41,821 nt of DNA from a virus, in IMG/VR virus record IMGVR_UViG_3300028388_003961, positions 1 through 41,821 of that record; one strand, 5' to 3'. This document shows, one piece after another, positions 1-41,821 of this stretch. The stretch's first letter is position 1; each line of letters opens with the position of its first letter. Position numbers and translations under genes: made by a program. Under the pieces are notes generated by a model. The model made no database searches and was not told where the DNA came from. It saw only the letters and a program-made list of their open reading frames with translations.

Positions 1-129
1 GATCCCGTACAACCGGATCTTCTGCCCTTTCATCCAGACGCCGAGTCCGAGGTCGATGTCGACCGTGATGGTGTCGCCGTCATACACATCGGTCACATAC
101 GCCCGGTAGTAGTAACGGCGGTCCTCCAT
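1..129 (-). CDS. Staphylococcal nuclease-like (SNase) protein, 5' part only
   Basis: A leftward frame starts with ATG at 129 and runs open to the window edge (43 codons). The visible residues contain YDGDTITV followed by a beta-strand-rich stretch and KIRLYGI. This matches the N-terminal beta-barrel of SNase/thermonuclease proteins, where the Asp of the DGDT motif binds the catalytic calcium and the Arg of the IRLxGI strand contacts phosphate. The rest of the catalytic core should lie beyond base 1. The start overlaps the stop of the upstream gene (ATGA), so the two are probably translationally coupled at the end of the leftward late operon. Its job could be host DNA degradation or nucleotide scavenging; that is inference. 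The family call is fairly secure from motif and spacing, but the catalytic Glu cannot be seen. Confidence 0.7.
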   Translation of the reverse strand, partial: MEDRRYYYRAYVTDVYDGDTITVDIDLGLGVWMKGQKIRLYGI

Positions 130-335
130 CAGCTCATTTCCTCAACGGCACGTCGAGCGAACCGTTCAGCATGACCGAGCGCAGCAAGTGATTTTTGCGA
201 AAATCGGCCGGGGTGCATTTGCGCGTACTCAAGCAATATCGCGGCGTCCTCGGCGGCCTGCACCGGGTCGGTGTCCGGCGGGATCTCGAGCACGTAGTAT
301 CCATCTATGCGCGGTCTGTCTTGCCCAAATGCCAT
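129..335 (-). CDS. Small hypothetical protein upstream of the nuclease
   Basis: This is a 68-codon leftward gene with ATG at 335 and a GGAG-type ribosome site just upstream. Its stop overlaps the start of the SNase-like gene. The protein is soluble-looking with no signal peptide or membrane segment. It has a mixed N-terminal part (RPRIDGYYVLEIP) and a helical Ala-rich C-terminal half. I do not recognise the family. Its tight coupling to the nuclease and place at the distal end of the structural operon suggest late expression. It is kept as a real gene because of the overlap, codon usage like its neighbours and the absence of a better frame. Confidence 0.55.
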   Translation of the reverse strand: MAFGQDRPRIDGYYVLEIPPDTDPVQAAEDAAILLEYAQMHPGRFSQKSLAALGHAERFARRAVEEMS

Positions 336-365
336 ATCAACTCTGACTCCATGCAGCGCAGCGCA

Positions 366-614
366 TTAGACGTTAGGCATCGTCAACGACGAAGCGTTGA
401 TCGTTACCGTGCCACCAAGTTGAATACTCGTGAGTGTCCGCACCAAGGCACGAATACCTGCCTGTGGCGTCGCAAAACTGTAGTGCCGCAGGTCGCTGGC
501 CGAGTTCTGCACCAAAGGAGGCGTGGCTAACCCTTGCCGCTGCTCGCCATCTTCCGGGTCTGCCACCAGTAGGTTTCCGGGGTTGTTCAGCCGGATTCCG
601 ATAGGTTTCGCCAT
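366..614 (-). CDS. Truncated GIRLNNPGN-type virion hydrolase-like protein with a transplanted tail
   Basis: The start is ATG at 614, with GGAGG at 620-624 on the complement. The first residues, MAKPIGIRLNNPGNL, and a later PQAGIRALVRTL segment match the start of a phage protein family usually annotated as structural protein P5 or lysozyme-like (consensus RGIRNNNPGNI... GIRA...). Family members normally continue for tens of residues more, towards a conserved Ala-Pro-Pro-x-Glu-Asn-type segment that is absent here. Instead, right after VRTL, the reading frame enters 21 residues nearly identical to the C-terminus of the gene at 963-1373. The join lies at about base 431, inside a 61-bp repeat. The simplest reading is a deletion or copy event that removed the original 3' part. 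The 82-residue product may be inactive. Neighbours are a membrane-anchored coiled-coil protein and a nuclease, so a lysis or wall-degrading role for the ancestor is plausible. Confidence 0.6.
   Translation of the reverse strand: MAKPIGIRLNNPGNLLVADPEDGEQRQGLATPPLVQNSASDLRHYSFATPQAGIRALVRTLTSIQLGGTVTINASSLTMPNV
371..431. repeat. 61-bp imperfect direct repeat, copy A
   Basis: This copy matches 968-1028 at about 53 of 61 positions by eye, with the mismatches clustered at 385-392. It encodes the last residues of the truncated hydrolase-like gene and marks a recombination seam. Confidence 0.85.
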
Positions 615-615
615 G

Positions 616-933
616 TCAGCCTCCACCCAACAAATGGTCAAACAGGTACATCCCGAGTGCGCCCAGCACCGACAGCAGGATCGTGATAAGCAACTGCATC
701 ATCTTCTTGCGGTCCAAATCTTCCTGCGCCGTGTGGTTACTCAGCACCTGCTCGATCTTGATCTGGCCTGAAGCCAAGTCATCAATCCGCGAGTGCAGCC
801 GCAAATTAACCTCGTGCGCCGACTCCTTCAGGGCTTGGTGCCCGGCCTCCAGCCTGGCTATCTGGATGGCCTGCCGATGCTGGCCGTCCTGGATCTCATG
901 CACAGTTCGCTTAATGTCGCTGAGGTCATCCAC
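616..933 (-). CDS. Coiled-coil protein with C-terminal membrane anchor (XhlA/holin-accessory-like)
   Basis: I place the start at GTG 933 because GAGGGG lies five bases upstream (939-944 on the complement). The longer TTG start at 966 would sit inside the repeat and the neighbouring gene's stop. The 105-residue product has a long charged heptad region (IKRTVHEIQDGQ through KIEQVLSNHTAQ) and then a hydrophobic C-terminus (LLITILLSVLGALGMYLF) ending in Gly residues. This layout resembles XhlA-type haemolysin or holin-associated proteins that sit in the inner membrane with the coiled coil in the cytoplasm. Next to it lies the truncated hydrolase-like gene, which fits a lysis cassette. No sequence motif proves holin activity; a tail or spanin-like role is the alternative. 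Confidence 0.6.
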   Translation of the reverse strand: MDDLSDIKRTVHEIQDGQHRQAIQIARLEAGHQALKESAHEVNLRLHSRIDDLASGQIKIEQVLSNHTAQEDLDRKKMMQLLITILLSVLGALGMYLFDHLLGGG

Positions 934-962
934 CGCATCCCCTCGTGTTATGGCATCAGCGT

Positions 963-1373
963 TCAAGCGTTGGGCATCGTCAGGCTTGATGCGTTGATCG
1001 TTACCGCGCCACCAAGTTGAATACTCGTATCATCCATCTGTAGTGCGCCAGTATTGGCCGCGACAGTCGATACATCCATATCCATGACCCAGGCGTCCCC
1101 GCTCGTCACGACACGAGCCCAAGTGGCTGTGCCGGTTGCATCGGCTGACGCGTCCGAGAGTCCCGTGACGTTGAAGTCCAGATCCCCGGCAGATGCCGTC
1201 CCGAGAGCGCCGCCGAACGTCATCTCAGCGAGCAAGGTTTCGGTCGTGATGGCAGCGCCAGCGGCGGGCTTGGTGCCGTCGTAGATACGCAGCTTGGCGT
1301 TGGTCCCGGCGTCGTCGATGATGCCTTGGGCCATCGCAGTGCGGGCGGATTCGCGGAGGTTAAGAGTCGGCAT
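963..1373 (-). CDS. Small virion-type protein, beta-rich
   Basis: This 136-codon gene has ATG at 1373. It opens with NLRESARTAMAQGIIDDAG and a later LRIYDGTKP segment. The rest is Ala/Thr/Gly-rich alternating sequence of the kind seen in phage head or tail surface proteins (about half small residues, no cysteines, no membrane segment). I recognise the general type from structural operons with N4-gp56 coats, but not a named function. It lies between the adaptor-like genes and the presumed lysis genes. Its last 21 codons are the source, or the sister copy, of the tail attached to the truncated gene at 366-614. Confidence 0.6.
   Translation of the reverse strand: MPTLNLRESARTAMAQGIIDDAGTNAKLRIYDGTKPAAGAAITTETLLAEMTFGGALGTASAGDLDFNVTGLSDASADATGTATWARVVTSGDAWVMDMDVSTVAANTGALQMDDTSIQLGGAVTINASSLTMPNA
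968..1028. repeat. 61-bp imperfect direct repeat, copy B
   Basis: This is the partner of 371-431. It lies at the 3' end of an intact gene, so it is probably the ancestral copy. Confidence 0.85.
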
Positions 1374-1386
1374 AGGTTAGCCCTCG

Positions 1387-2043
1387 TTAGGAAGTAGGGG
1401 TGGTGGTGTTGTCGCTTTGCGTCTTTAGACCCAGAGATGCCTGCATCGCCTGGTAGTGCGCAACCGCCAACTGGGTGTTCGCTGCGTAGTCAACGTCCTT
1501 GCTGTAGGCGCGGTACAGCATGTAGTCGAGCAACGCATTGGCGTAGGAGTCGACGACCTTGATGGTCTCCGCGGAGGCCGAATAGTCAGTGTCCGTCGCG
1601 TGCCCGGTTGGCACAGAGCTGAAGACCACCTCGAGCTCTGCCGTGGCTAACGCAGGGGGGTAGACCAAAAACTCTCGCGGGAGCTTCGGGTCGAACATGT
1701 AGTGCTCGATGGTTTCGGTAGCTGTCTCGGCATGCCAGGCACGCCGTTGATCATCAAGGATGGGCCGGTCGATCAGGCGCACAGCTCGCCCCGAGGTCAC
1801 GTTGCGCACCACGTCCAATAAACGCAGAGCGTTTGGAAATTCCGTCGTCAGAACCTGGCGCGTCCCCGCGGCGCATGTAAAGTTGCCCGATTCGGAATTC
1901 GCGTCCGGGCGCATCAAGATGACCTCTCGATACCCGTCGTTGAGCCAACCCACCAGTTCGGCCGACGGCCAGCGGGTGCTGGTCGTGTCTTGCAAGATCG
2001 TCTGCGCTTTGGTGATCAACTCGTTAACCGTTACGGTAGCCAT
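1387..2043 (-). CDS. Head-tail adaptor-like protein (DUF6682-type)
   Basis: The product has 218 residues and starts MATVTVNELITKAQTILQD. It then has a helical segment with RWPSAELVGWLNDGYREVI, a central LLDVVRNV and RPILDDQRRAWH part, a EFLVYPP strand, and a C-terminal helix with VDSYANALLDYMLYRAYSKD. This helix-strand-helix plan and these motifs are typical of phage adaptor or connector proteins that dock under the portal (annotated DUF6682 in many phages). The role is stabilising packaged DNA and joining the tail. The gene follows another adaptor-like gene with a gap of about a dozen bases and precedes a small virion protein. Recognition is by pattern only; the exact ring it forms is unknown. 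Confidence 0.7.
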   Translation of the reverse strand: MATVTVNELITKAQTILQDTTSTRWPSAELVGWLNDGYREVILMRPDANSESGNFTCAAGTRQVLTTEFPNALRLLDVVRNVTSGRAVRLIDRPILDDQRRAWHAETATETIEHYMFDPKLPREFLVYPPALATAELEVVFSSVPTGHATDTDYSASAETIKVVDSYANALLDYMLYRAYSKDVDYAANTQLAVAHYQAMQASLGLKTQSDNTTTPTS

Positions 2044-2054
2044 TCAAGCCCCCC

Positions 2055-2669
2055 TCAAAAGTAGTGTCCTCGGACAGTCAATTTGCGACGACTGCCGCCC
2101 TGCGCCCGATCCAGGTTGGCGCGGCTCATCGCGCGCTCGAACAATTCTCGATCAACACCTTCTTCCGTTGGGTCGACCCAAGCTTCGTGATGGCGCCGAA
2201 GGTACGCTCGCGCGCCGGCGGCGATGCCCTCCCGCCAATCTCGATACAGCACGTCATCGACTGAAGTAGCCGAGTCGGTCGGTCGCACGATGAACCGAGC
2301 GGTCAGCGTCTCGTCCGCGATTGGAACTGGCCCAAGGACCAGCGCCCGGTCCCCGTCCACGTAGTAGGCGCTAGGGAGCCCGGACTGAACATCCAAGGCG
2401 GCAGAGTCGAAGTCGTGACGAGACAGGCGTTCCAGAGGCGTCGTGTCACGCAATACCTGATCCACGATATAAACCGTGCCTTCTGGGGGATAAAGATCCA
2501 CTCTCGCCTCGCCGGCCTCGACATCGAGCGCATCGCTAACGGCCAGCAGCCGCGTGCGTCGACAAAACTCAATGCAGGCCTCGCGCAAGGCCTCGCGTAG
2601 CAAAACATCTGGGCACCGAGCGATGCGCCCGGCAACCAAGCCCATGAATTTATCCAGCGACGTTGCCAT
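2055..2669 (-). CDS. Second adaptor-like virion protein
   Basis: A 204-residue protein with ATG at 2669 overlaps the end of the upstream gene by about 20 bases. It has an N-terminal helical part (REALREACIEFCRRT), a central beta-rich stretch with ARVDLYPPEGTVYIVDQVL and SAYYVDGDRALVLGP, and a C-terminal helix (DWREGIAAGARAYLRRH) followed by a basic tail. The plan parallels the neighbouring 218-residue adaptor, as though two members of one adaptor superfamily lie in tandem. Proteins with this plan in podoviruses occupy the head-to-tail junction or tail tube. No cysteines suitable for metal binding and no enzymatic motif are seen. Confidence 0.6.
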   Translation of the reverse strand: MATSLDKFMGLVAGRIARCPDVLLREALREACIEFCRRTRLLAVSDALDVEAGEARVDLYPPEGTVYIVDQVLRDTTPLERLSRHDFDSAALDVQSGLPSAYYVDGDRALVLGPVPIADETLTARFIVRPTDSATSVDDVLYRDWREGIAAGARAYLRRHHEAWVDPTEEGVDRELFERAMSRANLDRAQGGSRRKLTVRGHYF

Positions 2670-2928
2670 CGGTCTGTGGCTCAGCGGTGATCACCGGCGC
2701 CTTGCGAACGCGTCGCTTGGAACGCGGAGTAGGCGCGACGGGCGGTGGAACTGTATCTTCAACCGCGGCGTAGCCTTCCGGGATCGACAGTAGTCGCTCA
2801 ATGTGCGCAGGATCCGTCACCTCGCACAGGTGACGCGCTTCCTTCTCGGTCGGGCCGAAGAAGTACACCTGATCATCGAGCTTGACCTGAGTCCCGCCGG
2901 CGCGTTTGATCTTGGATTCAATCTGCAT
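2650..2928 (-). CDS. Small protein with basic C-terminal tail
   Basis: This is a 92-codon gene with ATG at 2928. The N-terminal half (KLDDQVYFFGPTEKEARHLCEV) looks like a small folded domain. The C-terminal third is Pro/Arg/Lys-rich (PTPRSKRRVRKAP) and likely disordered, perhaps touching DNA or an acidic partner. I do not recognise the family. It is the first gene after the hairpin terminator that follows the coat and decoration genes, so its expression is probably below that of the coat. Its stop overlaps the next adaptor gene. Confidence 0.55.
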   Translation of the reverse strand: MQIESKIKRAGGTQVKLDDQVYFFGPTEKEARHLCEVTDPAHIERLLSIPEGYAAVEDTVPPPVAPTPRSKRRVRKAPVITAEPQTDGNVAG

Positions 2929-2944
2929 CGTGACTCCCCAATCT

Positions 2945-2969
2945 AAAAGCGGGGGCCGCAGCCCCCGCT
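2945..2969 (-). terminator. Hairpin terminator after coat and decoration genes
   Basis: On the leftward strand, arms GCGGGGGC (complement of 2961-2968) and GCCCCCGC (complement of 2949-2956) enclose a four-base loop. An extra A-T pair closes the stem, and TTTT follows. It lies between the stop of the probable decoration gene and the start of the next gene, where partial termination would keep coat transcripts high relative to distal genes. Confidence 0.75.
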
Positions 2970-2976
2970 AGCCCGA

Positions 2977-3432
2977 TTAGCCGCCGAACGCAGCAGCTCG
3001 GTATGACACGCTCAAGTACACGGTGCCTGCGACACCGGTGCCAGACGCGGCCGTCACCTTGTAACCAAGGGTTTTGCCGGCAGTGCCGGTACCTTTGGTG
3101 GTCAGGGTTTCAACGGTAGGCGTCATACGCGCGGCAACACCGGTGCGGCCCACCACGATGTCAGACTCCAGCGTCGTTGCCAGATCATTCTCGTCGTCGT
3201 TAACCACACCGAATGCCATCGAGTGTGCCGTAGCCGAGTCGATGTCAGTCGAGGCATAGACTGCGTCCACCAGGACGCAATCGGCCGGCAGTTCGCCCAT
3301 GACGTAGACGTCGTTGAGGGCGGTCTGTGCGGCCGTGACAGGCAGCTCGAGGAGGACGTTGACGACCTCGCTGCCAGCCGGTGCAGGCATCGGCTTAGAG
3401 CCAGTAGCCCAAGGGGATTTAATGGTAGCCAT
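2977..3432 (-). CDS. Probable capsid decoration or head-stabilising protein
   Basis: The 151-residue product is rich in Ala, Val and Thr. It has alternating strands such as VVNVLLELPVTAAQTALNDV and a Gly/Thr-rich C-terminal half ending YLSVSYRAAAFGG. It has no charge clusters, cysteines or membrane segments. It lies directly downstream of the major coat gene, 15 bases away, and both end before a hairpin terminator, as expected for two virion proteins made in large amounts. Decoration proteins of this size commonly occupy this slot beside N4-gp56-type coats. The function is inferred from position and composition, not from a recognised motif. Confidence 0.55.
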   Translation of the reverse strand: MATIKSPWATGSKPMPAPAGSEVVNVLLELPVTAAQTALNDVYVMGELPADCVLVDAVYASTDIDSATAHSMAFGVVNDDENDLATTLESDIVVGRTGVAARMTPTVETLTTKGTGTAGKTLGYKVTAASGTGVAGTVYLSVSYRAAAFGG

Positions 3433-3447
3433 TGCGTCAGCCTCCTA

Positions 3448-4566
3448 TTAGCTGGGATCGGCCGCAGCGGTGTCGATGGCCATCAGGCCAAAGTCACGGC
3501 TGGTGCCGTCGATCGTGAACGAAGATTTTTTGACACCGAAGATCGAGCTGGTGGAGATCACCACCTGGTTGCCGCGATCCTCAAGCTCTTCGTGCCAGTC
3601 GAAGCGCAGGCCAGTGCCCCGCGAACCGAAAGCCACGACGCCGGCCTGGCGGCCCAGGAAGAGCGCGCGAGCCGCGTCGACGTTGCCGCCAGCACCGTAG
3701 GTGCCGTCAGTGATAACGGCTTTGTGCTTGTGCAGGACGACGTTGTTGTACATCCCCAGTCCACCCTTGAACATCGGGTTGTTGCGACCATCCGCGCCGG
3801 CGGCGGCTTTCTGGATGTCCAGCCACTGCCCGGTTTCGGTACCGGTGCGCAGGTCGTACTCCTGCCACGGGTGCATCACCAACACGAAGTGCGGCTCACC
3901 GTCGATCTCACAGGGCTGAATACTCGGGATCCCCGAGGTGCCCCCACCCATGACTTCGGCACGAGCCACGGCCTTGTCGATCAGCGACAGGGACATCTTG
4001 TCAGCGGCATCGACCGTCGCCTTCGAGGTGGCGTCGCCGCCGTAGATGATGTGCTGGTCGTCCGGCGCCACCAGGCTGTTGCCAGCGTAGCCGGTGAAGG
4101 TGGTGTCCTCGATGAAGTCGGCGTTGGTGCCGCGCATACCCGACAGGTAGATGAACAGCGTCTCGTCGAAAAGACGAGCCCACCACTCAGACTGACGTAC
4201 ACGAGCCACCTTGCGCATATCGTGGATGGTGCGCTTGCGCGACATCCGCCCGCCGGTGTTTACCCCGCCGCGCAACTGGTCGATGTACAGCGAGTCGGTG
4301 TAGAACTGCAGATCCTCTTCGCGGCCACGCAGGTTGGCGTCGCCTTGAATTGGCTTCATCTTCAACTGCATGACGAGGTCGTAGCTGACCTTGTCGCCGG
4401 CGTCGTTCTCGAGGTGCGGCAGCGTCTGCAGCGGGGTCTGGGCATCTTCGCCCACACCCATGAACTTTTTGTTGAAGTAGGACTTGCGGCCGACATCGAC
4501 AGCAAGGAAAGCGGAATAGCGCTGGATCGCTTTGGGATCGCCAACGCCGACGATAGTTTTGGCCAT
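3448..4566 (-). CDS. Major capsid protein, N4-gp56 family
   Basis: This 372-residue protein starts at ATG 4566. Recognisable family segments are YFNKKFMGVGEDAQTP near the start, GDKVSYDLVMQLKMKPIQGD, a loop with RGGVNTGGRMSRKRT, the HDMRKVARVRQSEWWARLFD helix, and FVLVMHPWQEYDLR. The C-terminal half carries ALFLGRQAGVVAFG and RFDWHEELEDRGN. These order and spacing features match the N4-gp56 (HK97-fold) coat family, which assembles the icosahedral shell around the scaffold. It lies downstream of the scaffold gene, as in other phages. The leader just ahead of the start can fold into nested hairpins (4567-4614). Length is close to the family norm and I see no damage. Confidence 0.9.
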   Translation of the reverse strand: MAKTIVGVGDPKAIQRYSAFLAVDVGRKSYFNKKFMGVGEDAQTPLQTLPHLENDAGDKVSYDLVMQLKMKPIQGDANLRGREEDLQFYTDSLYIDQLRGGVNTGGRMSRKRTIHDMRKVARVRQSEWWARLFDETLFIYLSGMRGTNADFIEDTTFTGYAGNSLVAPDDQHIIYGGDATSKATVDAADKMSLSLIDKAVARAEVMGGGTSGIPSIQPCEIDGEPHFVLVMHPWQEYDLRTGTETGQWLDIQKAAAGADGRNNPMFKGGLGMYNNVVLHKHKAVITDGTYGAGGNVDAARALFLGRQAGVVAFGSRGTGLRFDWHEELEDRGNQVVISTSSIFGVKKSSFTIDGTSRDFGLMAIDTAAADPS

Positions 4567-4614
4567 AAGAGTGCCCTCTAAGTCAAAGTTTCAGTTGACT
4601 CAAGACGCACTCTT
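4567..4614 (-). promoter_or_regulatory. Nested inverted repeats in the coat-gene leader
   Basis: Outer arms AAGAGTGC/GCACTCTT (4607-4614 and 4567-4574) end at the coat ATG. Inner arms AGTCAA/TTGACT (4595-4600 and 4581-4586) are also perfect. The presumed ribosome site (AGAGGG on the leftward strand) lies between the inner and outer 3' arms. The structure could protect the abundant coat mRNA or control its translation. No T-tract follows, so it is not an intrinsic terminator. Confidence 0.5.
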
Positions 4615-4642
4615 GCGCGTGTTGATGCGAGAGTTGTAACCC

Positions 4643-4658
4643 TTAGGCCAGCATTTAC
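4643..4658. repeat. 16-bp direct repeat, copy 1 (TTAGGCCAGCATTTAC)
   Basis: It is identical to 8548-8563. In both places the leftward strand reads GTAAATGCTGGCCTAA, and the first TAA is the stop of the gene above it (CsrA-like gene here). The two copies bracket the portal-scaffold block. Confidence 0.85.
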
Positions 4659-4882
4659 AAAACGGGAGGGGGGTCTTTTTTCAACACCCCGCCGCCCAGC
4701 CCGGTGCTCGCCACACTGCGGGCGGTCACCTCGCTGGGCAGGGCGACCTGGATCGTGGGAGCCGCGTTGATGCGCAGCCTGGCCAGCTGGCCAGACTTGG
4801 CAGACAGGGTCACCGAGACCTTGCCAGTCCCATCGAACTGCAACGTCTCGCCGACCCGTATGTCTACCTTCAGTGTGCTCAT
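4655..4882 (-). CDS. CsrA-like small protein in the head module
   Basis: The 75-residue product reads MSTLKVDIRVGETLQFDG and then VSVTLSAKSGQLARLRINA. The order RVGETL, a short turn, V-x-V-T-L, K-x-G-Q, R-x-R-I-N-A closely tracks strands 1 to 3 of the carbon storage regulator CsrA/RsmA, an mRNA-binding dimer. The CsrA C-terminal region with its RNA-contacting Arg is not obvious here: the tail is PSEVTARSVAS and then Gly/Pro-rich. It could be a true phage CsrA homologue acting on late or host mRNAs, or a virion protein that shares a small beta fold. It is translationally coupled to the scaffold gene above (ATGA overlap) and lies just before the coat gene. Its stop is embedded in the 16-bp repeat. 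Confidence 0.5.
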   Translation of the reverse strand: MSTLKVDIRVGETLQFDGTGKVSVTLSAKSGQLARLRINAAPTIQVALPSEVTARSVASTGLGGGVLKKDPPPVL

Positions 4883-5823
4883 CAGTTCACGCGCAAGAAC
4901 CGATCGACGTCAGCTGGGGGGAGTTTGGCGAGGGCCGCCTCGAGATCCATTCCGGAGAGCTTCTCCAGGTGAGCGAACTCGTCGCCCCCCGTCTCCGGGA
5001 TGTCGGCGGCCGGCAGATCGCCAATGTTTGGCGGGACAGCCTGGCGGTCCGGCTTCGACTTGTTAGCAGGCTTGGCTGCAACAGGCGGCGCTTTTGGCGC
5101 CGGCGGCGCATCGCCCAGCAAGTCCTTGACGCTCTCGCGTACCTGGCGGTCTGCCTCTTCGAGGAACCACGCCATCAGTTTGCCCTCGTTGGCCGTATCG
5201 CCAGCCAGGCTCTTCACCGCGCTGTCCAGGGCGCCGTACAGCGCCGAGTTGCTCTGGTACATCGGGTTGGCACGGAAGAAACGCTCCTGCTCCCACTGCC
5301 AGCGCTGGGCTGCCGCCTGCTCGGTCTGCTCGCGCGCCATGGTGGCTTTGAGGTTCGCCTCGCGCAGCGCTAGGATCTCGAGTTCGATTTTTTCTCTGGC
5401 CTCTTCGTAGTCGTCGAGTTCGAGCTCGCCGTCCTGGTACTTGGCGCGCAGTGTTTTCTTCTGCTCCGCGAACTCGGCCATCTTGTCGTCATAACCCTCG
5501 ACCGGGCTGACTTGGTACTTCGGGACGAACATATCCTGTGCGGGCTCAGGGGTCTCCTGTGCGGCACCCTCGGGCTCGTCAACCTCGGCTTCAGCAGCTT
5601 CGGCGGCTTCAGCCTGGACCTCGGCAGCCTCGGCCTGGGTCTCGGCCTGGGTCTCGGCCTGGGTCTCGGCGGTCTCCGAAGGCTCGGCGCCCTCCTGAGA
5701 GGCCTCGGCGGCGTTTGCCTCTGCGGCGACCTCTTCATTCGCCGTCGTTTCTACCTCTTCCTCTTCGAGCGCCGCGCGCTCCTCATCGCTGAGTCCTGCC
5801 AGTTCCGCCTGGGTCACACTCAT
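4882..5823 (-). CDS. Capsid scaffolding protein
   Basis: This 313-residue, strongly acidic protein lies between portal and coat, the usual position of the scaffold. Residues about 15-95 are almost entirely Glu, Ala, Thr and Gln, including a short tandem repeat AETQ. The middle (about 100-190) is a charged helical coiled coil (DKMAEFAEQKKTLRAKYQDG, then EEAREKIELEILALREANL). The C-terminal part has a Pro/Ala/Lys linker and a final helix with DLEAALAKL. Scaffolds of podoviruses have this acidic, helical, low-complexity make-up with a basic coat-binding segment near the end. It is expected to leave the procapsid during maturation. Start ATG 5823 overlaps the portal stop. Confidence 0.8.
   Translation of the reverse strand: MSVTQAELAGLSDEERAALEEEEVETTANEEVAAEANAAEASQEGAEPSETAETQAETQAETQAEAAEVQAEAAEAAEAEVDEPEGAAQETPEPAQDMFVPKYQVSPVEGYDDKMAEFAEQKKTLRAKYQDGELELDDYEEAREKIELEILALREANLKATMAREQTEQAAAQRWQWEQERFFRANPMYQSNSALYGALDSAVKSLAGDTANEGKLMAWFLEEADRQVRESVKDLLGDAPPAPKAPPVAAKPANKSKPDRQAVPPNIGDLPAADIPETGGDEFAHLEKLSGMDLEAALAKLPPADVDRFLRVN
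5626..5667. repeat. 12-bp tandem repeat inside the scaffold gene
   Basis: The unit CTCGGCCTGGGT is repeated about three to four times and encodes the AETQ repeat of the acidic scaffold arm. The copies keep the frame, which suggests slippage within a disordered segment. Confidence 0.75.
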
Positions 5824-8087
5824 GAGATACCTCCGTCGTCAATAGATGCCCCGGGTGGGGGTGGTTGAATCGGCGCCGCCTGCATGGCCTGGGCCGCTTC
5901 TGCTGCTGCCCGCTGGGTCTGCGCGTTGCCGATTTCGGCGTGGGGTGACTGGTCCACGTAGCCCGCCCCCAGCATGATGTCGTCAGCGACAGGGCCGGAC
6001 TGGGGCGCCGTAAGCACGATCTGGGCAGACTCCAGGGCGTTCTTCATGGCGGTCAGCCGGGCGTCGATCGCTTCTGCAGACAGCTTGTCCCGCTTGGCCT
6101 CGATCTCGGCCAGTTCAGCCTTGGCTCTCGCCATGACGAGTTCCTGCTGGGCCTGCTGTAGCGCCTGCTCTTGCTGGGCACGTTGCTGATCCTCGGGGGT
6201 CGGGTCGGCCTCTGGATCGCGCATGCCGTTGAGCTCGCGGATTCGACTGACCAACTCGTCGCGGTTGGGCACGTCGGCCATCTCGACCACCAGGTCGAGG
6301 AGTTTGAAGGCCGTCTCGGGAGACATCTGGGACAGCCGACTCACGATGTCGAACAGGGACTCGAACATCGCCTGGCGTAACGAGTCACGGTAGTCCTGCG
6401 CGCTGATCTGGAAGTCCGCGTGGTTGGCCGTGATGTCGTTGAGCAGGTGCCCCTCAGGGGTGGGCATATTGATGTCCACAAAGGCGGCCCGGCCACGCTC
6501 CCCGAGGAGGCGGACCGTTTTCGCCTCGGTGAAGTACTGCTCGACCAGACTGAGCTCGATCTCCCCGGCCAACTGCACCGCGTGTCGGAGGTTGTCGAAC
6601 AGTTCGGTGGTGACCACCCCGCCCTGCTCCTGCCGGGCCAGGATGGCCTTGCCGCTGTCAGCATTGGTCTGCCGCCCCAGATTCTCGGCCGTCACGCCGC
6701 CGGCATTGCGGATCGCCATCGCGTCGCGATCCATCAGGCGCAAGTGCTGGTCAGCCAACTGGTTGTCGCGGAAGGTCGTGAGCTCCGACCCGCGGCGCTT
6801 GATGATCACGCCGTCCGGCCTGGCAATTTCGTCGCGTAGATCCTCGATGTCGTCGACCGCGCCGTCTTCCATGACGACCTGGTTCGTGGACAGGATCCAC
6901 AAGGCCTTACTGGCTCGCTTGTTCATCCCGTCCTGGGCATCCCGCAAGCCGCGGATCGGTCCATAGGGGGCGTTGTCGCGCGCTCGCCTGTAAGCCCAGA
7001 TGGGCACGAATGGGAAGCGGTTGTGCTCGTAAGGGCTGGGACCCTCCCACAAAATACTGTCGCCCGCGTAGATGCAGCAGCGCATCTCCAGTTCGACTTT
7101 GTCGTGCACACTGGCGACGCCCTTGTTGAGCTCACTCTGCTGCTCGAGCGTCGCGGTATACACGGTGCCATCAAAGGCCCCACCCACCATGCGCGAGCGC
7201 TTGACGGGCACGCGGTACCAGCACTCGATCAGGCGGACCCGGGTACGTCGGCTCCACGCGAACGCGCCTGCATCGTAGGGCTTGTACTTACCGACCGACG
7301 CACCGGCGTAGTCCTGCCCAGGCTCGGTAACCCGAGTGCCCATGTACCAGAGGTCTTCGTCTTCGTCTGCAGTCAGCTTGTTACCGTCTTCAGCCGCTTT
7401 GCGAATAGCTTCCTTGCGCTCCGGGAAGTAGGCCTCAGCGATGTCCCGATCAATGTACTTCCACCGGAACAGGTACCGCGCGTCACTGAGGTCGACTTCT
7501 GTGCTGTTGGAGTCGTACAGCATCTGCCGCCAGGACTGGTGTCGGTAGAACACCGGTTCCTCCGTGAGATCCCCGCGGACCCCCACCTCGAGCCACCCCA
7601 ATCCGGCCTTGGCGGCATCGGCAAAGGCTTGGCTGCGTGCCATCGGCTCGTGGTTCGTGTCGCTCAGGTACTTGAGCAGCTTGGTCTTGACCTCCGCGTC
7701 CTCGCTGAGGTCCTTGCGTCGCGGGAGCACCTTGTAGTCGATCTTGGTGCGGCGCTCGGTGCCCAGCATCCAGTCGACCATGGGCTTGACCTCGTTGTAC
7801 ACGACCGGCGCCTGGCCGCGCTCCAGGAGCGCCGCGGCGTCCTCTTCCGACCACTGCAGGCTGTCGTAGTAGTCACAGTCGAGGGCCATCTGGTACCGGT
7901 TGTGCGCCTGACGCTGCCACTCCTGCTCGTACCACTCCTGAACCTGCTTCAGCAGCTGCTGATGCTTAGGCGTGTCGTACCGGTGCTTGCGCTTGGGACG
8001 CGGGGGGGCCGGGTCCACCCCACCCAGGCGGGTGGGGTCATCCGTCGGCGACTCGCCAACAGACTCGAGTAGGCCGTCGTCGTTCAT
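5820..8087 (-). CDS. Portal protein, P22-like
   Basis: The 755-residue product has the length and motifs of P22-type portals, which form the twelve-subunit ring through which DNA enters and leaves the head. Visible landmarks include VQEWYEQEWQRQAHNRYQM early, PMVDWMLGTERRTKIDYKVLPR, a central GPIRGLRDAQDGMNKRASKALWI, and NADSGKAILARQEQGG followed by LFDNLRHAVQLAGEIELSLV. The C-terminal 150 residues form a long Gln/Ala/Glu helix (QRAQQEQALQQAQQELVMA), resembling the extended barrel of P22 portals. The gene is coupled to a small upstream gene and to the scaffold below by ATGA overlaps. No frameshift or missing segment is apparent. Confidence 0.88.
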   Translation of the reverse strand: MNDDGLLESVGESPTDDPTRLGGVDPAPPRPKRKHRYDTPKHQQLLKQVQEWYEQEWQRQAHNRYQMALDCDYYDSLQWSEEDAAALLERGQAPVVYNEVKPMVDWMLGTERRTKIDYKVLPRRKDLSEDAEVKTKLLKYLSDTNHEPMARSQAFADAAKAGLGWLEVGVRGDLTEEPVFYRHQSWRQMLYDSNSTEVDLSDARYLFRWKYIDRDIAEAYFPERKEAIRKAAEDGNKLTADEDEDLWYMGTRVTEPGQDYAGASVGKYKPYDAGAFAWSRRTRVRLIECWYRVPVKRSRMVGGAFDGTVYTATLEQQSELNKGVASVHDKVELEMRCCIYAGDSILWEGPSPYEHNRFPFVPIWAYRRARDNAPYGPIRGLRDAQDGMNKRASKALWILSTNQVVMEDGAVDDIEDLRDEIARPDGVIIKRRGSELTTFRDNQLADQHLRLMDRDAMAIRNAGGVTAENLGRQTNADSGKAILARQEQGGVVTTELFDNLRHAVQLAGEIELSLVEQYFTEAKTVRLLGERGRAAFVDINMPTPEGHLLNDITANHADFQISAQDYRDSLRQAMFESLFDIVSRLSQMSPETAFKLLDLVVEMADVPNRDELVSRIRELNGMRDPEADPTPEDQQRAQQEQALQQAQQELVMARAKAELAEIEAKRDKLSAEAIDARLTAMKNALESAQIVLTAPQSGPVADDIMLGAGYVDQSPHAEIGNAQTQRAAAEAAQAMQAAPIQPPPPGASIDDGGIS

Positions 8088-8509
8088 GGCGCGGTGATCT
8101 CCCGCTCGGAAACGGTCTCACCGTCCACCGTGATGGTGGCCTCGCCCAGCACCGGCTTTTTCGGCTCGTCGGCGGCCGGCGGTGAGGGGGGCATCGCCAC
8201 CAGATCCGGCAGACCGTCGACGACCGCATCGACGATCGCCCTGACCGTATGCTTCGAAGTGCCATCAAGACCCATTGCCCATGCGCCCTGGATGGCTGTG
8301 GGGATCGCGTGCTCGAGGTTCGGGGTTCCGTCGCTGCCCGCCCACTGGTGGGCGCAGTCCAACGGTACCGCCATCGAGCCGCCGCGGCGGGCGTGCTCCG
8401 GATAGACGAACAGACAGGGCTCGCCGTTGAGCCACTGGTAACTGGTCACCAGGCCGCCGTTAACCCGACGCACGCGCCACGCTTTGTCAGTCCCGAGCGT
8501 GATAGGCAT
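8084..8509 (-). CDS. Hypothetical protein between terminase and portal
   Basis: A 141-codon gene with ATG at 8509 overlaps the portal start by four bases. The protein opens with MPITLGTDKAWRVRRVNGG, has YQWLNGEPCLFVYPEHARRGG and a IPTAIQGAWAMGLDG segment, and ends in a Pro-rich linker plus a short beta tail. I do not recognise it. The motif WLNGEPCLFVYP hints at a small beta-sandwich. Its slot between terminase and portal and its coupling to the portal argue for a head assembly role. It is the first gene of the segment bracketed by the two 16-bp repeats. Confidence 0.6.
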   Translation of the reverse strand: MPITLGTDKAWRVRRVNGGLVTSYQWLNGEPCLFVYPEHARRGGSMAVPLDCAHQWAGSDGTPNLEHAIPTAIQGAWAMGLDGTSKHTVRAIVDAVVDGLPDLVAMPPSPPAADEPKKPVLGEATITVDGETVSEREITAP

Positions 8510-8547
8510 AGGCCCCTCTCATCGATAATGGGTCTAGAGTCTGACGG

Positions 8548-8563
8548 TTAGGCCAGCATTTAC
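8548..8563. repeat. 16-bp direct repeat, copy 2 (TTAGGCCAGCATTTAC)
   Basis: It is identical to 4643-4658 and overlaps the terminase stop codon. See the other copy. Confidence 0.85.
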
Positions 8564-9840
8564 GCAGCACGCCAGTTCCTCTGTCGCACCGGGCGCTTGG
8601 TCACATGCGGCCCGCGGGCCTGATACCCCTGGCCCCACTGCCGGAAAGCGTCGGCCAGGTTACTGTACTGGTCGTGCAGAGGCTGCGAGGTAAAGACCCC
8701 TAGCTTTTCGTTATACTTTTTCCGATAGTTTTCCAGCGCACGTATACCGCTTTCACACCCCTCGGCGTCAAAATATACATTGCCGGCGAGCTTCATTCGC
8801 GTCTCATGTATACCTTCCAGGACATTGTTAACCCTCGGCACGACATCAAAGCGATGGCCAGGGAGTAAGTCCCGCAAAATCTCAAGCACACTGCGCCCGG
8901 TTTGTAGACTCTTGTGCTCCGCGTCGTGCGGTAGGTAGTGGCGATCGTATGTGTACCCGGCAGACTGGATAACCTGCGCATAATGGTCGAGTGGTTCGCC
9001 GCCCATCTCATACGACCGCAAGAAGCGATGCTCGCCGGCGACAAACTGGTGCCACCAGATGGCCGTCGTGTCGTTCCACCCAAGGTCCCAGAACGTGTTC
9101 ACCGGTACCGAGGGCTCGTAAGCCACCTGACGGATGCGATCGGCGCCCCGGAGGGCTGACATCTGCTCAGCGTAGTACGCCCCGTCAGCGGTGCGCCTGG
9201 GCTCCCCAAGCCAGATATTGCGGTACTCCTCGGGTGGGCGGGCCGCTTCGCAGTGGGCGCGCTCCTGCTCGAGCACATCGGGGAACCAGGGGTTGTCGCG
9301 ATAGTTGATCTGCTCCACCCAGGCATCCGGTGGCGACTCCGCAACGAAGCGCTGGTACGTCTCGTCGGAGACCAGCCAAGGGTTGAGGGTGAGCCAGATC
9401 TCCGAGGCGGGAGCGCGAATCGTGGGCGTGAGGATGTCCCAGCTACGCTTCGAGACGGTCTGCGCCTCTTCAACCCAGCAAACGTCGATTGACTCGAGAG
9501 ACTTGATCGACTCGACCGTGTGCGTTGCCAAGCCGGTGAAAATAAAGCGCGAGCCGTTCGTACCGCGGATCTCCGTCTCGAGGATCTGGTACACGCCGTC
9601 GAGCTTGAGCTCCTGAATCTGATCCGCCAGCAACTGCTTGACCGAATCTTTGATCGACTTCTGCACTTCCCGCGCGCACAGCACGCGGAGGGGCTTTTGG
9701 GCGGCCAGGATGAGCAGTGCCCGGGCTGCGGCCCAGGACTTACCCGACCCGCGGCCGCCATGCATCACTTTGTAGCGATAGGGTCGGAATAGGTTTTGTA
9801 GTTTCGGTGGGAACCGTACATCGACAGTAACATCAACCAT
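8560..9840 (-). CDS. terL: Terminase large subunit (packaging ATPase and nuclease)
   Basis: I take ATG at 9840 (426 residues); a TTG at 9846 is possible. The ATPase domain has Walker A GGRGSGKS (about 28-35) and Walker B IDVCWVEEA with the acidic pair at about 124-125, followed by the coupling region SEIWLTLNPW. The C-terminal nuclease domain shows FWDLGWNDTTA with Asp at about 252 and 257, and a distal acidic cluster LADAFRQW. These belong to the PBSX/Terminase_3-type family that pumps DNA through the portal and cuts it. The gene overlaps the small subunit above, and its stop lies in a 16-bp repeat. Everything needed for activity appears present. Confidence 0.92.
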   Translation of the reverse strand: MVDVTVDVRFPPKLQNLFRPYRYKVMHGGRGSGKSWAAARALLILAAQKPLRVLCAREVQKSIKDSVKQLLADQIQELKLDGVYQILETEIRGTNGSRFIFTGLATHTVESIKSLESIDVCWVEEAQTVSKRSWDILTPTIRAPASEIWLTLNPWLVSDETYQRFVAESPPDAWVEQINYRDNPWFPDVLEQERAHCEAARPPEEYRNIWLGEPRRTADGAYYAEQMSALRGADRIRQVAYEPSVPVNTFWDLGWNDTTAIWWHQFVAGEHRFLRSYEMGGEPLDHYAQVIQSAGYTYDRHYLPHDAEHKSLQTGRSVLEILRDLLPGHRFDVVPRVNNVLEGIHETRMKLAGNVYFDAEGCESGIRALENYRKKYNEKLGVFTSQPLHDQYSNLADAFRQWGQGYQARGPHVTKRPVRQRNWRAA

Positions 9841-10222
9841 CGCCAAACCTAATGTCGATGTTTACGTTGCCGTTTACATTATGGTCGACTTGGTCAGTAA
9901 ACAATTTCAAATGCTTGCCGTATAGCTCACTCGCTCGCAAGGCGACGGTGTACTCTTCGTTTTCCTCAGCCTTACGGCGCACCCGCTCGATGTCAGCCAA
10001 AACGTCCGCAGCGGTCTTGCCAATCTTCTCGGCCCGCTTGTCCATCTCGGCCTGGATGGCCTCGGCAACAGCTGGCACAGTCAAGACCTGATAGCCGCCA
10101 GCCCTCGCAGTCCTAGCGCTATATCCGGCACGGACAGCGGCCTTAGCCGCGTTGAGGTCCACCAGGTACTCCTGGACAAAGAGCGCCTGCTTACCGGTCA
10201 GCCGGGGCTTAGAATCGCTCAC
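9833..10222 (-). CDS. terS: Terminase small subunit
   Basis: The likely start is GTG at 10222, preceded by GAGGAGG and overlapping the stop of the upstream gene (GTGA). A longer frame upstream is a shadow of that gene. The 129-residue product has LTGKQALFVQEYLVDLNAAKA and AAVRAGYSARTARAGGYQVL, the helix-turn-helix signature of Terminase_2 proteins, which recognise the packaging site. A helical oligomerisation segment (KTAADVLADIERVRRKAEEN) follows, and then a C-terminal tail with NVNGNVNIDIRF that likely contacts the large subunit. Length is somewhat short but within the family range. Confidence 0.85.
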   Translation of the reverse strand: MSDSKPRLTGKQALFVQEYLVDLNAAKAAVRAGYSARTARAGGYQVLTVPAVAEAIQAEMDKRAEKIGKTAADVLADIERVRRKAEENEEYTVALRASELYGKHLKLFTDQVDHNVNGNVNIDIRFGDG

Positions 10223-10572
10223 GCCCACTTCCTCCTCAGCCAATAGTTCCTGACCTCGGCGTCGAGCTGGTTCAACACGGCCTGGCGCTCTCCGGAGTCC
10301 CTGGGGATGCGCTCGATCGTCGAACGACCCGTCCAACAGTACTGAGCCGCCCAGTAGGGGCGGCCCTTGTGGTCGTAGCGCTGCACGCTGCCCGCTCGCC
10401 CGATCAGCTTGCCGAGCACCAGCCAGCTCACCGCGGCGCGGATCTTGTGCTCAGACGCGCCCATCGCCAGGGCGAGCTCGCGCGTGGTCCAGCAGGTCTG
10501 TTGACCGAACTGCTCAATCACCGCGTTCAGCACGCTTTCCCTCGATACCGTGGACATCTGGTATAGACGCAT
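10219..10572 (-). CDS. Winged-helix DNA-binding protein at head of the late operon
   Basis: This is a 117-codon frame from ATG 10572; ATG 10557 is an alternative start. The N-terminal part reads SRESVLNAVIEQFGQQTCWTTRELA and AMGASEHKIRAAVSWLVLGK, a winged-helix fold in which the second helix pair would read DNA. The C-terminal half (KGRPYWAAQYCWTGRS) looks like the wing. A sigma70-like promoter and a perfect 11-bp palindrome lie directly upstream, with little room for a ribosome site, so the mRNA may be nearly leaderless. It could regulate its own operon or assist packaging. It is the first of a series of overlapping genes (GTGA with the terminase small subunit). Confidence 0.65.
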   Translation of the reverse strand: MRLYQMSTVSRESVLNAVIEQFGQQTCWTTRELALAMGASEHKIRAAVSWLVLGKLIGRAGSVQRYDHKGRPYWAAQYCWTGRSTIERIPRDSGERQAVLNQLDAEVRNYWLRRKWA

Positions 10573-10574
10573 GG

Positions 10575-10598
10575 CAATACTTTAGCACTAAAGTATTG
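10575..10598. promoter_or_regulatory. Palindromic operator at the late promoter
   Basis: Perfect 11-bp arms CAATACTTTAG and CTAAAGTATTG are separated by CA. The centre contains TTAGCACTAA, related to but spaced differently from the 18-bp operators of the switch. It covers the -10 region of the leftward promoter. Confidence 0.75.
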
Positions 10599-10619
10599 GC
10601 AAAAAACAATAGATGTCAA
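10592..10619 (-). promoter_or_regulatory. Sigma70-like promoter of the late (structural) operon
   Basis: On the leftward strand, TTGACA (10614-10619) is followed after 16 bases by AATACT (10592-10597), overlapping the palindrome. It would drive the winged-helix, terminase, portal and coat genes. Confidence 0.55.
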
Positions 10620-10745
10620 TTCTGGGGTACTGGTACATCGCCGCCCGCCCCCGGGGCTAGGACTGTCGGAAGAGGGGAGGGAGAACTCCTAACCAGCGAC
10701 GCCCAATCAAGGGCGTAGCAAAAAAGTGCTCGACATGTGACTAAA

Positions 10746-10761
10746 CACAGTCTGTACTGTG
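10746..10761. promoter_or_regulatory. Palindrome CACAGT-CTGT-ACTGTG
   Basis: Perfect 6-bp arms lie about 75 bases ahead of the small rightward gene at 10838. It may be an operator. No clear -35/-10 pair is seen, and the rest of 10620-10837 holds nothing else I can support. Confidence 0.3.
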
Positions 10762-10837
10762 CTCCTCGGTTGGCAAGACGCTAACCAACAACGCGCCAGG
10801 GACGGCGCACAACGGATCAATCAACAGGAGAGAAGGT

Positions 10838-10984
10838 GTGACCACTGCAGCCGAGAGAAAAGCCGCCCAGCGCGCCCGAGACCGGGCTGCTGGGCTGACC
10901 GAGATCCTGGTCAAGGTCCACGTCAACGACGTGGGTAAGATCCGCAGGCTGGCAAAGACCCTGCTCGAGCGACGCAAAGGCTAA
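10838..10984 (+). CDS. Small basic protein, possible regulator
   Basis: This is a 48-codon rightward gene with GTG at 10838, preceded by AGGAGAGAAGG. The product begins VTTAAERKAAQRARDRAAG and ends TEILVKVHVNDVGKIRRLAKTLLERRKG. The basic N-terminal part followed by one beta strand and a helix resembles small phage proteins of the ribbon-helix-helix type, in which the strand pairs in a dimer and binds DNA. I do not assign a family name. It is transcribed away from the late promoter, so the two form a divergent pair around 10.6-10.8 kb. A TnpB gene lies nine bases downstream in the opposite direction, so the transposon end probably abuts this gene. Confidence 0.6.
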   Translation: MTTAAERKAAQRARDRAAGLTEILVKVHVNDVGKIRRLAKTLLERRKG

Positions 10985-10993
10985 CCGTTACCG

Positions 10994-12199
10994 TTACGCG
11001 AAATCTAATGAAATCGCTTCCTGCTTCATCAAGGACGGTTTCGTCGTGACGCAAGCATCATGACCAGAGCCTTCCTCTCCACAGGCTGTAACCGCGTAAC
11101 TCGCGGCCAAACTCTTGAGGTTGATCGCCGCATTGAGATCGCGGTCAATCACGTTTCCGCAGCCGCACTCGTAGATGCGGTCAGCCAGCGTCAGGTCGTT
11201 GATAGTTCCGCAAGCCGAGCAGGTTTTGCTCGACGGGAAGAACCGATCCGCGACGTAGACGGCAGCGCCGGTCATCCAGGCTTTGTACTCAAGCTGCCGC
11301 CGGAACTCGGCGAACCCTGCGTCCGCAATGCTACGGGCAAGGCGCCGGTTTCTCAGCATACCGCTGACGTTCAAATCCTCGATGCCGATGGCTTCAAACT
11401 CAGTCACAAGGCGGGTAGACAGTTTATGCAGCGCGTCTTCACGAATGTTCGCGATGCGCTGGTGCAACCGGGTGAGCTTGGCTTTCGCTTTAGCGCGGTT
11501 GGCACTGCCTTTCTTCTTGCGACTGAGACTGCGAGAAAGCCGCACCAGCCGCTTGTGAGCAGCGCGGTGTGGCTTGAGCGAGGGTATGACCTCGCCGGTA
11601 CTGAGAACAGCCAGCGACTTAACGCCGAGGTCAACACCGACCGTTCCGTGGTTCATCTTTGCTTCAAGCCGGTCTTCTGTATCGACCAGTAGGGTGACAT
11701 ACCAGCCATCGGCCATACGGCTTACCGTGGCAGACAAGACCTGCCCGGAAAAACGCAGCTGCTCGCGCATCTTCACGGACCCGCAACGTGGCAACACGAC
11801 GCGCTTACCGTCAACCTTCACAGCATCCTCGCCTTTCTTCTGAGGGCCGTTGTCGGCGCGGAAACTATCGCGAACCCCTTTCCGCTTGAAGCGCGGATAG
11901 CCAGGCTTGCCGCCTTGCTTGACACGGCGGAAGAAGTGCTGAAAAGCCGTTCCGAGATTCTTGATGGCTTGTTGCGGCGCACACTTGGTGACCTCTGCGT
12001 ACCACGGAAACTCGTCTGCCTTGATGCTGTTCAGCCGCTTACGCAGCGCGATTTCAGAGGGTTTGCCGCCATCCTCGTACTCTCGTTGCCATTCCGCCAG
12101 CGCCCAGTTGTAAGCATGACGCGCCGTGCCGCAGGCCTTGGCGAAATAGATCGCTTGAGCTTTGGTTGGGATCAGTTTGATCTTGTGTGCACGGTGCAT
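10994..12199 (-). CDS. tnpB: TnpB-type RNA-guided nuclease of an IS200/IS605-like element (copy 1)
   Basis: This 401-residue protein is intact. The RuvC-like catalytic residues are visible: Asp190 in VGVDLGVKSL, Glu274 in IEDLNVSGM and Asp354 in DRDLNAAIN. A four-Cys zinc knuckle lies between the last two (CSAC at about 327-330, then CGC at about 345-347). TnpB proteins cut DNA next to a short motif under guidance of an omega RNA that overlaps the 3' end of the gene, and help the element persist. No tnpA-like transposase lies nearby, so the element would need help to move. It lies between a small regulator-like gene and the origin region, apparently without breaking a gene. The 35-residue C-terminal extension ending KQEAISLDFA is typical of these proteins. 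Confidence 0.88.
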   Translation of the reverse strand: MHRAHKIKLIPTKAQAIYFAKACGTARHAYNWALAEWQREYEDGGKPSEIALRKRLNSIKADEFPWYAEVTKCAPQQAIKNLGTAFQHFFRRVKQGGKPGYPRFKRKGVRDSFRADNGPQKKGEDAVKVDGKRVVLPRCGSVKMREQLRFSGQVLSATVSRMADGWYVTLLVDTEDRLEAKMNHGTVGVDLGVKSLAVLSTGEVIPSLKPHRAAHKRLVRLSRSLSRKKKGSANRAKAKAKLTRLHQRIANIREDALHKLSTRLVTEFEAIGIEDLNVSGMLRNRRLARSIADAGFAEFRRQLEYKAWMTGAAVYVADRFFPSSKTCSACGTINDLTLADRIYECGCGNVIDRDLNAAINLKSLAASYAVTACGEEGSGHDACVTTKPSLMKQEAISLDFA

Positions 12200-12346
12200 T
12201 TAGTCGGTTCCGTCAATAACTAGGAGATTACATGCGATTACATGCGATTACAGCAAGCAGTTTCGAATCCCCCCCCACCACACCCATCGGGGCGCGTCAG
12301 GTCGCCGCAGTGGCAACTTGTTCAAAATTTCACGTTTGCAGACCAG

Positions 12347-12369
12347 TGGACCAGTGGACCAGTGGACCA
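12347..12369 (+). repeat. TGGACCA iterons, direct block 1
   Basis: Three copies at 12347, 12355 and 12363, in phase with an 8-bp unit GACCAGTG that begins at 12341. Confidence 0.85.
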
Positions 12370-12412
12370 ACCCTCCCCGAAGGCTCTCTATATACAGCAC
12401 TTAAAAAAGAAG

Positions 12413-12421
12413 TTATCCACA
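12413..12421 (+). other. DnaA box 1 (TTATCCACA)
   Basis: Perfect match to the bacterial DnaA consensus, lying between iteron blocks. Confidence 0.7.
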
Positions 12422-12460
12422 GGTACTGTTTTATCTCTTCTCTATACTACTACTAACTAC

Positions 12461-12484
12461 TTGGTCCATTGGTCCATTGGTCCA
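12461..12484 (-). repeat. TGGACCAA iterons, inverted block
   Basis: Three head-to-tail copies of TTGGTCCA on the plus strand, 8-bp period, opposite in orientation to the flanking blocks. Confidence 0.85.
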
Positions 12485-12520
12485 TAAAGTTAATAAGCTA
12501 TTGAAATTAAAGTAGAAAGT

Positions 12521-12560
12521 TATGGACCAACTTGGACCAACTAAGCCCCCTATGGACCAG
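12521..12560 (+). repeat. TGGACCA iterons, direct block 2
   Basis: Copies at about 12523, 12533 and 12553, spaced about 10 and 20 bp, close to whole turns of the helix. Confidence 0.8.
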
Positions 12561-12604
12561 TTCAAACCCCCAAACCGGCCCCTCCGGCGTAAAATTGTTT
12601 GAAA

Positions 12605-12738
12605 TTCACAAAACCAAACCTGTTCAGAATTCACAAAACCGATTTTTTTGTTCGCCGCAAACAAAATTTTTTTGTTCAGAATTCACAAAACGGGTTTTTG
12701 TTCACGGTGAACAAAACTTTTGTTCGAAATTCACAAAA
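12605..12738 (+). repeat. TTCACAAAA iterons
   Basis: Four copies at 12605, 12630, 12682 and 12730, mostly inside a longer form TTCAGAATTCACAAAAC, separated by T- and A-runs. This is the likely unwinding zone. Confidence 0.8.
12696..12716. repeat. Palindrome in the origin
   Basis: Perfect arms TTTTGTTCAC and GTGAACAAAA around one G. The same half-site TTTTGTTC also occurs in a degenerate palindrome near 12647-12667. Confidence 0.8.
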
Positions 12739-12739
12739 G

Positions 12740-12760
12740 TTATCCACAAAGTTATCCACA
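12740..12760 (+). other. Paired DnaA boxes 2 and 3
   Basis: TTATCCACA at 12740-12748 and 12752-12760, same orientation, 12 bp apart, directly beside the end of the primase-helicase gene. Confidence 0.75.
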
Positions 12761-12767
12761 GCCTGGG

Positions 12768-15530
12768 CTACCCGAAGGGCTTCGACCCGATTGTCTCGTA
12801 CCACTCAGCGCACGCCGCTTCGCACGTCGGCGTCATCTCCCGGGTGTAGAACGTGAGCCGCTTCCGGGTCTTCTGCTCCGGATCCCAGTGCCGTGGCCGG
12901 CGCCTCTTGAACCCCTTCCGGGCCAGATAGCTTGCGACCCCGTTGCGAGTGACCTCGCGCTTCCCCTGGCGCATCACGGCGTTGACGTAGCCTGCGACCT
13001 CGTCGGGCGTCACGGCGGGTCTGTCGAAGGGATACTCGCGGTTCTCGATAAGGTCATCGAGGCGCTGGTGGTAGTCCGGCTGGGACATCCTGGCCATCTC
13101 GTAGTAGGCCTCAGTCCGGAGCGGCAGGGCACCGTGGCTGAAGTCCGAGGTGTCCACCTCATGCAGCAAATAGTGGTAGACGGCCGCCGCGCCACCCATC
13201 CTCAACCAGCGGTAGTAGTCGCTGAACCAGGCCGATCTGGCCACGGGGTCCTCGAGCCCTGGGAGGTGTTCGTTCATGGCCACCACCAGCAGCTTCTCGT
13301 CGTCCGCGTCGAAGCCCACGGCGTCCTCGTGGTTCGAGTACAGGTACACGCTGGCGAGGTTCTGCTGATAGACGATCGCCCCACCCTTAAGGTTCAGGGC
13401 CTCGCGGTCACTGTTCGCGATCCTGGCCTTGATGTCGTTCCAGAACTTCCTGTCCCCCGGGCGGTACACCTCCTCGATGCAGATCACCTTCCGCTTCGCC
13501 CAGTAGTCGCCCCACCCGCTCTCGATGTTCTCGCCGTTGATGACCAGACTGGCGCCACCGAAGATGTGACTCATGACCCGCACGATGGAACTCTTGCCGA
13601 TCCTCGGCTTACCCACCCCGAGGATGCCCCAGAGGATCTTCTGGTCCGGGCGTTGAACCGTGTAGGCCATGTGCTGGAGCCACAGCTGGCGCTCCCGGGG
13701 CTCTTTGATGAGGTGCTCCATGAGCCACAGGAAGGGATCCACGTTGCCCGCCCTGGGGATCAGGTCTGGCGGCCGGTAGGTGTTCACGAGTTGCTGACCG
13801 TCTAAGGTAAAGAACCGCTCACTGGTCGGCTGCCAGCCTAGGCCGGCCACCTTCCGACTCGCCGGATTGGTGTCGAAGGCCACCGTGGGTTTGACCCGGT
13901 TGGGGTTCCCAAGGTCGTCCTCTGGCGCCCTGGGGTCCACGAAGTCGAGGTGCGCCCAGGTCGCGTCGAAGGCCTGGGGTACCATTAGGGCACCGTCCGA
14001 GAGCCTGTAGTACTTGTTCAGGCCGGTCACGAAGCAGTGCCCGGCGATCACCTGCCCGGTGGTCTGGGGCACCTCCCGGTGGTCCCCGCCTTCGCCCGCG
14101 CCGCCCACCGCGCCGCCGGCGGTCACTACCCCGTCAGCGCCCCCGGCGGCTGAGTCCCCGACCCTGAGCCTGGCCTCCTGGGCGGCCTCCCGCCGCAACT
14201 CCCTGGCCCTGCGCTCGAGGGCCCGGATCCCGACTCCGGTCTGATCTCGCACCGTGCGCAGGACCATCTCCCTAGTCACGGCGTCGAGTCTATCTTCGGC
14301 CACCCTTGCCAGGACGGCATCGATGCCAGCCGGGCCGCGCCCGCCCTCGACCTCGATCAGTGCCCGCCAGGCAGCCATTGCGTCGCCCTCGACAAGGTCG
14401 CCCTCTGCCTCTACCCCGGCCCGGTCGGCCAGGTCGACCTCGCCCGCCGGCGCGCTCGACTGCCCATCCGTTGGAGGCGCGCCCCCCTGGATCGTACTCA
14501 CTGGCGGTAATCCCCCCTGCTGTCTGCTGAGGTGCTGCTGGATGCGCCACCCCGATGCCCAGCTGTCGTGTACCGATCGCAGCCCGGTGGCCACCAGAAA
14601 GTCGTTGAAGCCGCGCTCCTGGCAGTGCCCGTGGTGGCATTTGAATTCGCCCTTGCCGTCCTCCAGGGTGCGCAGCCATGTACCGGAGTCGTCACCGTCG
14701 GAGTGCTCCTCGAGCCATGGGCAGATGACGAGGTACTCGGAGTCGTTCTTTTGCTCGATGCAGTTGTCCTCGAGCCAGGCCATGACCGGGGCGTCCTCGG
14801 GCCAGACCCCGCTGTTGACATCCGCGGCTGTCTCGCGGGTCGCGTTGAGGTCGACCCCGAAGGGTCCCGCGAGGGCCTCCAGGGTGACCGTTACCTCGGG
14901 GTTCCAGCGCCGCATCCGGCAGCGCCAGGCGCGACCCAGCGTGCCCACGTAGGCGGCCTTGCTATTCCAGCCCTCGGGTAGCCGCACGTAGCGCGTCACG
15001 CCGCGCATGCCGGGGTCCTTGCCGTCTGGCGCCAGGCCCCTCTCGACCAGCCCGTCGAGGAGGGCGTCGACGCGACCGCGGTCGTCCTCCAGGGAGCCGT
15101 CCTCGCGGCGCAAGATCCAGCCCCACTGGTAGTTCCCGGGCGATGTCTCCAGGATCCAGCTGGGCTCCGGCAGGCGCTCGGCCTGGGCGCGCGGGACCTT
15201 GGTCCCGACGTCATCGGCGACGATGCAGTAGCAGACCTCGAAGTGATCCCGGCGGCGGACGGCTTTCCCGTCGGGCAGTGGCCGAAAGCCCGAGATGCAG
15301 AAGTATTGATTGAGGGCCAGGTGCTCTGGCCAGGCGGCCTCGTGGACATCGCGCCAGCGCTGGCCTCCCCAACAGATCCCCCGCCGCGCGACCGTGATCG
15401 CTGAGGGGTCGTCCGCGAATGCCGTCACATGAGCCCGCCATGCCTCCTCCATGCCGCACACAGCGATCAGGAACTGGCTGTTGGTGACGGCTATCTCAGC
15501 CGTCAATGCGTCGTCCGGTAGAGTGGCCAT
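12768..15530 (-). CDS. Fused primase-helicase (AEP/RepB-like primase with superfamily 3 helicase)
   Basis: ATG at 15530 is the start, overlapping the stop of the CII-like gene; the longer upstream frame is a shadow of that gene. The 920-residue protein has an N-terminal archaeo-eukaryotic-type primase region (FEVCYCIVADDVGTKVP, ETSPGNYQWGWIL, VTRYVRLPEGWN). A Cys/His segment follows (FKCHHGHCQERG, about 295-305), then an Ala/Gly linker. The C-terminal SF3-type ATPase carries Walker A GKPRIGKSS (about 640), Walker B KVICIEEV and a later sensor-like VYLYSNHEDAVGFD. It probably unwinds and primes the phage origin, which lies immediately beyond its stop codon. The family corresponds to DUF5906/D5-type phage primases. 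It is transcribed left in the same direction as the Cro-like gene. Confidence 0.83.
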   Translation of the reverse strand: MATLPDDALTAEIAVTNSQFLIAVCGMEEAWRAHVTAFADDPSAITVARRGICWGGQRWRDVHEAAWPEHLALNQYFCISGFRPLPDGKAVRRRDHFEVCYCIVADDVGTKVPRAQAERLPEPSWILETSPGNYQWGWILRREDGSLEDDRGRVDALLDGLVERGLAPDGKDPGMRGVTRYVRLPEGWNSKAAYVGTLGRAWRCRMRRWNPEVTVTLEALAGPFGVDLNATRETAADVNSGVWPEDAPVMAWLEDNCIEQKNDSEYLVICPWLEEHSDGDDSGTWLRTLEDGKGEFKCHHGHCQERGFNDFLVATGLRSVHDSWASGWRIQQHLSRQQGGLPPVSTIQGGAPPTDGQSSAPAGEVDLADRAGVEAEGDLVEGDAMAAWRALIEVEGGRGPAGIDAVLARVAEDRLDAVTREMVLRTVRDQTGVGIRALERRARELRREAAQEARLRVGDSAAGGADGVVTAGGAVGGAGEGGDHREVPQTTGQVIAGHCFVTGLNKYYRLSDGALMVPQAFDATWAHLDFVDPRAPEDDLGNPNRVKPTVAFDTNPASRKVAGLGWQPTSERFFTLDGQQLVNTYRPPDLIPRAGNVDPFLWLMEHLIKEPRERQLWLQHMAYTVQRPDQKILWGILGVGKPRIGKSSIVRVMSHIFGGASLVINGENIESGWGDYWAKRKVICIEEVYRPGDRKFWNDIKARIANSDREALNLKGGAIVYQQNLASVYLYSNHEDAVGFDADDEKLLVVAMNEHLPGLEDPVARSAWFSDYYRWLRMGGAAAVYHYLLHEVDTSDFSHGALPLRTEAYYEMARMSQPDYHQRLDDLIENREYPFDRPAVTPDEVAGYVNAVMRQGKREVTRNGVASYLARKGFKRRRPRHWDPEQKTRKRLTFYTREMTPTCEAACAEWYETIGSKPFG

Positions 15531-15745
15531 TAGAGGGACTCCTTGAGCAGCACTTTGAGTGCCTCGTGCGTGCGCGCTGAGACGAGTTCGAGGCCAAGTT
15601 GGTCGAGCAGCGGGCCGCACCGTCGAAGGGTCGCGAGTTGCTTCGACAGCTCCCCCTCGCTGAGCCCAAGGTCGAGCGCGAGGCGCTTCTGGGCGGGCGC
15701 GTGCAGGAGCGCATGCTCCAGCACGGAAAGACTATTTCCAGACAT
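15530..15745 (-). CDS. CII-like regulator
   Basis: A 71-residue protein with ATG at 15745 and AGGTAGGAA upstream. It contains SVLEHALLHAPAQKRLALDLGL and SEGELSKQLATLRRCGPLLDQLGLELV. This is a helix-turn-helix followed by the short beta segment typical of lambda CII-type activators, which are usually 80-100 residues and promote lysogeny by activating the repressor and integrase promoters. It lies between the Cro-like gene and the primase, the same order as cro-cII-O in lambdoid phages. The similarity is by pattern only; a simple HTH repressor is the alternative. Confidence 0.6.
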   Translation of the reverse strand: MSGNSLSVLEHALLHAPAQKRLALDLGLSEGELSKQLATLRRCGPLLDQLGLELVSARTHEALKVLLKESL

Positions 15746-15798
15746 TTCCTACCTCTTGGGTCAGGATGTATGCAGGGGACAAGGCGCCCCCCCGGGGA

Positions 15799-16050
15799 TC
15801 ACGCGCAGTCGCCTATCCGGCCGTGCTGCTCGATGAGATCGGCGAGGTCAGGGCGGACGTCGGCGGCACGCACGGCGCCGTCGGTCAGGACCTCTAGCGC
15901 GAGGGCGTGTTCGAGGGACGGCAGCCGGCGCCCGATGGCCCAGGCCGAGACCGTGTTCTGCGCGACGCCGAGGAGCTCGGCGAGTCGGGTCTGGGAGCCG
16001 GCGATGTCGATCGCGCGCCCGATGTGATTCTTGGCGATGGAGATGGGCAT
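15799..16050 (-). CDS. YdaS/Cro-like repressor
   Basis: The 83-residue product has the YdaS signature: IGRAIDIAGSQTRLAELLGV, then AQNTVSAWAIGRRLPSLEH, then a short GAVRAADVRPDLADL segment. In lambdoid phages such proteins occupy the cro position, turning off repressor synthesis and steering towards lytic growth. The gene is divergent from the repressor gene, with 187 bp between their starts holding a palindromic operator. It is first in the leftward early transcript that continues into the CII-like and primase genes. I see no clear -35/-10 pair for it. Confidence 0.75.
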   Translation of the reverse strand: MPISIAKNHIGRAIDIAGSQTRLAELLGVAQNTVSAWAIGRRLPSLEHALALEVLTDGAVRAADVRPDLADLIEQHGRIGDCA

Positions 16051-16071
16051 GGTAGCTACTCACTATAGGGA

Positions 16072-16082
16072 TAGGGGTAACC
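16072..16082 (-). repeat. GGTTACCCCTA motif, inverted copy
   Basis: Identical to 17128-17138 but on the opposite strand. Both lie just ahead of divergent early transcripts, so this may be a second operator type (Cro- or CII-like). Confidence 0.5.
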
Positions 16083-16100
16083 CCGATCGGGGCCAGTCAG

Positions 16101-16118
16101 TTAGCACTCTAGTGCTAA
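16101..16118. promoter_or_regulatory. Operator between cro-like and repressor genes
   Basis: TTAGCACTCTAGTGCTAA: perfect 8-bp arms around a 2-bp centre. The same motif recurs at 17152 and 35742, which points to the repressor at 16238 as the ligand. Confidence 0.8.
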
Positions 16119-16158
16119 ACCGCCCGAGCGACAAGGATCGTGCTACGACCACTTACCT

Positions 16159-16187
16159 TTGTCACCCCACCAGCGCTCGGCAATACT
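16159..16187 (+). promoter_or_regulatory. Probable repressor promoter
   Basis: TTGTCA (16159-16164) and AATACT (16182-16187) with a 17-bp spacer, 50 bp ahead of the repressor start. The operator at 16101 lies about 40 bp upstream of the -35 box, so positive or loop-type control is possible. Confidence 0.5.
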
Positions 16188-16237
16188 CCGCGACTAGACC
16201 GACCACCAAGATCAGGGATGTCCAAGGAGAGACCGCT

Positions 16238-17014
16238 ATGTCTACACTCGCTCACCGCATGCGCGCCCGCATGCGCGCCCTCGACTACAACCAGCAGCAG
16301 CTGGCCGACCGAGCCAGGATGGCCCAGACCGCCGTGAGTAAGATCCTGGCGGGTAAGACGCTGCGTCCGACGCGGATCGTCGACCTCGCAATGGCCCTGG
16401 GGACTAGCCCCGAGTGGCTGCTCTACGGCAAGGGCGCCGAGGCGCCCGGCGGGCTGGTAGCATACTACCCCGCGCCCACAGACGGGAATACCGCCCCCAG
16501 AGATCGGAAAATCCTACCTTCGGAATCGGAAAACCCCCCATCGATCGGCTTCCTGACCCATGCCTCGGGTGGTACCCTCGCCGACCAGGACAGCGGGTTT
16601 CATCAAGAAGTGATCATGATGGATGTGCAGAGTACAGCGACGACGACCCCTGAGGGCGACCTGCGGTGGATGCCGGCCAACGAGGCCCCCTACCCCTTTC
16701 CGACGACCTTCTTCGCCCGCCGTCAACTCGACCCCGCCCAATGCCGCCTGCTGCAGGTCGTCGACGCTGCCATGGCGCCCGCGATCACACCCGGCGACCT
16801 CGTCATGATCGACACCGCCCGGCGCGAGGTTGTCGACGGTGAGATCTTCGCCCTCCTATATATGGGCCACCTCTACCTGAGGCGCCTGTACCGGCTACCC
16901 ACCGGCGGCTACCAGGTCGTGGCCGACAACCCCAACCATCCCCCGTTCGAGATCCCCGCGTCCGCCCTAGGCGAGTTGATCGTCGTCGGCCACCAGGTCT
17001 ACCGGGCCGGCTGA
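16238..17014 (+). CDS. CI-like prophage repressor with degenerate S24 domain
   Basis: ATG at 16238 is chosen because AAGGAGA lies seven bases upstream; the longer open frame crosses the operator. The 258-residue protein has an N-terminal XRE helix-turn-helix (NQQQLADRARMAQTAVSKIL, about 18-37), a linker of about 70 residues, and a C-terminal S24/LexA-like fold. In active members the fold carries GDSM-x-P with a catalytic Ser and V-K-R with a catalytic Lys. Here the matching segments read VVDAAMAPAI (Ala178) and LYLRRL (Arg215), so both catalytic residues are replaced. No Ala-Gly or Cys-Gly cleavage site is evident in the linker. It should still dimerise and repress but not self-cleave with RecA. 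Operators flank the gene on both sides. Confidence 0.85.
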   Translation: MSTLAHRMRARMRALDYNQQQLADRARMAQTAVSKILAGKTLRPTRIVDLAMALGTSPEWLLYGKGAEAPGGLVAYYPAPTDGNTAPRDRKILPSESENPPSIGFLTHASGGTLADQDSGFHQEVIMMDVQSTATTTPEGDLRWMPANEAPYPFPTTFFARRQLDPAQCRLLQVVDAAMAPAITPGDLVMIDTARREVVDGEIFALLYMGHLYLRRLYRLPTGGYQVVADNPNHPPFEIPASALGELIVVGHQVYRAG

Positions 17015-17127
17015 CCCTCCCGCCGGCGCCTCGCGGCGCTCAACCGACCCCCATCGGGAACAAATTTTTAGCACTTTCTGATTGCTGATCAGGCGCTTGG
17101 CACTATCGGTGGTATTTTTTTCGAAGT

Positions 17128-17138
17128 GGTTACCCCTA
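17128..17138 (+). repeat. GGTTACCCCTA motif, direct copy
   Basis: Seven bases upstream of the -35 box of the early rightward promoter. See 16072-16082. Confidence 0.5.
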
Positions 17139-17144
17139 AAGGGC

Positions 17145-17172
17145 TTGACAGTTAGCACCTGAGTGCTAAAGT
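17145..17172 (+). promoter_or_regulatory. Early rightward promoter (pR-like)
   Basis: TTGACA (17145-17150) and TAAAGT (17167-17172), 16-bp spacer. The operator fills the spacer, so bound repressor would exclude RNA polymerase. The rest of 17015-17301 is non-coding leader; a lone half-site TTAGCACT lies at 17068. Confidence 0.75.
17152..17169. promoter_or_regulatory. Operator overlapping the early rightward promoter
   Basis: TTAGCACCTGAGTGCTAA: 7-bp perfect outer arms, the same 18-bp spacing as the operator at 16101. Confidence 0.8.
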
Positions 17173-17301
17173 GAACTTATCGGAAGCGCGCTGTTGGTCG
17201 GAGGCACGGTGTAACAGCGCCAAACAAATCAAGCACCGGCCCGTAGGGCGCCCCGCCTGCCAAACCAGGGGCAACTGACCAAGACCACGGAGACCAAGAC
17301 C

Positions 17302-17631
17302 ATGACCAACCCCAACCCCAATCCCAACGCCAACCTGGCAGACGTCTCGACGCCCGCCGACCTCGCCGACGCACTGGGCCAGGCCCGCGTCGCCTTGAAG
17401 GAAGCCAAGGGCCGCGTCGAGTTCCTCGAGCGCCTTGTCAAGCAGGGCGACCTGGACCTCATTGAGGGCCACCTGTTCAGCGTCAGCGTCAGCCGCAACG
17501 TGGTGACGAACCGCGTCAAGTGGCAGGCCGTCGCCGAACGGCTGAACCCCAGCCGGCAGCTGATCACGGCACACACCAGCCAGTCGATCGCCGACCGCGT
17601 CAACGTCCGCGCGCACAGCAAGGGGGGTTGA
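17302..17631 (+). CDS. Early protein of unknown function
   Basis: This is the first gene of the rightward early operon, 109 residues, ATG at 17302 with GGAGACC upstream. The N-terminus is Asn/Pro-rich (NPNPNPNAN). A helical segment (ALGQARVALKEAKGRVEFLE) follows, and then a conserved-looking beta part: LIEGHLFSVSVSRNVV, VKWQAVAERLNPSRQLITAHT. I have a sense of this C-terminal pattern in other phage early genes without a known role. Because it is transcribed directly from the repressor-controlled promoter, candidate roles include an antirepressor or host-takeover protein. That is inference from position only. Confidence 0.6.
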   Translation: MTNPNPNPNANLADVSTPADLADALGQARVALKEAKGRVEFLERLVKQGDLDLIEGHLFSVSVSRNVVTNRVKWQAVAERLNPSRQLITAHTSQSIADRVNVRAHSKGG

Positions 17632-17634
17632 GCC

Positions 17635-17820
17635 ATGACCTATTCAATGATAGTCGTGCTCCGCGAAGCCCGGTACCTGCCCGCCCTGCTGCGTGAATAC
17701 GTCAGCCTGGCGGCCATCGAGCGGGTCGCCGAGCAGTACGCCGCCGAGCCAGTGTCCGCCGAGGCGCTCTACATGCGGCTGCACAACATCGCCGTCCAGA
17801 AGATCCAGGAATCTAGCTGA
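17635..17820 (+). CDS. Small helical early protein
   Basis: A 61-codon gene whose ATG follows the previous stop by three bases (TGAGCCATG). The product is mainly helical (AALLREYVSLAAIERVAEQY style residues are replaced here by LPALLREYVSLAAIERVAEQ) with a C-terminal LYMRLHNIAVQKIQESS. It has no cysteines, signal or membrane segment. No family is recognised. Close packing with its neighbours supports a real gene in the early operon. Confidence 0.55.
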   Translation: MTYSMIVVLREARYLPALLREYVSLAAIERVAEQYAAEPVSAEALYMRLHNIAVQKIQESS

Positions 17821-17843
17821 GCCAAGACCAGGAGACCAAGACC

Positions 17844-18194
17844 ATGACCACCTACTACGACGACCCGGTCAAGGACCGCGCGGTCAAGAACTACCTGCGC
17901 AGCCGCCGCCGTAACGCGCGAGCCGTGCCGGCACGGCGCAAGTTCCTCGCCCTGGGCGGGCCTTTCAACGAGCAGGTCGTGATGCTCACCCCGACGACGT
18001 CGACCGGCTACGCGGTCGAGCGACCCGGGTACACCAAGTGGTACGAGGGCGTGGCTCACACCGCCACGCTGCGGGTCGGCAACCAGGTCGGACGCTACGT
18101 CCAGATCCCGGAGTCGCAGTGGGCGCGGAACAACCTGCTGACGCGACTGCCTAGGGGCGTCGTGGGCCAGCTGATCTGGGAAGCCCACTCATAG
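17844..18194 (+). CDS. Early protein of unknown function
   Basis: A 116-residue product with ATG at 17844 and a CAGGAGACC ribosome site. It opens with a basic segment (VKNYLRSRRRNARAVPARRK). A beta-rich region follows with GYAVERPGYTKWYEGVAHTA and NQVGRYVQIPESQWARNN. The compact size, basic N-terminus and lack of enzymatic motif suggest a small binding protein. The leader repeats the phrase AAGACCAnGGAGACCAAGACCATGACC seen in shorter form ahead of the 17302 gene, hinting that the two genes' translation starts were copied. I do not recognise a family. Confidence 0.55.
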   Translation: MTTYYDDPVKDRAVKNYLRSRRRNARAVPARRKFLALGGPFNEQVVMLTPTTSTGYAVERPGYTKWYEGVAHTATLRVGNQVGRYVQIPESQWARNNLLTRLPRGVVGQLIWEAHS

Positions 18195-18204
18195 GAGGTC
18201 GCCG

Positions 18205-18648
18205 ATGCAACCGAATAAACACCTGCTTCGACAACTGGCCCTGGCCGATGGTCTGGTCCTGCTGCGCGATGACACCGACAACGTGGTCGACCTGGTCGAC
18301 CGGACCTGGGTCAACGGGACCCCGTTCCCGGGCGCCACGCTGCTGTACCGCGGGGTTCGGGAGCCGGAGCTCGAGCGTGACTGGCATCCCCTGGTGGCGG
18401 TCGGCTGGCCGGAGGTCCCTGACCTGGCTCTGCGGGTGCTCCTGCACCGAGACATCGGGCGCGCGGTCAGCGCCTGGGTTGACGTCCTGCAGTACCAGCT
18501 GATCGCCGGCGGGCTGCCCGACCAGGTGCTGCTGTTCAGCGCCCTGGATCGCTGGGGCATCCGGTCTGCACCGATCGCCCTGCTCGATCGGACCCGGACG
18601 CTGGACTGGTTGACGTCAACCCGGGCGTTCGGGAGGGGGGTGGTATGA
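18205..18648 (+). CDS. Early protein of unknown function
   Basis: A 147-residue protein with a strong ribosome site (AGGAGG) just before ATG 18205. It is Leu/Asp/Val-rich and looks globular. The N-terminal part is LLRQLALADGLVLLRDDTDN, there is a YRGVREPELERDWHPLVAVG centre, and a later QYQLIAGGLPDQVLLFSAL. No known motif is seen. It is coupled to the next gene by an ATGA overlap. Together with the two genes before it, it forms a block of unknown early genes under the repressor-controlled promoter. Confidence 0.55.
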   Translation: MQPNKHLLRQLALADGLVLLRDDTDNVVDLVDRTWVNGTPFPGATLLYRGVREPELERDWHPLVAVGWPEVPDLALRVLLHRDIGRAVSAWVDVLQYQLIAGGLPDQVLLFSALDRWGIRSAPIALLDRTRTLDWLTSTRAFGRGVV

Positions 18649-18866
18649 GTGACGAGCACATCAAGGTCGAGGAGATCGTCGTCGAGGAGATCGTCATCGA
18701 CGACATGGTGGCGGCCTACAAGCACAACCCTGAGGAGATCGGGCGCTACCTCATGCACCTGATTGCGGACCTGCTCCAGGCAGGCATGCGGGGCGAGGAA
18801 CTACTCGCGATCCTCAACGAGGCCACCGTGCTGGCCTTCGGGACGGGCGAGGAGCAGAGGCATTGA
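18645..18866 (+). CDS. Small acidic early protein
   Basis: A 73-residue product starting MSDEHIKVEEIVVEEIVIDD: the first 20 residues alternate acidic and aliphatic residues, encoded by an in-frame GAGGAGATCGTC-type DNA repeat. A helical C-terminus follows (RYLMHLIADLLQAGMRGEEL). Its start overlaps the upstream stop, and its stop overlaps the TTG start of the pentapeptide-repeat gene. The acidic N-terminus might mimic DNA or bind a basic partner. That is speculation; no family is recognised. Confidence 0.55.
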   Translation: MSDEHIKVEEIVVEEIVIDDMVAAYKHNPEEIGRYLMHLIADLLQAGMRGEELLAILNEATVLAFGTGEEQRH

Positions 18867-19423
18867 GCGAACCGGGTAAAACCAGAATGAAACGCAAACA
18901 TCTCGACAAAATCCTAGCCGACCATGCCGCATGGCTCGCCAATACGGAAAACGGCAAATGCGCCGATCTGCAAAGCGCCGATCTGCGCGGCGCCATTCTA
19001 CGCGGCGCCAAGCTACGCTTCGCCAGTCTGCAAGGCGCCAATCTACTCAACGCCGATCTGCAAGGCGCCGATCTACGCTTCGCCAGCCTGCAAAGCGCCG
19101 ATCTGCGCGGCGCCATTCTACGCGGCGCCAAGCTACGCTTCGCCAGTCTGCAAGGCGCCGATCTGCAAAGCGCCGATCTACTCAACGCCGATCTGCAAGG
19201 CGCCGATCTGCAAGGCGCCGATCTACGCTTCGCCAGCCTGCAAAGCGCCGATCTACTCAACGCCGATCTGCAAGGCGCCGATCTGAGCTACGCCAATCTG
19301 AGCCGCGCCGATCTGCAAGGCGCCGATCTGAGCTACGCCAATCTGAGCCGCGCCGATCTGCAAGGCGCCGATCTGCGAGACACGATTATGTACATCGGCA
19401 ACATCAAGGTAGTACCAGGATGA
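18863..19423 (+). CDS. Pentapeptide-repeat protein
   Basis: I choose TTG at 18863 (186 residues) because AGAGG lies upstream and it overlaps the previous stop (TTGA). After a short N-terminal helix (LDKILADHAAWLANTENG), about 28 pentapeptides of the form A-D/N-L-x-x follow without interruption, ending shortly before the C-terminus. Such repeats fold into a right-handed square beta helix. In Qnr and MfpA this mimics DNA and binds gyrase, but other family members have no known role. The DNA repeat unit is 15 bp (GCCGATCTGCAAGGC-like) and blocks of 60-90 bp are copied almost exactly, so the gene has grown by recent duplication. It is the fifth to sixth gene of the early operon. Gyrase modulation or anti-restriction are possibilities only. 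Confidence 0.85.
   Translation: MSEPGKTRMKRKHLDKILADHAAWLANTENGKCADLQSADLRGAILRGAKLRFASLQGANLLNADLQGADLRFASLQSADLRGAILRGAKLRFASLQGADLQSADLLNADLQGADLQGADLRFASLQSADLLNADLQGADLSYANLSRADLQGADLSYANLSRADLQGADLRDTIMYIGNIKVVPG
18961..19380. repeat. 15-bp tandem repeat array within the pentapeptide gene
   Basis: Runs of GCCGATCTGC-AAGGC-type units, with a longer block near 18975-19040 repeated near 19097-19165. The periodicity keeps all frames open, which explains the many overlapping false frames here. Confidence 0.85.
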
Positions 19424-19446
19424 AACCCGGTCCATGGAGAACTTCG

Positions 19447-19593
19447 ATGAAACTGGATGACCACGAAGAGGCGATGGCCGAGCACTCGGCCGACGACGAG
19501 CACTCGGCCGACGACGAGCGGACCCTGCGCCTTACGCTGGGCGGGTCGATCCTGGCGCTGGCCTTCGTAGGCGTACTGCTGTGGCTGATCTGA
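19447..19593 (+). CDS. Small single-span membrane protein
   Basis: ATG at 19447 has GGAGA six bases upstream (19436-19440); ATG at 19420, overlapping the previous stop, is an alternative. The 48-residue product has an acidic N-terminus with a duplicated AEHSADDEHSADDE segment and a C-terminal hydrophobic helix (GGSILALAFVGVLLWLI) that ends the protein. The expected topology is N-terminus in the cytoplasm. It is in an early operon, so a holin role is less likely than superinfection exclusion or another membrane function. That is inference. Confidence 0.55.
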   Translation: MKLDDHEEAMAEHSADDEHSADDERTLRLTLGGSILALAFVGVLLWLI

Positions 19594-19748
19594 AAGAACA
19601 ACTCGCCAGGCTACCACTCAAGGATCTTCTTGAGTTGGTCGACCGCCACGACCCGGTCGTCGACGAACTGGCCTGGCGTCTCGAGTACCACTGGATGCAA
19701 GTCGAAGAGATGAAGAAACGCTGGGGCGTGACCACCCAGTCGCACTGA
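19581..19748 (+). CDS. Small hypothetical protein
   Basis: A 55-codon frame with GTG at 19581 overlapping the end of the membrane-protein gene. The product contains a helical, charged sequence (LKEQLARLPLKDLLELVDRH) and a C-terminal AWRLEYHWMQVEEMKKRWG. The regular amphipathic pattern and the overlap suggest a real gene. The ribosome site is weak, so it may rely on coupling. No family is recognised. Confidence 0.45.
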   Translation: MADLKEQLARLPLKDLLELVDRHDPVVDELAWRLEYHWMQVEEMKKRWGVTTQSH

Positions 19749-19855
19749 AAACCGAGCTGCTCGGTGCGGGGTTGGTCTCCCGCTCTGGTTGGTCTCCGGC
19801 CCGGCGCCGCCCCGGGTAAGCAGCAGGCGGCACTAATTTTTGGAGGATCGAACGG

Positions 19856-19927
19856 ATGAAATTTGACGAGCTCCCGGCGATCTTGGGCAGCCAGGATGCT
19901 GACGACGGAGGTCAGCACGGACGCTGA
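19856..19927 (+). CDS. Possible 23-residue peptide upstream of the second TnpB
   Basis: TTTTTGGAGGATCGAACGG precedes ATG 19856, a good ribosome site. The frame MKFDELPAILGSQDADDGG ends after 23 codons. It may be a remnant of a gene cut by the nearby transposon. The interval 19749-19978 holds nothing else I can support. Confidence 0.3.
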   Translation: MKFDELPAILGSQDADDGGQHGR

Positions 19928-19978
19928 CCGACCCCCAGCCGCAGATGCGTAGTGAAACGGCGCACGAGGACTAAGGGC

Positions 19979-21247
19979 ATGACCAGACAACCATCCACAA
20001 CGGCCACGGTGAAGCGCGCCTATGCGCGCCGCTACTACCCGACCGCCGAGCAGGAGCGCCTGCTGCTGGAGTGGTTCGGTGTGTCCCGGTTCGCGTGGAA
20101 CGTCGCGCTGGAAATGATGGGCCGCGCCTACAAGGACCGCAACGAGCGGCTGACCTACGTCGGCGTCAGCAAGCAGTTCACGCAGTTGAAGCGTGACCCG
20201 AATTTCGAATGGTTCGCCGCGCCGCCGAGCGACGTATTGGACCAGACGCTCCGCGACCTCGACCGCGCTTTCGCCAACTTCTTCGCCAAGCGGGCGAAGT
20301 ACCCGAAATGGAAGTCACGCAAGAATCCGAAACACGCGCTGCGGTTCGTGTTCGACCAGCGGCACGCGGGGAAGGTGCGCGAGTGGAACAAGGGCACGCT
20401 GGTGCTGCCGAAGCTGGGCGCGTTAAAGCTGCGTGGCGACGCCCTGCCAGCCGCGATGCCGAAGATGGTTACGGTGCGCCGCGACGCCGCCGGTCGCTGG
20501 TTCGTTTCGTTCGTCGTGGACGAGGCCATCCAGCCGCTCCCCACGACCGGCTCGCTGGTCGGCGTAGACCTGGGCGTCAATGACGCGATGGTGGTCAGCG
20601 ACGGCAGCGTGGTCGAGAACCCGCGTCATCTGAACAGGCACCAGCGCAAGTTGCGCAAAGAACAGCGCCGACTGGCGCGCAAGACGAAGGGCAGCAACCG
20701 CTACGCGAAACAGCGTCAGCGGGTCGCCAAGGTTCACGCCAAGGTGGCCGACGCCCGCAACGATTACCTGCACAAAGCCACAACGGCACTGGTCAAGAGC
20801 CACGACCTGATCGCCGCCGAGGATTTGAACGTGCGGGGGATGATGGCGAACCGCCGACTGGCGCGGGCCATTAGTGATGTCGGGTTCAGTGAGATACGCA
20901 GGCAACTCGACTACAAGGGGGGTTGGTATGGCCGGGAAATCCGCGTCATCGACCGCTGGGCGCCGACGAGCAAAACCTGCTCGGCGTGCGGGCACCGTAT
21001 GGCAGAGATGCCGTTGTCGGTGCGTGAGTGGGACTGCCTCGCGTGCGGGGCGCACCACGACCGCGACGTGAATGCGGCCAAGAACATTTTGAGTTTCGCA
21101 CTAGGCGGGGGAACCGCCGAAGTTATGCGCGTGGAGGGTGATACCCACCGCGAACCGTTGGCGTCTGTCAGCGGCGAGCGGCACCCGATGAAACGCGAAC
21201 CGTGGCAAACCGAGCAAGCCTGTCTGGAACAGGCGGCGGAGGTTTAG
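19979..21247 (+). CDS. tnpB: TnpB-type RNA-guided nuclease of an IS200/IS605-like element (copy 2)
   Basis: A start at ATG 19979 (422 residues) is preferred to GTG 19952. It is distantly related to copy 1 but clearly a different subtype. RuvC residues are intact: Asp197 in VGVDLGVNDA, Glu281 in AAEDLNVRGM and Asp363 in DRDVNAAKN. The zinc knuckle has CSAC (334-337) and CLAC (353-356). The N-terminal part has the typical YYPTAEQERLLLEWFG segment. There is no tnpA. The 3' end, including the region after the stop to about 21290, is where the omega RNA and right end of the element are expected. It separates the early operon from the replication genes, whose first gene has its own ribosome site. 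Confidence 0.88.
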   Translation: MTRQPSTTATVKRAYARRYYPTAEQERLLLEWFGVSRFAWNVALEMMGRAYKDRNERLTYVGVSKQFTQLKRDPNFEWFAAPPSDVLDQTLRDLDRAFANFFAKRAKYPKWKSRKNPKHALRFVFDQRHAGKVREWNKGTLVLPKLGALKLRGDALPAAMPKMVTVRRDAAGRWFVSFVVDEAIQPLPTTGSLVGVDLGVNDAMVVSDGSVVENPRHLNRHQRKLRKEQRRLARKTKGSNRYAKQRQRVAKVHAKVADARNDYLHKATTALVKSHDLIAAEDLNVRGMMANRRLARAISDVGFSEIRRQLDYKGGWYGREIRVIDRWAPTSKTCSACGHRMAEMPLSVREWDCLACGAHHDRDVNAAKNILSFALGGGTAEVMRVEGDTHREPLASVSGERHPMKREPWQTEQACLEQAAEV

Positions 21248-21305
21248 TTGTGGATTCCAAAAGAAGGCGCTCGTTTGTCTGTAATTATTACTTTGGAGGT
21301 ACCCC

Positions 21306-21710
21306 ATGTTGATTGAACAATCCCTCTCCGAGATCGCCCAGCACTTGGGTCGTATCGCGACAGCCATCGAGGTCTCCTCGGCGGCGTCGGTTACTCAGCC
21401 GTCCAGCGAGGCAGCCGTCGCACAGCCCGCCGCCGAGGCGCGCAAACCGACACCGTTGCAGATGCCCTCGGAGACCCCCGACGAGGGCCGGCAGTCGTCT
21501 ACCCCTCCAGCGATCCCAGTCACCGACCAGGAGATTGCCGAGGCCAACGCCAAGCTCGCCGAGGTGGCGCAGACGCTCGGAAGCCCTGAACCGGTGGTTG
21601 CCGTCATCAAAGCCCACGGCATCGAGCGTCTGGCCGAGGTCGGTGACGACCGCGCGATGCTGGAGTCGATTGTCGCCCGGGCGCAGGCTCTCGCTCAGGC
21701 GGCAGCATGA
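21306..21710 (+). CDS. Replication-module protein of unknown function
   Basis: A 134-residue protein with ATG at 21306 and TTTGGAGG upstream. It has a short N-terminal helix (IEQSLSEIAQHLGRIATAIE), a Pro/Ser/Ala-rich disordered middle, and a folded C-terminus (EPVVAVIKAHGIERLAEVGDD) of the kind that ends many phage recombination-accessory proteins. The stop overlaps the DUF2800 nuclease start, so it is probably a partner in the same pathway. I do not assign a specific role. Confidence 0.6.
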   Translation: MLIEQSLSEIAQHLGRIATAIEVSSAASVTQPSSEAAVAQPAAEARKPTPLQMPSETPDEGRQSSTPPAIPVTDQEIAEANAKLAEVAQTLGSPEPVVAVIKAHGIERLAEVGDDRAMLESIVARAQALAQAAA

Positions 21711-22984
21711 CGACGCCAGTCCCTGTCCATTGGTTGCGGGGCGGGTCCGTTTCTGACCGCATCGTGCCCTGCCCGGGGTGCGTCCATGAGGCCGCGAAGT
21801 GGCCGAAGGACCCCTCGGGGCCGCCCGCGATTGACGGCACGCACAGCCACACATTGTTGGAGCGGTGCGTGAAAGAGAACAAGCACCCGCAGATGTTCGT
21901 GGGCGCGACGCTGAGGGACCACGAGGGGTCGTTCCAGGTCGACATGGCGCGCGCTGAGCGTGTGGCTCAGGCCTGGGGGTACCTGCAGGCCCGGCTGTCC
22001 GAGAAACCCGGCGCCAGCGTGTTCTCGGAGGTCTTTGTTGACGCCGGCGCGGCGCACGGCGTGCCCAGCTGGGGTGGGTCCTGTGACCTGTTGATCGTCT
22101 GGGACGATGAGATCGAGGTGTTCGACTACAAGGACGGCGGTAAGCCCGTCTCGGTCAAGACCTGGCAGCTAGTCAGCTACGGCGTCGGTGCCGTGAACAA
22201 GGTCGGCCCTCGCCCGAAGGTGCGCCTGACGATCTGCCAGCCGAAGGCCCACAGGGCTCCGGTCCACCGAGATCTAACCCACGACGAGTTCGAGGTGCTG
22301 ACCGCCGAGCTTACTCGCTACATGCGCGCCAGTGTCCCCGAGGACGCACCGCGGGTCGCAGGCGATCACTGCAAGTGGTGCCCGGGTGCCAAGCCTGGCC
22401 GCTGCGATTCATTCAACGCTCGACTGTCAGGAGGTATCCAGACCATGAGTGAACTACCCAGCGCCCCGTCGGGTGGGGTGCTCCAGATCCCCAGCGTCAG
22501 CGAGTCGCAGCTCTCCGACGAGCAGATCGCTCAGGTCCTCGACGCCGCCCCGCTGGTCCGGGAATGGCTCAAAGAGGTAGAAGGCGAGGCCCTGAAGCGT
22601 CACCGCGACGGGCGAGCAATCCCCGGCTACAAGCTGACCCGTAAGTCGACCCATCGGCGATTCGCGGACAACGCGATGGAGATCTTCGAGGCGCTCAGGT
22701 TGCCGAAGGCGGCCTACCTGGAATCGAAACTGACATCGATCCCGAAGCTACTCGAGAGCGACGCCGTGAAAAAACTGAGCGCCAAGCGTCGCGCTCGTTT
22801 CGATGAGGCCATCACGAAACCCGAGGGGGCACTCATCCTGGTACCTCAGTCGGCACCCGGCAAGGTCGTGGAGGTGGGCCTGACCCATGAAGCGATCGAG
22901 AAGGCCGGGCAGACCGCGCTGCCAGCTACCAAGCCATCAACCCTTGAACCGGCAGCGCCCGCTGCCACCTACAACTTCATCTGA
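21707..22984 (+). CDS. DUF2800 nuclease (Cas4/RecB-like, PD-(D/E)xK)
   Basis: This is a 425-residue protein. Cys22 and Cys25 (CPGC) and a C-terminal cluster HCKWCPGAKPGRC (about 220-233) would hold an iron-sulfur cluster, as in Cas4 and AddB. The nuclease core shows an early THSHTLLE, then GGSCDLLIVWDDE and VFDYKDGG, the latter two supplying the Asp and Asp-x-Lys of the active site. After the nuclease (about 1-240) a second helical domain follows. In many phages this gene is followed by a DUF2815 protein and a DNA polymerase, as here. It likely resects DNA for recombination-dependent replication. Confidence 0.8.
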   Translation: MTTPVPVHWLRGGSVSDRIVPCPGCVHEAAKWPKDPSGPPAIDGTHSHTLLERCVKENKHPQMFVGATLRDHEGSFQVDMARAERVAQAWGYLQARLSEKPGASVFSEVFVDAGAAHGVPSWGGSCDLLIVWDDEIEVFDYKDGGKPVSVKTWQLVSYGVGAVNKVGPRPKVRLTICQPKAHRAPVHRDLTHDEFEVLTAELTRYMRASVPEDAPRVAGDHCKWCPGAKPGRCDSFNARLSGGIQTMSELPSAPSGGVLQIPSVSESQLSDEQIAQVLDAAPLVREWLKEVEGEALKRHRDGRAIPGYKLTRKSTHRRFADNAMEIFEALRLPKAAYLESKLTSIPKLLESDAVKKLSAKRRARFDEAITKPEGALILVPQSAPGKVVEVGLTHEAIEKAGQTALPATKPSTLEPAAPAATYNFI

Positions 22985-22994
22985 GGAATCAGTT

Positions 22995-23630
22995 ATGGAA
23001 CAGCAACAGAACGCTTTCGCCAACGGCCTGACCGTGATGGGTTACGCCATCTACCCCAACCTCGACAAGGCGCGAGACTTCAAGGGCAACGGGGACTTCC
23101 GCTTCGACATCCAGGTCGTCATCACTGCTGCCGAGGCGGCCCGGTTGAACGCTGCCGCACGCGAACTCGCCAAGCAGAAGTTCAGCGAGGCCGAGATCAG
23201 CAACCCCCTCTTCCACTGGCCCGCTGTGGACCTTAGCAAGGAACCCAGCGAGGGCGCTAAGAAGATCCTCGATGTCTTCCCGGGGGCCTGGGTGATCAAG
23301 CTCGCCCGCAAGGTCGACAAGGGAGCCCCGGTCAAGAAGGACGCCACCGGTGCCGTCGTGGTCAACCCCGGCTATATCAACTCCGGCAACGTGGTCGCGT
23401 GCGCCTTCGACATGATGACCTACAAGCAGAGCGCCAAGATCTTTGGCGTCACCTCGCTGCTCGGCGAGGTCGCGAAGCTCCAAGACGGAGTCAAGGTCAG
23501 CCTGGGTAGCGCCGGCGCCAGCCTCAGCGCTGAAGATCTGGCGGCTGCTCAGTCGGCGACCCTCCCCGGCGTCGCCGACGGTGCGGCTGCAGCGTCACCG
23601 CTGCCGACCACGGCAGTTCATCAGTTCTGA
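22995..23630 (+). CDS. DUF2815 ssDNA-binding-type protein
   Basis: A 211-residue protein with ATG at 22995. It opens with GLTVMGYAIYPNLDKARDFKG and has DFRFDIQVVIT, PLFHWPAVDLSKEP, VFPGAWVIKLARKVDKG and GYINSGNVVACAFDMM, all typical of DUF2815. That family has an OB-like fold and acts like T7 gp2.5, coating single strands during replication and recombination. The C-terminal 40 residues are a Ser/Ala-rich tail ending in Phe. This fits the usual acidic, aromatic-ended tail only loosely, since the acidic residues are sparse. Neighbours on both sides support the role. Confidence 0.78.
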   Translation: MEQQQNAFANGLTVMGYAIYPNLDKARDFKGNGDFRFDIQVVITAAEAARLNAAARELAKQKFSEAEISNPLFHWPAVDLSKEPSEGAKKILDVFPGAWVIKLARKVDKGAPVKKDATGAVVVNPGYINSGNVVACAFDMMTYKQSAKIFGVTSLLGEVAKLQDGVKVSLGSAGASLSAEDLAAAQSATLPGVADGAAAASPLPTTAVHQF

Positions 23631-25852
23631 TGTCCTACCCAGTCGACAACGCGGTCGTCTACGACCTCGAGGTCTACCCTGGCTACTTCCTGTTGGGGGC
23701 ACAGTTCCCCAACGGTGAGGTGGTTCAGATAGACACCGTCCGGAAAGGGGAGGTCGCGCCCTTCGCTGCGTTCATCGAGCGTGTAAAGACCGGCGGTTAC
23801 ACCCTGGTAGGGTTCAACTCCAGGGGTTACGACGACGTCGTATTGTCGGCCTTCCTCGGTTCTGATGGGGACCCCGAGGCGGCCTACCTTCGCTCGGTGG
23901 CCATCATCGTGGACGAGATCCCACCGTGGAGTTTTCGCGAGACCAACCCCGTCGACTCCATTGACCTGATGCAGATCCTACCTGGGCGCGTCGGTCTGAA
24001 GGTGATCGGCGTCCGTCTGGGTCACGAAAAACTGCAGGAACTACCGGTGCGCTACGACAAGGTGCCGGATGCCAACGAGCGCGAGGTCCTGCGTCGGTAC
24101 AACGTCAACGACTTGCAGATCACCCGCAAGTTGTACGACCTGATCCGCCCAGAGTTGGACCTCCGGGCGACAATGTCGGACCAGTACGGGGTGGATCTGC
24201 GCAGCAAGGGTGAAGCCACACTAGCTGAGTTGATACTGCTGCACGAGTACACCAAGGCCGGCGGTCTGATGGACCGCAAGGGGCTCAACGCGGAAGCCAC
24301 TCGGCTGATCGATGAGTGCCCAGAGGCCACGGTTCGTGAGCCGACTTGGTGGAAAGCACTGACTTCTGCATCGGGGATGGAGAAGGTTCGCGCCCTCGGT
24401 GAAGAGATCTTCGCAACACCAGTCCCGATCCGCGACGGTCGCCTCGTTGGCGGCGCGCTATCCAGACAGCTGTACATCAACGATCGGTACTACACGATGG
24501 GCGTCGGCGGCTTGCACTCCGTCGACGGCCCCGGTTGCTGGGTGCCTGGTGATGACGAGGTACTGCTAGACGTCGATGTGGCGAGCTATTACCCAAACAT
24601 TGTTCTCACCCAGGGCCTGTCGCCGCGCGCCTGGGGGGACTATTTCACGCCTATCTACCGGTCGATCGTCGAACGCCGCCTGGCCGCGAAGCGCGCCGGC
24701 GACAAGGTCACCGCGGATGTTTTGAAGATCAGCGCCAACGGTACCTATGGGAAGAGCTCGGACCTGTTCTCGTCGCTCTACGATCCTGAGGTCACCGCCA
24801 ATGTCACCCTGCTGGGACAACTCGGCCTTTTGACGCTGATCCAGATGCTCGAGGGCGTCGCCGCGGTCTGCTCGGCGAACACCGACGGAATCACGGTGTT
24901 GGTCAGGCGTACCAACCTTGACCGCATGAAGACCATCGTCGGGCGCTGGGAGCAGGCAACACAACTCGAGATGGAATACACCGAGTACTTGGGTCTGTAC
25001 CAGAAGGACTGCAACAACTACCTGGCCGTTAAGGGCGATGGGAAAGTCAAAAAGAAGGGGCGATTCGTGGACAAGTGGCCAGACCTGCGCCACTCACCGA
25101 ACGCCAACATCGTCGCGACGGCAATCCAGCGGCGCTTGTCGGAGGGCTGCTCCTTCGAGGACACGGTTTACGCTTGCACCGACATCAACCAGTTCCTTCT
25201 GACTCAGAAGGTTGCCCGTGGGTGGACTACCCGGTGGAACGACCAACCTCTGGGCCAGATGCTGCGATGGTACAAGTCCAACCGAGCAGACGCCGCGCCG
25301 ATCATGCGCACCCCGCCCGAAGGCGCGAAGGGCAAGGCGGGTGTCGTTCCAGACAGCGAAGGTTGTGTGCCGGCAGAGGATCTCCCGGCGACCATCCCCG
25401 CGGATCTCAACTACCGGTGGTACCTCGACGAGACCCAGAAGCTGTGGGCGTTGATCACGCAACAGAAACACCCAGGCCTCAACCGATGGGCTGAGCTCGC
25501 TCACCAGGCCGGGTTGCGGCCCTGCTTGGTTGACCTGGCAGCCAAGACCTTCAGCCGCGCACGCGCGACCTACGGGGACACCGACTTCACCTCGCTGCTT
25601 GATGGTTGGGCGCTGGGCACGGGCACCGGAGGCGGGCTGCTGGCGCGCGTCGGCAAGACGGGCACGAGCGTCTACCGAACAACCATGTCGTATCCCTCGC
25701 GTACCAGGAAGAAGGTCCGCGAGGATCACGGCTTCGAGTTGATCTATGGGGCGCGGGTGCCGCTGGAGGGCCCATACCAGGTGCTACCGGAGCCGCACGG
25801 CGGCTTCGATGCGTATTACACCCCGGCTGAACTAAAGAAGGTGGGTCGGTGA
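23630..25852 (+). CDS. DNA polymerase, family B-type, with 3'-5' exonuclease
   Basis: The product is 740 residues. The exonuclease domain has YDLEVYPG (Exo I), VGFNSRGYDD (Exo II) and RRYNVNDLQIT (Exo III). The polymerase part has a GVGGLHS segment, motif A DVDVASYYPNIVL (about 314-326), motif B KISANGTYGK (about 365-374) and motif C ANTDGITV (about 416-423). Tyr-Tyr-Pro in motif A and the Asn-Thr-Asp-Gly form of motif C fit family B and not family A, even though similar phage genes are often labelled polymerase I. The start overlaps the DUF2815 stop and the end overlaps the VRR-NUC start, so the module is one tightly coupled operon. It is the main replicase of the phage. Confidence 0.85.
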   Translation: MSYPVDNAVVYDLEVYPGYFLLGAQFPNGEVVQIDTVRKGEVAPFAAFIERVKTGGYTLVGFNSRGYDDVVLSAFLGSDGDPEAAYLRSVAIIVDEIPPWSFRETNPVDSIDLMQILPGRVGLKVIGVRLGHEKLQELPVRYDKVPDANEREVLRRYNVNDLQITRKLYDLIRPELDLRATMSDQYGVDLRSKGEATLAELILLHEYTKAGGLMDRKGLNAEATRLIDECPEATVREPTWWKALTSASGMEKVRALGEEIFATPVPIRDGRLVGGALSRQLYINDRYYTMGVGGLHSVDGPGCWVPGDDEVLLDVDVASYYPNIVLTQGLSPRAWGDYFTPIYRSIVERRLAAKRAGDKVTADVLKISANGTYGKSSDLFSSLYDPEVTANVTLLGQLGLLTLIQMLEGVAAVCSANTDGITVLVRRTNLDRMKTIVGRWEQATQLEMEYTEYLGLYQKDCNNYLAVKGDGKVKKKGRFVDKWPDLRHSPNANIVATAIQRRLSEGCSFEDTVYACTDINQFLLTQKVARGWTTRWNDQPLGQMLRWYKSNRADAAPIMRTPPEGAKGKAGVVPDSEGCVPAEDLPATIPADLNYRWYLDETQKLWALITQQKHPGLNRWAELAHQAGLRPCLVDLAAKTFSRARATYGDTDFTSLLDGWALGTGTGGGLLARVGKTGTSVYRTTMSYPSRTRKKVREDHGFELIYGARVPLEGPYQVLPEPHGGFDAYYTPAELKKVGR

Positions 25853-26190
25853 CGGAGGAACTCGTACCGGTTCGACTACCCAAGCGCAAGCCGCTTGAGA
25901 AAGATGTCGAGGCTTACCTGGTGGGAGCGGTCAAACGCCTCGGCGGCAAGTGCTGGAAGTTCGTGTCGCCCAACAACCGCGGGGTGTGCGATCGGATCTG
26001 CGTGCTACCGGGCAACCGGGTCTGGTTCGTCGAGCTCAAGCGTGATCGAACTGGGAGGTTGAGTTCGAACCAGAAGCGATTCTTCGAAACGCTCCGCGCT
26101 TTGGGTGTGACCAATCAGGCGGTGTTGAAGGGTAAGGAGGAAGTGTCGGTATGGATTGAAGCACGGAGGGCTGAGCGTGCTGAAGATTGA
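25849..26190 (+). CDS. VRR-NUC nuclease
   Basis: A 113-residue protein starting at GTG 25849, overlapping the polymerase stop (GTGA). It is the short stand-alone form of VRR-NUC: VEAYLVGAVKRLGGK with the acidic residue of the first helix, then NNRGVCDRICVLP (Asp48) and VWFVELKRD (Glu62-x-Lys64), the PD-(D/E)xK active site. Such proteins can cleave branched DNA as junction resolvases. Its neighbours, polymerase and SNF2 helicase, are those commonly seen with it in phages. Likely role: trimming or resolving replication intermediates before packaging. Confidence 0.85.
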   Translation: MTEELVPVRLPKRKPLEKDVEAYLVGAVKRLGGKCWKFVSPNNRGVCDRICVLPGNRVWFVELKRDRTGRLSSNQKRFFETLRALGVTNQAVLKGKEEVSVWIEARRAERAED

Positions 26191-27589
26191 GAACCTTCAC
26201 GGTTACCAGGTGCGCGCCGTCAACCACGTTCTTGAACACCCGCACAGTTTTTTGTGGCTGTTCCTTGGCGCAGGCAAGACCGTCATTGGGCTGACGGCTT
26301 TCTCGGAATTGCAGAGGCAAGGGTTCGCACGCGGCATGTTGGTGCTTGGGCCGCTACGCGTGGTGCAGGCGGTCTGGGTGCAGGAGGCCCGCAAGTGGGA
26401 TCACCTCAAGCGCCTGCGTTTCAGCCTCGTCCACGGTACACCTGAGGCGCGCATCCGAGCGCTGTTCCGCCCCGCCGACGTCTACCTCATGAACTACGAG
26501 AACCTGCCTTGGTTGGCCGCCCAACTGCAGCACTATTGCTTGCGGGCCAACCGGGCGCTGCCGTTTGATGTTTTGCTGGCAGACGAAAGCACGAAGCTCA
26601 AGAACGCAGCGACGAAGCGCATGGAGGCGTTGGTCCCTCTGCTGCGCTACTTCCGCTGGCGAATTGGTCTGACGGGCACCCCGGCTTCCAACGGCCTCGA
26701 AGACCTCTTCGGCCAGTTCTTGGTTATCGACGGAGGCAAGCGACTGGGGATTGATTACGAAGATTATCTGCGTCGGTTCTTCCAACCCGAGGGTTACGGT
26801 GGATACAAGTACACCGCGACGCCAGAGGGCGAGCGCGAGATCTCCCGACGGGTGTCTGACGTCGTCCTCCAGATGAACCAGGAAGACTACCTCAAATTGC
26901 CAAAGCTGATCACGCAGGATCTTTTTACCGAGTTGCCTGAACGCCACAGGGCGGCCTATGACGCGCTCGAGAACGAACTCTTCGTTGAACTCGACAACGG
27001 GGAAGTCTTGGAGGTCGCGAACGAAGCGGCGAAGGTCAACAAGCTTCTCCAAGTGAGCAACGGCGCAGCGTACACGGACACCGAGACGCGGGACTGGAGC
27101 CCCATACATGATGCCAAGCTCGAGTTGCTGGACTCCATCATCGAAGAGGCCTCCGGCGAGCCCGTGCTGCTGGCTTACAACTACCGCCCCGATGCTTATC
27201 GGATTCTGAAGCGGTACCCGTTTGCTAAGAATTTGACCGGAATGCCGGCCGCGGAGTTTGAAGACGCCCTCCAGGCGTGGAAAGACGGAAGAGAGCGGCT
27301 GTTGATCGGACACCCCGCCAGCCTGGCGCACGGCGTGGATGGATTGCAGGACTCCTGCAACACGTTGGTCTGGTTCGGCCTGGGTTGGAGCCTCGAACTG
27401 TACCTACAGTTCGTTGCGCGAATACACCGCCAGGGGCAGGAGCGCCCGGTCGTCTGCCACCGTCTCCTGTGTCGTGACACGTTCGACGAGGTTGTCAGGG
27501 ACGCACTCGAGATGAAGACGTTCACCCAAGACGCACTACGGCGGGCGGTTGATGAATACCGCAAACGCCGAGAGAGGAAGGCCGCCTAA
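26177..27589 (+). CDS. SNF2-type superfamily 2 helicase
   Basis: GTG at 26177 is taken as the start because GGAGGG lies ahead; a TTG at 26156 is possible. The 470-residue protein carries motif I FLGAGKT (about 29-35), motif II ADEST (about 135-139), motif III LTGTPASNG (about 165-173) and a C-terminal lobe with motif VI QFVARIHRQGQ (about 410-420). The first lobe lacks the usual Met before Gly-x-Gly-Lys, having Leu-Gly-Ala. Phage SNF2 helicases of this length accompany DUF2800/DUF2815 modules and probably remodel stalled forks or nucleoprotein. The start overlaps the VRR-NUC gene by 14 bases. Confidence 0.83.
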   Translation: MLKIENLHGYQVRAVNHVLEHPHSFLWLFLGAGKTVIGLTAFSELQRQGFARGMLVLGPLRVVQAVWVQEARKWDHLKRLRFSLVHGTPEARIRALFRPADVYLMNYENLPWLAAQLQHYCLRANRALPFDVLLADESTKLKNAATKRMEALVPLLRYFRWRIGLTGTPASNGLEDLFGQFLVIDGGKRLGIDYEDYLRRFFQPEGYGGYKYTATPEGEREISRRVSDVVLQMNQEDYLKLPKLITQDLFTELPERHRAAYDALENELFVELDNGEVLEVANEAAKVNKLLQVSNGAAYTDTETRDWSPIHDAKLELLDSIIEEASGEPVLLAYNYRPDAYRILKRYPFAKNLTGMPAAEFEDALQAWKDGRERLLIGHPASLAHGVDGLQDSCNTLVWFGLGWSLELYLQFVARIHRQGQERPVVCHRLLCRDTFDEVVRDALEMKTFTQDALRRAVDEYRKRRERKAA

Positions 27590-27870
27590 TGACCCGCCAA
27601 GAGATCGAAACGATGGCCGCCACGTTCAGTGACGAGGTCCACCGGATCAATAAACACCACCACCGTAAAGCTGTGGTGGTGTGGGCCAAGCCCTGGCGCG
27701 GGCTACCGGCCCGGTTCGTCTTCCGTAGGGAGGACTCCTATGACGCATCGTCTGATGATCCGGAGGGCTGGCGTACGGTCGGACTCTACGACGCTAACCA
27801 CAACCCTGTTGACTTGTTAGAGGACCTTGTTGTCTGGGTCGAGGAGAACCAGAAGGTGAGGTTGTCATGA
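27589..27870 (+). CDS. Small hypothetical protein
   Basis: A 93-residue product whose ATG overlaps the helicase stop (TAATG). It has a helical N-terminus, a His-rich patch INKHHHRKAVVV, then WAKPWRGLPARFVFRRE and WRTVGLYDANHNPVDL. This is a small alpha/beta protein with no catalytic signature I know. The His cluster could bind metal. Co-transcription with the replication module is likely. Confidence 0.55.
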   Translation: MTRQEIETMAATFSDEVHRINKHHHRKAVVVWAKPWRGLPARFVFRREDSYDASSDDPEGWRTVGLYDANHNPVDLLEDLVVWVEENQKVRLS

Positions 27871-28148
27871 ACACGTACCGCTGCAGGCACACTCGAAGTC
27901 GTGTCATCGGGTCCGGCACGCGCCGAACTCAATCCGAAGGCATCACACGGCGGCGAGAGTGCAAAGAGTGCGGATACCGTTGGTCGACGATTGAAGTACC
28001 GATAGACATGCGGACGGGGCGTAGAGCACCTGAGTTGATAGCCAAGATCCGCGCCGCTGTCGATGATATCTGCGAGGAACACCATAACCCGTCTACGTCT
28101 CGTTGGTTCGACGAAGACGGTGTGCCTGTGGAGACGACGCAAAAATGA
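27867..28148 (+). CDS. NrdR-like zinc-ribbon protein
   Basis: A 93-residue protein with ATG overlapping the previous stop (ATGA). The segment TRRRECKECGYRWSTIEV matches the zinc ribbon of NrdR, the repressor of ribonucleotide reductase genes. However, the ATP-cone domain that follows in NrdR is missing and only a single CxxC pair is clear (plus Cys in YRCRH). Stand-alone ribbons of this kind are known in phages and may bind DNA or a protein. The C-terminal part is a helix (LIAKIRAAVDDICEEHHN) that may form a dimer. It is not a functional NrdR on its own. Confidence 0.65.
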   Translation: MNTYRCRHTRSRVIGSGTRRTQSEGITRRRECKECGYRWSTIEVPIDMRTGRRAPELIAKIRAAVDDICEEHHNPSTSRWFDEDGVPVETTQK

Positions 28149-28471
28149 CGACGCCACGCAAAGATCCGATCTTCTCGATTGGCGAACCAGTTGGCGAGCT
28201 AACCGTCGTTAAGCATTTGGCACACTCGAACGTGTGCCCCGAAGGTCCACACGCGGGTAAGCACTACAGCAAACGGCAATGGTGGTATCGATTGACGTGC
28301 GGGTGCGGCAACACGGTCGTCGCCAATCAGGATGCAGTGCGCGACACGCGTCGTCGCTGTGACGACTGTAACAGCATGAAAAGATCAATCGATCAGCAGC
28401 AACGGATGCGCGAGAAGTATCCAAAGCCAAAGCCGACTGTGTCTGACTTTGCAACGATGAGGTTGAAATAA
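28145..28471 (+). CDS. Small zinc-finger protein
   Basis: ATG at 28145 overlaps the previous stop. The 108-residue protein has a VGELTVVKHL start, a WWYRLTCGCGNTVV segment and RRRCDDCNSMK near the end. The four cysteines (CGC and CDDC) with the GxLTV opening match the zinc-binding fold often seen ahead of homing HNH or AP2 domains in phage proteins. No HNH or AP2 part follows, so it is the finger alone. DNA binding is likely and its purpose is unknown. Confidence 0.6.
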   Translation: MTTPRKDPIFSIGEPVGELTVVKHLAHSNVCPEGPHAGKHYSKRQWWYRLTCGCGNTVVANQDAVRDTRRRCDDCNSMKRSIDQQQRMREKYPKPKPTVSDFATMRLK

Positions 28472-28472
28472 A

Positions 28473-28796
28473 ATGACTAACACTATCGGATCAATAGACG
28501 GCCCAACGCATCTTGCAGCCGTTCAGCGTATCGCCGAACTTGAAGCAGAAAACGAGCGGCTGCGTAAACTGATGTGCGAGGCGTTTTATGCTTGTTCTGA
28601 AGACGCCTGCTCGACATCTCTCCCGCGAGAATTCGTCCAAGAGGCGGTGAAAGATGAGCAACGCATCGGAGTAGATCACATCTTAGCCGCAAGAGACGCG
28701 GCGCAAAAACTAGTGCAGAAACTTGAAGCTGAGAATGAGCGGTTGCGACGAGAAGTTCAGCACTATAAAAATATCGCCTATAACAACTACTTTTAG
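28473..28796 (+). CDS. Coiled-coil protein, reading frame probably broken at its 3' end
   Basis: A 107-residue product that contains two leucine-zipper-like copies of LEAENERLRK/R, at about 23-32 and 85-95, with a Cys-rich loop between (LMCEAFYACSEDACS). The stop TAG follows a TTTT run. In the -1 frame the sequence continues open for 42 codons (28793-28921) as LDAERWRKIESAII. This is the kind of ending that homologous coiled-coil phage proteins carry (a D-A-x-R-W/Y-R motif after the zipper). So either one T was lost from a run of five, or ribosomes shift at CTTTTAG. The surrounding DNA is visibly richer in A+T than its neighbours. Confidence 0.6.
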   Translation: MTNTIGSIDGPTHLAAVQRIAELEAENERLRKLMCEAFYACSEDACSTSLPREFVQEAVKDEQRIGVDHILAARDAAQKLVQKLEAENERLRREVQHYKNIAYNNYF

Positions 28797-28921
28797 ACGC
28801 TGAGCGGTGGCGCAAAATTGAGTCAGCAATTATAGATAACACAAACGAGTTATCTGACGTGCTTGACCTTGTGATGGAGTTGTATAGCGAGAGCGTGCCT
28901 ACGGAGACAACACGGAAATGA
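28793..28921 (+). pseudogene. Out-of-frame continuation of the coiled-coil gene
   Basis: An open frame without any start codon near its beginning. It encodes LDAERWRKIESAIIDNTNE, then SDVLDLVMELYSESVP, and ends at TGA 28919-28921. It connects to the gene at 28473-28796 by a -1 shift at the TTTT run (28791-28794). The in-frame stop at 28781-28783 limits where a shift could occur. Confidence 0.45.
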
Positions 28922-28924
28922 AAG

Positions 28925-28984
28925 ATGAGCGATGACGGCGGATACAAAGAATTTCTTATGCAAGAGGAACCGAAAAATGACTAG
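28925..28984 (+). CDS. Possible 19-residue peptide
   Basis: ATG at 28925 opens a short frame, MSDDGGYKEFLMQEEPKND, that overlaps the next gene's start. It may serve as a leader peptide to couple translation. Weak support. Confidence 0.3.
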   Translation: MSDDGGYKEFLMQEEPKND

Positions 28985-29162
28985 ATATGATGATGTTAAA
29001 CATAGGTACTTAAACGATCCACAATTCCGTTCTCTTGTTGATTATATGATCGCCACAATTTTGAATCTTGATTACTCACCTAGCGAGATGCGCGATGCAG
29101 TAATGATGGCTGCGTTGGTTGTAGAAGAAAGAAAACTGCGACCTGTGGTCGTTGATCGATGA
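28977..29162 (+). CDS. Small hypothetical protein
   Basis: ATG at 28977 has GAGGAA upstream; a longer frame to 28932 lacks a good start. The 61-residue product starts MTRYDDVKHRYLNDPQFRSL and has VDYMIATILNLDYSPSEMRD followed by a hydrophobic helix (AVMMAALVVEER). The pattern of short helices and the sequence SPSEMRDA are familiar from small phage genes in the early or middle region, with no known function. DNA is AT-rich here compared with flanking genes. Confidence 0.6.
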   Translation: MTRYDDVKHRYLNDPQFRSLVDYMIATILNLDYSPSEMRDAVMMAALVVEERKLRPVVVDR

Positions 29163-29172
29163 GGGATGACTG

Positions 29173-29505
29173 ATGACCATTATCACGCGCAAAGACGCCA
29201 TCAAGGCCGCCGCCTGGGCCATCGACGCAGCGCGGGAGGGTGACCGCGTGCCTAAGTATGCATCAGGTCGCGACGATCTCGAACGCTACCGGCTCATGGT
29301 CAAGCTACTCGGCGACGCCGTCGACGGCTTGCAACGCAAGCTCGACTCGGCGCGTAGCAACTACAGGAAGAAGGTCGCCAGGACAAAAGCCGACGCAGGC
29401 CGGTATCGGATCATCCGGGCGCTTGGATTGGCCGGGCGTCGCGGCGAGGACCTGGATCGCGCCGTGGATCAGCTACTGCGGGATCGGGCTGATGGAGAGA
29501 GGTGA
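29173..29505 (+). CDS. Helical hypothetical protein
   Basis: A 110-residue product with ATG at 29173. It is basic and mostly helical: KDAIKAAAWAIDAAREGDRV, DAVDGLQRKLDSARSNYRKK, then DAGRYRIIRALGLAGRRG and EDLDRAVDQLLRDR. The central segment has a coiled-coil pattern. The GC content returns to the genome norm here. It may bind nucleic acid, given its charge. No family is recognised. It is co-oriented with the excisionase gene. Confidence 0.55.
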   Translation: MTIITRKDAIKAAAWAIDAAREGDRVPKYASGRDDLERYRLMVKLLGDAVDGLQRKLDSARSNYRKKVARTKADAGRYRIIRALGLAGRRGEDLDRAVDQLLRDRADGER

Positions 29506-29506
29506 G

Positions 29507-29569
29507 ATGGTGGAGCTACTGGTCTTGGTAGGCATCGTGTGCCTGACGATTGGATTTTGGTGGCGATGA
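29507..29569 (+). CDS. 20-residue membrane peptide
   Basis: GAGAGGTGAG precedes ATG 29507. The frame MVELLVLVGIVCLTIGFWWR is one hydrophobic span with a basic end. Its stop overlaps the excisionase start region. A small membrane peptide is plausible but could also be a chance frame. Confidence 0.4.
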   Translation: MVELLVLVGIVCLTIGFWWR

Positions 29570-29790
29570 TGAAGCGATACTACTCAGCAGAGGAGACGGC
29601 CGAGATCCTTGGCTGCGCGCCCAAGACCATTCTGGAGATGGTCCGCCGCGGCGATCTCCGCGGCGCGAAGATCGGCAAAGCGTACCGGTTTCGCGCGGAC
29701 GACATAGACGCCTGTTATGAACTGTACAGGGACACCCATCGGGGAGATCCTGCAGACTACCCGGCCCTACCAGAGCTTGTCGGCCAGTGA
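29566..29790 (+). CDS. xis: Excisionase-like helix-turn-helix protein (MerR/HTH_17 type)
   Basis: ATG at 29566 (or 29569) gives 74 residues. The N-terminal half, YYSAEETAEILGCAPKTILE and MVRRGDLRGAKIGKAYRFRADDI, matches the HTH_17 excisionase family: a MerR-like helix-turn-helix in which the wing contains the GAKIGKxYRF turn. It lies tail to tail with the integrase gene, and the last 24 bases of the two overlap, the arrangement expected of an xis/int pair. It would bend attachment-site DNA and favour excision. A general DNA-binding protein is the only serious alternative. Confidence 0.75.
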   Translation: MMKRYYSAEETAEILGCAPKTILEMVRRGDLRGAKIGKAYRFRADDIDACYELYRDTHRGDPADYPALPELVGQ

Positions 29791-30744
29791 CGATGCCCGC
29801 AGGTTCGCGTATCGCTTCAGCATGTCCAGCCGCTTGTGACCGGTGATCTTGGCTATCTCAACGTCTGACAAGTTGGTGCGCTCGTACAGCCTCGACGTCG
29901 CTTCGTGGCGGATGTCGTGGAACCGCAACCCTGACACCCCCGCCGCCTCGAAGGCACGCGCGAACCGCTTGGACAACCTGGTCGTGATCTGCGCCGGCAT
30001 GCCGGTGTAGCCGAACAGCGGCCCTTCACCCCCGTCCTGCAGTAGCTGCACCACCACACTCGACATCGGCACCTGGCGCTTGTCCCCGTTCTTCGTTCTG
30101 TCCAAGAAGATCGTCCTGCGATCGACGTCGACCTGGTCCCAGGTCAGGGTGTAGATCTCACGCAGGCGCATGGCGGTCTCCAGGGCCAGCTGGAAGATCA
30201 ACCTGAGGTCGCCGGTCAACACTGCCAGGATCGCCTCTTCCTCGCCCGGCTCCAGGCGCCGATCGCGCTCGTCGCTACCGCCCCCCGAGTACCCCTTCGG
30301 GAGTTGAGCCAGCGGGTTGACCCCGAGCGTCTCCGGGTACTTCGCCTGCACCCAGGTCAGGGCTCGCTGCAGGGAGCCCTTGAACTTGCGGATACGCGAC
30401 GGCGACAACCCCGTCATCGATCGGATCCAGAGTTCGGCCCAGGCGTAGGTCAGTTTGTTGAGCGGGGTATCGCCCCATCGACGCTCGATTACCCGCAGCA
30501 CATCGGCGTCCTTGACGGCGACCGCACGCTGGTACTCGCGCAGGGCAGCGCCGATCGTCTTGGGGGCACCGCTGGAGAGCAGCCCGTCAGGAACGACGCC
30601 CTGGTCGAGAAGCGCCTCCAGCCTGGCGACGTAGACGTCCCCCTCGGCCTCCGATGCGAACGACAGGTACAGGGGTTTCGGCAGCAGGGCCGCCCGGCGC
30701 ACGGTATAGTGCCACCGTCCGCCGCGATGTCTCTTGGTCGCCAT
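29767..30744 (-). CDS. int: Tyrosine recombinase, phage integrase
   Basis: ATG at 30744 is chosen, since GGAG precedes it and the longer frame runs through a palindrome. The 325-residue protein has an N-terminal arm/SAM-like domain (GRWHYTVRRAAL, then a helical core-binding region to about 165) and a catalytic domain. Catalytic residues: Arg193 in AMRLREIYTL, Lys218 in the beta hairpin RTKNGDKRQVP, His276 and Arg279 in FHDIRHE, His303 in TGHKRL and the nucleophile Tyr312 in RYANL. All are present. It inserts the phage at a tRNA-Cys gene judging from the attachment site about 150 bp upstream of its start. Confidence 0.92.
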   Translation of the reverse strand: MATKRHRGGRWHYTVRRAALLPKPLYLSFASEAEGDVYVARLEALLDQGVVPDGLLSSGAPKTIGAALREYQRAVAVKDADVLRVIERRWGDTPLNKLTYAWAELWIRSMTGLSPSRIRKFKGSLQRALTWVQAKYPETLGVNPLAQLPKGYSGGGSDERDRRLEPGEEEAILAVLTGDLRLIFQLALETAMRLREIYTLTWDQVDVDRRTIFLDRTKNGDKRQVPMSSVVVQLLQDGGEGPLFGYTGMPAQITTRLSKRFARAFEAAGVSGLRFHDIRHEATSRLYERTNLSDVEIAKITGHKRLDMLKRYANLRASSLADKLW

Positions 30745-30783
30745 TCCAGTCTCCGGTGTCAACGCACAAGTGGTGCGGTTGAC

Positions 30784-30800
30784 GAGTGACGCGGTCACTC
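30784..30800. promoter_or_regulatory. Inverted repeat upstream of the integrase gene
   Basis: GAGTGAC-GCG-GTCACTC: perfect 7-bp arms, 40 bp ahead of the integrase start. It could be an operator or an arm-type integrase/excisionase site. AGTGAC also recurs near 30881. Confidence 0.5.
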
Positions 30801-30894
30801 CTGAACGGATTATGAACGGTAGCTCAAGGGTTTGCGAGGGGCTGGTGACAGGTCAGCCACTTTGGGGGATAGCTCGCTAAGTGACTGAAAAATA

Positions 30895-30990
30895 TGGAGG
30901 CCGAGGCCGGAATCGAACCGACGTCCACGGATTTGCAATGCGTTGGACTTCTTGTCAGATCAGGCGCTTACGACGCCGCGCCACTCAGCC
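30895..30990 (-). other. attP: 3' end of tRNA-Cys joined to a tRNA-like 5' half
   Basis: Read leftward, about 45 bases (complement of 30895-30939) equal the 3' half of a tRNA-Cys: anticodon GCA in loop TTGCAAA, T arm GTCGG-TTCGATT-CCGGC, acceptor strand CTCGGCC, discriminator T and CCA. This is the standard core of a phage attachment site that restores the host gene on integration. The phage half (30940-30990) also supplies GGCTGAG, which pairs with the acceptor strand with one G-T pair, and a D-stem-like GCGC/GCGC. It then has about 20 extra bases before the anticodon stem, so no normal tRNA forms. The site lies inside phage DNA, hence attP. Confidence 0.75.
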
Positions 30991-31047
30991 GGCAACCGGG
31001 AAAGGATCTTTCCACCTGTTGCCGGCCGGCTGCAGTAGACTTAGGGC

Positions 31048-31227
31048 ATGGACTACATCATTGCTCTGGTCACGGTGCTGATGCTCGGCTACGTCGCGGC
31101 CGTAGGAGGCGGCGTCGACACCAGACGCGGTCTCGGGGCGGCCACTTTCTACGGCGCCGGGGTTATCGTTTTGGTCCTGGTCACCGCAGCGGTGATCAAC
31201 TTCCTATTCAGTCATTCGCGACTTTAG
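31048..31227 (+). CDS. Small two-span membrane protein
   Basis: ATG at 31048 opens a 59-codon rightward frame. The product begins MDYIIALVTVLMLGYVAAVG, has a short polar turn (GVDTRRGLG), and a second hydrophobic helix (YGAGVIVLVLVTAAVINFL) with a HSRL tail. Two spans and small size resemble a class II holin or an exclusion protein. It lies beside attP and its 3' end overlaps the end of the leftward giant gene on the other strand. Genes next to attP are often expressed from the prophage, so a lysogenic-conversion role is possible. Ribosome site is weak (TTAGGGC). Confidence 0.5.
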   Translation: MDYIIALVTVLMLGYVAAVGGGVDTRRGLGAATFYGAGVIVLVLVTAAVINFLFSHSRL

Positions 31228-34200
31228 CCGGGTCACCATCCGCCTCGCTATGTCGTTGCGGCGCTTCCGGACCTCGTCCAGCTCGGCACGCTTGGTTGCA
31301 GCGGTCAGCGTCTGGTCACGCTGGATCGCCTCTGAGCGCTTCGACAACTCTGACATCTCCCGCCTGGCGTTTTCCAACACCTTGTAGAATCGGATCTGCT
31401 CCCGCTTGTCGTCCTTCAGCGAACGGGCCTGCTCCTTCAGGCCACGCTTCAACAGTTCCTTGAAGTCTGCATGGGCGCGACGAGACTCGTTGTACATTTC
31501 GTAGAACTCGGTGGTGTACTTGGAGTAGCCCTCGCGGCTTGTGTCACGGTAGAAACTCCTGATCGGCTGGTACTCAGTAAAGTACTTCTCCGGGGCAACT
31601 TTGCCGGTCATCCCATCGAAGGCCCCCGCCACCATCGAGTTGGCCGCCGCGCCAACCCAACCCAGGTAGTTCCTGATCAGGTAGTCCACCTGCACCGGGC
31701 TCAACACCATGCCCTCGCCGACCTGTCCGACCGTGGCGTCCATTGCGCGACTGATACCCTTGGCCGTGGTCGTTGTGCTCGAGCGCTCGCGCAAGACTGG
31801 GCTGATGCCGGACAACTGCATCCCCAGACTTTCGATCGGCCGCCCGGTGAACGAGTCGGTGTTGGTGGCCACGTCGTACATCGGCGCAAACATCTGGGGT
31901 ATCGGGTTGAAGCTGAACGTGCTGCTCAGCATGTGCCCGAGGCGCTGGGCGAAGAGCTCCCCCTCAACCTCGTCGTCAACCACCTGTTCGAACAGCCGCT
32001 CGGCTAAGGTGGCGATCGCGCCCACTTCGAACGGTTTCGGAATGATGACGTGCCAGTCACCCTCGACCCCGAGCGTCGACGGGAAGACGTGCCAGTTGGC
32101 ATCCTTGTCCCACTCTTCCAGTTCATCGAAGTCATCCGAGTCGTCATTGGCCGCGCGCAGAGCGATCGTGGCCAATGACATGGCTCCAATGACCAGCATG
32201 AAGCGGAGCCTGGATTGCGGCGTCGCGCCCGCTTCTGCCAGTCTGGCCAATCCCTGCAGGCGGGCGTTGAGGAACGGCACGGTCTCGGCCAAGAAGCGAA
32301 TCGCGGTGTAGCTTCCCCGCTTGCTGAAGTCGAGCAGGTTGCGAGATTCGTAGGCTGCGCGTAGTTTGGCGCCATCCTCGTCCCGCATGATCTGGTGGAA
32401 AAGCGCTGCGCGGTTGGCGTTTTCGGTCGTGTCCGACAGCGCGTGCCACTTGTCCCAGGCCCGCCGCACCCCGGCGCCCATGAGCCCGATCGCTTGGATG
32501 GCGTCACCAACCCCTCGGACGCGGACCATCCGGCGCGTCTGCTTACCGAGTTGGTACTTCAGGTCATCGATGTGCTCGCCCTGGATGTGACCAAAACTGA
32601 ACGCCGCCCCTGTTGCCATCATGTGGCTGCGGGCCTCAGTCATCTGATCGCCGATGCCGTAGCGCTTCATGCCCGCGGCCGCGTTACCCGGTGCGTTGAG
32701 ACTGAGCTCTGGGGCCACCGCGATGGAGTGCAACGTGTCGCGAATCAGGTTGCGCAGGATGAACTGTGGGCTGGCGGTGGTCAGGTTGGTGAACACCCGC
32801 TTGAAGCCTCGCATCACTCGCATAGGGCCGTGGTCCATCCCGCTCGACGTGATCATCGTCAGCGCGTTGAACACCAATGGGTCGTCGATGTTGACCCACT
32901 GCTTTTTGCCGTTCGTGAAGTAGTACGTCGAGGCCTTCTTGGCGCGGGCCGCCTCCGTAGTTGGGCTTGCGATGCCCACGAGCTTGGCGTTATCGATCGC
33001 CTGCTTGGTGGCTACGTTTTTGAGCGACTGGCTCAGCAGGTGATGGAAATTGATCAACGTGTTCTCAAGCAAGTCGTTGAGGTTGTGTTTACCACCCTTG
33101 AGTCTTTTGAACGCCTCTTTGGGCTTGAGGCTGCCCCCGGCGCGTGGCCCGGCGACTTCGTCGTCTCCAACGATGCGGTAGAACGGAACATACCAGTCGT
33201 TTTTCCAAGCCTGGCGCCAGGCAGGGTCCATGATGCCGGCCTGGGTCGCGATCTTGAGGACGTCGTCCTTGACGCCATCAAAAGCCCGCTTGACCTGGTT
33301 GTAGAGGTGCAGTCGCTCACGCCCGGAGTCTGCCTTGCCTCGGTTGAGCACCATGCCGGCCTGGATCTCCTCTTCCGTGAACAGGTGCTCCCGGCCCTCG
33401 GCCATCAGTTCTTGTGACCGGTGCGCCGCCATCCAGCCGAAGAAGCGATCGATCTCCCGCGGCGAGCCCAGTTTTTCGAGCGCTTCCATCAGCCCTGGCT
33501 GACTGGTGTCGACGTCGATAACCTTGTGCCTGGCGTCGTAGTACAGTCGGCCGGCCCTCAGCAGGGCCACCAGCGCGGAGCTGCCCCCTTCGGACATCCT
33601 GGCCAACACGTAGCTCGATGAGGTGATGCTGGGTCCTTTGGTCGGGGCGTCATCGTTCAGCGCCTCGCGGTCAAGCTCCAGCAGCGGCGCGTATTGATCG
33701 ATGAAGCCCTGCTTCTGCTTCAGCCAGAAGCGATCGGTGAAGTTATTCCATCGCTCCTTGTACGTCGTGATCTCAGACGGGCCGATCTTCGACAGGAACG
33801 ACTCCTGGTCTGGGGTCGTGTCGTCGAAACCGTGCCCCTGGCGCGGAGCGAACGTGGAGAGCGCATCACTGGTCGGCTGCAGCTCACCTTTATCCTGCCG
33901 CACGTACTGGTCCATCATCTCAGCCACGACAACCTGGGTCGCTTCGAGGTCCTTGACGTAGCGCGAGCCGCGCAGGTCGTACCCCTTCAGGTCAGCCAGT
34001 AGTCGGTCGACGAAGCGTCTGAACGCACTCACCAAGTGGCCGAACACGCCCGGGTTCTGCCGGCGCAGGCGCTCCCAGAACGGCTTGCGGTTGAACTGCC
34101 CGCCGACGATGTCGGCCACGAGTTCTTCCAGGATGCCGGCCTGGCCCAACTTACCCCCAGCTGGCCGGCTGCGGTTGACCCACTGGCCGTACTCGGAGAT

Positions 34201-37200
34201 CTCCGCGCGGGTGATCCCGGCCGCCTTCAGGATCGCCTGGGCGTAACGACGGAACAATTCGGGCTGTGTTCGAGCGAGCGTGTGGACGAACTCATGCCCT
34301 ATCGTGGCGAGCGCTGCCGAGTCCCCGTTGACGTCGACGAAGATGGTGTCCGGTTGGCGGGGGTCTACGACTCCGTTGAAGACTTGGTCGCTGGCGTTTC
34401 TAAGGACGACAATATCTCGTCCAAGCAGCTTTCCAAGGGACTCGAGAACCCGGGCATCCACGGGGTCATGCAGGGTAGCCGGGTTGAGGGTTCCTGGTTC
34501 GAATCGCAGCGCGGTTTCGAGTCGCTTGAGGGCGTCGTTTGCTTCTGCTTCATTGAGGAGACCCCCTGGTCTCTGCTCGGGTTGACCCCCTTGCCTGGGG
34601 GAGAACGTGGGATCACCGGAGGCCAAGATGCGTCCGAGGTCTGCTCGGTAAATCGGCGCCTCTGCCCGTGCTTCCAGTATGGCACGATGCTCAGGCGTGT
34701 CGAGCGGGGTGCCTGATATCTGCTCGAGCCACCGCGAGCCAGGCAGGCGCCCGCCAGGGAGACCGGCATCATCGACCTCAGCCTGCAGTTGCTGGGCCAC
34801 GGTGGGTGTTGGCGCCTGGCGAGCGGTGACCTCGGCCGCGCCCTGGGAAACAGGAACCTGGTGGTCGCCCAGCAGAACGGCCACACCCTGGCGCCCGAAG
34901 GCCCCGGGTGCGTAGTAGCCGTCGAAGCCCTCATAGGAGACGAGGCGTTCGACCTCGTTGAACCAGTCGTCCTTATCTGTGTATACCTCGTCCGCCCTGC
35001 TTTTGAATCCGAGGTTGTCTTCCCCCAGGTCGTAGACATTGTTCAGCGAGACCGCGTGCGCTTTAGCACCGACGCCGGACTCAGGGTTGACCCCCGTACC
35101 CTCGTCGACGTAGAAGAAGATCCGATTGCGTACCGCAGGGTCAGCCGAGGGGCGGTCCAACCGCCGCCGTTCGGCGCCCTGCTTGCCGGTGCCGTACTGA
35201 GATGAGTTTAGGGTTTCCCGGGCTTCCTGGGAGTAGTGGACCCCTTGGACTGAGATCGCACCTTCTCGTGCTGCTCCGTAGCCCAGGCCTCCACTGCGTC
35301 CGCTGCCGGCTGCATCGGATCCTGCCCTGGGGTTGAAGAGTCCCCCTTCGCCGTAGAGGGCGGCTGCTTCGGCGCGGCGTTGCTCGAGTTGCTCGCCGCG
35401 GAATTGCTCGAGGAGGGCCTCGAACGTGTCACGCCGATCGCGAATCCACGCGTGTAGATCGGGTCGTCCGCCGAGGCTTGTCTTCTGATAGAAGGTCTCC
35501 CCCTCGGGGTCAGTTTCCCAGTCGTGGACATAGCCATATTCTCCTTCGCTCCAGAAATCAGTGAGGTCCGTTACGCCGATGTCTCGGAGATTGTCTTCAA
35601 TTTGGTCAATCGCAGCAGACCACACCTCGTCATCGACGAACGGTAGTCTAGTCTCATCGTCCCGGAAGTTGATCACCGAGATCTCGTTCGGGGCCGTACG
35701 AGTGAACCCGGCGTCGTTGCCGAGCACACTTTGTAGTAAGTTTAGCACAGAAGTGCTAATCTCTGGTGTGATCGGCGTGCCGAAACGCAGCGCGACGCTT
35801 TTGGCGTACTTGCCGCCCCGGAGGCTCAGGTCGACACTCTCGGATTTGGCTAGAGCCGCCCGGTTCTTGGCGATCAGGTTTTCAAGCTTGGTTCGATCTT
35901 CCCCCGTCTTGCTGTCGAGTTGACCCTCACGCTTGGTGATCAGCGCCCCGAGACGGGCGACCTCCGCATTAACCTTGGCCTGCCGAGCCTCCAAGGCGGC
36001 CCGCGCCTCTGCCTGCGTGTCGTGTGTCGACACCGTGCGCCCTTTTGCCCCGTTGTCGATGACGCGGAATCGTTGCTCGACCTGTGCCGACTGAGATAGC
36101 AGGGCGCGGGCATCCGGCCTGAACCATGGCACGGCGTTCTGCTTGAAGATGTACTGGATCGCTTGCGCGTACAGCGAGGCTTTCTCTCGGTCGAAGGCTC
36201 CGCTCTTGGTAGGCAAGAGGTGGCTCAAGTTGTTCGGGCTGATGTCGCCCTCGTAAGCACCGTGGCCATCGTTGACCCAGGCCATCGGGGCCCCGAGCTT
36301 CTGGCCCAACAGGTCATTGCCGTATTCAGACAGGATGAGGGCTGCGGCTTGCCGGGTGAACAGGCGCTTGGTGGCCTCGTCAGCGTCGAGGATCTCCTCG
36401 CCGAGGTCGGGGCTTGGTAAGGCCTCCCAAGCCACGACCTGGATCATCTGCTCGATGAAGTCTTTGAAGCTGGCAGAGCTCTCGTCAGCTGCCTCGGTGG
36501 CCTCCTTCGATTTCACGGCCATGGCATGCTTGTGCCAGATCTTGCGGTGTTCGCGCAGTTTGGCGGCGTCCGTAGGGATATGGTTCTTACCGTCCTCCCC
36601 AACGAAGGCGTAGCCCTTGGCGATGGACTCTTTCCAGGTCTTGTCCTTCACCGCTTGAATTTCGTAACGCGCCTTCATGGCCGACCAGATTACCGCCTGA
36701 ACCTGGTGCGGAAGCCACTCAGGCTCCCCTTCGGCGCGCTCTTTGTTCAGGCGCGCTGTGAGTCGACGCAGGACATTCTCAGAGAACGAGTAGGCCCCAG
36801 TGCCCTTGTCATCACCAGCGGACTCGTTTTCGTAGCCGTAGGCCCGGTACATCCACATGTCTATCGTGGCTGGTTTATTGATCTCGTTGACAAGATCACG
36901 GTCGAGTTGCAGTTGGCCTACGGCGTCTGGGTTACTGGCCAGGATCTCATGCATCAGGTTGAGGTAGAAACTGGATGTCTTGCGCCCCTCGAACGGTTCG
37001 TTGTCGTACAGTACCCCTACGGCTTTCTTGTCCTGATCCGCTGTCTTGACACGCAGAGGGTGGCGTTCCCCCTCCAAGGCTGCGACCCAGTCTTCTCGAC
37101 TCACGCCATTCTTGAAGTTGTTCCACGCTTTGACCGCGAAATAGGTGTTGACCTGCACGTTGGCCTGCGGCGAGTAGATCGCCAACAGCTGGGTGAATTT

Positions 37201-40200
37201 TTCCGCATCATTGAGGTTGCCTTTGGTGATGCGCATCACCGCCTGGGCGGACTCCTCGTACCAGTACCTGCCCTTCATCCCCTCCGCGATGCGATTGCGC
37301 AGTAGACGATAGAGCTTGACCATCGCTCTTTTGGGCGCCGGTGAATCGTTAATCCACTGAGGCGCGCCGCGGATCTTCCCGGTGCTGGTGACCTCCGGCT
37401 CCCAGTTGGCCCAGTCCGTCCTCCCCGATCGGGGAGAGAAGAACGCCCCCTCGGCGCTCTCGACGCCCATGCCGCGTTCGGCCGAGCTAATGTAGCCCTC
37501 GGTGCTGATGATCAGCGCGTCGAGCACCCTGAGCTTCTTGTTGGCGTTCAAAAAGCGCGCGAGGTTGCGCGCCAGGTCGGGGTCGGAGGTCTTGATGACG
37601 CCCGCCGAGGCGTTGGTCTTGTCGATCGCTGAGAGCAGACGGCGCACCTGCCCGCCCTGACGCAGGGCCCCCATCTCCTCGCGGGTCAGCGACACCGAGC
37701 CGGCGACGTTGTGCCGGTTGTCGAGCAGCAGCAGTGCGTTGTCGGACTGGATGGCGTCGACCAGCGCCTTGGCCGAGTCGGGGCTGGTGATGATTTGTCG
37801 CTCGCTCGGTGGCGTCTTGCGCAGCTTGCGCTCGGTGATCGGGATCGTGCGCTTGCGCACCCGCGGCTTGATCCGCACAGGCCCCTGCTCCGCTCCGTAC
37901 TCGCTCAGGTGGTAGGCCTCACCGTTGGCGGCAGCCAAGATGACATGACCGTTCACCTGGACCCCGGACCCGTCGAGGGTGTCGGTGATGACCTTGGTGA
38001 TGCGCACATCGGCGCCGCTGGGGGTGGGGTTACCACCGGGGTGGTTGTGGGCCAGCCAGACGGAGGAGGCTTCAGGGACGGCGGCAATGGCGCCGGCCAG
38101 CGTCGCCGGGTAGACAGAGGCTCCATCTTTCTCGCCGACCGTGTGCTGGATGACCTGAAGCGGGGTTCCGTCAGCGTCGAGGACGAGCACAGCCATGTGC
38201 TCCTGGCCATACTTGCGGAAGGGCGCTAGGACATGCGCCGCCTCCTCGGGGTTGGTTACGCGCTCGACTCCGGAGCGGACTTCTCCGATCGGGACGGACT
38301 TGTAGCCGACGACGAAGTTGTCTCGGGCTTGGTTTTTCGCGTCAGGTACGGAGGCGGGGGCGTCCACAGGCGCAGACCCGCCGCGCTTCTCACCACGCGA
38401 TTCCTGTACTTGGCTGGTTTTTCGCTCATATCCTGAGTATAGCCCTTCCGCTACTCCGGTAGGATCCCCCTGCCTAGCAGCGAACAGAGGTTGACCACCC
38501 AAGACGTCTTCGCGCATCTGGTCCGTGATCTTGACGGACCAGGCTTCGGCGGTCTTCTGGATGACGTTACCGTCACCGTCGCGCAAAGTCCCCAGCTGGT
38601 TGTCGTAAATCGGCAGCGTCGTCTTCTCAACCTTGGCGCCCCACTTCTTGACGTACTCGCCGATGTTGCGTGGGAGGATCTTATCGTAGAAACCGATCAT
38701 CCCTTCGCCGCCAGTCTTCAGGTCGTCATCGCGGAGGACTTTCACCGGGCGAATAGCATGGTTAGCCGAGTTCCCCGGATGGTAGACATCTGAAATTTCA
38801 CCTTCGTAGTTGACGATCTTGCCGGTAATCTCTTTGCCAAACAGTTCCTCGAGTCTGGCCTCATTGATATCCGCTTCGGTGGTGACGTTGCGGTCTTCTA
38901 GGTCGCGAACGTCGACCCAATATCCGGTGTCCTTTTTTCCGTAGTGAACGACGACCCGCTTACGCAGGTCGTAGACCTCGGAACTCTGCTCACCGGTCGG
39001 CCAAGCAATGCGGTCCATCCCGCGATCCGCTGCCTCACGCAACATGCGCTTGAAGGCCAGCCCAGCCCAGCCGCCGCCAGACTTGGTCATAGCCCCTTTG
39101 AACGGAGCGTCAGGTACGCCAGGTTGGTGCGTATCAACTTTGGCGCCTGTTTCCCCGATGCGCGCCTCCTTGTAACCCTCCTTCCGTCCATCCTGATGCC
39201 AGTCCGACTGGATCTCCTGGACCATCAGCACACGCTCACCGTCCGCGTTGGTGCGCTCGTCGAAGCGGGCGTGCGTCAGGACGTTCTCCTCGTCCCAGTG
39301 CGCAGCCGCATACGCCTCTGGTTCGCGGCGGACGAAGAGGTCAGCGTCGTCGTTCAGAGCGTTCAGCATGTCACGGTTGGTGATTGATACCTCGCTCCCG
39401 TCGTCGCGTTGGTAGACGACCTCGTCGCCCACCTCTAGGGCTGCTTGCGCCTCTTGCTTATTGGCGGGCGCGTCGGTGACAGGCCGATCCATCGTCAGGA
39501 GGAGCTCACGGTAGTTCTCGCCGCCAGGCACGGGTATGTAAGCGCCGTACTTGGTCGGCTTGGAGTCTGCCTCACCGAGGGCTTCGCGGATCTTGTAAGG
39601 CTCCATATCGGAGGCGTAGTCGGTGAAGTACTCAGTCAGGTCCTCGCCCTCGTCGAAGCGCACCAGGTCGCCGTGCTGATCGCGGAGGATCTCACCGTAC
39701 TCGTCGTAAGCGACGTAAGCCCCCTCGTCCTCGTCGTACTCCAGAGAGTGGCGCTCGGCCATGTGACGGCCGTAGGCCTCTGGCAACGCGTCGTCGCCGA
39801 CGCCGCCGCGCTCGACCTCGGTGATCTGCGGCAGGTTCTGTTGAACGTGCGACAACACCTCCCCCCTGGTGACAGGCTGGCCCTTGCGCTCGGCGAGGAA
39901 GGTGTCCAGGCCGACCGCGTCGACCTCCTCCTGCTTCACTTCGCCTTTGCGTACCCAGGCCTGCACCTTGTTGCGCAGCGCAGCGGCGTTCTCTTTCTTC
40001 CCCGCCCGCTGTTCCAAGACCTCGGACAGCCGGCTACGGAAGGTGGGGCCGGCGTCGCCTTGACGGGGTGCAAACGCCATAGGCGTCTCGCCGTCTCCGT
40101 CGGTCTGGTCGTCTTGACGGGGTGCAAACGCCATAGGCGTCTCGCCGTCTCCGTCGGTCTGGTCGTCTTGGGTCTGGCGGTACCGCTCCTTGAGCGCGGC

Positions 40201-41821
40201 AATCTGCGAGAGCTTTGCGTCGATCGAAGCCTGCTCCTCGCCCGTCGCATTGGGGCGCTCGGCGATAAGCTGCTGCTCAAGGTCTTTGAGCTTGGCCAGG
40301 GGATCGGGCTCGCCGTTGACCAGCCGGAAGCTCGGGTTAGACCCGTCCTCGACCTCGGGGGGATCGATGTTAGGCGGCGGCTGCACCCCTGACCCTTTAA
40401 GGGCGTCCGCCATGACGCTATTGGCGGGGGCCTCGTCGGGCGCGTAGGCCATCGCGGGGTCCCGGGAGCGCTCGGCGGCCGCGCCGGAGGCCTCGTCGCG
40501 CTCGCGTCCTCGGCGGGCCAGTTCGGCCATGACGCCCGGCGTCTTGTCGCGGGCCTTGGCGGCCAGTTGCGAGAAGCTCAACTTGCCTTCGCGCCGCTCG
40601 GCGTCGAAGCGGGCTTCGTCCGCGGCACGTTGCGCTTGGCGCTCTTGCTCGGCCCGCTCGAACCCTTCTGCGTTGGCGTTGCGCTGATGCAACTGCTCTG
40701 GGGTCGGAGGCACGGGGGCGTTGAGATCTTGTACTGGGGCGTCGACGCCGCGGTCGGTCCAGGTCTGCGCGCTGACCGCCCGGTTGGCGGCGTTGGTCAG
40801 CGGGCGGCCAGGGATCGGCGGCGGTGGCGCCGGGGTGGCACCGGGGTCCGGCGCGAGGCCTTGTCGGACCACTTCGTCGATGGCTACGGGGTTGACCTGC
40901 GTCCCGTCGACCTGACTGTTCAGTATCAAACCCAACTGCGCCTGGGGGTCGTTTTTGATGGCCTGCTGCCGAGCATGCGCCACGTTGCCGGGCACCTCGA
41001 CCGCCGCGGTCGGGATCTCTGCGAGTGCCTCCGTCACGACATCGAAGGGCTTGTGTTCCCCGGTGAGCGCCTGAGCGGTTCGTTCGCCGGCGGCCCCGCC
41101 CGCGGCTTGCACGCCAACCTCCCCAGCGACGCGCGGGGCGATCGAGCCTGCGGTATTCTTGGCTCCGGCAAGCATCTTGCCCGCCAGGCCAGCCGTAAAA
41201 GCGTCGAAGGCCCCGATCGCCAGGCCGCGCTTGACCCCCTTTTCCCGCGCAGCGGACATCAGGGTCGGATCTTTGACCGCTTGTATCCAGGCCCGCGGGT
41301 CGGTCGGGTCCATCCCGGCCTCGCTGATCGCCTGGTTCAGGGTGGCGGTGTACTCCAGTGCTGACGAGCTCAACCCGGCAGCGCTGGCGGTGCCCCACGG
41401 ACCAACCACCCCGCCGCCAGCGGTCAGCGCCAACCCCGGGGCCTGCTGCCCCAACGACTCTAGGGTAACGCCGGAGAGGAGATCGGGGTTGGTGATGAGG
41501 CTACCGATCGACTCGAGGTAGCTGTCGCTTTCGGCCATCGCGGCCAGCCGGTCCTGATCCTCGACCGACATGTTGTGTGCCTGCGCTCGGCGCTCGAGGT
41601 CCGCCTGCCGGACGGCATACTTGGTGTCGTCGCCATACGCAAGCCCCAGCTCTCGCAGTAAGGTGGCCGTCCCTTGCCGACCGCGCTGCCAGCCAGACGC
41701 CAGGCGATCTCCCGCCCAGGCCAACCCGGTCGTCTCCGCCGACGTCATCTCCCCACGGCCTTCATAACCAGTGGTTTGCGGCGGCGTCGGGTCAGGGGTG
41801 GGGGCAGGCGTCGGGTCAGGG
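31204..41821 (-). CDS. Giant polyvalent virion/ejection protein (start beyond window)
   Basis: The frame is open for over 3,530 codons. An ATG at 41748 exists, but the frame continues upstream to the window edge through a Pro-rich TPDP/APTP linker, so the true start is outside. Approximate order, numbered from that ATG: Ala/Gly-rich hydrophobic region (80-270); acidic linkers and a 54-bp duplication (about 528-563); a domain with EIQSDWHQ (about 844); a RadC/JAB-like domain with HNHPGG and SGAD (about 1230); a region with IYSPQANV and TIDMWMYRAYG (about 1500-1640); a GAERRR domain (about 2190); a zinc-metalloprotease motif GHEFVHTL (about 2485); an LPD38-type region (about 2970-3270) with a hydrophobic helix; and a basic coiled-coil C-terminus. 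Such polyvalent proteins are carried in virions and delivered into the host. Individual activities are unproven. Confidence 0.85.
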   Translation of the reverse strand, partial: PDPTPAPTPDPTPPQTTGYEGRGEMTSAETTGLAWAGDRLASGWQRGRQGTATLLRELGLAYGDDTKYAVRQADLERRAQAHNMSVEDQDRLAAMAESDSYLESIGSLITNPDLLSGVTLESLGQQAPGLALTAGGGVVGPWGTASAAGLSSSALEYTATLNQAISEAGMDPTDPRAWIQAVKDPTLMSAAREKGVKRGLAIGAFDAFTAGLAGKMLAGAKNTAGSIAPRVAGEVGVQAAGGAAGERTAQALTGEHKPFDVVTEALAEIPTAAVEVPGNVAHARQQAIKNDPQAQLGLILNSQVDGTQVNPVAIDEVVRQGLAPDPGATPAPPPPIPGRPLTNAANRAVSAQTWTDRGVDAPVQDLNAPVPPTPEQLHQRNANAEGFERAEQERQAQRAADEARFDAERREGKLSFSQLAAKARDKTPGVMAELARRGRERDEASGAAAERSRDPAMAYAPDEAPANSVMADALKGSGVQPPPNIDPPEVEDGSNPSFRLVNGEPDPLAKLKDLEQQLIAERPNATGEEQASIDAKLSQIAALKERYRQTQDDQTDGDGETPMAFAPRQDDQTDGDGETPMAFAPRQGDAGPTFRSRLSEVLEQRAGKKENAAALRNKVQAWVRKGEVKQEEVDAVGLDTFLAERKGQPVTRGEVLSHVQQNLPQITEVERGGVGDDALPEAYGRHMAERHSLEYDEDEGAYVAYDEYGEILRDQHGDLVRFDEGEDLTEYFTDYASDMEPYKIREALGEADSKPTKYGAYIPVPGGENYRELLLTMDRPVTDAPANKQEAQAALEVGDEVVYQRDDGSEVSITNRDMLNALNDDADLFVRREPEAYAAAHWDEENVLTHARFDERTNADGERVLMVQEIQSDWHQDGRKEGYKEARIGETGAKVDTHQPGVPDAPFKGAMTKSGGGWAGLAFKRMLREAADRGMDRIAWPTGEQSSEVYDLRKRVVVHYGKKDTGYWVDVRDLEDRNVTTEADINEARLEELFGKEITGKIVNYEGEISDVYHPGNSANHAIRPVKVLRDDDLKTGGEGMIGFYDKILPRNIGEYVKKWGAKVEKTTLPIYDNQLGTLRDGDGNVIQKTAEAWSVKITDQMREDVLGGQPLFAARQGDPTGVAEGLYSGYERKTSQVQESRGEKRGGSAPVDAPASVPDAKNQARDNFVVGYKSVPIGEVRSGVERVTNPEEAAHVLAPFRKYGQEHMAVLVLDADGTPLQVIQHTVGEKDGASVYPATLAGAIAAVPEASSVWLAHNHPGGNPTPSGADVRITKVITDTLDGSGVQVNGHVILAAANGEAYHLSEYGAEQGPVRIKPRVRKRTIPITERKLRKTPPSERQIITSPDSAKALVDAIQSDNALLLLDNRHNVAGSVSLTREEMGALRQGGQVRRLLSAIDKTNASAGVIKTSDPDLARNLARFLNANKKLRVLDALIISTEGYISSAERGMGVESAEGAFFSPRSGRTDWANWEPEVTSTGKIRGAPQWINDSPAPKRAMVKLYRLLRNRIAEGMKGRYWYEESAQAVMRITKGNLNDAEKFTQLLAIYSPQANVQVNTYFAVKAWNNFKNGVSREDWVAALEGERHPLRVKTADQDKKAVGVLYDNEPFEGRKTSSFYLNLMHEILASNPDAVGQLQLDRDLVNEINKPATIDMWMYRAYGYENESAGDDKGTGAYSFSENVLRRLTARLNKERAEGEPEWLPHQVQAVIWSAMKARYEIQAVKDKTWKESIAKGYAFVGEDGKNHIPTDAAKLREHRKIWHKHAMAVKSKEATEAADESSASFKDFIEQMIQVVAWEALPSPDLGEEILDADEATKRLFTRQAAALILSEYGNDLLGQKLGAPMAWVNDGHGAYEGDISPNNLSHLLPTKSGAFDREKASLYAQAIQYIFKQNAVPWFRPDARALLSQSAQVEQRFRVIDNGAKGRTVSTHDTQAEARAALEARQAKVNAEVARLGALITKREGQLDSKTGEDRTKLENLIAKNRAALAKSESVDLSLRGGKYAKSVALRFGTPITPEISTSVLNLLQSVLGNDAGFTRTAPNEISVINFRDDETRLPFVDDEVWSAAIDQIEDNLRDIGVTDLTDFWSEGEYGYVHDWETDPEGETFYQKTSLGGRPDLHAWIRDRRDTFEALLEQFRGEQLEQRRAEAAALYGEGGLFNPRAGSDAAGSGRSGGLGYGAAREGAISVQGVHYSQEARETLNSSQYGTGKQGAERRRLDRPSADPAVRNRIFFYVDEGTGVNPESGVGAKAHAVSLNNVYDLGEDNLGFKSRADEVYTDKDDWFNEVERLVSYEGFDGYYAPGAFGRQGVAVLLGDHQVPVSQGAAEVTARQAPTPTVAQQLQAEVDDAGLPGGRLPGSRWLEQISGTPLDTPEHRAILEARAEAPIYRADLGRILASGDPTFSPRQGGQPEQRPGGLLNEAEANDALKRLETALRFEPGTLNPATLHDPVDARVLESLGKLLGRDIVVLRNASDQVFNGVVDPRQPDTIFVDVNGDSAALATIGHEFVHTLARTQPELFRRYAQAILKAAGITRAEISEYGQWVNRSRPAGGKLGQAGILEELVADIVGGQFNRKPFWERLRRQNPGVFGHLVSAFRRFVDRLLADLKGYDLRGSRYVKDLEATQVVVAEMMDQYVRQDKGELQPTSDALSTFAPRQGHGFDDTTPDQESFLSKIGPSEITTYKERWNNFTDRFWLKQKQGFIDQYAPLLELDREALNDDAPTKGPSITSSSYVLARMSEGGSSALVALLRAGRLYYDARHKVIDVDTSQPGLMEALEKLGSPREIDRFFGWMAAHRSQELMAEGREHLFTEEEIQAGMVLNRGKADSGRERLHLYNQVKRAFDGVKDDVLKIATQAGIMDPAWRQAWKNDWYVPFYRIVGDDEVAGPRAGGSLKPKEAFKRLKGGKHNLNDLLENTLINFHHLLSQSLKNVATKQAIDNAKLVGIASPTTEAARAKKASTYYFTNGKKQWVNIDDPLVFNALTMITSSGMDHGPMRVMRGFKRVFTNLTTASPQFILRNLIRDTLHSIAVAPELSLNAPGNAAAGMKRYGIGDQMTEARSHMMATGAAFSFGHIQGEHIDDLKYQLGKQTRRMVRVRGVGDAIQAIGLMGAGVRRAWDKWHALSDTTENANRAALFHQIMRDEDGAKLRAAYESRNLLDFSKRGSYTAIRFLAETVPFLNARLQGLARLAEAGATPQSRLRFMLVIGAMSLATIALRAANDDSDDFDELEEWDKDANWHVFPSTLGVEGDWHVIIPKPFEVGAIATLAERLFEQVVDDEVEGELFAQRLGHMLSSTFSFNPIPQMFAPMYDVATNTDSFTGRPIESLGMQLSGISPVLRERSSTTTTAKGISRAMDATVGQVGEGMVLSPVQVDYLIRNYLGWVGAAANSMVAGAFDGMTGKVAPEKYFTEYQPIRSFYRDTSREGYSKYTTEFYEMYNESRRAHADFKELLKRGLKEQARSLKDDKREQIRFYKVLENARREMSELSKRSEAIQRDQTLTAATKRAELDEVRKRRNDIARRMVTRLKSRMTE
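35742..35759. promoter_or_regulatory. Operator-like palindrome inside the giant gene
   Basis: TTAGCACAGAAGTGCTAA has the same 18-bp layout as the switch operators, with 15 of 16 arm bases matching TTAGCACT/AGTGCTAA. It lies about 6 kb from the end of the gene. No promoter is obvious there. Confidence 0.6.
40059..40166. repeat. Perfect 54-bp tandem duplication in the giant gene
   Basis: Two identical in-frame units encode two copies of an 18-residue acidic linker (DDQTDGDGETPMAFAPRQ). Each unit ends in the F-A-P-R-Q motif that also separates other domains. Confidence 0.9.

Follow-up and report, generated by a model that had tools for sequence, protein, structure and literature searches.

Border tags that match the type of a built-in metallopeptidase suggest putative self-cutting polyproteins in phages

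Introduction

Why does one short peptide recur along a giant phage protein, and what might read it? The question is raised by a viral DNA of 41,821 nucleotides (IMG/VR record IMGVR_UViG_3300028388_003961; the whole stretch analysed is called the window hereafter), in which the product of a single very large ORF is punctuated by variants of F-x-P-R-Q-G. The protein resembles the polyvalent proteins of phages and conjugative elements treated by Iyer et al. 2017 (PMC5512222), which, in the accessible part of that article, likewise combine effector domains, LPD38, an ART-like domain and a zincin-like HExxH domain in one chain. The same part describes polyvalent proteins together with zincin-like peptidases, proposes autoprocessing, draws an analogy with RNA-virus polyproteins, and cites P1 DdrB as processed and the N4 virion RNA polymerase (vRNAP) as not. 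It names no cleavage sites, border motif or pairing of sites with peptidase families. Our literature search, with subscription papers and preprints mostly outside its scope, returned no account of border tags or of the way in which they pair with families of peptidases. An earlier note on this DNA, made from the sequence alone, knew of no description of such punctuation. As far as we found, this is true of the sites, the candidate cutting code being new within the literature searched, whereas autoproteolytic domain release by these metallopeptidases had already been proposed in 2017 in the accessible part of PMC5512222.

Results

The window encodes a giant polyvalent protein

The window derives from a tailed phage, as portal, major head protein, terminase, integrase and repressor genes were all found. 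Two of its ORFs (10994-12199, minus strand, and 19952-21247, plus strand) match the same transposase family, phrog_506. The giant ORF lies on the minus strand at 31204..41820 and encodes 3,514 aa when counted from the ATG at 41748. Its frame remains open to the window edge (upstream it reads PDPTPAPTPDPTPP...), so the true N-terminus of the protein is absent.

Unrelated effector domains follow each other in this chain, as is characteristic of polyvalent proteins, and all coordinates below refer to the minus strand. A large polyvalent-type (LPD-type) domain (38485..40044, residues 569-1088) has relatives in about 80 viral loci. It is followed by a RadC-like JAB domain (37927..38256; Pfam PF04002, E 1e-19; Foldseek match to RadC 2qlc, E 2e-5), a DUF7178 domain (36673..37284; Pfam PF23802, E 2e-7) and an ART-like domain (34783..35280), which is found with 44-50% identity in Limnohabitans phage DC33, phage zth2-2 and 40 viral loci. 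Next come a zincin-like metallopeptidase domain of HExxH family 2 (33859..34551) and a conserved C-terminal module (31225..33834; 32% identity to Achromobacter phage CF418P1) that contains LPD38 at 31600-32136 (Pfam PF18857, E 2.6e-33). LPD38 is phage-type only by description. RadC is listed for conjugative elements only in the accessible part of PMC5512222, whereas here it sits in a phage-type protein; a RadC-like JAB domain inside an LPD38-bearing polyvalent protein was also seen in loci L110, L153 and L233.

In the peptidase-like domain, the HEFVH sequence (34282-34296) is followed by a conserved Glu pair (LEELVAD), so that both the HExxH motif and a downstream Glu ligand are present; the Glu pair is invariant in our alignment A6. 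The best zincin-type Foldseek matches among solved structures, PPEP-3 (E 0.12) and lethal factor (E 0.6), were not significant, and a profile search with this domain returned no significant relative among solved structures. For the ART-like domain, Foldseek gave a weak match (E 0.03) to the fold of MbcT, a NAD-phosphorylase toxin. The Limnohabitans phage DC33 record (PQ492659.1, locus L007) is a 39-kb circular sequence with a 3,100-aa polyvalent ORF, and its taxonomy label, Inoviridae, is probably wrong.

A short motif recurs as a peptide, not as DNA

The motif F-x-[PA]-R-x-G occurs at seven places of the giant ORF. The first two copies, FAPRQD at residue 541 (40111..40128) and FAPRQG at residue 559 (40057..40074, directly ahead of the LPD-type domain), belong to an exact tandem duplication of 18 aa within 40057-40128 (DDQTDGDGETPMAFAPRQ), with identical codons where shown. 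This duplication is a very recent copying of a whole tag, and only six copies are therefore independent. The others are FAARQG at residue 1089 (38467..38484), at the conserved domain tail GQPLF; FSPRSG at residue 1437 (37423..37440); FNPRAG at residue 2138 (35320..35337); FSPRQG at residue 2382 (34588..34605), which forms the N-terminal border of the peptidase-like domain; and FAPRQG at residue 2633 (33835..33852), between that domain and the C-terminal module. The peptidase-like domain is thus itself bracketed by tags.

Loci with relatives of several window domains were taken from viral and genome contigs. Among gapped words with four fixed residues in six, F.PR.G was the top word of the window protein, with 5 copies against shuffled maxima of 3-4 for any word. 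In a blind search for recurring words in 225 proteins of 1,500 aa or more from related loci, it ranked second among the 225 large proteins, its score never being reached in 225 shuffles. The motif was absent from the other likely genes of the window. Synonymous codons were random among the six copies (28 identical versus 29.4 expected), which indicates that the peptide, not the DNA, is conserved. DNA-level repeats or recent duplication as a source of the window copies were thereby ruled out, except for the 18-aa tandem copy, although this explanation is partly true in other proteins. The recurrence described in the earlier note is accordingly real; its residue positions were right within 2 for the later copies and off by about 16 residues for the first two.

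The copies lie at domain borders and in linkers

Homologous alignments overlapping the window motif sites were examined for where they end. Of 289 such alignments, 258 end no more than 25 residues from the site and 31 cross it, a fraction of 0.89 compared with 0.16 at random positions (0 of 3,000 resamplings). AlphaFold models of residues 1061-1760 and 2100-2720 contain five of the copies. Those at 1089, 1437, 2138 and 2633 fall inside segments with pLDDT<50 and the fifth, at 2382, is at the edge of one, in agreement with the earlier placement of the motif in linkers between domains; copy 1089 lies within an 88-residue low-confidence stretch at a model end, where little homologous sequence had been supplied. 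A common short motif at borders in flexible linkers is what would be expected of a self-processing polyprotein.

At equivalent borders of related proteins, a cousin of the motif replaces it. After the domain at 569-1088 the window reads GQPL-FAARQG, and relatives read GQPM-FSRR, FPL-FARS or GQPM-FSKE. After the RadC unit, the window sequence GAF-FSPRSG corresponds to GPMFSRES in L153, GPVLSRGT in L233 and GPFFS in L110.

The window spelling belongs to a wider tag system

Direct homologues recognised by the C-terminal module mostly lack FxPR, which at first seemed a refutation. This was resolved by the finding that every protein has its own spelling. Judged from their sequences, polyvalent phage proteins carry a protein-specific border tag (FSR, FAPR, FSNR, KSEDR, LFQS and others), and the window spelling is one variant of this much wider and variable system. 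Across 278 non-redundant ORFs with a length of at least 1,000 aa, the tripeptide FSR occurred 196 times versus 86.8 expected (2.3x), and its extended form [LIMVR]FSR 81 times versus 23.5 expected; the remaining 2,967 ORFs of these contigs contained FSR 118 times versus 118.4 expected (1.00x). In the large proteins, FSR was seen behind domains of at least five unrelated types. In Dolichospermum phage Dfl-JY45 (L009, 9892-17112), four VVYHGT ART copies and two LPD-type domains are separated by FSR/FAR tags.

The best words of the blind search were mostly border tags private to single proteins: FAPR six times in L323, RY[SQ]LR five times in L265, KS[EA]DR five times in L269, and FSNR, RYSP and L[FY]MPA four times each in L209, L286 and L075, respectively. 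When the alignment-end test was applied to tags other than that of the window, border fractions of 0.87-0.95 were obtained, with P below 0.013 for L323, L254, L209, L265 and L269; taken singly, L286 and L075 fell below significance. N4 vRNAP and P1 DarB showed no recurring tag above the shuffled range in the blind word search.

Tags agree within a protein

In order to compare tags independently of the motif, border windows of 9-14 residues were set by domain anchors in four classes: after ART, before ART, after LPD-type and behind a fourth domain. The main comparison was made once those borders that tandem ART domains have in common had been removed. Sequences at the ART end and the ART start agreed within 77 proteins (12.68 observed versus 8.80 expected, z 10.8), as did those at the ART end and LPD end (z 3.9, 13 proteins) and at the ART end and the fourth class (z 3.6, 8 proteins). 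The agreement was gone once the windows were moved outward by 15, 30 or 60 residues. Spellings learned at ART borders reappeared elsewhere in their own protein 26 times versus 5.1 expected, but the contigs' other ORFs showed no enrichment of them (5 versus 2.6 expected). Tags follow 100 of 195 internal ART/LPD domains versus 2 of 22 terminal ones (Fisher P 1.6e-4, the terminal cases being mostly from one clade). Recent copying makes up part of the within-protein likeness outside the window, where codon identity between tags was 98 versus 71 expected.

Tag spelling follows the HExxH peptidase family

In the 79 proteins that combine an ART tail with an HExxH domain, the likeness of the tags was correlated with HExxH-domain similarity (Mantel 0.19-0.22, 0/1,000 permutations). 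Correlations of the tag with the ART body (0.05-0.08) or with the rest of the protein (0.09) were weaker, and the partial correlation of tag and HExxH given both remained at 0.18 (0/500 permutations). Taken by pairs, tag similarity was 5.46 for proteins sharing only the HExxH domain, 3.35 for those sharing only another segment and 2.81 for those sharing neither (permutation P 0.0002). The mere presence of any HExxH domain was not associated with tag agreement: it is the HExxH family, not HExxH presence, that matters to the tag.

In family 0 (STFLHExGHFFL), Q stands at tag position 3 in 26/26 proteins (for example YYQS, LFQG, LHQS, LNQS) versus 5/55 in the other families (Fisher P 1.5e-16). Family 1 (SLAHEW[WF]H) mostly has FSR, FAR, KSK and MAR tags and family 3 (LRHExxHALK) mostly [YFK]S[LIV]; family 2, which includes the GHEFVHTLA of the window and also L323 with its six FAPR copies, has FAPR, KSEDR and SPSR among its tags. 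When the nearest ART neighbours belonged to different peptidase classes, 38/40 had a tag that matched the peptidase class of their own protein instead of the tag of their ART relative. Outside ART tails, [LIFYV][FYN]Q[SG] reached 2.8x expected in family 0 and 0.7x in the others, and [FY][SA]P[RS] occurred 11 times versus 4.2 expected (2.6x) in family 2 without the window and L323, compared with 1.0x elsewhere.

For replication, three further scans were queried with HExxH domains of families 0, 2 and 1, and proteins like the earlier ones were removed. In these newly fetched loci, Q was found at position 3 in 11/11 family 0 ART tails versus 0/7 proteins of families 1 and 2 (P 3e-5). In the rest of these proteins, beyond the ART tails, the Q tag was present at 2.4x expected with family 0 and 0.7-0.8x with the others, and [LIMVR]FSR at 6.2x expected with family 1. 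In new family 2 loci, [FY][SA]P[RS] was not enriched (2 versus 2.4 expected), and ART tails read S-x-x-R (SADR, SPER, SARR). The code of family 2 consequently looks looser than those of families 0 and 1. Motif and embedded protease therefore co-vary, most strongly in families 0 and 1 and more loosely in the family of the window.

Some family 0 ART tails (in L322, L344, L386 and L406) pass straight into AYHG/AFHG, which resembles the start of the next domain, so that the Q tag is the only linker there. In the alignment of family 0 HExxH domains (A9), a Q tag of the same kind (xxQxxRGxI) stands directly ahead of the domain, about 28 residues before HExxH; this putative peptidase looks as if it also cut itself out.

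Discussion

Matching of tag spelling to the type of built-in protease across hundreds of proteins suggests putative self-cutting phage polyproteins. For the window, we consider it likely that the FxPRxG copies serve as processing sites and that the cognate HExxH metallopeptidase cuts them, in cis or in trans; cutting by the HExxH domain was one of the options put forward in the earlier note. The tags' border positions and their scarcity after terminal domains argue for this reading, together with a spelling that follows the HExxH family and does so again in new loci; that recognition leads to cleavage, at which bond, in cis or in trans, and when, is what we infer from these computed patterns. 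Folded effector domains would be joined by flexible linkers with a short tag in each, and the zincin-like HExxH domain of the same protein would recognise and cut the tags. The HExxH domain of a neighbouring polyvalent protein may act instead. Domains would be freed before packaging, in the virion or after host entry. If each peptidase family reads its own tag, a domain moved to another polyvalent protein has to take on the tag that the peptidase there recognises. With 47 ART-bearing ORFs containing no HExxH in the same ORF, some tags would have to be read in trans or otherwise. Such ORFs may be served in trans, for instance in L272 and L275, where a single contig encodes a family 2 HExxH and, in a different ORF, S-x-x-R-like tags. 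On a broader scale, and with somewhat less assurance, we favour the view that tailed phages of many phyla make self-processing polyproteins, using ten or so peptidase families, each with its own code at every border, and that borders are rewritten on domain exchange.

The co-variation data all concern recognition and not cleavage, and could also be obtained if the HExxH domain or a partner docked on the tags so that the chain is folded, compacted or unfolded when it is to be packaged or ejected. The N4 virion RNA polymerase, a giant injected protein that also has an HExxH domain, is packaged unprocessed according to the accessible part of PMC5512222. Unlike the window protein, N4 vRNAP has no recurring border tag, and retention of HExxH with the conserved Glu pair would be expected if the domains are catalytic. 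Cutting also suits the pattern of a single site at each border with no site behind a terminal domain, and we regard docking without cutting as unlikely. The earlier note's alternative of a docking or ejection signal fares poorly for a further reason, namely that it does not predict the link of spelling with HExxH family.

Cutting in trans by a phage head protease or a host protease, with only an indirect link to HExxH, would account for the many tagged ORFs without this domain. P1 DarA is cut by a prohead protease (PMC12810830), and in the prohead-protease systems of T4, SPN3US and P1 DarA, DNA-packaged phage proteins are likewise cut at short motifs, as is here predicted. In those systems, however, the trans-acting enzyme also cuts capsid proteins, whereas the tag of the window is confined to the giant protein and no head protease was recognised among the 20 window ORFs scanned, although the window may be incomplete. 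As regards a host enzyme, tags are weakly similar within host phyla (P 0.049), and host lineage as a cause of tag likeness has a weak effect only. The lack of tag enrichment in other ORFs of the contigs speaks against a trans-acting protease, which also leaves unexplained why the tag pairs in 26/26 and 11/11 cases with a single HExxH family that comes from many phyla. We hold it to be very unlikely.

Equally improbable in our opinion is that the tags have no function and were left behind by the shuffling of modules, recombination having made them alike within a gene and inheritance having kept them together with the peptidase segment. The excess of identical codons among the tags of L226, L257 and L075, like the overall excess reported above, is in line with such scars, but no departure from randomness is seen at the synonymous sites of the window, L323, L265 and L269. 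Moreover, the tags co-vary more with HExxH, a domain that often lies at a distance from them, than with the attached ART domain or with the rest of the protein. A packaging or ejection signal present once per cargo domain is barely credible, because the short capsid-targeting signal of P1 DarB (PMC9024508) is a single copy in the first 30 residues and a border-by-border signal read by a peptidase family would be unexpected.

The processing of these proteins by their own HExxH domains would bring them close to a known strategy. Self-cutting polyproteins are made by many RNA viruses of animals and plants; in those of picornaviruses and potyviruses, for example, a short cleavage consensus stands at the borders and co-varies with the embedded protease. 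The phage proteins share one repeated border consensus that co-varies with an embedded protease, and cleavage is in their case predicted. They differ in that they belong to DNA phages, that the protease is zincin-like and not 3C-like, that domains are shuffled between proteins and that there are many codes.

Since 2017 it has been a matter of guesswork if polyvalent phage proteins undergo processing and at which places; exact candidate sites as well as the expected enzyme can now be named. The prediction of the tag from the peptidase family has already been borne out in newly fetched sequences. If true, phages would possess a polyprotein strategy like that of RNA viruses, unannotated giant proteins could be divided at their tags into functional units, and sequence-specific proteases of differing specificities might be obtained from these peptidases.
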